Below are positions 1 through 40,351 of a stretch of 40,351 nt of DNA, piece by piece. Location: positions 1 to 40,351 of the forward strand of contig CAIQHJ010000183.1 of assembly GCA_903871575.1 (NCBI GenBank), written 5' to 3'. A model generated the notes under the pieces. The model searched no databases, was not told the origin of the DNA, and was given only the letters and a program-made list of their open reading frames with translations. The stretch comes from an uncultured Bacteroidota bacterium (GTDB lineage Bacteria > Bacteroidota > Bacteroidia > Chitinophagales > Chitinophagaceae). The stretch's first letter is position 1; each line of letters begins with the position of its first letter. The position numbers and the translations under genes were made by a program.

Positions 1-2423
1 AATTAAAAAATACATCAGGTGGAAATGTTACAGATCTAAAAGTAAGCTACACTTTAGAACAGTGGAGAGCTGCAGCAACAACGGCAAATGCAATATTGTG
101 TTATTATAAAACAAGCGCTGTTAGAATCGATAGTTTAAATCCACCAAATTTTGCTGCCAACGTTAATACACCTAATGGATGGATTGCAATTACTGGTCTT
201 ACATTGTCTACACCTGTATTATCAACTGCAGGGACGCTGGATGGAAATGCAACAGGTAATAATGTATCCGTCGCCAATTTCTCTATACCTGGTTTAACGT
301 TAGCTAATAACGAATTTTTGATGTTGAAATGGGATGATTCCAACCACATTGGAAGTGACCACGGCATTGGTATTGATGATGTAAATCTTACATGGACTGT
401 GTCATCCGCAACAACACCTGTTTTAAATGCAACAACCATTACCAACTTTGCAAATACATGTGTTGGATCAGTGGCTGGTTCCAACAGCTTTACAGTGAGT
501 GGCACAGATTTAAATACAAATGCCATTACTGTTGGGCCATTAGCAGGCTATACTTTTTCTTTAACATCTGGAGGAACATATACAAATACAGTAAACATTC
601 CTCAATCGGGTGGCGTGTTAACAGCTACAACCATCTATGTAAAATTCTCACCAACAGCTGCACAGTCATACAATGGAAACATTCCTGTTACCGGCGGCGG
701 AGCAAGCACAATAAATGTAGCAGTAGTTGGTACAGGATTGGCACCAACAGTTCCTTCATTTACACAAATTTCTGCTATTTGCAGCGGCGGAACTTTTACA
801 TTGCCATCAACATCCAACAATGGCATCAACGGATCATGGACGCCTGCAATAAACAACACCGCAACTACCACCTATACTTTTACACCATCATCAGGAACCT
901 GCGTGACAACAGCCACTATGACGGTTACCGTGAATGCGCCAGGTGTTGTGCCAACGTTTACACAAGTAGCACCCATTTGCAATGGAGCATCATTCAGTTT
1001 GCCAACAACATCTAACAACAACATAACAGGCACCTGGTCTCCAGCAATCAACAATACGGCAACCACAACATATACATTTACACCGGCTATTGGACAATGT
1101 GCGGTGAATGCCACCATGACTGTAGTAGTAAATGCTACCACTACCACAACCTTCACTCAAGTGTCGCCGATCTGCAGCGGAGGAAGCTTCACTTTACCTA
1201 CAACATCCAACAATGCTGTTACAGGTATTTGGACACCAGCCATCAACAACACCAGCACAACAACATACACGTTCACACCATCGGCAGGCCAATGTGCAAC
1301 AACATATAACATGACGGTGACAGTGAACAACAATATTACCCCAGCATTTACACAAGTTGCTCCAATATTAACGGGTGGTTCTTTTACATTGCCAACAACA
1401 TCGAACAATGGTGTTACGGGAACTTGGACGCCAGCCATCAACAACACAACCACAACCACCTATACTTTTACGCCAACAGCTGGTCAATGTGCAACAACAG
1501 CAACCATGACGGTTGTAGTTAATATTCCGATTCCATCTTTGAGTTCAACAACCAATCTATTGGACTTCGATACCACCTGTGTAAATGTAACGGTAGGGCC
1601 ACTTTCGTTTGTTTTGAATGGCAACAATCTTTCTGCTCAAAACATCGTGATTGGGCCTTTTTCTGGGTACGCTTTTTCTACAAATAGTACAGCTGGATTT
1701 TCGAATACACTCACTTTAACTCAAGCTGGCGGAACATTTAGTCAAACCATTTATGTAAACTTTACGCCTACAGCAGCTATTCCTTACAATGGAAATATCA
1801 TGATTGTAGGAGGTGGTGCAACACAAATTCTGATGCCAGTTAATGGCGAAGGCGTAGTGGTTACCGCAAATGTAATCACCGGCGATAGCTCAGCTGTTAT
1901 GGCTAATGCTGCAACACTATCTGGGACAATTGCTTCAGAAGGATGTGCAATTTTGACACAATATGGTATCGAATATTCTGGTATAAATGGATTTACGCCA
2001 GGCTTTGGAATGAAAGTGCCTGCATCTAATTTGAGTGCTGGTTCATTCTCACAACAAATCAATGGATTGGTTCAAAACACCTTGTATTATTATAGAGCCT
2101 ATGCAACCGATGCAACAGGAACAGGATATGGAGAACAAAAATCATTCTTTACCAAAGCAATACCTGCAGGGTTGGTGATTTACAGTACACCAATAATTAG
2201 AGGAGGAAACGTACATTTTTCATTGAGTGGCATCAAGCCAGGTCATTATGCTGTTCGAATCTTTAACACAATAGGCCAATTGGTTTATCAAAAAGATTTG
2301 ATTTTGCAATTGGATTTTATAGATGATCAATTTATACTGCCAGCTCATATTCCAACTGGATTGTACACGTTCCAAATATTTAATCCAACATTTAAAATTC
2401 AAAAATCAATGATGGTTCAGTAA
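1..2423 (+). CDS. 5'-truncated secreted repeat protein with C-terminal type IX secretion (T9SS) sorting domain
   Basis: The frame is open from base 3 to the stop at 2423, so the ORF-track start at 96 (TTG) is artificial. Four tandem ~65-aa FTQ..I(C)..GG.FTLP.TSNN..TG.WTPAINNT.TTTYTFTP..GQC units. C-terminus 'GGNVHFSLSGIKPGHYAVRIFNTIGQLVYQKDL...IPTGLYTFQIFNPTFKIQKSMMVQ' resembles T9SS type A sorting domains. Confidence 0.85.
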   Translation, partial: LKNTSGGNVTDLKVSYTLEQWRAAATTANAILCYYKTSAVRIDSLNPPNFAANVNTPNGWIAITGLTLSTPVLSTAGTLDGNATGNNVSVANFSIPGLTLANNEFLMLKWDDSNHIGSDHGIGIDDVNLTWTVSSATTPVLNATTITNFANTCVGSVAGSNSFTVSGTDLNTNAITVGPLAGYTFSLTSGGTYTNTVNIPQSGGVLTATTIYVKFSPTAAQSYNGNIPVTGGGASTINVAVVGTGLAPTVPSFTQISAICSGGTFTLPSTSNNGINGSWTPAINNTATTTYTFTPSSGTCVTTATMTVTVNAPGVVPTFTQVAPICNGASFSLPTTSNNNITGTWSPAINNTATTTYTFTPAIGQCAVNATMTVVVNATTTTTFTQVSPICSGGSFTLPTTSNNAVTGIWTPAINNTSTTTYTFTPSAGQCATTYNMTVTVNNNITPAFTQVAPILTGGSFTLPTTSNNGVTGTWTPAINNTTTTTYTFTPTAGQCATTATMTVVVNIPIPSLSSTTNLLDFDTTCVNVTVGPLSFVLNGNNLSAQNIVIGPFSGYAFSTNSTAGFSNTLTLTQAGGTFSQTIYVNFTPTAAIPYNGNIMIVGGGATQILMPVNGEGVVVTANVITGDSSAVMANAATLSGTIASEGCAILTQYGIEYSGINGFTPGFGMKVPASNLSAGSFSQQINGLVQNTLYYYRAYATDATGTGYGEQKSFFTKAIPAGLVIYSTPIIRGGNVHFSLSGIKPGHYAVRIFNTIGQLVYQKDLILQLDFIDDQFILPAHIPTGLYTFQIFNPTFKIQKSMMVQ
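753..1530 (+). repeat. Four tandem ~192-198 bp in-frame repeats encoding Thr/Asn-rich Ig-like modules
   Basis: Units start near 753, 951, 1149 and 1341. Near-identical protein motifs 'TFTQVAPIC.GGSFTLPTTSNN.VTGTWTPAINNT.TTTYTFTP..GQCATTATMTV.VN'. Confidence 0.85.
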
Positions 2424-2443
2424 TTGATTTTTAAAGAAGATAG

Positions 2444-2476
2444 AAATGGGCTCTGATTCGGAGCCCATTTTTTTTA
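2444..2476 (+). terminator. Rho-independent terminator
   Basis: aaatgggctc-tgattcg-gagcccatttttttt, just after the stop at 2423. Confidence 0.85.
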
Positions 2477-2540
2477 GTGCCAAGCTGACATAAAAAAAGA
2501 GTTGGTATTGATTTTGATTTTAGGAAACAAAAATTATATT

Positions 2541-4361
2541 ATGCAAAAAGGAAGTATAAGAGTACAAACAGAAAACATTTTTCCCATTATTAAAAAGTTT
2601 TTGTACAGCGAACATGACATTTTTATCAGAGAGCTTGTCAGTAATGCAGTTGATGCGAGTCAAAAAATTAAAACCCTTGCATCAATTGGCGAAATAAAAG
2701 GCGATTTGGGCGAATTGAGAATTGATATCAGCATTGATAAAGACAAGAAAACATTGAGCATTGCCGACAAAGGCATTGGGATGACCGGCGAAGAAGTAGA
2801 TAAATATTTGAATCAGGTTGCGTTTAGTGGAGCAGAAGAGTTTTTACAAAAATATAAAGGACAGAACGAAGCCAACATCATTGGGCATTTTGGTTTGGGA
2901 TTTTATAGCTCATTTATGGTGAGTAGCAAAGTGGAAGTTATTACGAAGAGCCACAAAGAAAATGCTGTTCCAGTAAGATGGGAATGCGATGGAAGTCCGG
3001 AATTTACATTGGAAGATACCGAGAAATCAGATAGAGGAACAACGATTATCATGCATTTGAATGAAGAGAGCCTAGAGTTTTTAGAGGCAGAAAGAATTGA
3101 CACCGTATTGCAAAAATTCTGCAAGTTCTTACCTGTTCCAATCTTTTTTGAAGACAAGCAAATCAACAATCCTGTACCAGCATGGACAAAAAAACCATCA
3201 GAATTAACAGACGAAAATTACCAGTCATTTTATAAAGAAATGTATCCGTATGGTGAAACGCCATTGTTTTGGATTCACCTCAATGTAGATTATCCGTTTA
3301 ACCTTACAGGAATTTTGTATTTCCCTAAAATAAAACAGAGTTATGAAATTCAAAAAGACAAGATTCAACTATACAGCAATCAAGTATTTGTAACAGATGA
3401 AGTGAAAGACATTGTACCAGAATTTTTGATGTTGTTGCATGGGGTGATTGATAGTCCAGATATTCCTTTGAATGTAAGCAGAAGTTATTTGCAAGGCGAT
3501 CCGAATGTGAAAAAAATCAACGCGCACATCACCAAAAAAGTGGCAGACAAGTTAGACGAGATTTTCAAAAACGATAGAAAATCATTTGAAGAGAAATGGG
3601 AAAGTTTGGGCTTATTTGTGAAATACGGTATGATGACGGATGACAAGTTTTTGGATAAGGCGAATGCATTTTTTATTATGGAGGATACTGCCAATAATTT
3701 CTATACCATGGAAGCTTATAAAATGGCAACCGAAACTTTGCAAAAGAATAAGGAAGGAAAGCAAGTGGTATTATATACTACCAATCCAATTCAACAAGAT
3801 GTGTTTATTCAACAAGCCATTGCTAAAGGATTTATTGTAGTGAAGATGGAAACATTGGTTGATGCTGCATTTATCAACAATATGGAAATGAAATGGCCAG
3901 ACATTCAATTTACTAGAGTAGATGCAGACATCGCAGATAATTTGATAGATAAATCGGATGCTAAAGAAAGTGTGTTGAGTAAAGACGACGCAGAAAAATT
4001 AAAAGCATTATTTGACAAGCCATTGGATGGTTTGCAACTGCATGTTGAAGTAAAAGGATTGAGTGCAGAAATGGTTCCAGTAACCGCCACAAGACCAGAG
4101 TTGATGAGACGTATGAAAGACATGGCTTCAGCAGGCGGCGGAATGGGGGCTTGGTATGCAAACATGCCCGATGAAGTTAACCTGACGATTAATGGGAATC
4201 ATCCGATTTTTACAGATATATTAGCAGAAAAAGACGAAGCGAAACAAGAAAAATTAGTGAAGAATTTGGCAGATCTTGCGTTGTTGTCGCAGGGGTTGTT
4301 GACTGGGAACAATTTAACTTCTTTTATCAATAGAAGTGTTGAGTTGATGTCGGCATCTTAA
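2541..4361 (+). CDS. htpG: Molecular chaperone HtpG (Hsp90 family)
   Basis: ELVSNAVDASQKIK, DKGIGMTGEEVDKYLNQVAFSGAEEF and IGHFGLGFYSSFMVSSKVEV motifs. ATG at 2541 (MQKGSIRVQTE) preferred over the upstream TTG at 2502. Confidence 0.96.
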   Translation: MQKGSIRVQTENIFPIIKKFLYSEHDIFIRELVSNAVDASQKIKTLASIGEIKGDLGELRIDISIDKDKKTLSIADKGIGMTGEEVDKYLNQVAFSGAEEFLQKYKGQNEANIIGHFGLGFYSSFMVSSKVEVITKSHKENAVPVRWECDGSPEFTLEDTEKSDRGTTIIMHLNEESLEFLEAERIDTVLQKFCKFLPVPIFFEDKQINNPVPAWTKKPSELTDENYQSFYKEMYPYGETPLFWIHLNVDYPFNLTGILYFPKIKQSYEIQKDKIQLYSNQVFVTDEVKDIVPEFLMLLHGVIDSPDIPLNVSRSYLQGDPNVKKINAHITKKVADKLDEIFKNDRKSFEEKWESLGLFVKYGMMTDDKFLDKANAFFIMEDTANNFYTMEAYKMATETLQKNKEGKQVVLYTTNPIQQDVFIQQAIAKGFIVVKMETLVDAAFINNMEMKWPDIQFTRVDADIADNLIDKSDAKESVLSKDDAEKLKALFDKPLDGLQLHVEVKGLSAEMVPVTATRPELMRRMKDMASAGGGMGAWYANMPDEVNLTINGNHPIFTDILAEKDEAKQEKLVKNLADLALLSQGLLTGNNLTSFINRSVELMSAS

Positions 4362-4388
4362 TCAAACTGCATAGAAAAAAAATAAACT

Positions 4389-4423
4389 ATGGTCTTGACT
4401 TCAAAAAGTTAAGGCCATTTTTT
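4389..4423. terminator. Bidirectional terminator hairpin between convergent htpG and recJ
   Basis: atggtcttgac-ttcaaaaa-gttaaggccat with two G-U pairs, A-tract on the left and T-tract on the right. Confidence 0.65.
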
Positions 4424-6125
4424 ATTCACTCAAGCGGCAATCTATAACCATAAGCTGTATGGTTTTTTTTCCGTTCCATTCATTCTCATCAAGTGTAAAA
4501 ACAATGTCGATGGGTTTTTTGCTTTGAAGTAATTCCATTTTCTCTGGCATATTAAATCCGATGCCGGAGCCAATTGTTTTGCCTTGTTTTAAATCGAATT
4601 TGATGTGTTTGTCTTTCAATAATCTTGAATATCCGGTGTCTGTAACATTTCTTGCAATAAAGACTGGGCGCATGTTATCCGGTCCAAATGGTTCCAATTG
4701 ACTGATGATATTGAAAAAACCAGCATTGATTTCTTCGAAAAGTAAGGATGCATCAATTACAATTTCAGGAATAAGCATTTCGTCGGTTATGGTGCGAGAA
4801 ACTACTGCTTCAAATTTCTCCGAAAATTTCTCAACATTTTCTGGCAACATTGACAAACCGGCTGCAGCAAAGTGACCACCATATTGCATTAAATAATCCT
4901 TGCATTCATAAATCGCTTCATACAAATTGAATCCTTTGATGCTTCTCGCACTTCCGGTTACAACACCATCGCTAAGTGTGAGTACAATGGTAGGTCGGTA
5001 ATAATTTTCAATTATTCTAGAGGCAACAATCCCTACAACACCTTTATGCCAATGCGGTTTATACACCACACAAGATTTTTTATTTTGGTATTCCTCACTA
5101 TCACGAATAATCGCTAATGCTTCTTCTGTAATTTGAGAATCTGTTTCTTTTCTTTCTGTATTGTCTGATTGAAGTGCGTCACCTAAAACAAGTGCTGCAT
5201 TTTCATCTTTTTCAATAAAAAGTTGTACAGCTTTTCTAGCATCATCCATTCTACCTGCGGCATTTATTCTAGGTGCAATGATGAACACTACATTGGTGAT
5301 GGACAGTTGTTTTTCTATACCACCCAATGCGATGATTGTTTTGATGCCAACTGATGGATTTTCATTTATTTTTTTTAAACCATGGTAGGCTATAATCCTG
5401 TTTTCGCCGGTCATCGATACGATATCTGCTGCAATGGCAACTGCAACCAAATCGAGGTAACACAAGTACGTTTCTGCGGGTTTGTCATAAACTTCTGCAA
5501 GTGCCATCATCAATTTGAAGCCAATGCCACAGCCGCATAAATCTTTGTATGGGTATGGGCAATCCGATTGCTTAGGATTTAAAATGGCAACTGCATCTGG
5601 TAAAGTTGTGCCAGGTAAATGGTGGTCGCAAACAATAAAGTCGATGCCCAACGATTTGGCATAAGCAATGAGTTCAACAGATTTAATTCCACAGTCCAAA
5701 CAAATGATCAGTGAAAATTGATTCGCATGGGCAAAATCAATACCTGCCTTGCTAATACCATATCCTTCTTTATATCGATGAGGAATATAAAAATCTGTAA
5801 ACTGCTCGTTGTAAATGGAGTTGAGAAACTGATAGAAGGAGGCAACTGCGGTGGTTCCATCTACATCATAATCGCCAAAAATCAGCACCTTTTCTTGTGC
5901 TTGAATGGCTTTCTCAATACGGGCTGTTGCTTTTCGCATGTCCTTCATGAGCCAAGGACTATGTAAGTTTTGAAGATTGGGTCTAAAAAAATCTTTTGCA
6001 GCATCAAAGTCTAAAAATCCTCGTTGCGTTAAAATCGAACAAATGGTTTTGTTGATTTTTAATTGATTGCTGAGTTGTAGAACTGCAGTTTCATTTTGCG
6101 GTAAGATGGTCCACCTTTTTTTCAC
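4422..6125 (-). CDS. recJ: Single-stranded-DNA-specific exonuclease RecJ
   Basis: DHH-family motifs GDYDVDGTTA and VCDHHLPG; 567 aa. Confidence 0.95.
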   Translation of the reverse strand: MKKRWTILPQNETAVLQLSNQLKINKTICSILTQRGFLDFDAAKDFFRPNLQNLHSPWLMKDMRKATARIEKAIQAQEKVLIFGDYDVDGTTAVASFYQFLNSIYNEQFTDFYIPHRYKEGYGISKAGIDFAHANQFSLIICLDCGIKSVELIAYAKSLGIDFIVCDHHLPGTTLPDAVAILNPKQSDCPYPYKDLCGCGIGFKLMMALAEVYDKPAETYLCYLDLVAVAIAADIVSMTGENRIIAYHGLKKINENPSVGIKTIIALGGIEKQLSITNVVFIIAPRINAAGRMDDARKAVQLFIEKDENAALVLGDALQSDNTERKETDSQITEEALAIIRDSEEYQNKKSCVVYKPHWHKGVVGIVASRIIENYYRPTIVLTLSDGVVTGSARSIKGFNLYEAIYECKDYLMQYGGHFAAAGLSMLPENVEKFSEKFEAVVSRTITDEMLIPEIVIDASLLFEEINAGFFNIISQLEPFGPDNMRPVFIARNVTDTGYSRLLKDKHIKFDLKQGKTIGSGIGFNMPEKMELLQSKKPIDIVFTLDENEWNGKKTIQLMVIDCRLSE

Positions 6126-6133
6126 GGGTAAGC

Positions 6134-7096
6134 TTAATATTTTCTGTCAGTTGTGTATCGAACGAGTGATTCCAATTCATCTCGTACATCATTTTTTTCA
6201 AAACTGTAAAGGATGTCGAGTGCTTCATCGCGATACTGGTTCATTTTTTCTTCGGCATATTTAATTCCGCCAGTTTTAATCACCGTATCAATAACAAAAT
6301 TAATGCTGACAGGGTTGGTGTTCTCATTTTTGATGATGTATATTAACTTTCTGCGGATGCTTTTTTCCACTTTATTTAATGTATAAATCAACGGGAGTGT
6401 GAGTTTTTTCTCCTTGATGTCGTTGCCTGTTGGTTTGCCCACATCTTCTTTCCCATAATCGAATAGGTCATCTTTTATTTGGAAGGCGATGCCAACTTTT
6501 TCCCCAAAAGACTGCATTTTTTGTGTAGTCTCTTCGTTGTGGGTGGTGGTATAACATCCAACTGCACAAGCCGAAGCTAGCAAAGACGCTGTTTTATTGG
6601 TTACGATTTTAAAATAAATGCTTTCGCTCAGATTCAGCGTTCTAGATTTTTCTAATTGCAACAATTCACCCTCGCTCATTTTTCTAACTGCATCTGATAA
6701 TATTTGAAGATGTTGAAAATCCTTGTGTTCTGTTGACAATAGCAATCCTTTTGACAGTAAATAGTCGCCAACAAGCACAGCAATTTTATTTTTCCAAATG
6801 GCATTGATAGAAAAAAAACCTCTTCTTTCCATCGATTCATCAACCACGTCATCGTGCACCAAAGTTGCTGTATGCAGAAGCTCTACCAATGCTGCGGCTC
6901 TGTATGTACTTTCATTTACTGTTCCGCAGAGCTTGGCACTCAGAAACACAAACATCGGACGCAATTGCTTGCCTTTCCTTTTGATGATGTATTTCATAAT
7001 CCTGTCTAACAACGGCGTGTTGCTTTTTACAGCGATGGCAAATTTCTTCTCAAAAATGCTTAATTCTTCTTGTATGGTTTGGGCTGAAAATTTCAT
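6134..7096 (-). CDS. Polyprenyl diphosphate synthase (trans-isoprenyl diphosphate synthase family)
   Basis: First Asp-rich motif LVHDDVVDESMERRG and second FQIKDDLFDYGK..VGKPTGND. Start set at MKFSAQT (7096) rather than 7117. Confidence 0.92.
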   Translation of the reverse strand: MKFSAQTIQEELSIFEKKFAIAVKSNTPLLDRIMKYIIKRKGKQLRPMFVFLSAKLCGTVNESTYRAAALVELLHTATLVHDDVVDESMERRGFFSINAIWKNKIAVLVGDYLLSKGLLLSTEHKDFQHLQILSDAVRKMSEGELLQLEKSRTLNLSESIYFKIVTNKTASLLASACAVGCYTTTHNEETTQKMQSFGEKVGIAFQIKDDLFDYGKEDVGKPTGNDIKEKKLTLPLIYTLNKVEKSIRRKLIYIIKNENTNPVSINFVIDTVIKTGGIKYAEEKMNQYRDEALDILYSFEKNDVRDELESLVRYTTDRKY

Positions 7097-7265
7097 TTTG
7101 AAGTGGCAAGTTAACAAAGACTATATCCTAAAAAAACTTTTTGTTGTTTATATTCAAGAAACGGCTGCACATGAAAAAAAAGCAATTTGTTGTTTAATTA
7201 ATTGTCTCATAGAAGCATATAAATAAAATATAATAGTGAAATTCTCAAAATAACCAATAAAATAT

Positions 7266-7296
7266 TTTGTAATTGCAAAGTTCTTAGATAAATTTG
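7266..7296 (+). promoter_or_regulatory. Bacteroidetes-type sigma-A promoter
   Basis: TTTG (7266-7269), 19 nt spacer, TAAATTTG (7289-7296). Exact match to the TTTG-N19-TANNTTTG layout, 47 nt upstream of the ATG. Confidence 0.8.
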
Positions 7297-7343
7297 TCCG
7301 TCTATTAGTACTACATTAAGAAAAAATATCAACCAATTAAGTT

Positions 7344-8960
7344 ATGCAAAGTAAAAAGTACACACTATTATTGACAATGTTTATCCTTTTCATAGGAGGC
7401 GCATTTGCTCAAAAAACAACCACGGTTTATGATGTTTATGATACTGCGGTAATCACCAAAAAAGGGATGCCACAGCAAAATGAATTCTGGAACCACAACT
7501 ACAATTTCCCTTCTAAACCTCGCGATATGTGGGAAGTAGGTGTTTCTGGCGGTTTGTTTAACGTCTCTGGAGATGTTGCCAGTGTGTTGCCAACTTTTGG
7601 GTTTTCTGCACATGTAAGAAAATCATTGGGATATTTATTTTCACTTAGATTACAATATTTGTACGGAACTGCAAAAGGATTAAACTGGAAAGCTTCTGGT
7701 AACTATGCAAAAAATGAAGCATTCAGTCAATATTATAGCGCACCAAACATCAGCGGTTCAACTACCATTCCGGGTCAAGCTCCTGAAGTGGTGTATTACA
7801 ACTACAAAAACAAAACACAAGATTTATCTATTCAAGGTATTTTTTCTTTAAACAATATTAAATTCCACAAACAAACTTCTAAATGGAATTTGTATGGTGG
7901 TGCTGGTATAGGTTTCTCTGCTTATGAAACAAAAATCAATGCAAGAAACGAAGCTACAGGTTCAACTTATAGCGCTTTGTTTACTGACTTATATACCAAC
8001 GTTGCTTACAAATATTCAAACAGAAATGACATTCGTAAGAAATTAAGAGATGGTATGGATAACACTTACGAAGAAGCTGCAGAAACTTATGGCGAAAGAA
8101 AACCAAAAATGGGTTCACAAACTGTAAACTTCGCTACTACAGGTATCGTTGGAATTAGCTACAGATTGGCTAAAAGAATCAACATTTCTTTGGAAGACAG
8201 ACACACATTTGTTAAAGACGATTTGTTAGATGGTCAACAATGGCAAGAGCATCCATATGGCGATGCGGTATTAACGGCTAACTGGGATTCATATAACTAC
8301 CTTTCATTGGGTCTTAACTTCAACTTAGGTTCTAAATCAATTGAGCCATTGTGGTGGATCAATCCTTTGGATTATGTATACAGCGAATTAAACAAACCAA
8401 AACATCAGTTGATACCAAAACCAGTATTTGAAGATGCTGATGCAGATGGTGTTGTAGATCAATTGGATCGCGAACCAAACACACCTGCTGGCGTTTCTGT
8501 TGATACACATGGTGTAACCAGAGATACAGATGGTGATGGTGTACCTGATTCAAAAGACAAGCAATTGATTACTCCTTCTGAGTGTCAACCTGTTGATGCA
8601 GATGGTGTTGGTAAATGCCCAGAACCAGAATGCTGCAAAAACCCTCCAGCTCCACCAGCTCCAGAGTGTCCATCAAACTACCCAAGCCTAACTTTCAAAG
8701 GAAATGGTGCAGGTATTAGCGCAGACAATAAAGCTTTATTAACGGCAATCGCCAATATGTTGAAAGTAAATCCTAAGTGTAACATTACAATTAATGGATA
8801 TCCTGAAGCATCTAAAGCAGCTCAAGCTGTTTGTCAAAATAGAGTTGACGCAGTTAAATTATACCTTGTTCAAAAAGAAGGTATCAGCGCAGATAGAATT
8901 ACCACAAACTGTGAAGTTGGTGGCGGTGATAAAAACACTATTGATATTAAATCTAACTAA
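7344..8960 (+). CDS. OmpA-family outer-membrane protein with TSP type-3 (Ca-binding) linker
   Basis: Signal peptide MQSKKYTLLLTMFILFIGGAFAQ, beta-barrel-like region, DADADGVVDQLDREP / DTDGDGVPDSKDKQ repeats, divergent OmpA C-terminal domain. Confidence 0.88.
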   Translation: MQSKKYTLLLTMFILFIGGAFAQKTTTVYDVYDTAVITKKGMPQQNEFWNHNYNFPSKPRDMWEVGVSGGLFNVSGDVASVLPTFGFSAHVRKSLGYLFSLRLQYLYGTAKGLNWKASGNYAKNEAFSQYYSAPNISGSTTIPGQAPEVVYYNYKNKTQDLSIQGIFSLNNIKFHKQTSKWNLYGGAGIGFSAYETKINARNEATGSTYSALFTDLYTNVAYKYSNRNDIRKKLRDGMDNTYEEAAETYGERKPKMGSQTVNFATTGIVGISYRLAKRINISLEDRHTFVKDDLLDGQQWQEHPYGDAVLTANWDSYNYLSLGLNFNLGSKSIEPLWWINPLDYVYSELNKPKHQLIPKPVFEDADADGVVDQLDREPNTPAGVSVDTHGVTRDTDGDGVPDSKDKQLITPSECQPVDADGVGKCPEPECCKNPPAPPAPECPSNYPSLTFKGNGAGISADNKALLTAIANMLKVNPKCNITINGYPEASKAAQAVCQNRVDAVKLYLVQKEGISADRITTNCEVGGGDKNTIDIKSN

Positions 8961-8975
8961 TTGATGATATCTAAT

Positions 8976-9008
8976 AAAAAAAGCCTCCCAATTGGGAGGC
9001 TTTTTTTG
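8976..9008 (+). terminator. Rho-independent terminator
   Basis: agcctccc-aatt-gggaggct followed by a T-tract. Confidence 0.92.
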
Positions 9009-9057
9009 TATAATACTTAACAGCATAATTTTTGAGTTTTCGACAAATAAAGACAGT

Positions 9058-9083
9058 TTTGCCAAAAATTATTACTAAATTTG
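9058..9083 (+). promoter_or_regulatory. Candidate promoter for bamD
   Basis: TAAATTTG at 9076-9083 just before the ATG at 9092. The nearest upstream TTTG has a short spacer (14 nt), so only the -7 element is convincing. Confidence 0.45.
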
Positions 9084-9091
9084 CCCTCTTT

Positions 9092-9922
9092 ATGCGACAG
9101 CTCAATCAATTCCTATTTGCGATTTTATTTTTTTTTACCATCACATCTTGTGATTCGTTTAGTAAAGTTCAAAAAAGCAAGGATTATGAGTATAAATTGA
9201 CAAAGGCAGAAGAATATTTCAATGCAAAGAAATACAGATATGCTCAGCAATTGTATGAAGAGTTGTTTCCTGTGTTCAAAGGAACAGAGAAGTTTGAAGA
9301 CATCTATTACAAATATGCCTATTGTTTTTATAATGATGGGTTGTACAGAGATGCAGAAAATTTATTTAAAGGATATTTAGAAGTTTTTCCAAACAGCGAA
9401 AAAGCAGAAGAAGTGGATTACATGCGGGCGTATTGTTTCTACAAACAATCACCCAAGCTGGAATTGGAACAAGTGAATACGATGAAAGCCATGGCGATGA
9501 TGCAGACTTTCATCAACACACATCCAGGTTCACCAAGGATTAAAGAGGCCACTGAAATCATTGATAAGTCAAGAGCTAAACTTGAATTGAAAGAATATCG
9601 TGGTGCGCAGTTGTATTATAATTTAAGTGAGTTTAGGGCTTCAGCAATAGCATTTTCATCACTTTTAAACAATTATCCTGAATCAACTTCGGGTGATAGT
9701 TACAAATTAATGGTGGTAAAATCTTACTTTAAGTTTGCTAAGATGAGCGTATTAGATAAACAAGAAGAAAGATTTGAAAAAGTGATTACGGAATATGAAG
9801 ATTTTTTAGATAGGTTTCCAGAAAGTAAATTGCTATCAGAAGCCAAAGAATATTATACATTAAGTCAAAACCAAATTAAAATAATAAAAAATGAGCAAAC
9901 TTCGTCGTCAATTAAGCGGTAA
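9092..9922 (+). CDS. bamD: Outer membrane protein assembly factor BamD (lipoprotein, TPR-like)
   Basis: MRQLNQFLFAILFFFTITSCDSFSKVQKS lipobox; TPR-like YNDGLYRDAENLFKGYLEVFPNSEKAEEVDYMRAYCFY. The start at 9092 places the promoter outside the CDS. Confidence 0.9.
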   Translation: MRQLNQFLFAILFFFTITSCDSFSKVQKSKDYEYKLTKAEEYFNAKKYRYAQQLYEELFPVFKGTEKFEDIYYKYAYCFYNDGLYRDAENLFKGYLEVFPNSEKAEEVDYMRAYCFYKQSPKLELEQVNTMKAMAMMQTFINTHPGSPRIKEATEIIDKSRAKLELKEYRGAQLYYNLSEFRASAIAFSSLLNNYPESTSGDSYKLMVVKSYFKFAKMSVLDKQEERFEKVITEYEDFLDRFPESKLLSEAKEYYTLSQNQIKIIKNEQTSSSIKR

Positions 9923-10232
9923 TACCAGCAGCTCTGTTGAGCCAAAAAAATTATCAGATTTAAAAGAAAAGACAGGCAATTTGTATGAATCAATAGCTGT
10001 GGTTGCTAAAAGAGCAAACCAAATCAATATAGCAATCAAAGAAGAATTGCATAATAAGTTAGAAGAATTTGCAAGCCACACCGACAGTTTGGAAGAAATT
10101 CATGAAAACAAAGAGCAAATAGAAATTTCTCGTGCATATGAAAGAATGCCAAATCCAGCGTTATTGGCTACGACAGAATTTTTAGAAGACAAAGTATATT
10201 TCCGTAGAAACGATGAAAATTTGTTTAGTTAA
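9891..10232 (+). CDS. rpoZ: DNA-directed RNA polymerase omega subunit (RpoZ/Rpb6 family)
   Basis: 'GNLYESIAVVAKRANQIN' is omega/Rpb6-like. Position between bamD and coaBC matches the common Bacteroidetes order. Confidence 0.82.
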   Translation: MSKLRRQLSGNTSSSVEPKKLSDLKEKTGNLYESIAVVAKRANQINIAIKEELHNKLEEFASHTDSLEEIHENKEQIEISRAYERMPNPALLATTEFLEDKVYFRRNDENLFS

Positions 10233-10248
10233 TATTATCACTCTTTTA

Positions 10249-10280
10249 TTGAAGGATTTAAAATACTTGTTATAAATTTA
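10249..10280 (+). promoter_or_regulatory. Candidate promoter for coaBC
   Basis: TTG (10249-10251), 21 nt, TAAATTTA (10273-10280). Confidence 0.35.
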
Positions 10281-10305
10281 GCCCCGCATCAAGCGGGGTA
10301 TTTTT
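10281..10305 (+). terminator. Terminator-like hairpin abutting the coaBC start codon
   Basis: ccccgc-atcaa-gcgggg-tattttt, T-tract running directly into ATG at 10306. Confidence 0.5.
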
Positions 10306-11502
10306 ATGTTGAAAGGAAAAAAAATATTATTGGGTATCTCTGGAAGTATTGCTGCTTACAAATCGGCGATGCTTGTGCGCCTATTGATTAAAGCCGGAGC
10401 AGAAGTGAAAGTGATATTGACACCAAGCGCTACTCAATTTGTGGCGCCATTAACTTTGTCTACTCTGTCTAAAAACGACACCTATTCAGCACTTTCAACA
10501 GATGAAACCTGGTCAAATCACGTGATGTTGGGACGATGGGCAGACATCATGTTGATTGCACCACTGAGCTGCAACACTTTGTCAAAAATGGCTGCTGGTG
10601 CTTGTGATAATTTATTGATGGCAGTTTATTTGTCATCCATTTGCAAAGTAGTGGTTGCACCTGCAATGGATGAAGACATGTGGTTGCATCCTTCAACTCA
10701 AAAAAATATTGAAACCATTAAAACATTTGGCAATGAAGTCATTCCAGTAGGAAATGGAGAATTGGCAAGTGGATTAACGGGTCCTGGAAGAATGGCAGAA
10801 CCCGAACATATATTGCAATGGCTAATACAATATTTTGAAATCAATCAAGATTTATTGCATAAAAAGGTAATGATAACTGCCGGTCCAACGTACGAAAAAA
10901 TTGATCCGGTTCGATTTATAGGCAATTACTCATCAGGAAAAATGGGAATAGCTTTAGCAGATGAATGCAAGCGACGAGGAGCAACTGTAACCCTGATATG
11001 TGGCCCCATTTCGCAACATATTCCTGCAGGAGTTGAAACCATTCATGTAGAAAGTGCAGATGAAATGTATGCTGCATGTCACCAGTTATTTCCTCAAACA
11101 GATATTGCCATTTTCTCCGCTGCTGTGGCCGATTTTAAAGTTAAACAGCAGTCAAATGAAAAAATTAAAAAAACAGATACACAATCTTTTGTGCTAGAGT
11201 TGGAACGCAACAAAGATATTTTACAATCGATTGGCGCAATCAAACAAGCGCATCAATTGGTTATTGGGTTTGCACTAGAAACTCAAAATGAAACAGCAAA
11301 TGCCCAAGAAAAATTAAAATCCAAAAATGCGGATTTCATCGTATTGAATTCATTAAATGACAAGGGAGCAGGTTTCGGACACGACACCAATAAAATTACT
11401 ATTTTTGATAAAAATGGTGATGTAAAAGCTTTTGAACAAAAATCAAAAGTAGCAGTTGCAAAAGATATCATCAATACCATCATAAACTTTACCCATGTAT
11501 AA
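10306..11502 (+). CDS. coaBC: Bifunctional phosphopantothenoylcysteine decarboxylase / phosphopantothenate-cysteine ligase
   Basis: GISGSIAAYKSAMLVRLLIKAGAEVKVILT, APAMDEDMW and ITAGPTYEKIDPVRFIGNYSSGKMG motifs. Confidence 0.96.
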   Translation: MLKGKKILLGISGSIAAYKSAMLVRLLIKAGAEVKVILTPSATQFVAPLTLSTLSKNDTYSALSTDETWSNHVMLGRWADIMLIAPLSCNTLSKMAAGACDNLLMAVYLSSICKVVVAPAMDEDMWLHPSTQKNIETIKTFGNEVIPVGNGELASGLTGPGRMAEPEHILQWLIQYFEINQDLLHKKVMITAGPTYEKIDPVRFIGNYSSGKMGIALADECKRRGATVTLICGPISQHIPAGVETIHVESADEMYAACHQLFPQTDIAIFSAAVADFKVKQQSNEKIKKTDTQSFVLELERNKDILQSIGAIKQAHQLVIGFALETQNETANAQEKLKSKNADFIVLNSLNDKGAGFGHDTNKITIFDKNGDVKAFEQKSKVAVAKDIINTIINFTHV

Positions 11503-12412
11503 ATTCATTCTGCTTATCTTATTCATTTGTTGTTTTCACCAATCTAATGCACAAGAATTAAAGGCAAGGGTAACGGTAGTGACTACACGCGTTTCAAATA
11601 ATGTAAATAAGAATGTTTTTCAAACACTTCAAACTGCGCTCAATAATTTTTTGAACAACAGAAAATGGACAGCAGATGCATATGGAACAAACGAAAAAAT
11701 TGAATGTAATTTTTTACTTAATGTGGAATCAACGGATGAACTAAATGTATATGCTGCTTCTATCACGATTCAATCTGCAAGGCCAATTTACAATTCAAGT
11801 TATCTTTCTCCCATCATCAATTATAAAGACGACAATTTTTCATTTAAATACCTTGAATTTCAACAATTGGATTTTAATGAAAATCGTGTAACCGGAAATG
11901 ATCCTTTGGTATCAAATTTAACTGCGGTATTTGCGTATTATGCATATTTGGTAATAGGTTTTGACGCTGCTTCTTTTTCGCTTCATGGAGGAGATGCTTA
12001 TTTTCTAAAAGCTCAAAATATTGTAAACAATGCCCCTGATGGAAGAAATATTACCGGTTGGAAAGCATTCGACGGCATAAGAAACAGGTATTGGTTGGTA
12101 AACAATATGCTGGATACCAGATACGCTGCCATGCACGATGTATATTACAATTATTATAGAACGAGCATGGATAAATTATTTGAAGATGAAAAATCAGCGC
12201 GAGTTGAAATGATGAATGTATTGAGTTTGTTGGATGGTTTTAATATTGAAAATCCCAACACCATGATTAATCAGTTTTTCTTTCAAGGGAAGTCAAACGA
12301 ATTGATAAAAATATTTACTAAAGCAGCACCTCCAGATAAAGCTGCCGCACTCGAAATACTATCTAGACTTGACATTACAAATGCAGGCAAATATAAAGAC
12401 CAACTAAAATGA
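11495..12412 (+). CDS. porD: DUF4835 family protein (PorD-like, T9SS-associated)
   Basis: Signal peptide ending SNAQELKARVTV; 'FQTLQTALNNFLNNRKWT' and 'GGDAYFLKAQNIVNNAP' resemble DUF4835/PorD. Overlaps coaBC by 8 nt. Confidence 0.8.
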   Translation: MYKFILLILFICCFHQSNAQELKARVTVVTTRVSNNVNKNVFQTLQTALNNFLNNRKWTADAYGTNEKIECNFLLNVESTDELNVYAASITIQSARPIYNSSYLSPIINYKDDNFSFKYLEFQQLDFNENRVTGNDPLVSNLTAVFAYYAYLVIGFDAASFSLHGGDAYFLKAQNIVNNAPDGRNITGWKAFDGIRNRYWLVNNMLDTRYAAMHDVYYNYYRTSMDKLFEDEKSARVEMMNVLSLLDGFNIENPNTMINQFFFQGKSNELIKIFTKAAPPDKAAALEILSRLDITNAGKYKDQLK

Positions 12413-12768
12413 GATGGATTGCTTTGCTTACAATGATAAGCTTTTTGATTTCTTGTCGACAAAAGGAAACAATTCCTGCCGAAATTATACAGCCTCAAAA
12501 AATGGAGTTGATTCTTTGGGACTATTTGAAGGCGGATGCATATGCAAGTGAAATAAGTAGGAAAGACACCACAAAAAATGATACGTCTGTAAATTTGGCA
12601 TTGCAACAGGTGATTTTCAAACATCACAAAGTAACAAAACAGTCATTCACTGAAAGCTATAACTATTATTGTAAGCACCCAACAAAATTGCTTCCCATTT
12701 TAGATTCAATTTTAGCCACAAGAAACAAGGGTACGTCATCCGGGAATATCTATAATCTCCCATATTAA
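12409..12768 (+). CDS. DUF4296 domain-containing lipoprotein
   Basis: Lipobox LISC; 'LILWDYLKADAYASEI' and 'SYNYYCKHPTKLLPILDSI' resemble DUF4296. 4-nt overlap (ATGA) with the preceding gene. Confidence 0.7.
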   Translation: MRWIALLTMISFLISCRQKETIPAEIIQPQKMELILWDYLKADAYASEISRKDTTKNDTSVNLALQQVIFKHHKVTKQSFTESYNYYCKHPTKLLPILDSILATRNKGTSSGNIYNLPY

Positions 12769-12789
12769 CATTGAAAAATAATCAACTTC

Positions 12790-13485
12790 ATGAATAAAGT
12801 ATTTTATAACGCTGCCGATGCCATTGCCGATATCCCAAGTGGTGCAACGCTCATGCTTGGTGGTTTTGGATTGTGTGGCATTCCAGAAAACTCAATATCA
12901 GCTTTGGCTACAAGTGGGATTCACCATTTAACTTGTATTTCAAATAATGCTGGCGTAGATGATTTTGGAATTGGTTTATTATTGCAAAACCGACAAGTAA
13001 AAAAAATGATTGCATCATATGTTGGTGAAAATGCAGAATTTGAAAGACAATTGCTCAGTGGTGAGTTGGAAGTAGAATTGATTCCACAAGGAACATTGGC
13101 TACAAGGTGTATGGCATCGGGATATGGATTACCCGCTATTTATACACCAGCAGGTATTGGCACAGAAATAGCGGAAGGCAAAGAAATTAGGGAATTTAAT
13201 GGTAAAGCATATTTACTTGAAATGGCATTTGAAGCAGATTTCGCAATCGTTAAAGCATGGAAGGGAGATGCCATGGGCAATTTGATTTTTAAAGACACCG
13301 CTAGAAACTTTAACCCTCTGATGGCGATGGCAGGAAAAATAACCATTGCAGAAGTAGAAGAATTGGTGGCAGTAGGAGAATTAGATCCCAACCATATTCA
13401 TACGCCTGGTATTTATGTTAACCGAATATTTCAAGGACAAGATTATGAAAAGCGCATCGAACAATTAACCACCCGAACACAATAA
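12790..13485 (+). CDS. scoA: 3-oxoacid CoA-transferase subunit A
   Basis: GATLMLGGFGLCGIPENSISAL; PAIYTPAGIGTEIAEGKE; paired with a subunit B downstream. Confidence 0.93.
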   Translation: MNKVFYNAADAIADIPSGATLMLGGFGLCGIPENSISALATSGIHHLTCISNNAGVDDFGIGLLLQNRQVKKMIASYVGENAEFERQLLSGELEVELIPQGTLATRCMASGYGLPAIYTPAGIGTEIAEGKEIREFNGKAYLLEMAFEADFAIVKAWKGDAMGNLIFKDTARNFNPLMAMAGKITIAEVEELVAVGELDPNHIHTPGIYVNRIFQGQDYEKRIEQLTTRTQ

Positions 13486-13538
13486 CAAGGAACATGATTA
13501 AGTTGAGTTAAAACTTTTTTTTTAAAATTGAATAGCAC

Positions 13539-14198
13539 ATGGCATTAAATAAATTTCAAATCGCACAACGCATAGCCAAAGAATTAAAGGATGGATATTA
13601 TGTCAATCTGGGCATTGGCATACCGACGTTGGTAGCTAATTACATTCCTGAAGGTGTAAATGTTGTATTACAAAGTGAAAATGGATTACTGGGGATGGGA
13701 CCTTTTCCTTTGCAAGGTGAAGAAGACGCAGATTTGATCAATGCCGGCAAACAAACCATCACAACCATACCTGGCTCTGCATTTTTTGATAGCGCCATGA
13801 GCTTTGGTATGATACGTTCTGGTAAAGTTGACCTCACTGTTTTGGGCGCTATGGAAGTGAGTGAAAATGGAGATATTGCAAACTGGAAAATTCCTGGTAA
13901 AATGGTAAAGGGTATGGGCGGTGCAATGGATTTGGTGGCGAGTGCAAAAAATATCATCGTAGCCATGATGCATACCAATCCAAAAGGGGAGAGTAAACTG
14001 CTACCATCTTGTACGTTGCCCCTGACTGGGATAAAATGCGTGAAGAAAATTGTGAGTGATTTGGCTGTATTGGAAATTGTTGATGGGCACTTTAAATTGT
14101 TGGAACGTGCACCCGGCGTTTCTGTTGAAGAAATTGTTAGTAAAACTTTGGGTAAATTAATTGTGGATGGGGAAATTCCAGAAATGGACGTCAACTAA
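13539..14198 (+). CDS. scoB: 3-oxoacid CoA-transferase subunit B
   Basis: GYYVNLGIGIPTLVANYIPEGV; SENGLLGMGPFP; GKVDLTVLGAMEVSENGDIANW. Confidence 0.94.
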   Translation: MALNKFQIAQRIAKELKDGYYVNLGIGIPTLVANYIPEGVNVVLQSENGLLGMGPFPLQGEEDADLINAGKQTITTIPGSAFFDSAMSFGMIRSGKVDLTVLGAMEVSENGDIANWKIPGKMVKGMGGAMDLVASAKNIIVAMMHTNPKGESKLLPSCTLPLTGIKCVKKIVSDLAVLEIVDGHFKLLERAPGVSVEEIVSKTLGKLIVDGEIPEMDVN

Positions 14199-14225
14199 AA
14201 ATCCCCATAAAGTTGGGGATTTAAA
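14199..14225. terminator. Terminator hairpin between convergent scoB and pckA
   Basis: aaatcccc-ataaagtt-ggggattt. Confidence 0.7.
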
Positions 14226-14251
14226 GCATTTGAAGTAGTCGTATTCTCAAT

Positions 14252-15856
14252 TTATATTTTTGGAGCCGCGTTTAAAATTTCAGCATTTACGCCTGCTGCA
14301 TATTTTTCGAAATTCTTGATAAACTGCGCGCCCAATTCTTTCGCTTTAATATCGTATGCATTTTTATCTTCCCAAGTATTTCTAGGATTCAAAATGTCTG
14401 AAGGCACATCAGGACATGTCAACGGCATCATCATCCCAAATACAGGATGAGCTTCGAATGCAACATCATTTAACTTGCCTTCCAAAGCGGCTGTAATCAT
14501 TGCTCGGGTATATGGCAATTTCATTCGATGACCAATTCCATAAGGTCCTCCGCTCCAACCTGTGTTGATCATCCAAACATTTACATCGTGTGCTTTCATT
14601 TTCTCGCCAAGCATTTCTGCATAATGACCCGGATGCAAAGGCAAGAAGGGTGCGCCAAAGCATGCGCTAAATGTAGATTTGGGTTCAACAACGCCAGCCT
14701 CTGTTCCTGCAACCTTCGCAGTATACCCACTGATAAATTGATACATCGCTTCCCCAGCATTTAATTTGCTGATGGGTGGTAAAATACCATATGCATCTGC
14801 TGTAAGAAAAAAGATATTCTTAGGGGTTTTTCCAATTGACGGTTCTAATGCATTGCTGATGTATGACAACGGATAACTCACTCTCGTATTTTCAGTAATC
14901 TTCTTAGAACTGAAATCAATCTCATTGGTACCTTCAAAAAAAGTTACATTCTCCACTAAGGCTCCTGCTCTGATAGCATGATAAATCTCTGGTTCTTTCT
15001 CTTCACTCAAATCAATTGTTTTAGCATAACAACCACCTTCGAAATTAAAAACCGAGTCGTTTGTCCATCCATGCTCATCATCTCCAATTAAATGTCTTTT
15101 GGGGTCTGCGCTCAATGTTGTTTTACCAGTGCCACTCAATCCAAAGAAAACAGCGGTATCTCCATCATCACCCATATTGGCCGAACAATGCATGCTGAGC
15201 ACATTTTTCTCATGTGGTAAGATGTAATTGAGTATCGTAAATATTCCTTTTTTCATTTCACCGGTATAGCCTGTGCCACCAATTAAAATGGTTTTTTGAG
15301 AAAAACTTACAATCGCAAAATTTTCCTGACGGGTTCCGTCTATCGTTGGATCTGCTTTAAAATTGGGTGCTTGAATGATATGCCAATCGGGTGTGAAATC
15401 TTTTAGTTCTGCATCTGTTGGACGAAGAAACATATTGTATGCAAAAAGATTGCTCCATGGATTTTCGTTGATTACCCGCACATTCAATCGGTATTTTGGA
15501 TCAGCGCAAACATAACCATCTCTTACCCAAATTTCTTTGTCAGATAAATAGTTAATCATCTTCTCTTTCAATTGATCAAAATATTGCTGATCGATTGGAA
15601 GATTAAATTCATTCCAGTGGATGGTGTCTTTGGTGATACTGTCTTTTACAATAAACTTGTCTTTTGGACTTCTGCCTGTAAACTTGCCGGTATTGATTAC
15701 CAATGCACCTGTGTTGTTGAGTGTTCCTTCATTTCTGTTGATGGTTGCTTCAACAAGTTGTGCAGGCATCAGCTGATAATGTACAGCTTTTGATGTGGTT
15801 AAACCGATGGCTTTTGTTCTGTTGAATGGAGCGTCAGTGATGGTATCAATAGACAT
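14252..15856 (-). CDS. pckA: Phosphoenolpyruvate carboxykinase (ATP)
   Basis: FFGLSGTGKTTLSADPKR P-loop; IGDDEHGW; 534 aa. Confidence 0.97.
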   Translation of the reverse strand: MSIDTITDAPFNRTKAIGLTTSKAVHYQLMPAQLVEATINRNEGTLNNTGALVINTGKFTGRSPKDKFIVKDSITKDTIHWNEFNLPIDQQYFDQLKEKMINYLSDKEIWVRDGYVCADPKYRLNVRVINENPWSNLFAYNMFLRPTDAELKDFTPDWHIIQAPNFKADPTIDGTRQENFAIVSFSQKTILIGGTGYTGEMKKGIFTILNYILPHEKNVLSMHCSANMGDDGDTAVFFGLSGTGKTTLSADPKRHLIGDDEHGWTNDSVFNFEGGCYAKTIDLSEEKEPEIYHAIRAGALVENVTFFEGTNEIDFSSKKITENTRVSYPLSYISNALEPSIGKTPKNIFFLTADAYGILPPISKLNAGEAMYQFISGYTAKVAGTEAGVVEPKSTFSACFGAPFLPLHPGHYAEMLGEKMKAHDVNVWMINTGWSGGPYGIGHRMKLPYTRAMITAALEGKLNDVAFEAHPVFGMMMPLTCPDVPSDILNPRNTWEDKNAYDIKAKELGAQFIKNFEKYAAGVNAEILNAAPKI

Positions 15857-15878
15857 GTCATTTACATTTAGTGGAGAA

Positions 15879-15909
15879 CAAATGTAGGCATCAAAATCTA
15901 TAATTAAAA
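15879..15909 (-). promoter_or_regulatory. Candidate pckA promoter
   Basis: On the minus strand TACATTTG (plus-strand CAAATGTA 15879-15886). The -33 element is weak (3/4 match at 15906-15909). Confidence 0.4.
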
Positions 15910-16189
15910 TTGAATTAGTGGCTATAAATTAAACGAAGTTTAAAAAAGTGCTGAAAAATTGACATTAATTTAAAAACATCTAAAATGATAGCGGGTTGGT
16001 ACATCAAAAAAGGTGAAATATTAAACGAAGATTATTTTTTTAAAGGCTATTTTGTTTCCTGTTACACGAATGTTTTAGAATCATGTATCTTGTAGCAAAT
16101 TTTTAAAAACCATAGCATTGGTACAGTGCAAAGTGGTTTATGACAATACGAATTGTTACAGCATTGCGAAGAATTTAAAATAAAATCAA

Positions 16190-17485
16190 ATGAAATACTT
16201 ACCATTAAATCCAGAAATCTTTATCACCAATCGTCAGCGTTTTATTGAAAAAATGGGTAAAAAGTCAATCGCTATTTTTAACAGCAATGATGAAATGCCT
16301 GCCAACGCCGATCAGCTGCATACTTTCAAACAGAATGCCGATTTATTTTGGTTGACAGGTATTGAGCAAGAGGATTCCATGTTGATTTTGTTTCCTGAAA
16401 ACCCAGATCCTCAGTATAGAGAAGTATTGGTGTTGGTAAGACCTAATGAAATCAAAGAAAAATGGGACGGTAGTAGATTGAGAAAGCATGAAGCAGAAAA
16501 AATTTCTGGCATTAAAACCATTGTTTGGCTCGATAGTATAGAAGGTATGTTGCAACCATGGATACATGCAGCTGATACCATTTATTTGAATAGCAATGAA
16601 AACGATAGAAAGTCAAGCCATTTAGAAGTGAGGGATTATAGATATGCAAGAGAAATGCGTGCGCGTTATCCTTTGCATAAATTTGAACGCAGCGCCAAGT
16701 TATTGAAAGATTTAAGGTCAATAAAAACACCTTTAGAAATAGAAGTGATGCAACAAGCCATGGACATCACCAACGTAACGTTCAGAAGGTTGCTTCAATT
16801 TATAAAACCTGGCGTGATGGAATATGAAATAGAGGCAGAAATTTGGCATTCTTTTTTGTCGCAAAGAGCATCAAGACCAGCATACGGTTCTATCATTGCT
16901 TCTGGAGATAGGGCTAGGACATTGCATTATGTTGCCAACAATCAAGCGTGTAAAGATGGAGAATTGTTGTTGATGGATTTCGGTGCAGAGTATGGCAACT
17001 ATTGCGCAGACCTCACCAGAACGGTTCCAGTAAGTGGCAAGTTTTCTAAACGTCAAAAAACAGTGTACAATGCTTGTTTGCATTTGCATGTATATGCAGC
17101 GAGTATTTTGAAACCTGGAATTAGCATTGTTGATTATACAAAGAAAGTGGGCGATGAAGCAAGTATCGTGTTTCAAAAAATTGGCTTGATCACCAAGTCG
17201 GATGTGAAGAATGAAACACCAGACAACAGGGCGTTTACAAAATATTTATACCATGGTATTTCGCATCATTTAGGCATAGATGTTCATGATTTAGGCACAC
17301 GTACAGAACCGATAAAAGCAGGAATGGTATTTACCATCGAGCCTGGCATTTATATCGAAGAAGAACAAATGGGCATTAGAATAGAAAACAATTATTTGAT
17401 AACCAAAAATGGCAATAAAGATTTGATGAAACAGATTCCCATCACGGTAGAAGAAATCGAATCCTTAATGAAAATTAAATCATAG
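16190..17485 (+). CDS. pepP: Aminopeptidase P family metallopeptidase (M24B)
   Basis: ELLLMDFGAEYGNYCADLTRTVPVSGKF; YHGISHHLGIDVHD; GMVFTIEPGIYI metal-binding motifs. Confidence 0.93.
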   Translation: MKYLPLNPEIFITNRQRFIEKMGKKSIAIFNSNDEMPANADQLHTFKQNADLFWLTGIEQEDSMLILFPENPDPQYREVLVLVRPNEIKEKWDGSRLRKHEAEKISGIKTIVWLDSIEGMLQPWIHAADTIYLNSNENDRKSSHLEVRDYRYAREMRARYPLHKFERSAKLLKDLRSIKTPLEIEVMQQAMDITNVTFRRLLQFIKPGVMEYEIEAEIWHSFLSQRASRPAYGSIIASGDRARTLHYVANNQACKDGELLLMDFGAEYGNYCADLTRTVPVSGKFSKRQKTVYNACLHLHVYAASILKPGISIVDYTKKVGDEASIVFQKIGLITKSDVKNETPDNRAFTKYLYHGISHHLGIDVHDLGTRTEPIKAGMVFTIEPGIYIEEEQMGIRIENNYLITKNGNKDLMKQIPITVEEIESLMKIKS

Positions 17486-17500
17486 TTGATATTTTATTGT

Positions 17501-18268
17501 ATGATCAAACAAATTCCCAATCTGTTTACGTTATTGAATTTAATATTTGGATGTTGTGCCATAGTTGCTGTTCTTCAAAGTGGTGTTGCCATTCAATATG
17601 ATGGTGCTGGCAATCAATACATTGACATACCCGAAAAAATATTTTTGTCATCTATATTTATTGGCTTGGCTGCTGTAATTGATTTTTTTGATGGTTTTGT
17701 GGCTAGGTTGTTGAAAGCAAGTTCTGAAATGGGTAAGCAGTTGGATTCGTTGGCTGATGTGGTGAGTTTTGGGGTTGCGCCTTCCATGATTATTTATCAA
17801 TTCTTGCGTATGGGTTATGCTTCGGAGGAAAATGGATTGGAGGTGAATGCTGTTTTTTTAATGCCAGCATTTGTGATTGCAGCTGCAGCAGCATATAGGT
17901 TAGCAAAATTTAATTTAGATACGCGACAAACCGATTCATTTATTGGCGTTCCTACACCGGCCATTGGATTGTTGATTGCTTCATTTCCGTTGATATATTG
18001 GACTACCGAATCGGCAACGGTTGTTGGTTTGCTTACCAATAAATGGATGATATATGCAATTATTATAGTAGTGTCGTGGTTAATGGTAAGTCCCATTTCG
18101 ATGATGTCATTGAAGATAAAATCTTTGAATTTTAAACAACATATTCATTGGCTCATATGGATTGTATTGAGCATTGTGTTGGCTATCATTTTTCGATGGT
18201 TAGCGGTGCCAATGGCTTTTATCGCATACATTATTTTATCTTTGCTCAACAAAAAAAAGTTATCATGA
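17501..18268 (+). CDS. pssA: CDP-diacylglycerol-serine O-phosphatidyltransferase
   Basis: CDP-alcohol phosphatidyltransferase motif DFFDGFVARLLKASSEMGKQLDSLADVVSFG. Start set at MIKQIPN (17501). Confidence 0.9.
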   Translation: MIKQIPNLFTLLNLIFGCCAIVAVLQSGVAIQYDGAGNQYIDIPEKIFLSSIFIGLAAVIDFFDGFVARLLKASSEMGKQLDSLADVVSFGVAPSMIIYQFLRMGYASEENGLEVNAVFLMPAFVIAAAAAYRLAKFNLDTRQTDSFIGVPTPAIGLLIASFPLIYWTTESATVVGLLTNKWMIYAIIIVVSWLMVSPISMMSLKIKSLNFKQHIHWLIWIVLSIVLAIIFRWLAVPMAFIAYIILSLLNKKKLS

Positions 18269-18510
18269 TATTTACTGCACAAATTAAAGTAATGCCATTA
18301 AAAGATTTATTGGATCCTCAAGGAAAAGCAGTTTTGGGTGGTTTGCACAATTTAGGAATGAACAGTATTGAAGATGTTAGAATTGGAAAGCAAATTGATT
18401 TGCAAATTGAAGCAGCATCAAAAGAAGCAGCCATTCAAATAGCTACAGAAGCAGCTACAAAATTATTAGCTAATCAGGTGATGGAAATGTTTGAAATTAC
18501 TATTTTATAA
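18265..18510 (+). CDS. purS: Phosphoribosylformylglycinamidine synthase subunit PurS
   Basis: MIFTAQIKVMPLKDLLDPQGKAVLGGLHNLGMNSIEDVRIGKQIDLQIEA... fits PurS size (81 aa) and motif. ATGA overlap with pssA. The ORF-track start at 18148 is only an in-frame extension. Confidence 0.85.
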   Translation: MIFTAQIKVMPLKDLLDPQGKAVLGGLHNLGMNSIEDVRIGKQIDLQIEAASKEAAIQIATEAATKLLANQVMEMFEITIL

Positions 18511-18521
18511 TTTCTTTTTAG

Positions 18522-19190
18522 ATGCTCTATCTTGTACCAACGCCCGTCGGAAATTTAGCCGATATTACTTTTAGAGCGATAGCGATATTGAAATCTGTAG
18601 ATTTAATTCTTGCAGAAGATACCAGAACTTCTGGCGTGTTGCTCAATCATTATGAAATTGATGTGCCCATAACGCCATACCATCAACACAATGAACATCG
18701 GGTTGTAGAACATTTGATTAGTCAATTGATGGTTGGGAAAAATATGGCCTTGATAACCGATGCCGGCACGCCAGGAATCAGCGACCCTGCTTATTTACTG
18801 GTAAAAGCTTGTACAGAAAATAATATTGAAGTTTCTTGTTTGCCAGGTGCCACCGCTTTTGTTCCTGCTTTGGTTTGTAGTGGATTACCCACCGATAGTT
18901 TCTGTTTCGAAGGTTTTTTGCCACTCAAAAAAGGGCGTCAAACTTTTCTTAAAAGAATGGCGCAGGAAGAAAGAACAATGATTTTTTATGAAAGTCCTAT
19001 GCGGTTGGTAAAAACATTAAGTCATTTTATTGAATATTTTGGTGCGGAAAGAAAATGCTGTGTTAGCAGAGAACTCTCCAAAAAATTTGAAGAAAACAAA
19101 CGCGGAACTTTACAAGAAGTTCATGATTATTTTAATGCAAAATCAGTAAAAGGAGAGATTGTTATTGTGGTAGAAGGGGGGAAGGGATAA
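18522..19190 (+). CDS. rsmI: 16S rRNA (cytidine(1402)-2'-O)-methyltransferase RsmI
   Basis: MLYLVPTPVGNLADITFRAIAILKSVDLILAEDTRTSGVLLNHY; ALITDAGTPGISDPAYLLVKAC. Confidence 0.96.
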   Translation: MLYLVPTPVGNLADITFRAIAILKSVDLILAEDTRTSGVLLNHYEIDVPITPYHQHNEHRVVEHLISQLMVGKNMALITDAGTPGISDPAYLLVKACTENNIEVSCLPGATAFVPALVCSGLPTDSFCFEGFLPLKKGRQTFLKRMAQEERTMIFYESPMRLVKTLSHFIEYFGAERKCCVSRELSKKFEENKRGTLQEVHDYFNAKSVKGEIVIVVEGGKG

Positions 19191-19246
19191 GCTGGATACT
19201 GGATGCTGGATGCTGGATGCTGGATACTGGATGCTGGATGCTGGAT
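19191..19246 (+). repeat. Heptanucleotide tandem array, 8 x (gctggat/actggat)
   Basis: gctggat actggat gctggat gctggat gctggat actggat gctggat gctggat; starts immediately after the rsmI stop codon. Confidence 0.95.
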
Positions 19247-19256
19247 AAGCTTTCTC

Positions 19257-19312
19257 AACACCAAACAACAAACACCAAACAATAAACACCAAACACCAAA
19301 CAATAAACATTT
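19257..19312 (+). repeat. Second heptanucleotide tandem array, 8 x aacacca-type units
   Basis: aacacca aacaaca aacacca aacaata aacacca aacacca aacaata aacattt; ends 4 nt before the M1 peptidase ATG. Confidence 0.9.
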
Positions 19313-19316
19313 ATTC

Positions 19317-21248
19317 ATGAAACACATACATCTATTTTTTATCCTTTGTTTTTTATCCACAGCGAGCTTATTTGCACAAGCGGATAGATGGCAGCAATCG
19401 GTTAATTATACCATGAATATTGACGTTGATGTGGTTGCCAATCAATTCAAAGGCACACAAAAACTAGTGTACCAAAACAATTCAAATGAGCGATTAGATA
19501 AAGTGTATTATCATTTATACTGGAATGCATTTCAACCAAACAGCAGCATGGATGTTAGGAGCAGAGAGTTGGGAAAGCAACTCATCAACGGCAGACCTGA
19601 TTGGGATGGGAGAGTGAAAGATAGAATTTCTAAATTGACACCGACCGAAATCGGATTTCAAAAAATCATTTCCTTAAAGATGAATGGAATCCCTCAGCCA
19701 TTTACATATCATGAAACCATTTTGGAAGTACAATTAACTTCGCCAATACAGCCCAAAACCAAAGTTGTATTTGACATGGTTTTTGAAACACAAGTTCCAT
19801 TACAAGTTAGAAGAAGCGGTAGAGATAATCCCCAAACAGGTGTGCGATACAGCATGAGTCAATGGTATCCGAAAATGTGTGAATACGATTATGAGGGATG
19901 GCATCCAACGCCATACGTTGCCAGAGAATTTTATGGTGTATGGGGTGATTTTGATGTGACAATCAATATCGATAAAGCATACAAATTGGGTGGTACCGGC
20001 GTTTTGATGAATGCAAATGAAATTGGTTGGGGTTACGATAAACCAGGTACGGCATTGAAATCCATTTTAACAGCAAAAAGAAAATGGCATTTTACAGGAC
20101 AGCGCATACATGATTTTGTTTGGGCTGCAGATCCAGATTATAAACACATAACCCAGCCTATTCCCAATGGACCAACCATACATGTTTTGTACAATTACGA
20201 CACTTCAAAAATTTCGGAAGAAGCAGATTGGAAAAAAGTAGCTACATCAGCAGTGAAAGTGTTGCCATACATAGAAAGTCATTTTGGAAAATATCCTTAC
20301 CCACAATATTCGTTTATCCATGGTGGTGATGGCGGAATGGAATATCCGATGGCCACATTATTGAGCGGCCCTTCTTTGGGAACTGTTTTTCATGAATGGA
20401 TGCACACTTGGTATCAAATGATACTCGCAACAAATGAAAGCATGTATGCCTGGATGGATGAAGGCTTTACAAGTTATGGCGAAGATTTGCTTACCAAATT
20501 CGACAATCAAAAAGCATCGATTGTTGAGTACAAAGAAGCGCTTCAAGCCAACCCGCAAAATGAGAAATTGAAAAACCTCATTCAATCTTTGCCTGAAGAT
20601 CACGCAGCCGCATACGCGAGCTATTTTAATTTGGCGAAAAGCGGTTTGGAAGAACCCATGACAACCCATGCCGACCACTACAATAGCAATTACGCTTATA
20701 GCATAGACGCGTATTCAAAAGGGGAAGTTTTTGTGGAGCAATTGGGATACATCACCGGCGCATCCATCAGAGACAGCATTTTGTTGCAGTATTACAGAAC
20801 CTGGAAATTTAAACATCCCAATGCCACAGATTTTTTTAGAATAGCAGAAAAAACAAGTGGATTGCAATTGGACTGGTACAAAGAATATTGGGTGAACACA
20901 ACCAAAACAATTGATTATGCCATCGATAGCTTATGGGAAGAAAATGGTGTTTCCAATATTAGGATAAAACGCATCGGACATATGCCCATGCCGATTGATT
21001 TAAGCATTACCCTAAAATCAGGAGAAAATGAGATGCACCAGATTCCTTTGAATTTAATGTTTGGCCACAAGCCTTCCGAAGATAAAACAACAATAACCGT
21101 GGTTGAACCAGAATGGCGTTGGACGCACCCTACTTACATTGTACAACTCAACAAGAAACTTACAGAGATTTCAAAAGTGGAGATAGATCCATCAAAAAGA
21201 ATGGCAGATGTTGAACGAAAAAACAATGTGCTGGAACTCAAATGGTAA
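19317..21248 (+). CDS. M1 family metallopeptidase (secreted)
   Basis: HEWMHTWYQ...WMDEGF (HEXXH-X18-E) zinc motif; signal peptide MKHIHLFFILCFLSTASLFAQ beginning at 19317. The ORF-track N-terminus from 19203 is translated repeat. Confidence 0.92.
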   Translation: MKHIHLFFILCFLSTASLFAQADRWQQSVNYTMNIDVDVVANQFKGTQKLVYQNNSNERLDKVYYHLYWNAFQPNSSMDVRSRELGKQLINGRPDWDGRVKDRISKLTPTEIGFQKIISLKMNGIPQPFTYHETILEVQLTSPIQPKTKVVFDMVFETQVPLQVRRSGRDNPQTGVRYSMSQWYPKMCEYDYEGWHPTPYVAREFYGVWGDFDVTINIDKAYKLGGTGVLMNANEIGWGYDKPGTALKSILTAKRKWHFTGQRIHDFVWAADPDYKHITQPIPNGPTIHVLYNYDTSKISEEADWKKVATSAVKVLPYIESHFGKYPYPQYSFIHGGDGGMEYPMATLLSGPSLGTVFHEWMHTWYQMILATNESMYAWMDEGFTSYGEDLLTKFDNQKASIVEYKEALQANPQNEKLKNLIQSLPEDHAAAYASYFNLAKSGLEEPMTTHADHYNSNYAYSIDAYSKGEVFVEQLGYITGASIRDSILLQYYRTWKFKHPNATDFFRIAEKTSGLQLDWYKEYWVNTTKTIDYAIDSLWEENGVSNIRIKRIGHMPMPIDLSITLKSGENEMHQIPLNLMFGHKPSEDKTTITVVEPEWRWTHPTYIVQLNKKLTEISKVEIDPSKRMADVERKNNVLELKW

Positions 21249-21881
21249 TTATTTGATCGGTTGGTACAACATGAATTTCTCGTTAAAATGCGCTTCATTA
21301 AAAAATTGATTGATGCTCCAAATATAGGGCTTACAGTCGCTTTCTTGAATTTCTTGCGTAAGGTCGCCGCCTTTTAAACATATCAACCCGTTTGGCGCGT
21401 TTTCATTGGTAGTTGGGTATTTTTTTAGTAGGGGTTTGCTCCATTTCCAAAGGTCTTTTAAAGGGGCAACTGCCCTAGATATGACAGTTTCAAATTTCCT
21501 GTCTTTGATATCTTCTGCTCTAGAATGTCGAATGGAAACATTTTGAAGCCCAATGGCTGTTGCTATTTCATGAACAACTTGTAGTTTTTTATTGATGCTG
21601 TCTACCATCAAAAATTCGGTCTCCGGAAAAAAAATAGCCAATGGCAATCCCGGAAATCCACCACCGCAACCTAGGTCCATGACATGGGTATTTTTTTGAA
21701 ATTCGAATGTCGTTGCAATGGTTAAAGAATGCAATACATGATGTAAATAAAAATTATCCAAGTCTTTACGACTGATGACATTGATCTTCTGATTCCATTC
21801 TCCATATAAACCATGCAACTGTTCAAATTGGCTATGTTGAGCTGGTGTAAAATCTGCAAAATATTTTTCAATTATTTCCAT
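21249..21881 (-). CDS. rsmG: 16S rRNA (guanine(527)-N(7))-methyltransferase RsmG
   Basis: VMDLGCGGGFPGLPLAIFFPETEFLMVDSINKKLQVV; VISRAVAPLKDL. Confidence 0.95.
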   Translation of the reverse strand: MEIIEKYFADFTPAQHSQFEQLHGLYGEWNQKINVISRKDLDNFYLHHVLHSLTIATTFEFQKNTHVMDLGCGGGFPGLPLAIFFPETEFLMVDSINKKLQVVHEIATAIGLQNVSIRHSRAEDIKDRKFETVISRAVAPLKDLWKWSKPLLKKYPTTNENAPNGLICLKGGDLTQEIQESDCKPYIWSINQFFNEAHFNEKFMLYQPIK

Positions 21882-23005
21882 GATGTGGAAGGTTTTTTAA
21901 TCAATGATGTAGAAAAAATCAGGTAATAAAAAAACATCCAAATATCAAAAAACAACAAATAAGGCAGCAAGTCTTTTTCATTTAATTTGATGAGTGATTT
22001 TCCAATTACCAAAGATTGTAATAAGAATTTGCCTCCATAAATGATTAATGCAATTTGCCAATTATAAAATAAACAAGTTGCAATGAGCGCCGGGTAGAAT
22101 AAAAATTGGGTTGCTGCATACAAGCCTAATAGCAATTTATGTCCGCCCTTGTAATATTTGCTAGTTGAGTAATGGCGTTGTTTTTGACGAACCCATTGTT
22201 TCCAAGATGAAGCAGGTTTACTAAAAGTGAAACTGTCTTTGTCAATATTAATTTTTGTGTTTTTTTTATTTGCCGCCATATTTACAAACAAATCATCATC
22301 ACCACCTGGAATATTGTTATGTGCAGAGAATCCTTTGTGTTTATAAAACAATGCTTTTTTATAACTTAAGTTTCTGCCCACACCCATATACGGCATACCC
22401 CATAATGCATAGCTCAAATATTGGATAGCGGTATGAAAAGTTTCCCATCTAATCAGTTTGTTTAATAAACTTTTTTGTTTGTGATATGGGCTGTAACCCA
22501 ATACGATTTCTGTCTGATCGTTAAACGTAGATTGCATCGATTGAATCCAATGTTCACTTGCGGGAACACAGTCTGCATCCGTGAGCAATACAATTTCATG
22601 TTTAGCCGACTTTACCCCAACAGCCAAAGGAAATTTTTTCCCTGGAATCATCTTTGCTTCTTGTGTGAGTTCGATGATGTTGAGTTGTTTATAAGACCGT
22701 TGTAATTCCTCTAACACATATTTACTATCATCAAAAGAATTGTCGTTGACAACAATTACTTCGTGCGTTGTTTTATAGTCTTGAATGAGAACACCTGGGA
22801 GATTTTTTGCAATGTTTGCAGCCTCGTCCCTTGCACAAATGACAACACTAACCGGATGTGTTTGAGAAACCAATTTGCTTTTGGGTTTGTACAATGCCAA
22901 TCTGCCAAAGAAAAATAGGATATAAAATAGCTGTATGAAGCTCACCGCACAGAAGAAAATAAAAACAAGTGTTTGCCAATGGTCTAGAAAAAATAATTTG
23001 TTCAT
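21872..23005 (-). CDS. Glycosyltransferase family 2 membrane protein
   Basis: PVSVVICARDEAANIAKNLPGVL; VVNDNSFDDS; LTDADCVP; QKQRHYSTSKYY (QXXRW-like); transmembrane segments at both ends. Start set at MNKLFFLDHW (23005). Confidence 0.85.
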   Translation of the reverse strand: MNKLFFLDHWQTLVFIFFCAVSFIQLFYILFFFGRLALYKPKSKLVSQTHPVSVVICARDEAANIAKNLPGVLIQDYKTTHEVIVVNDNSFDDSKYVLEELQRSYKQLNIIELTQEAKMIPGKKFPLAVGVKSAKHEIVLLTDADCVPASEHWIQSMQSTFNDQTEIVLGYSPYHKQKSLLNKLIRWETFHTAIQYLSYALWGMPYMGVGRNLSYKKALFYKHKGFSAHNNIPGGDDDLFVNMAANKKNTKINIDKDSFTFSKPASSWKQWVRQKQRHYSTSKYYKGGHKLLLGLYAATQFLFYPALIATCLFYNWQIALIIYGGKFLLQSLVIGKSLIKLNEKDLLPYLLFFDIWMFFYYLIFSTSLIKKPSTSWK

Positions 23006-23094
23006 TGCTGCAAAAATATGCTTTACTGCTATTATTGTAACCAATATCTAAAAGGCATTTTTAAAAATTTATATTTGCAAAGAAAAAGGACAAT

Positions 23095-24234
23095 ATGCCT
23101 GCATTACAATTTTCAATTTTACAAAAGGATTTACATTCAAGAGCAAGGGCTGGTATAATTAGAACCGACCATGGCCAAATAGAAACACCCATCTTTATGC
23201 CGGTGGGAACTGTGGGCAGCGTGAAGGCCGTGTCGCAACAACAACTCCTTCAAGAAGTAAAAGCCGAAATCATTTTAGGCAATACCTATCATTTGTATTT
23301 GCGTCCAGGCTTAGAAACATTAGAAAAGATAGGAGGGCTCCATCAATTTAATGGCTGGAAAAAACCTATACTCACAGACAGTGGCGGCTTTCAAGTTTTT
23401 TCTTTAGCAAAAAGCAGAAAAATTACTGAAGATGGGGTTGTGTTTCAATCACATATTGATGGAAGCAAGCATTTGTTCACACCAGAAAATGTAATGGATA
23501 CGCAAAGAATTATTGGCGGTGACATTATCATGGCTTTTGATGAATGCCCGCCCGGAGGAAGTGATTATGGCTATGCAAAAAAATCGATGGAACTAACCCA
23601 TCGTTGGTTAGACAGATGTTTTAATCGATTTAATTCAACCGGAGATAAATATGGATATACACAAAATTTATTTCCCATCGTGCAAGGTGGTGTGCATCCC
23701 GATTTAAGAAAAGAATCCTGTGCATTTATATCTGGGAAAGAAGCTACAGGAAATGCAATTGGCGGACTAAGTGTTGGTGAGCCAACAGAAAAAATGTATG
23801 AAATGTGTTCGCTCTGTTGCGATCATCTACCGCAAGAAAAACCTCGGTATCTGATGGGGGTTGGAACGCCTTGGAATATTTTAGAATGTATAGAAATGGG
23901 CATCGATATGTTTGATTGTGTAATGCCAACCCGCAATGGTAGAAATGCGATGTTGTTCACCGCAAATGGCATCATCAACATCGACAACAAAAAATGGGAG
24001 CATGACTTTTCTCCAATCGACGAAACAATTGATTGTGATATGAGTGCATTTTATTCAAAAGCGTATTTAAGACACCTCTTGAAAGCCAAAGAATTTTTAG
24101 GGTTGACCATTGCCAGTGTACACAATTTGGCATTTTATTTATGGTTGGTAAAAGAAGCCAGACAACAAATTCAACAGGGTACATTTGTTGGCTGGAAAAA
24201 TGAAATGGTGTTGAGGATGCAACAGAAGTTATAA
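23095..24234 (+). CDS. tgt: tRNA-guanine transglycosylase (queuine tRNA-ribosyltransferase)
   Basis: RTDHGQIETPIFMPVGTVGSVKAV; LTDSGGFQVFSL; GGLSVGEP; DCVMPTRNGRNAMLFT. Confidence 0.97.
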   Translation: MPALQFSILQKDLHSRARAGIIRTDHGQIETPIFMPVGTVGSVKAVSQQQLLQEVKAEIILGNTYHLYLRPGLETLEKIGGLHQFNGWKKPILTDSGGFQVFSLAKSRKITEDGVVFQSHIDGSKHLFTPENVMDTQRIIGGDIIMAFDECPPGGSDYGYAKKSMELTHRWLDRCFNRFNSTGDKYGYTQNLFPIVQGGVHPDLRKESCAFISGKEATGNAIGGLSVGEPTEKMYEMCSLCCDHLPQEKPRYLMGVGTPWNILECIEMGIDMFDCVMPTRNGRNAMLFTANGIINIDNKKWEHDFSPIDETIDCDMSAFYSKAYLRHLLKAKEFLGLTIASVHNLAFYLWLVKEARQQIQQGTFVGWKNEMVLRMQQKL

Positions 24235-24313
24235 AAAAGTAAAATAGCTTTAACAATGGCGAAAACAAACAAAAAACATAAATCAATATCTTTATCCGGT
24301 AAAAAAATACAGT

Positions 24314-25027
24314 ATGAAAATTAGTAGCTTTTTGGCAATCGCCTTTTCTCTTTTTGTTTCGATTAACACATCCGCACAAACAACACCTGTTCAAAATGCA
24401 TCCATTCCAAAAGATGCGCAAGTGGATGTGACCTTAACAGATTTCAAAGATGTGCCTTTGCCACACGAAATCATGGTATTCAGAAGTAAGAATTACGATA
24501 AAGAATACTCTGGTTTAACAAATGATAGTGGGAAATTTTCGATTCGATTGCCTGCAGGAGATAAATACGATTTGTTTGTTTTAGGTTTCAAGGATTCCAC
24601 CAGCTACGATGTTTTGGATATTCCTGCACCTCAGGGAAATGCATATTACAAGAAACCATTTATTCTTTCATTCCAATTTATGCCGTCTAAAAACTTTGTA
24701 TTGGAGAATTGTAATTTCGATAATGGCAAAGCAACATTACAAGAATCGGCTTCTCCGGTTTTGGATGAATTGGTAAATTATATGAAGAGAAAAGAAGACG
24801 ACAGAATAGAATTGGGCGGCCATACAGATGATGTGGGGGATGATGCAAGCAATCAAAAATTATCATTGGATCGCGCAAATTCAGTTAAAGATTATTTGGT
24901 ATCGAAAGGAATTGATGCAAACAGAATTGTTACCAAAGGTTATGGTGAATCACAACCAATGAATAAAGCAAAGACCAAAGAAGCTAGAGCAGAAAACAGA
25001 AGAACAGAGGTTACAATTTTAGAGTAA
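24314..25027 (+). CDS. OmpA family protein
   Basis: Signal peptide ...NTSAQT; canonical OmpA-C motif LGGHTDDVGDDASNQKLSLDRANSVKDYLVSKGIDANRI. Confidence 0.9.
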   Translation: MKISSFLAIAFSLFVSINTSAQTTPVQNASIPKDAQVDVTLTDFKDVPLPHEIMVFRSKNYDKEYSGLTNDSGKFSIRLPAGDKYDLFVLGFKDSTSYDVLDIPAPQGNAYYKKPFILSFQFMPSKNFVLENCNFDNGKATLQESASPVLDELVNYMKRKEDDRIELGGHTDDVGDDASNQKLSLDRANSVKDYLVSKGIDANRIVTKGYGESQPMNKAKTKEARAENRRTEVTILE

Positions 25028-25044
25028 TTGTGAAAATGCTACAT

Positions 25045-25077
25045 AAAAAAAGAGGATCAATCGATCCTCTTTTTTTA
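25045..25077. terminator. Bidirectional terminator
   Basis: agaggatc-aatc-gatcctct with flanking A- and T-tracts. Confidence 0.92.
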
Positions 25078-25095
25078 TGACTAGTTGTTTCGTAT

Positions 25096-25794
25096 TTATT
25101 GAATGTTCGAAGAAATCAATCTATTGGTTGTATTGACATCGATGAGTGTGCCTTGTCCTTGAATATCCAATTTTAATGCCGTGTTTCTTTCTACCAAACC
25201 AAATTTAGGTGCATAATATGCATACATGTCTTGTGTAACCGTTACAGGCAAAGGAAAAGGAATTCCAGGAATTGTCAACGTAACATTATTGATTTCTGTT
25301 CTTACTTTGATGACATTATTGTAAGTAACACCATTTACAACAACAGATGTGTTGTTGTTTTCGACGATGTTTTTAATGGATGCGTTAACAGAAGCGCCTT
25401 GTTGACTAAAAGCAATAGGGGTTGTCCAGTTGGTGCCATTTGCAACGTTGTTTTTCAAATAAAGCAATTCGATGGTTGGCAATTGTGCAGCAATTTGGGT
25501 AAATTGATAATATTCGTCTCCGCTGATGTTGTAATATTCTTGTGTTGTTCCATTTGCATCAACAGAATTGAACACATGATAAGTTCTTGAACCAACAACG
25601 GTGTCAATGCTGGTAGAAGTTAGGGTATATGGCGTAACGGTGGTTGCCGCATTGTCGGTTGTTTCATAATTCCAAGTCGTTCCCGATGCGAGGGTCATAA
25701 AAGGAGATGCTACATTATTCCCAGAAGGGTTGTCTTTTTTGCAAGAAGTTGCCAAAATCAGGATTGAAAAACCTGCAAATAGTAATTTTTTCAT
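25096..25794 (-). CDS. Hypothetical lipoprotein
   Basis: MKKLLFAGFSILILATSCKKDNPSG lipobox; 232 aa; no family recognised. Confidence 0.8.
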   Translation of the reverse strand: MKKLLFAGFSILILATSCKKDNPSGNNVASPFMTLASGTTWNYETTDNAATTVTPYTLTSTSIDTVVGSRTYHVFNSVDANGTTQEYYNISGDEYYQFTQIAAQLPTIELLYLKNNVANGTNWTTPIAFSQQGASVNASIKNIVENNNTSVVVNGVTYNNVIKVRTEINNVTLTIPGIPFPLPVTVTQDMYAYYAPKFGLVERNTALKLDIQGQGTLIDVNTTNRLISSNIQ

Positions 25795-25832
25795 GTTTTT
25801 TTTGTTTTGAAGTGTAATATTACCAAAAAATG

Positions 25833-25863
25833 TTTAGATGTTCAATTATTTGTCTTATCTTCG
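25833..25863 (+). promoter_or_regulatory. Candidate promoter of the alpha operon (infA)
   Basis: TTTA (25833-25836), 19 nt, TATCTTCG (25856-25863), 13 nt before the ATG at 25877. Confidence 0.55.
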
Positions 25864-25876
25864 CGCTCCAAAATTT

Positions 25877-26095
25877 ATGGCCAAGCAAGCATTAATAAAA
25901 CAAGACGGAACGATTATCGAGGCATTGAGCAATGCTATGTTCAAGGTAAAATTGGAAAATGGTCATGAGATTTTGGCAACAATTTCTGGTAAGATGCGTA
26001 TGCATTACATCAGAATTTTGCCAGGTGATAAGGTGGGCGTAGAGATGAGTCCATATGATTTAACAAGAGGAAGAATCATCTTTAGATATAAATAA
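25877..26095 (+). CDS. infA: Translation initiation factor IF-1
   Basis: [72 protein letters not shown]. Confidence 0.97.
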
Positions 26096-26139
26096 ACGCT
26101 GTATAAACAGCATATCATAAATAGATAAAATCAAATAAA

Positions 26140-26256
26140 ATGAAGGTAAGAGCTTCAATCAAGAAACGCAGTGCAGATTGCAAAATCGTGAGAAGAAAAG
26201 GCCGTTTGTATGTAATCAACAAAAAGAATCCTCGTTTTAAACAAAAACAAGGATAA
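26140..26256 (+). CDS. rpmJ: 50S ribosomal protein L36
   Basis: Not in the ORF track (38 aa). Translates to [38 protein letters not shown]. Confidence 0.96.
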
Positions 26257-26293
26257 TCAAATCACATTTTAAACGCTAAATACATATTTTACT

Positions 26294-26671
26294 ATGGCTC
26301 GTATTGCCGGTATAGATTTACCAAAAAATAAAAGAGGAGAAATTGGACTTACCTATATATATGGTATTGGCCGTTCTACTGCAAAGTACATTTTAACCAA
26401 GTCGGGTATCGATTTGAATAAAAAAGTAAATCAGTGGAATGATGACGAACAAACAGCAATTCGTAATGTCATCAACAATGAGTTTAAAACTGAAGGTGCT
26501 TTGCGTAGTGAAACACAAATGAACATCAAGCGTTTGCTTGATATCGCTTGTTATCGTGGATTGCGTCATCGTAAAGGTTTGCCTTTGCGTGGTCAGCGTA
26601 CACGTACGAATAGCCGTACTAGAAAAGGTAAACGCAAGACAGTAGCAGGTAAGAAAAAAGTAACGAAGTAA
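26294..26671 (+). CDS. rpsM: 30S ribosomal protein S13
   Basis: [55 protein letters not shown]. Confidence 0.98.
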
Positions 26672-26761
26672 TTTGAATTGAACTCCATTGGAGTTTATAT
26701 AAGACTTATTTTTTGAATCATACGCTAGATCGCTTGTAAGTCGGCAGGAGGGTTGGTTCAC

Positions 26762-26785
26762 CCCGAATATTCGGGTTTATTTTTA
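26762..26785 (+). terminator. Terminator-like palindromic hairpin in the rpsM-rpsK gap
   Basis: cccga-atat-tcggg followed by tttattttta. Confidence 0.45.
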
Positions 26786-26808
26786 ATGATTACCTACAAT
26801 TAATTAAA

Positions 26809-27222
26809 ATGGCAAAAGCACAAAATCAAAAAGCGCTCAGCGCAAAAGCAGCTGCAAAAAAGCGTATTGTAAAAGTTGATAGCTATGGAGATGCACATAT
26901 CTCTGCAACCTTCAACAACATTATCATCAGTTTGACAAACAAAAACGGACAAGTTATTTCATGGTCATCTGCAGGTAAAATGGGTTTCAAAGGAAGCAAA
27001 AAAAATACACCATATGCTGCACAAATGGCTGGCGCTGATGCTGCAAAAACAGCTATCGACGCAGGTTTGAAAAGAGTTGATGTGTATGTGAAAGGACCAG
27101 GAAGTGGTCGCGAAGGCGCTATTCGTTCATTATCACAAAGTGGTTTGGAAGTTTCAATGATTAAAGACATTACACCAATGCCACACAATGGCTGTCGTCC
27201 TCCAAAGAAAAGAAGAGTATAG
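26809..27222 (+). CDS. rpsK: 30S ribosomal protein S11
   Basis: [61 protein letters not shown]. Confidence 0.98.
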
Positions 27223-27239
27223 TATATATTTTATAACCG

Positions 27240-27292
27240 GATGTAGCATTCATTTAAAGACCTTTACAATGCTGCATCGTCACTAAAAGGTC
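27240..27292 (+). promoter_or_regulatory. Candidate structured RNA leader (H-type pseudoknot) upstream of rpsD
   Basis: 11-bp stem GATGTAGCATT (27240-27250)/AATGCTGCATC (27268-27278), one G-U. Loop segment GACCTTT (27259-27265) is perfectly complementary to AAAGGTC (27286-27292), 13 nt before the rpsD ATG. Confidence 0.6.
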
Positions 27293-27305
27293 ACTAAACA
27301 ACATT

Positions 27306-27911
27306 ATGGCAAGATATACAGGCCCCAAAACAAAAATCTCCCGCAGATTCGGAGAACCCATCACTGGCAATGGCAAGTGGTTAACCAAAAACAGCAATCC
27401 TCCAGGACAACATGGTGCAAACAAAAAGCGTAAAACCTTGAGTGAGTACGGTGTTCAGCTGAAAGAAAAACAAAAAGCAAAATACACATATGGTTTGCTT
27501 GAGAAACAATTCCGTAAAACATTTGAAGAAGCAGCTCGTAGAAAAGGCGTAACAGGTGAAAACTTGATTAAGTTGTTGGAAGCTCGTTTGGACAATACTG
27601 TTTTCAGAATGGGAATTGCACCAAGCCGTCAAGCTGCTCGCCAAATGGTGAGTCACAAACATATTACCGTAAACGGTGAAATTGTAAACATACCTTCATA
27701 CAGCTGTATGCCAGGTGATGTTGTTGGATTGAAAAACAAAAGTGCAGCCAATACCGCTATCACTGGTAATGTTCGTGCAAAGAATGTTAAGTTTAGCTGG
27801 TTGGATTGGAGCGAAACAGAATTGAAAGGTACGTTTATCGCTTATCCAGAAAGAGAAAGTGTTCCAGAAAATATCAAAGAACAATTGATCGTCGAGTTGT
27901 ATAGTAAGTAA
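27306..27911 (+). CDS. rpsD: 30S ribosomal protein S4
   Basis: [61 protein letters not shown]. Confidence 0.98.
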
Positions 27912-27984
27912 TCCTGATTGTACAATTAACATAAAACCCGGACAAGCCGGCATAATCATCACCAAATAAAACAACAAAATACAA

Positions 27985-28980
27985 ATGGGCATTTTTAATT
28001 TTGTTAAACCAGATAAAATTGTTCTTCAAAAAGCAAACGATTTCGAAGCACAATTTGAATTCAGACCATTGGAGCCAGGATATGGCGTAACAATTGGCAA
28101 CGCTTTAAGAAGAGTGTTGTTGAATTCATTAGAAGGATATGCAATCATTGGAATCAATATTGCAGGCGCAGATCATGAGTTTGCAACCTTGAAAGGCATT
28201 ACTGAAGATGTTACCGAAATTATCTTGAACTTAAAGCAAGTTCGCTTCAAATCTAAATTGGATCACGAAGTGAATGTTGAGAAAGTTACCTTGTCAATCA
28301 AAAACAAAACAGAATTCAATGCAGGAATGATTGGAGAAGCTTCTCCATCTTTTGAAGTGATGAATCCTGAATTGTTGATCTGCACATTGGATAACAGCGC
28401 AAAATTTGATATCGAAATCACCATCGGAAGAGGTCGCGGTTATGTTCCTGCTGAAGATCAAAAAGAAAAAAGTTCTCATTTCGGATATATTCCTGTAGAT
28501 GCGATTTATACCCCAATTAAAAACGTGAAGTATTTAATTGAAAATACCAGGGTAGAACAACGTACGGATTTCGAAAAATTAATCATGGAAGTGATTACCG
28601 ACGGAACCATACATCCAGAAGAAGCTGTAAAACAAGCATCTCGTATCTTGATTCAACACTTGATGATCATCACAGATGAAAACATCACTTTTGATACCAA
28701 AGAAGATAAAAAAGAAGATTTAGTAGATGAGCAAACTTTACAGTTGCGCAAAATGTTGAAAACACCACTTGAAGATTTAGATCTTTCAGTTCGTGCGTTC
28801 AACTGCTTAAAAGCTGCAAAAATCAACTCACTTAGCGAATTGGTTCAATACGAACAAGAAGACTTAATGAAATTCAGAAACTTTGGTCAAAAATCTTTAA
28901 GCGAAATCGATCAGGTTTTGCACGAAAGAGGATTGAGCTTTGGAATGGATTTGAGTAAATTAAAATTAGACGACGAGTAA
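27985..28980 (+). CDS. rpoA: DNA-directed RNA polymerase alpha subunit
   Basis: FEFRPLEPGYGVTIGNALRRVLLNSLEGYAI; alpha-CTD LSVRAFNCLKAAKINSLSELVQYEQEDLMKFRNFGQKSLSEI. Confidence 0.98.
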   Translation: MGIFNFVKPDKIVLQKANDFEAQFEFRPLEPGYGVTIGNALRRVLLNSLEGYAIIGINIAGADHEFATLKGITEDVTEIILNLKQVRFKSKLDHEVNVEKVTLSIKNKTEFNAGMIGEASPSFEVMNPELLICTLDNSAKFDIEITIGRGRGYVPAEDQKEKSSHFGYIPVDAIYTPIKNVKYLIENTRVEQRTDFEKLIMEVITDGTIHPEEAVKQASRILIQHLMIITDENITFDTKEDKKEDLVDEQTLQLRKMLKTPLEDLDLSVRAFNCLKAAKINSLSELVQYEQEDLMKFRNFGQKSLSEIDQVLHERGLSFGMDLSKLKLDDE

Positions 28981-29049
28981 TATTTTCTCGTTCTATTATT
29001 CATCAAACTCTGTAATTCCTGACACGGTACAGGGTAAAAACAAAAAGTC

Positions 29050-29619
29050 ATGCGTCACGGAAACAAAAAAAACAACTTAAGCAGAACCGCTTCACACAGA
29101 AGAGCGTTGTTAATGAATTTAGGTTGCCAGTTGATTACTTACAAAAGAATCACTACAACATTGGCTAAAGCTAAAGCATTGCGCACGTATATCGAGCCAT
29201 TGATTACAAAAACAAAAGCTACCGAAAGCAAAGAAGTAATCATGCACAATCACCGTATCGTTTTCAGTTATTTGAATGATAAGGCAGCCGTTAAAGAATT
29301 ATTTACTGTTGTTGCTCCAAAAGTAGCAGATCGTCCGGGAGGTTATACCCGCATCATCAAGCTTGGCGCTCGTACAGGTGATAACGCTGAAATTGCAATG
29401 ATTGAATTGGTTGACTTTAACGAAATCTACGGCAATTCAATCGGAGAAGCCGGCGAAGCAGTTAAAAAGACACGTCGCTCTGGGTCTAAGAAAAAAGCTA
29501 CAGCTGATGCTGCTGTTGTTGCAGAAGCATCTACAACAAATGAAACGCCAGCAATAGATGATGCTCCAGATACTACCGCTTCAACTGATGCAGAAGAAAC
29601 ACCAACTACTGAAGCATAA
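29050..29619 (+). CDS. rplQ: 50S ribosomal protein L17 with C-terminal extension
   Basis: [53 protein letters not shown]; Ala/Thr/Asp/Glu-rich tail. Confidence 0.96.
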
Positions 29620-29640
29620 TATGCAAATGGTTAACAATAT

Positions 29641-29668
29641 GCCCCGATATTTTTCGGGGCTTTTTTTT
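29641..29668 (+). terminator. Rho-independent terminator of the alpha operon
   Basis: gccccg-atattttt-cggggc followed by tttttttt. Confidence 0.93.
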
Positions 29669-29721
29669 GATTTATTTTTATTAATTCCTTGAGTTTACTT
29701 TCTTTGCAAAACAATTCATCA

Positions 29722-30828
29722 ATGGAAAATCTAACACAACAAAAAGCCATACTCGTTCTAGAAGATGGCACCGTTATTCAAGGCAAAGCTTTTGGAAAAA
29801 TAGGTACAGCAACTGGAGAAATTTGCTTCAATACTGGCATGACCGGATACCAAGAAGTATTTACTGATCCAAGTTACACAGGTCAGGTACTGATCATGAA
29901 CAATGTACACATTGGCAATTATGGAACAAACACCACTGATGTGGAAAGTGGGAAAGTAACCGTTAAAGCAGTTATTGGAAGAAATTTGGAAAGCAAATTC
30001 AGTCGTTTTTTAGCAACGCAATCTTTACAACAATATTTCGAAGCAGAAGGTATTGTTGCGATTGATGGGGTAGATACCAGAGCCTTGGTTACCCATGTTA
30101 GAATCAAAGGTGCCATGAATTGCATTATATCCTCTGCAACAGATGATATCGAAAGTTTAAAAGAAACACTTCAAAAAGTGCCTTCTATGAACGGTTTGGA
30201 ATTGGCAACAACCGTGAGCACTCAAACCGCATACACCTTGGGAAATGATCAAAGTCAAATTAGAATTGCTGTTTTAGACTTGGGAGTTAAACAACATATT
30301 TTATCATGCTTAGTAGAAAGGGGCGCTTATTTGAAAGTGTTTAATGCCAACACCACATTTTCTGAATTAATGAGCTTTCAACCCAATGGTATTTTCATCA
30401 GCAATGGGCCTGGTGATCCTGCACCATTGAACTTTGCCATCGATACTGTAAAACAAGCATTGAATGCCAATTTGCCGCTGTTTGGAATTTGCCTGGGACA
30501 TCAATTATTGGCATTGGCGAATGATATTCCTACTTTTAAAATGCATCATGGACACCGCGGTTTGAACCATCCAGTAAAAAATATCATAACAGGAAAATCA
30601 GAAATTACAACACAAAATCACGGTTTTGGTGTTGATCCAGATGCTGTAAAAAACAATCCTAATATCGAAATAACGCATGTTAATTTAAACGACGATAGCA
30701 TTGAAGGTATTCGCGTAAAAGATAAGCAAGCGTTTTCTGTACAATATCATCCAGAAGCAACGCCCGGGCCGCACGACAGTAGATATTTGTTTGATCAATT
30801 TATTGAAATGATTACTACTTCAAATTAA
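29722..30828 (+). CDS. carA: Carbamoyl-phosphate synthase small subunit
   Basis: AILVLEDGTVIQGKAFGKIGTATGEICFNTGMTGYQEVFTDPSYTGQ; class I GATase FGICLGHQLLALA. ATG at 29722 preferred over 29689. Confidence 0.96.
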   Translation: MENLTQQKAILVLEDGTVIQGKAFGKIGTATGEICFNTGMTGYQEVFTDPSYTGQVLIMNNVHIGNYGTNTTDVESGKVTVKAVIGRNLESKFSRFLATQSLQQYFEAEGIVAIDGVDTRALVTHVRIKGAMNCIISSATDDIESLKETLQKVPSMNGLELATTVSTQTAYTLGNDQSQIRIAVLDLGVKQHILSCLVERGAYLKVFNANTTFSELMSFQPNGIFISNGPGDPAPLNFAIDTVKQALNANLPLFGICLGHQLLALANDIPTFKMHHGHRGLNHPVKNIITGKSEITTQNHGFGVDPDAVKNNPNIEITHVNLNDDSIEGIRVKDKQAFSVQYHPEATPGPHDSRYLFDQFIEMITTSN

Positions 30829-30926
30829 ATTTTTTATCTTTTCTCTTATAAGGTCCATCCATAATAACGCAATAACCATTGCCGATAAACCGTTGGGCAA
30901 GTCTTTTGACCAATAAAACCTTGAAC

Positions 30927-31343
30927 ATGAAAATTGCAATCATCAATGGTCCCAACCTTAACCTATTGGGAAACAGAGAAAATGAAATATATGGATCTCA
31001 AAGTTTTGAATCCTATTTTCAACAAATGCAATTGAAATACGATCATGTTGAATTCAGCTATTTTCAAAGCAATGTAGAAGGTGAAATTATCAATGAATTG
31101 CAAAAGGTAGGAAATGAGTGTCATGGTATCATTCTTAATCCGGGTGGATATACGCACACTTCTGTGGCAATAGGCGATACATTGGCAGCTATTTCGGCCA
31201 AAGTTATAGAAGTACACATTTCCAATATTTTTGAAAGAGAAGAATTTCGCAAACTGTCTTATGTTTCTGCAAAAGCAAAAGGTGTAATCAGCGGACTAGG
31301 GTTGCGCGGTTATGAATTGGCATTGCAATATTTTATAGAATAA
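30927..31343 (+). CDS. aroQ: Type II 3-dehydroquinate dehydratase
   Basis: MKIAIINGPNLNLLGNRENEIYG; SNVEGEIINELQ; ILNPGGYTHTSVAIGDTL; VHISNIFEREEFR. Start set at 30927. Confidence 0.95.
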   Translation: MKIAIINGPNLNLLGNRENEIYGSQSFESYFQQMQLKYDHVEFSYFQSNVEGEIINELQKVGNECHGIILNPGGYTHTSVAIGDTLAAISAKVIEVHISNIFEREEFRKLSYVSAKAKGVISGLGLRGYELALQYFIE

Positions 31344-31346
31344 CCA

Positions 31347-33467
31347 TTACAACTTCCATTTCTTTACCAATGCAAGTGTTTGTTTTTTGTACGTCGCCAT
31401 TTCTGCTATTTGTTCCTTGATGAACTGATTGTCTTCCAATTTTCCAATTACATTGTTCATTTCCTCATTGTTTTCATACACCATTTTTCTATACGGATTG
31501 CTGTAGTCTTTGGCTCTGGCCGTTTCAATTCCTTTGGTCATCCACTCTTTTATGGCAATGGCATCGGTTAGTAGTGATTTTAATGTAGCAGCTGTGAAGC
31601 TGTTCTTATTGATTTGATAAAGTTCTGTGAGACTACTGATGGCATGTGTCAGTTTATCATTAGAATAGTTAGTTGATTGTGTTTGATAAAACTGGTGAAT
31701 GGCATCCCAACTTTTAATTTTATTGTTTTTGATGCCCTTGTGTAATTTCGTAATCTCATCTGATTGAATCAATTGTCCTCCAATATTGATCCATGTTGTC
31801 CGTGTTTTTTTAATTTGTATGGATGATTGCAATGCATCAAAGTCTTTTATTTTGTGTGATGCAATATGTTTCAGCAATTGATTGGCCGCATACACTTTTA
31901 TCATTTCTTCAAAAGTGCGTATAGATTGAGCGACTTTTGTGATGACAATTTTTCGCTGACTGTTTTCCCATCCGGTAATTTCCGCCTCGCCTTTTTCGTT
32001 GACGGTTAATTGTTTTAAAATAGCAAGTGCATCAAATATTTCATTGATGGTATCTGGCGCTAAATAATCAAATTCCAAGTGTTGTGCTTTTTGCAAACGT
32101 TTGTCTCGATCTTCATATTTCCAAGCATTTCTTGCCAATGCATACATGTTGTACATAAACCAGTAAGCAGGCATCACCACCAATCTGTCGTTGGCGAGGT
32201 CGTTGCTAATTAAGCAGAAAGGAATGGGGATATTGAGTTCTGCAGAATAATCACCTTTTGCAATGATGCAAAAAGAAGCGAATTTGGAATTGTGTTTCAA
32301 ACTTACGCATAAGCCAGGCCAAAAACCTCTACCAGCTACAATTTCGCCATCTGCACTTCTACTGTTGTGGTTACTGCCAATTGTAGCGCCTGCAGCAATG
32401 TTGCTTTGTCCCATGATCAGCGAAGCACACAAAAAAGAGTTGTTGTGGTGTTGTTCGTGCGCAGGGAAAATTAAGCTGTTCAATACTTCACAGCAAGAAA
32501 TGGTGGAGTTGTTTCCAAGATAGGCGTTAATCAATCTGGCGCCGTATTTCAATTGGGAGTGAGAGGCAACAATAAATCGAACGGCTTTTACACCGTAAAA
32601 AATTCGGCATCCATAACCAATTATTCCGTTTACCAATTCACAGCCTTCGCCAATTTGCGATTTTCTTTCTGCATCGCTATTGATGGTAATGTTCTTCAAT
32701 TTGTTAGCACCTTTGATATAAGCATCTGCACCAATCAATGTATCCTTGATGATTTTGCAATTTTTTATAATGGTTCGTGTGCCTATTCTTCCATAAAAAC
32801 CTCTTCTGTGATCAAATTTTTTATCTGCTAATTCCGTGAATTTTTGCATCAACAAATCATCGCCTCTGTATTTACTCCACATAAAAACATCGCCAGCAAG
32901 CATGCCGTCAAAAGGGATGATTTTTCTTCCGCCGTTTTCATTGCATACTTCAATTCCCATGCGTTGCTTTTCATCTAATTCACCTTCTTTTAAAATGCCA
33001 TTACCAAACTTTGCTTTGTCTGTGGTAGCAATTTCATTCACATTGGCAATCATTACATCATCTTCAATAATGTAGTGACTCAAGTAATTGACATTGTCTA
33101 TGCAAACGTGATTCCCTAGATCGCAGCTGATGATGGTGCTGTTGTAAATACCTTCGGGCATTTTGAAATTGTGAAACTCGTGGTACAAAGGAGAGAGGTT
33201 GCCAATTCGAACTAGTCCATAAAATGTGCAATTTTTAACCAAGGCCGTATTGAATTTTTTGGAGACCAAAACATCATTCCAATTATCGCAATGGTTTCCA
33301 TTTTGCAACAACACTTGAATTTGTTTCTCGGTTAAAGAGAAATATTGCTGTGTAGTTTGGAGCTGTGCGTTTCTAAGGTAATATTCGTTTTTTCCTTTGG
33401 GAAGGTATTTTGATTCAATAAAATTATATCCAATTTCTGCTACAGGGAATTTATTGATGATGTTCAT
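31347..33467 (-). CDS. DUF4954 family protein (left-handed beta-helix / hexapeptide-repeat-like)
   Basis: Long run of hexapeptide-like turns (e.g. 'IKNCKIIKDTLIGADAYIKGANKLKNITINSDAERKSQIGEGCELVNGIIGYGCRI'). Start set at MNIINKFPVAEIGYNFIESKYLP (33467). Confidence 0.78.
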   Translation of the reverse strand: MNIINKFPVAEIGYNFIESKYLPKGKNEYYLRNAQLQTTQQYFSLTEKQIQVLLQNGNHCDNWNDVLVSKKFNTALVKNCTFYGLVRIGNLSPLYHEFHNFKMPEGIYNSTIISCDLGNHVCIDNVNYLSHYIIEDDVMIANVNEIATTDKAKFGNGILKEGELDEKQRMGIEVCNENGGRKIIPFDGMLAGDVFMWSKYRGDDLLMQKFTELADKKFDHRRGFYGRIGTRTIIKNCKIIKDTLIGADAYIKGANKLKNITINSDAERKSQIGEGCELVNGIIGYGCRIFYGVKAVRFIVASHSQLKYGARLINAYLGNNSTISCCEVLNSLIFPAHEQHHNNSFLCASLIMGQSNIAAGATIGSNHNSRSADGEIVAGRGFWPGLCVSLKHNSKFASFCIIAKGDYSAELNIPIPFCLISNDLANDRLVVMPAYWFMYNMYALARNAWKYEDRDKRLQKAQHLEFDYLAPDTINEIFDALAILKQLTVNEKGEAEITGWENSQRKIVITKVAQSIRTFEEMIKVYAANQLLKHIASHKIKDFDALQSSIQIKKTRTTWINIGGQLIQSDEITKLHKGIKNNKIKSWDAIHQFYQTQSTNYSNDKLTHAISSLTELYQINKNSFTAATLKSLLTDAIAIKEWMTKGIETARAKDYSNPYRKMVYENNEEMNNVIGKLEDNQFIKEQIAEMATYKKQTLALVKKWKL

Positions 33468-33594
33468 TTTTGGTAATGCTTGTCTTTTGATAAATAATAA
33501 GCTCAATCACTGCGTTTAGGAAGGTACAAAATTCAACAGAATTTCATTTGAATTTAAATAAAAATTTCCGTTTTCATTTGTGTTGGTATTGAAA

Positions 33595-33625
33595 GAAAAG
33601 GCAGTGAAATTCACTGCCTTTTTAT
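33595..33625 (-). terminator. Terminator of glmS
   Basis: aaaaggcagtga-aat-tcactgcctttt inverted repeat just past the glmS stop. Confidence 0.85.
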
Positions 33626-35464
33626 TTATTCTACGGTTACGCTTTTTGCTAAATTTCTGGGTTTATCTACATCAATACCTTTTGCAACACCAACATAATA
33701 TGACAACAATTGCAATGGGATAACAGTAAGTATTGGCGCAATCAGTTCATCTGCAGGAGGAATAGCAAAAGAATCGTTACTCAATTCAGGGCTAGTTGTA
33801 TCGCCTTCTGTATAGATGGAAATGATTTTTCCTTTTCTGGCTTTTATTTCTTGCATATTGCTCACGATTTTTTCGTGATAAGGATCTTTGGTTGCAATGA
33901 AAACAACGGGTAAGTTTTCGTCAACCAAGGCAATTGGACCGTGTTTCATTTCTGCGGCGGGATAGCCTTCTGCATGTATGTAAGAGATTTCTTTTAGTTT
34001 CAAAGCGCCTTCTAGGGCAACTGGAAAATTGTAGCCTCTACCTAAGAAAAGGAAATCAGTAGCGTCTTTGTATTTTTCGGCTATGGCTTTGATGTCGGCT
34101 GCATTTTTTAAAATGGCTTCTACTTTTTCAGGAATTTGTTCCAATTCGAGCAAGAGGTTGTTGTATCGTTCTGCGGTGATGGTGCCTTTGTGTTTGGCAA
34201 TGTTTAATGCAACCATCATGAGTACAGCCAATTGGCCGGTGAATGCTTTTGTGGAAGCAACACCAATCTCTGGACCGGCATGTGTGTATGCACCAGCGTT
34301 AGAAATTCTGGCGATGGATGAACCAACTGCATTAACTACACCAAAAATAAATGCTCCATTTTCTTTTGCTTTTTCAAGCGCAACCAATGTATCGGCGGTT
34401 TCTCCACTTTGAGAAATAGCTATGATTACATCGCCTTTGTTTACGATTGGGTTTCTGTATCTAAATTCAGAGGCGTATTCCACTTCAACAGGAATTCTAC
34501 ACAATTCTTCAATTATATATTCTGCCACCAAACCTGCATGCCAGCTGGTTCCGCAAGCAACAATCATGATGCGGTTGGCGTTCATGATTTGCTCAATGTT
34601 TAAATCAACTCCGCTCATTCTGATGCTGCCTTCTTTGGCGTCTAATCTTCCGCGTAAGCAATCAAAAATGGTGCTGGGTTGTTCATAAATTTCCTTCAAC
34701 ATGAAATGGTCGTAACCACCTTTTTCTATTGCCGCCAATTCCATGTCTAATTTCGTAATAAAGGGTGTGATTTTTTCGTTGCCCAGGTTTTTTAAAATTA
34801 ACTCATCTGGTTTAACAATCGCCAATTCATAATCATTTACATACACAACTTCTTTGGTGTATTCAATAATTGGAGATGCATCGCTGGCCAGAAAATGTTC
34901 ACCTTTTCCAATACCAATCACCAGCGGACTTCCTTTTCTAGCGGCGATGATGGTATCTGGATTGTCTTGTTCAATCAATAAAATACAATATGCTCCGGTA
35001 ACTCTTTTTAACGCAATGCGAATGGCATCTTCTAAACTACAGTCGTTGTTGTTTTTGATGTCTTCAATAAAGTTGAGTAAAACTTCAGTATCGGTATCGC
35101 TTTTAAATTCGTAACCTTTGTTAACCAGCTCTTGTTTGATCAATGCATAGTTTTCGATAATGCCGTTGTGAATCATGGCAATTTTTCCACTTTTGGAAGC
35201 ATGTGGATGAGCATTGCGATCGCTTGGTTCGCCGTGGGTAGCCCATCGTGTATGACCAATTCCGATTTGTGCATCGATATTTTCTCCAATCATGGATTCT
35301 TCCAATTCGGCAACTTTTCCTTTTTTCTTGTAAACATTGAGAACGCCATCTTTCAAAAGCGCAACACCGCTAGAGTCGTACCCTCTATATTCTAATCTTT
35401 TTAAGCCTTTAAGTATTACCGGATAAGCTTTTCTTGAACCGGTATATCCAACTATTCCACACAT
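33626..35464 (-). CDS. glmS: Glutamine-fructose-6-phosphate aminotransferase (isomerizing)
   Basis: MCGIVGYTGSRKAYPVILKGLKRLEYRGYDSSGVAL; VACGTSWHAGL; AISQSGETADTL; C-terminal LAKSVTVE. Confidence 0.98.
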   Translation of the reverse strand: MCGIVGYTGSRKAYPVILKGLKRLEYRGYDSSGVALLKDGVLNVYKKKGKVAELEESMIGENIDAQIGIGHTRWATHGEPSDRNAHPHASKSGKIAMIHNGIIENYALIKQELVNKGYEFKSDTDTEVLLNFIEDIKNNNDCSLEDAIRIALKRVTGAYCILLIEQDNPDTIIAARKGSPLVIGIGKGEHFLASDASPIIEYTKEVVYVNDYELAIVKPDELILKNLGNEKITPFITKLDMELAAIEKGGYDHFMLKEIYEQPSTIFDCLRGRLDAKEGSIRMSGVDLNIEQIMNANRIMIVACGTSWHAGLVAEYIIEELCRIPVEVEYASEFRYRNPIVNKGDVIIAISQSGETADTLVALEKAKENGAFIFGVVNAVGSSIARISNAGAYTHAGPEIGVASTKAFTGQLAVLMMVALNIAKHKGTITAERYNNLLLELEQIPEKVEAILKNAADIKAIAEKYKDATDFLFLGRGYNFPVALEGALKLKEISYIHAEGYPAAEMKHGPIALVDENLPVVFIATKDPYHEKIVSNMQEIKARKGKIISIYTEGDTTSPELSNDSFAIPPADELIAPILTVIPLQLLSYYVGVAKGIDVDKPRNLAKSVTVE

Positions 35465-35592
35465 AATATAAAAATTATTTTATTACAAGATGAGTATGAA
35501 ATATCAATCGAAAGCACAACTGCCTCAATTTCATATTTCTATGGCACAAGTTAATAATTAAAAATCTAAAATCTAAATTATCAAATTGGAAA

Positions 35593-36984
35593 TTACAGCA
35601 TGATGCCTTTTAAAAATAGGTAAGCAACAGAAAAATAAATTACGATTCCAGTTACATCTACCAAGGTGGCCACAAAGGGTGCGGAAGATGCTGCAGGATC
35701 TAGTTTGCATCTTTTTAAAATGATGGGCAACATCGAGCCCATCAAGCTTCCCCATAAAACGATTCCAATCAACGAAAAGAAAATGGTTAAGGCCAACAAA
35801 TTCCAGTGTTCTCCATAATTGAAAATGTGTAAATTTTGCCAGATGATGATTCTCAAGAAACCAATGCTACCCAGGATTAAACCCAGTAGAAAGCCGGTGA
35901 TGATTTCTCTTCTCATTACCCTCCACCAATCTGAAATGGTGAGTTCACCCAATGCCATGGCTTGGATGATTAGGGTTGAAGCCTGAGAACCGCTGTTGCC
36001 TCCGCTGCTCATTATTAAGGGGATGAACAAAGCCAATACGGTAGCAGATTCTATTTCATGTTGAAAAAATTGCATAGCAGAGGCGGTCAGCATTTCACTT
36101 AAAAATAAGATGATCAACCAACCAACTCTTTTTTTCAAAAGCTTGAGCAGGTGAATATCCAAATAGGGTTCATCCAATGCCTCGGTACCTCCAATTTTTT
36201 GAATGTCTTCACTAAATTCTTCATTGGCAATCCAGAGCACATCATCGATGGTGATGATGCCCAGTAGTACATTGTGTTCGTCGGTAACAGGTAAGGCTAC
36301 CCGATTATTCATTTTGAATGCTTCGTTGGCTAATTCCTGATCGTCGTGGGCATGCAACGAAATAAATCTTTCATCCATGAGTTCATTTACTTTGGCATCC
36401 GGAGATGCAAGTATGATATCGCGAATACGAATGTCATCCAATAATTCACCTTTGTAATTGATTACATAAATCACATCAACAGTTTCACTATTGGTTCCAA
36501 ATCTTCTGATGGTGTCTAAAACTTCTTTTACTGTATTGTATTCGTACACATAAACATAGTCGGGGTTCATCAATCGGCCTACACTATTTTCGGGGTAACC
36601 CATCAATTCGAGGGTTATTTTTCTTTCTTCCGGATTTAAAGTTTTGATGAGTTCGCGCACAACGCTATTGGGCAATACTTCTAAAAAGGCCACACGGTCA
36701 TCAGCTGGCAATTCATTGAGTAATTCGGCTGATTTGAAAGGTGGTAAGTCTTTAATGATTTTTTTTTGCTCGTTGGGATCTAATATTTTAAATACGCCAA
36801 CAGCCCGATGAATGGATAAATGAGAAATGATTTGAGATTCAAAATCAGGATTTTCGTAAATAAGGTCTGCAACATCACTGATGTTTTGGTCGTTTAGAAA
36901 TTCCTGTATGGTGAGTTTGTCCTCAGAAGCTATCACCTCTTCAAACTGATCTTGTAAAGAGATATCGTCCATTTCTAATGCCAT
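35593..36984 (-). CDS. mgtE: Magnesium transporter MgtE
   Basis: N-domain LPADDRVAFLEVLP..., CBS region LPVTDEHNVLLGIITIDDVL, TM region IPLIMSSGGNSGSQASTLIIQAMALGEL. Confidence 0.95.
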   Translation of the reverse strand: MALEMDDISLQDQFEEVIASEDKLTIQEFLNDQNISDVADLIYENPDFESQIISHLSIHRAVGVFKILDPNEQKKIIKDLPPFKSAELLNELPADDRVAFLEVLPNSVVRELIKTLNPEERKITLELMGYPENSVGRLMNPDYVYVYEYNTVKEVLDTIRRFGTNSETVDVIYVINYKGELLDDIRIRDIILASPDAKVNELMDERFISLHAHDDQELANEAFKMNNRVALPVTDEHNVLLGIITIDDVLWIANEEFSEDIQKIGGTEALDEPYLDIHLLKLLKKRVGWLIILFLSEMLTASAMQFFQHEIESATVLALFIPLIMSSGGNSGSQASTLIIQAMALGELTISDWWRVMRREIITGFLLGLILGSIGFLRIIIWQNLHIFNYGEHWNLLALTIFFSLIGIVLWGSLMGSMLPIILKRCKLDPAASSAPFVATLVDVTGIVIYFSVAYLFLKGIML

Positions 36985-37071
36985 AACGCAGACAATTTAC
37001 CTAAATAAAACAATGCTGAATGCTGTAATTTCGTATTGCGTTGTAAATTAGTTTTTTATTGCGATTAAAAT

Positions 37072-37455
37072 ATGATTCATCCTTCATTATATATAGATTT
37101 CTTAGAAAAAAAAGGGAAGTGTGTTTTTACAACTGAAGCAATTCCCGCAGGGGTGGTGGTGGAAATATCTCCGGTCATCGTCATGCAAAAAACAGATCGA
37201 ATACATTTAGATAAAACGTTGTTGCACGATTATATTTTTGAGTGGGGTGAGCAGAAAGATAAATGCTGTATGGCTTTGGGTTTTATTCCGATGTACAATC
37301 ACGCTTATGAAAGCAATTGCGAATATTTTATGGATTTTGAGGAGGAAATTATTTTTGTGAAAACGGTAAGGGAATTGCAAAAGGGAGAGGAGCTGACCAT
37401 CAATTACAATGGCGATTGGAATGACAAGGCTAAAGTATGGTTTGAAACGATTTGA
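37072..37455 (+). CDS. Small SET domain-containing protein
   Basis: GKCVFTTEAIPAGVVVEISPVIVM ... LGFIPMYNHAYESNCEY ... GEELTINYNGDW matches SET-fold motifs (NH.xxxNC and GEELTINY). Confidence 0.83.
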   Translation: MIHPSLYIDFLEKKGKCVFTTEAIPAGVVVEISPVIVMQKTDRIHLDKTLLHDYIFEWGEQKDKCCMALGFIPMYNHAYESNCEYFMDFEEEIIFVKTVRELQKGEELTINYNGDWNDKAKVWFETI

Positions 37456-37490
37456 TTCGAAAAACTGACATCACACAGAAAGCATACATA

Positions 37491-37524
37491 AAAAAACGCG
37501 AGACAACTGCCTCGCGTTTTTTTT
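37491..37524. terminator. Bidirectional terminator
   Basis: aacgcgag-acaactgc-ctcgcgtt with flanking A- and T-tracts. Confidence 0.9.
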
Positions 37525-37539
37525 ATGCGTTTAGAAGTA

Positions 37540-39813
37540 TTATTGCTTGTTAGCGAAATCTCTTCTGATGATATTTAAAGCGGCACCTTCTTTAAACCAT
37601 TCAATTTGTTGTTCATTGTAAGAATGATTAACGTTGATTACATCTTGTGTGCCATCGTTGTGGTTTAACACCAATTGAAGTTTTTGGTTGGGCGCAAATG
37701 ACGTTAGGCTCATAATATCAATGGAATCATCTTCTCTGAATTTTTCATAATCTGCTTTGTCATCAAATGTCAAAGCCAGCATACCTTGCTTTTTCAAATT
37801 GGTTTCGTGGATGCGTGCGAAAGACTTTACCAAAACAGCTCTCACACCTAAGTGACGAGGCTCCATTGCAGCATGCTCACGAGAAGAACCTTCGCCATAA
37901 TTTTCATCACCTACAACAATAGATCCAATACCAGCGGCTTTGTAAGCGCGTTGCGTATCTGGAACTTTTCCGTATTCGCCAGTCAATTGGTTTTTAATGT
38001 TGTCTGTTTTTTCATTGAAAAAGTTAACCGCACCAATCAGCATGTTGTTGCTAATATTATCTAAGTGTCCTCTGAATTTCAACCATGGGCCTGCCATGGA
38101 TATATGGTCGGTGGTACATTTTCCTTTTGCTTTGATGAGAAGCTTCAATCCTTTTAAGTCGTTGCCATCCCAAGCTGCAAATGGTTCAAGTATTTGTAAT
38201 CTGCTGCTGGTTGGAGCTACCAAAACTTCCACTTTGCTTCCGTCTTCGGCTGGTGCCTGATATCCTGCATCTTCAACCGCAAAGCCTTTGGTTGGTAATT
38301 CGTCGCCAACTGGAGGATCTAATTTTACTTGTTCGCCTTTATCGTTGGTAAGTGTATCTGTTAAAGGGTTGAAGTTTAAATCACCGGCGATAGCTAGAGC
38401 TGTTACAATTTCTGGAGAGCCAACAAAAGCAAACGTGTTTGGATTGCCATCTGCTCTTTTAGCAAAATTTCTGTTGAAGCTATGAACGATCGTATTTTTT
38501 TCTGCTTTTTCGGCACCTACTCTTGCCCACATGCCGATGCAAGGTCCGCATGCATTTGCAAAAACGGTAGCGCCAATGTTGTTGAATACTTCTAAGAAGC
38601 CATCTCTTTCGATGGTATAACGCACTTGTTCAGAACCAGGTGTTATGGTGAATTCTGCATTCAGTTTTAATCCTTTTTCGGCAACTTGTTTTGCTAAGCT
38701 TACAGAGCGACTGATATCTTCATAAGAAGAGTTGGTGCAGCTGCCTATCAATCCCACTTCAATTTTTGTTGGCCAATTGTTTTCAGCGGCTGCTGCTTTC
38801 ATTTTGGATATGGGTGTTGCTAAATCTGGTGTAAATGGTCCGTTTAAGTGAGGTTCCAATTCGCTTAAATTGATTTCGATTACTTCGTCAAAATAGGCAG
38901 AAGGGTTTTCATACACTTCAGGATCACCAGTAAGGCAATCTTTAATTTGGTCGGCCATATCCGCAATTTCAGTTCTTCCTGTTGCTTTTAAATAGCGGCT
39001 CATGCTTTCGTCGTAACCAAAAGTAGACGTGGTTGCACCAATTTCGGCGCCCATGTTACAAATGGTTCCTTTACCTGTGCAACTCATGTTGATGGCACCT
39101 TCACCAAAATATTCAACTACAGCGCCAGTTCCACCTTTTACGGTGAGGATGCCTGCAACTTTCAAAATCACATCTTTGGGAGCAGTCCAGCCGTTAAGCT
39201 TGCCTGTTAGTTTGATGCCAATTAGTTTGGGCATTTTCAATTCCCAAGGCAAGCCAGCCATTACATCACAAGCATCAGCACCACCAACACCTATTGCTAT
39301 CATTCCCAAACCACCAGCATTAACTGTATGGCTATCTGTTCCAATCATCATACCGCCAGGAAAGGCGTAGTTTTCTAATACTACTTGGTGAATAATACCG
39401 GCGCCTGGTTTCCAAAAGCCAATGCCATATTTGTTGGAAACAGAAGCTAAGAAGTCATACACTTCACTGCTTTCAGAAACTGCACGGGTCAAATCTGTTT
39501 TGCTATCTACTTTGGCTTCGATTAAGTGGTCGCAATGCACGGTGCTTGGAACAGCAACGGCAGCACGGCCAGATTGCATGAATTGTAGCAGGGCCATTTG
39601 TGCGGTGGCATCTTGCATGGCCACTCTGTCTGGTGCAAAATCTACATAAGCGTTTCCTCTTTCAAAAGCTTGTGTGGCATTGCCTTGCCAAAGATGGGCA
39701 TACAAAATTTTCTCAGTTAGGGTTAAAGGTTTGCCAACAGCTGTGCGGGCTGCGTTTACTCTTTCAGAGAAATTGGCATACACTTTTTTAATCATTTCAA
39801 TGTCGAAAGCCAT
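37540..39813 (-). CDS. acn: Aconitate hydratase (mitochondrial-type)
   Basis: [87 protein letters not shown]. Confidence 0.96.
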
Positions 39814-39860
39814 GGTATTGTATTTTTTATTTAAAATTATTTAAAGCATCGGTTGGAAAT

Positions 39861-40169
39861 ATGAAGCCAAACAACAAAAAATTGTCTGCGGGCGAAATTA
39901 CTAAAACCGCGTTAGTATTTTACAGAAAAAATTCAGTATTTTTAACTGATATGAATAAGCTTAAGTATTTCGTAGAGTGGCATGTTTTTGGGGTATGCAC
40001 CGCCATTGGTGAGAAAATGGGCATTGCCACCAGTATAATCAGAAAGTATTTCATTTACATTTCTTTTCTAACCATGGGCTCCCCATTAATCGTTTATTTA
40101 TTCGTGGCTTTTTGGATGAATGTAAAAAAATACGTTAGACTAACAAAGCGCAATCCTGCTGGTATTTGA
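39861..40169 (+). CDS. PspC domain-containing membrane protein
   Basis: 'FGVCTAIGEKMGIATSIIRKYFIYISFLTMGSPLIVYLFVAFWMNV' is PspC-like. True start may be the ATG at 39951 (MNKLKYFVEW). Confidence 0.72.
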   Translation: MKPNNKKLSAGEITKTALVFYRKNSVFLTDMNKLKYFVEWHVFGVCTAIGEKMGIATSIIRKYFIYISFLTMGSPLIVYLFVAFWMNVKKYVRLTKRNPAGI

Positions 40170-40181
40170 TTAAATGTTTAA

Positions 40182-40245
40182 AAGGTTCAACACGTTCATT
40201 ACGTTCAACTTGTTTTTTTAGCATCTCAAACCTTTTGAACCTGCC
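40182..40245. repeat. 9-bp-period repeat arranged as an inverted repeat
   Basis: ggttcaaca cgttcatta cgttcaact on the left; reverse complement of the right arm reads caggttcaaaaggtttgag. ggttcaa/ttgaacc arms. Confidence 0.65.
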
Positions 40246-40250
40246 AAACT

Positions 40251-40351
40251 TTATATAATGGCTTTTCTCAACGCCACTAATTTCTCCAATAAAGGTTCCA
40301 ACAAATCTAGATGCAACATATTGGCGCCATCACTTTTGGCAATAGATGGGT
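40251..40351 (-). CDS. C-terminal fragment of an unidentified protein running off the window
   Basis: Minus-strand frame open to the edge: ...PSIAKSDGANMLHLDLLEPLLEKLVALRKAII*. Not in the ORF track because it is short. Confidence 0.5.
   Translation of the reverse strand, partial: PSIAKSDGANMLHLDLLEPLLEKLVALRKAII

Follow-up and report, generated by a model that had tools for sequence, protein, structure and literature searches.

What occupies the 83-nt gap between rpsK and rpsD in the alpha operon of this bacterium, and could it control the synthesis of ribosomal protein S4? In the window, by which we mean the whole 40,351-nt stretch of DNA analysed, the original prediction placed an S4-binding, H-type pseudoknot directly upstream of rpsD. 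Its reading of the sequence is exact throughout: an 11-bp stem encloses a 17-nt loop, GACCTTT within that loop is complementary to AAAGGTC downstream, and 13 nt separate the latter from the rpsD ATG. The knot spans positions 27240-27292 (Table 1), with stem 1 closing the loop at 27251-27267 and helix 2 crossing it. Counting the A of the ATG (at 27306) as 0, its 3′ end lies at -14. Among named entries in genome collections, the encoded rpsD protein is best matched by Chitinophagaceae (Ferruginibacter-like).

Table 1. Features of the alpha operon and of the rpsK-rpsD pseudoknot (window coordinates)
Feature	Position	Strand	Basis or comment
rpsM	26294-26671		NCBIfam
rpsK (uS11), neighbour 5′ of the knot	26809-27222	+	NCBIfam
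Stem 1 (S1), 5′ arm GATGTAGCATT	27240-27250	+	Pairs with 27268-27278; 11 bp, one G-U
Loop 1 CATTTAAA, consensus N-A-U-U-U-U	27251-27258	+	Base counts in 100 relatives
Helix 2 (S2), 5′ strand GACCUUU, in the loop	27259-27265	+	97/99 Watson-Crick at both pairs beside the U run
Loop 2 (AC)	27266-27267	+	2-3 nt in most relatives
Stem 1 (S1), 3′ arm AATGCTGCATC	27268-27278	+	Direct reading and covariation in alignment A1
Loop 3 (GUCACUA)	27279-27285	+	7 nt in 71/100 relatives; spans the stem-1 groove in the pseudoknot
Helix 2 (S2), 3′ strand AAAGGUC	27286-27292	+	Covariation; junction-proximal UUU/AAA in 93/100 relatives
A-rich 13-nt spacer up to the rpsD ATG, part of the SD-less initiation region	27293-27305	+	Direct reading
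rpsD (uS4), presumed regulated gene and presumed ligand source	27306-27911	+	NCBIfam NF003717/TIGR01017, above cut-off
rpoA, 3′ in the operon	27985-28980	+	NCBIfam
rplQ (bL17), 3′ in the operon	29050-29619	+	NCBIfam

Two further features of the operon lie upstream of rpsK. A small protein encoded at 26140-26256, between infA and rpsM and below the cut-off length of the ORF list, is evidently rpmJ (L36). The rpsM-rpsK gap contains, at 26760-26785, a hairpin CCCGAATATTCGGG and then TTTATTTTT, which is terminator-like despite its site within the operon.

Structure and covariation of the knot

The comparison drew on the rpsK-rpsD gaps of over 100 relatives, along with about 110 loci sampled elsewhere in the Chitinophagales and Bacteroidia. 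The original prediction had staked itself on compensatory changes in related gaps, and both helices have them. In a plain MAFFT alignment of 50 sequences, made with no structure fitting (A1), 89.6% of cells pair, 7 of the 11 stem-1 pairs have changed on both sides, and double changes occur at 4 of the 7 helix-2 pairs. The covariation score of this alignment is 0.375, compared with 0.184 when partners are shuffled and at most 0.156 when they are slid.

Helix 2 was assessed separately, with stem 1 alone fixed. For this we used a covariance model (R1) that describes stem 1 alone, whose alignment anchors the comparison of loop and flank. Pairing of loops with their own flanks scores 17.64, against 14.58 ± 0.25 with permuted flanks (0/10000 permutations). 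Reading the bases beside the loop U run and the flank A run independently on each side, we found the two variable helix-2 pairs next to this run to be Watson-Crick in 97 of 99 cases each, where 48.7 and 52.4 are expected by chance. On the rpsD tree, the states of these pairs changed at least 15 and at least 12 times, and independent contrasts at the first and second pair are concordant on both strands in 7/7 and 5/5 cases. Matching variants among relatives include GACCTTT/AAAGGTC, GGTCTTT/AAAGACC, GATTTTT/AAAAATC, CCGCTTT/AAAGCGG, GGCCTTT/AAAGGCC, ACGCTTTT/AAAAGCGT and AGACTTTTT/AAAAAGTCT, with more besides. With two crossing helices and compensatory changes in each, a pseudoknot of the H type, maintained by paired mutations, is strongly supported.

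Folding statistics give a different picture depending on whether the crossing helix is represented. The combined stem-1 and helix-2 score of the 83-nt gap was matched by 0/2000 dinucleotide shuffles. Its nested fold is unremarkable (z = -1.47) because the folding program cannot form a pseudoknot, and RNAalifold, in which a pseudoknot is likewise not representable, recovers just six stem-1 pairs from A1. The deciding evidence is comparative, not folding energy. Taken as an isolated duplex, helix 2 is weak, at -2.5 to about -9 kcal/mol; stem 1, at -14.1 kcal/mol in the window, is the stronger of the two, a combination that suits a knot that opens and closes.

Conservation extends beyond the paired positions. 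The typical family member combines a stem 1 of ~11 bp and a loop starting N-A-U-U-U-U with a helix 2 that is varied but matching. Positions 2-6 of loop 1 are A-U-U-U-U in 98, 93, 100, 100 and 98 of 100 relatives, respectively, and loop 3 begins with G in 97 of 100. Loop 1 is mostly 7-10 nt long, and loop 3 mostly 7 nt across the 11-bp stem; by the precedent of frameshifting knots with 11-bp stems, such loop lengths would be feasible. A 9-nt direct repeat that had also been singled out, GTCACTAAA, does exist at 27279-27287 and 27290-27298, but only its first copy, made up of loop 3 and the first bases of the 3′ strand of helix 2, is kept in relatives. The second copy is unconserved, and we rejected the repeat as a functional part.

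Distribution and subtypes

Of 246 Chitinophagaceae genomes, 178 (from 71 of 94 genera) contain a single match to the stem-1 model R1, and wherever a match could be compared with a mapped rpsD (19 cases), it ends at the ATG of that gene. One match upstream of rpsM (L051:737-827, 33.9 bits, E 0.0045) has the look of a hairpin arisen by chance in AT-rich DNA, and we set it aside. Among 20 R1-negative genomes that we checked, 19 have readable upstream DNA, and 15 of these carry a divergent form of the knot. It is missing from the other four (L126, L253, L263 and L264), which have no Rfam leader at rpsD in its place; the knot is thus not essential everywhere in the family.

In the divergent form, the 3′ strand of helix 2 often reaches to 0-3 nt from the ATG, and stem 1 looks, in much of this group, as if it contained a tandem G·A step. 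Aligned separately (A2), these sequences are 90% paired, with 10/18 pairs double-changed and a covariation score of 0.425 vs 0.165. A second covariance model built from A2 (R2, again describing stem 1 only) matches once per genome in 76 of the 246 genomes, of which 55 had been missed by R1 and 21 are shared with it. The coordinates of the two models coincide wherever both are listed, which links the two forms. Together, R1 and R2 match 233/246 Chitinophagaceae genomes (95%).

Outside the family, R1 found zero matches in ~128 other Chitinophagales and ~145 other Bacteroidia genomes, where stricter filters can lose weak matches. A score attained by 85% of the family is attained by 0/110 loci outside it, and the median rpsK-rpsD gap is 147 nt within the family vs 38 nt outside. 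The H-type pseudoknot proposed directly 5′ of rpsD inside the alpha operon is borne out by the covariation of both its helices, and it is confined to one family. In many Chitinophagaceae (L009, L017, L020, L037, L047 and others), 60-170 nt of lineage-specific, inverted-repeat-rich DNA lies between rpsK and the knot.

Most relatives have 12 or 15 nt between the knot and the ATG, corresponding to two subtypes; where the knot abuts the start, this spacer is 0-3 nt. An extra helix, TTCATTT/AAATGAA, closes the knot in one subtype: 38 sequences have both of its strands, 74 have neither and 4 have one only. This subtype (found in L016, L020-L022, L028, L030, L060, L062, L071, L074-L080 and others, and not in the window) also carries one bulged nucleotide in the 3′ arm of stem 1. 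An upstream GCC/GG hairpin could compete for its TTC, and within the AAATGAA strand, close to where rpsD starts, lies a misplaced AUG that the extra helix hides.

Candidate ligand and mode of control

Bacteroidia initiate translation with no Shine-Dalgarno (SD) pairing, and depend instead on adenines at -3, -6, -12 and -13 together with low structure (PMC9976891). Because initiation relies on these features, an RNA fold occupying -14 to -20, or extending as far as -1, would be expected to hinder it. The position of the knot, its weak helix 2, the SD-less start and the AUG-hiding subtype all point to translation initiation as the controlled step. Our main reading, to which we assign a probability of roughly 0.6, is that the knot represses rpsD translation initiation in a uS4-dependent manner.

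Under this reading, the rpsK-rpsD gap of Chitinophagaceae carries a cis-acting H-type pseudoknot RNA, with stem 1 (~11 bp) coaxial with a helix 2 of 7-9 bp that joins the stem-1 loop to the stretch just 5′ of the rpsD start. Free uS4 would probably bind and stabilise the knot, which would then fill the upstream half of the 30S footprint and stop rpsD initiation; through coupling, rpoA and rplQ may be repressed as well. Once uS4 is consumed by 16S rRNA, helix 2 would open and free the A-rich, SD-less initiation region. Initiation may not be blocked completely, since in the window the knot ends at -14 and the final 13 nt stay unoccupied.

The choice of uS4 as ligand, which we consider somewhat better than an even bet, is made by analogy of position. 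We found no conserved resemblance to the S4 site of 16S rRNA: the longest match to a relative's 16S is 9 nt, equalled by 30% of shuffled leaders, and this match (GATGAACGC), which falls in helix 3 of one relative, is unconserved, within chance, and was set aside. Imitation of the 16S site is optional for S4 leaders, and several known ones do without it. The missing resemblance leaves position alone to name the ligand.

That position ties the knot to the rpsK-rpsD boundary only, and together with the absence of rRNA mimicry it gives some room to a leader that senses a different operon product or ligand, such as S11, S13, bL17, the RNA polymerase alpha subunit or a small molecule. We regard this as improbable, since S4 is the established regulator both in E. 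coli, where it binds the operon mRNA before rpsM, and in B. subtilis, where it binds its own rpsD leader (PMC10931766). Presumed S4 leaders also occupy the same rpsK-rpsD gap in other Bacteroidia, although their assignments are themselves computational (PMC7247131), and no second copy of the knot was found at another gene in the 246 genomes.

About equally improbable, in our estimate, is an element that responds to no ligand at all, and that would set the rpsD:rpsK translation ratio in the manner of a fixed brake or insulator, or would block read-through re-initiation or RNase decay between the cistrons. The tight spacing to the ATG in each subtype is what any initiation-tuning element would have, and structure by itself reduces initiation in Bacteroidia (PMC9976891). 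A plain hairpin would suffice for such a task, however, whereas loops 1 and 3, as well as the U-A pairs at the junction, are kept across dozens of genera, which suggests a recognised tertiary fold.

Control of transcription, by a terminator, attenuator or internal promoter, would suit a long gap between two cistrons, yet we give it very little weight: neither helix has a U-tract after it, a promoter-like TTG-N17-23-TANNTTTG site is absent from 131 gaps, and the covarying pairs are RNA pairs that form the knot. Finally, chance inverted or direct repeats, for which the AT-rich gap and its modest nested z-score might speak, are refuted by the A1 covariation, the own-flank pairing and the tree-based pair test, with their independent compensatory changes; the shuffles also speak against them, as do models that match 233/246 family genomes and none in ~273 others. 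An unannotated short ORF is opposed by the stop codon directly after the sole ATG within the window's stem 1.

An H-type knot places its loop 1 in the deep groove of helix 2, where it runs parallel to the 3′ strand of that helix, and a U-rich loop 1 set against U-A pairs is the U·A-U triplex arrangement of telomerase RNA and the SAM-II riboswitch. Given this resemblance, it is a reasonable prediction that loop 1 serves as a third strand, forming a major-groove U·A-U triplex with helix 2. Anchored in the invariant uridines of loop 1 and in the U-A pairs at the junction, this prediction about tertiary structure is precise and testable. More tentatively, and at odds we would put below even, the Chitinophagaceae may have evolved a family-wide class of S4-responsive leaders, in which a triplex-stabilised H-type knot switches SD-independent initiation, where other Bacteroidia carry unrelated S4 hairpins. 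Because Bacteroidia skip SD pairing, the knot offers a defined test of a translation switch built from RNA structure with no SD to hide.

Comparison with known leaders and pseudoknots

The original prediction had allowed that the knot might belong to a leader class already catalogued for Bacteroidetes, a suggestion that the Rfam scan does not bear out. At the gathering threshold, Rfam 15 returned nothing in the window and nothing in eight knot-bearing relatives. In these sequences RF03139 (S4-Bacteroidia, cut-off 34.7 bits) and RF03141 (S4-Flavobacteria, cut-off 35.2 bits) are unmatched, while control loci score 46.5 (L212) and 45.7 bits (L235) with the former and 50.7 (L224), 45.2 (L225), 36.1 (L213) and 35.5 bits (L201) with the latter. 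RF00140 (Alpha_RBS, 38 bits) reached 25 bits at best and 13.9 in the window. Such weak matches sit away from the knot, at the start of rpsM; in the loci checked, namely L071, L254 and that of the window, they cover the start codon of this gene and its conserved first codons. RF00140 belongs over the rpsM ribosome binding site, and the knot precedes rpsD.

Since nothing in Rfam 15 matches it, in a search that does retrieve the known S4 leaders from the corresponding gap of other genomes, we take the knot to be an uncatalogued, structurally distinct rpsD leader. We found no description of a Chitinophagaceae rpsD leader in the open-access literature. Like other r-protein leaders, it is a conserved, covarying RNA directly 5′ of an r-protein gene, and it is a new, family-specific pseudoknot leader outside every catalogued family tested. 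A cis-regulatory role is supported, and the knot probably operates much as known S4 leaders do. Leaders of r-protein genes are a textbook case of one regulatory task with unrelated RNA solutions, to which this adds a structurally distinct rpsD leader that has strong covariation support, occurs across a large bacterial family and is not in Rfam 15.

Its counterparts in position are the hairpins of other Bacteroidia. PMC7247131 describes S4-Bacteroidia and S4-Flavobacteria as hairpins that resemble neither one another nor earlier S4 leaders nor the rRNA, and their ligands are assigned computationally; we compared them with the knot through their Rfam models. S4-Bacteroidia (RF03139), a computational candidate, likewise sits in the rpsK-rpsD gap upstream of rpsD-rpoA-rplQ, but it is a 34-nt hairpin with a conserved GCGGCUG tail, and no Chitinophagaceae locus tested matches it. 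S4-Flavobacteria (RF03141) shares the position and presumed ligand of the knot and differs in being a 33-nt hairpin (GAUUAUCGAAGGA...). As a separate observation, the S4-Bacteroidia tail AAUCGCGGCUGC (L212:648-680, minus strand; L235:520-558, plus strand) includes a 9-nt segment, CGCGGCUGC, whose reverse complement is the stretch GCAGCCGCG of the 16S 530 loop, near the S4 site; this complementarity could be chance or a real rRNA-like contact.

The B. subtilis rpsD leader, through which S4 represses its own gene, contains no pseudoknot (PMC10931766) and belongs to an rpsD outside the operon; we obtained no Rfam match to it here. The E. coli alpha operon site (RF00140) is, like the present element, a pseudoknot in this operon, with S4 as its ligand and translational repression as its outcome, but it lies before rpsM and not rpsD.

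In architecture, the knot resembles the H-type knots with U·A-U triples of telomerase RNA and the SAM-II riboswitch. Context and ligand differ, and the triples are here predicted from sequence alone, but all share a U-rich loop 1 facing junction U-A pairs and an A-rich loop 3.
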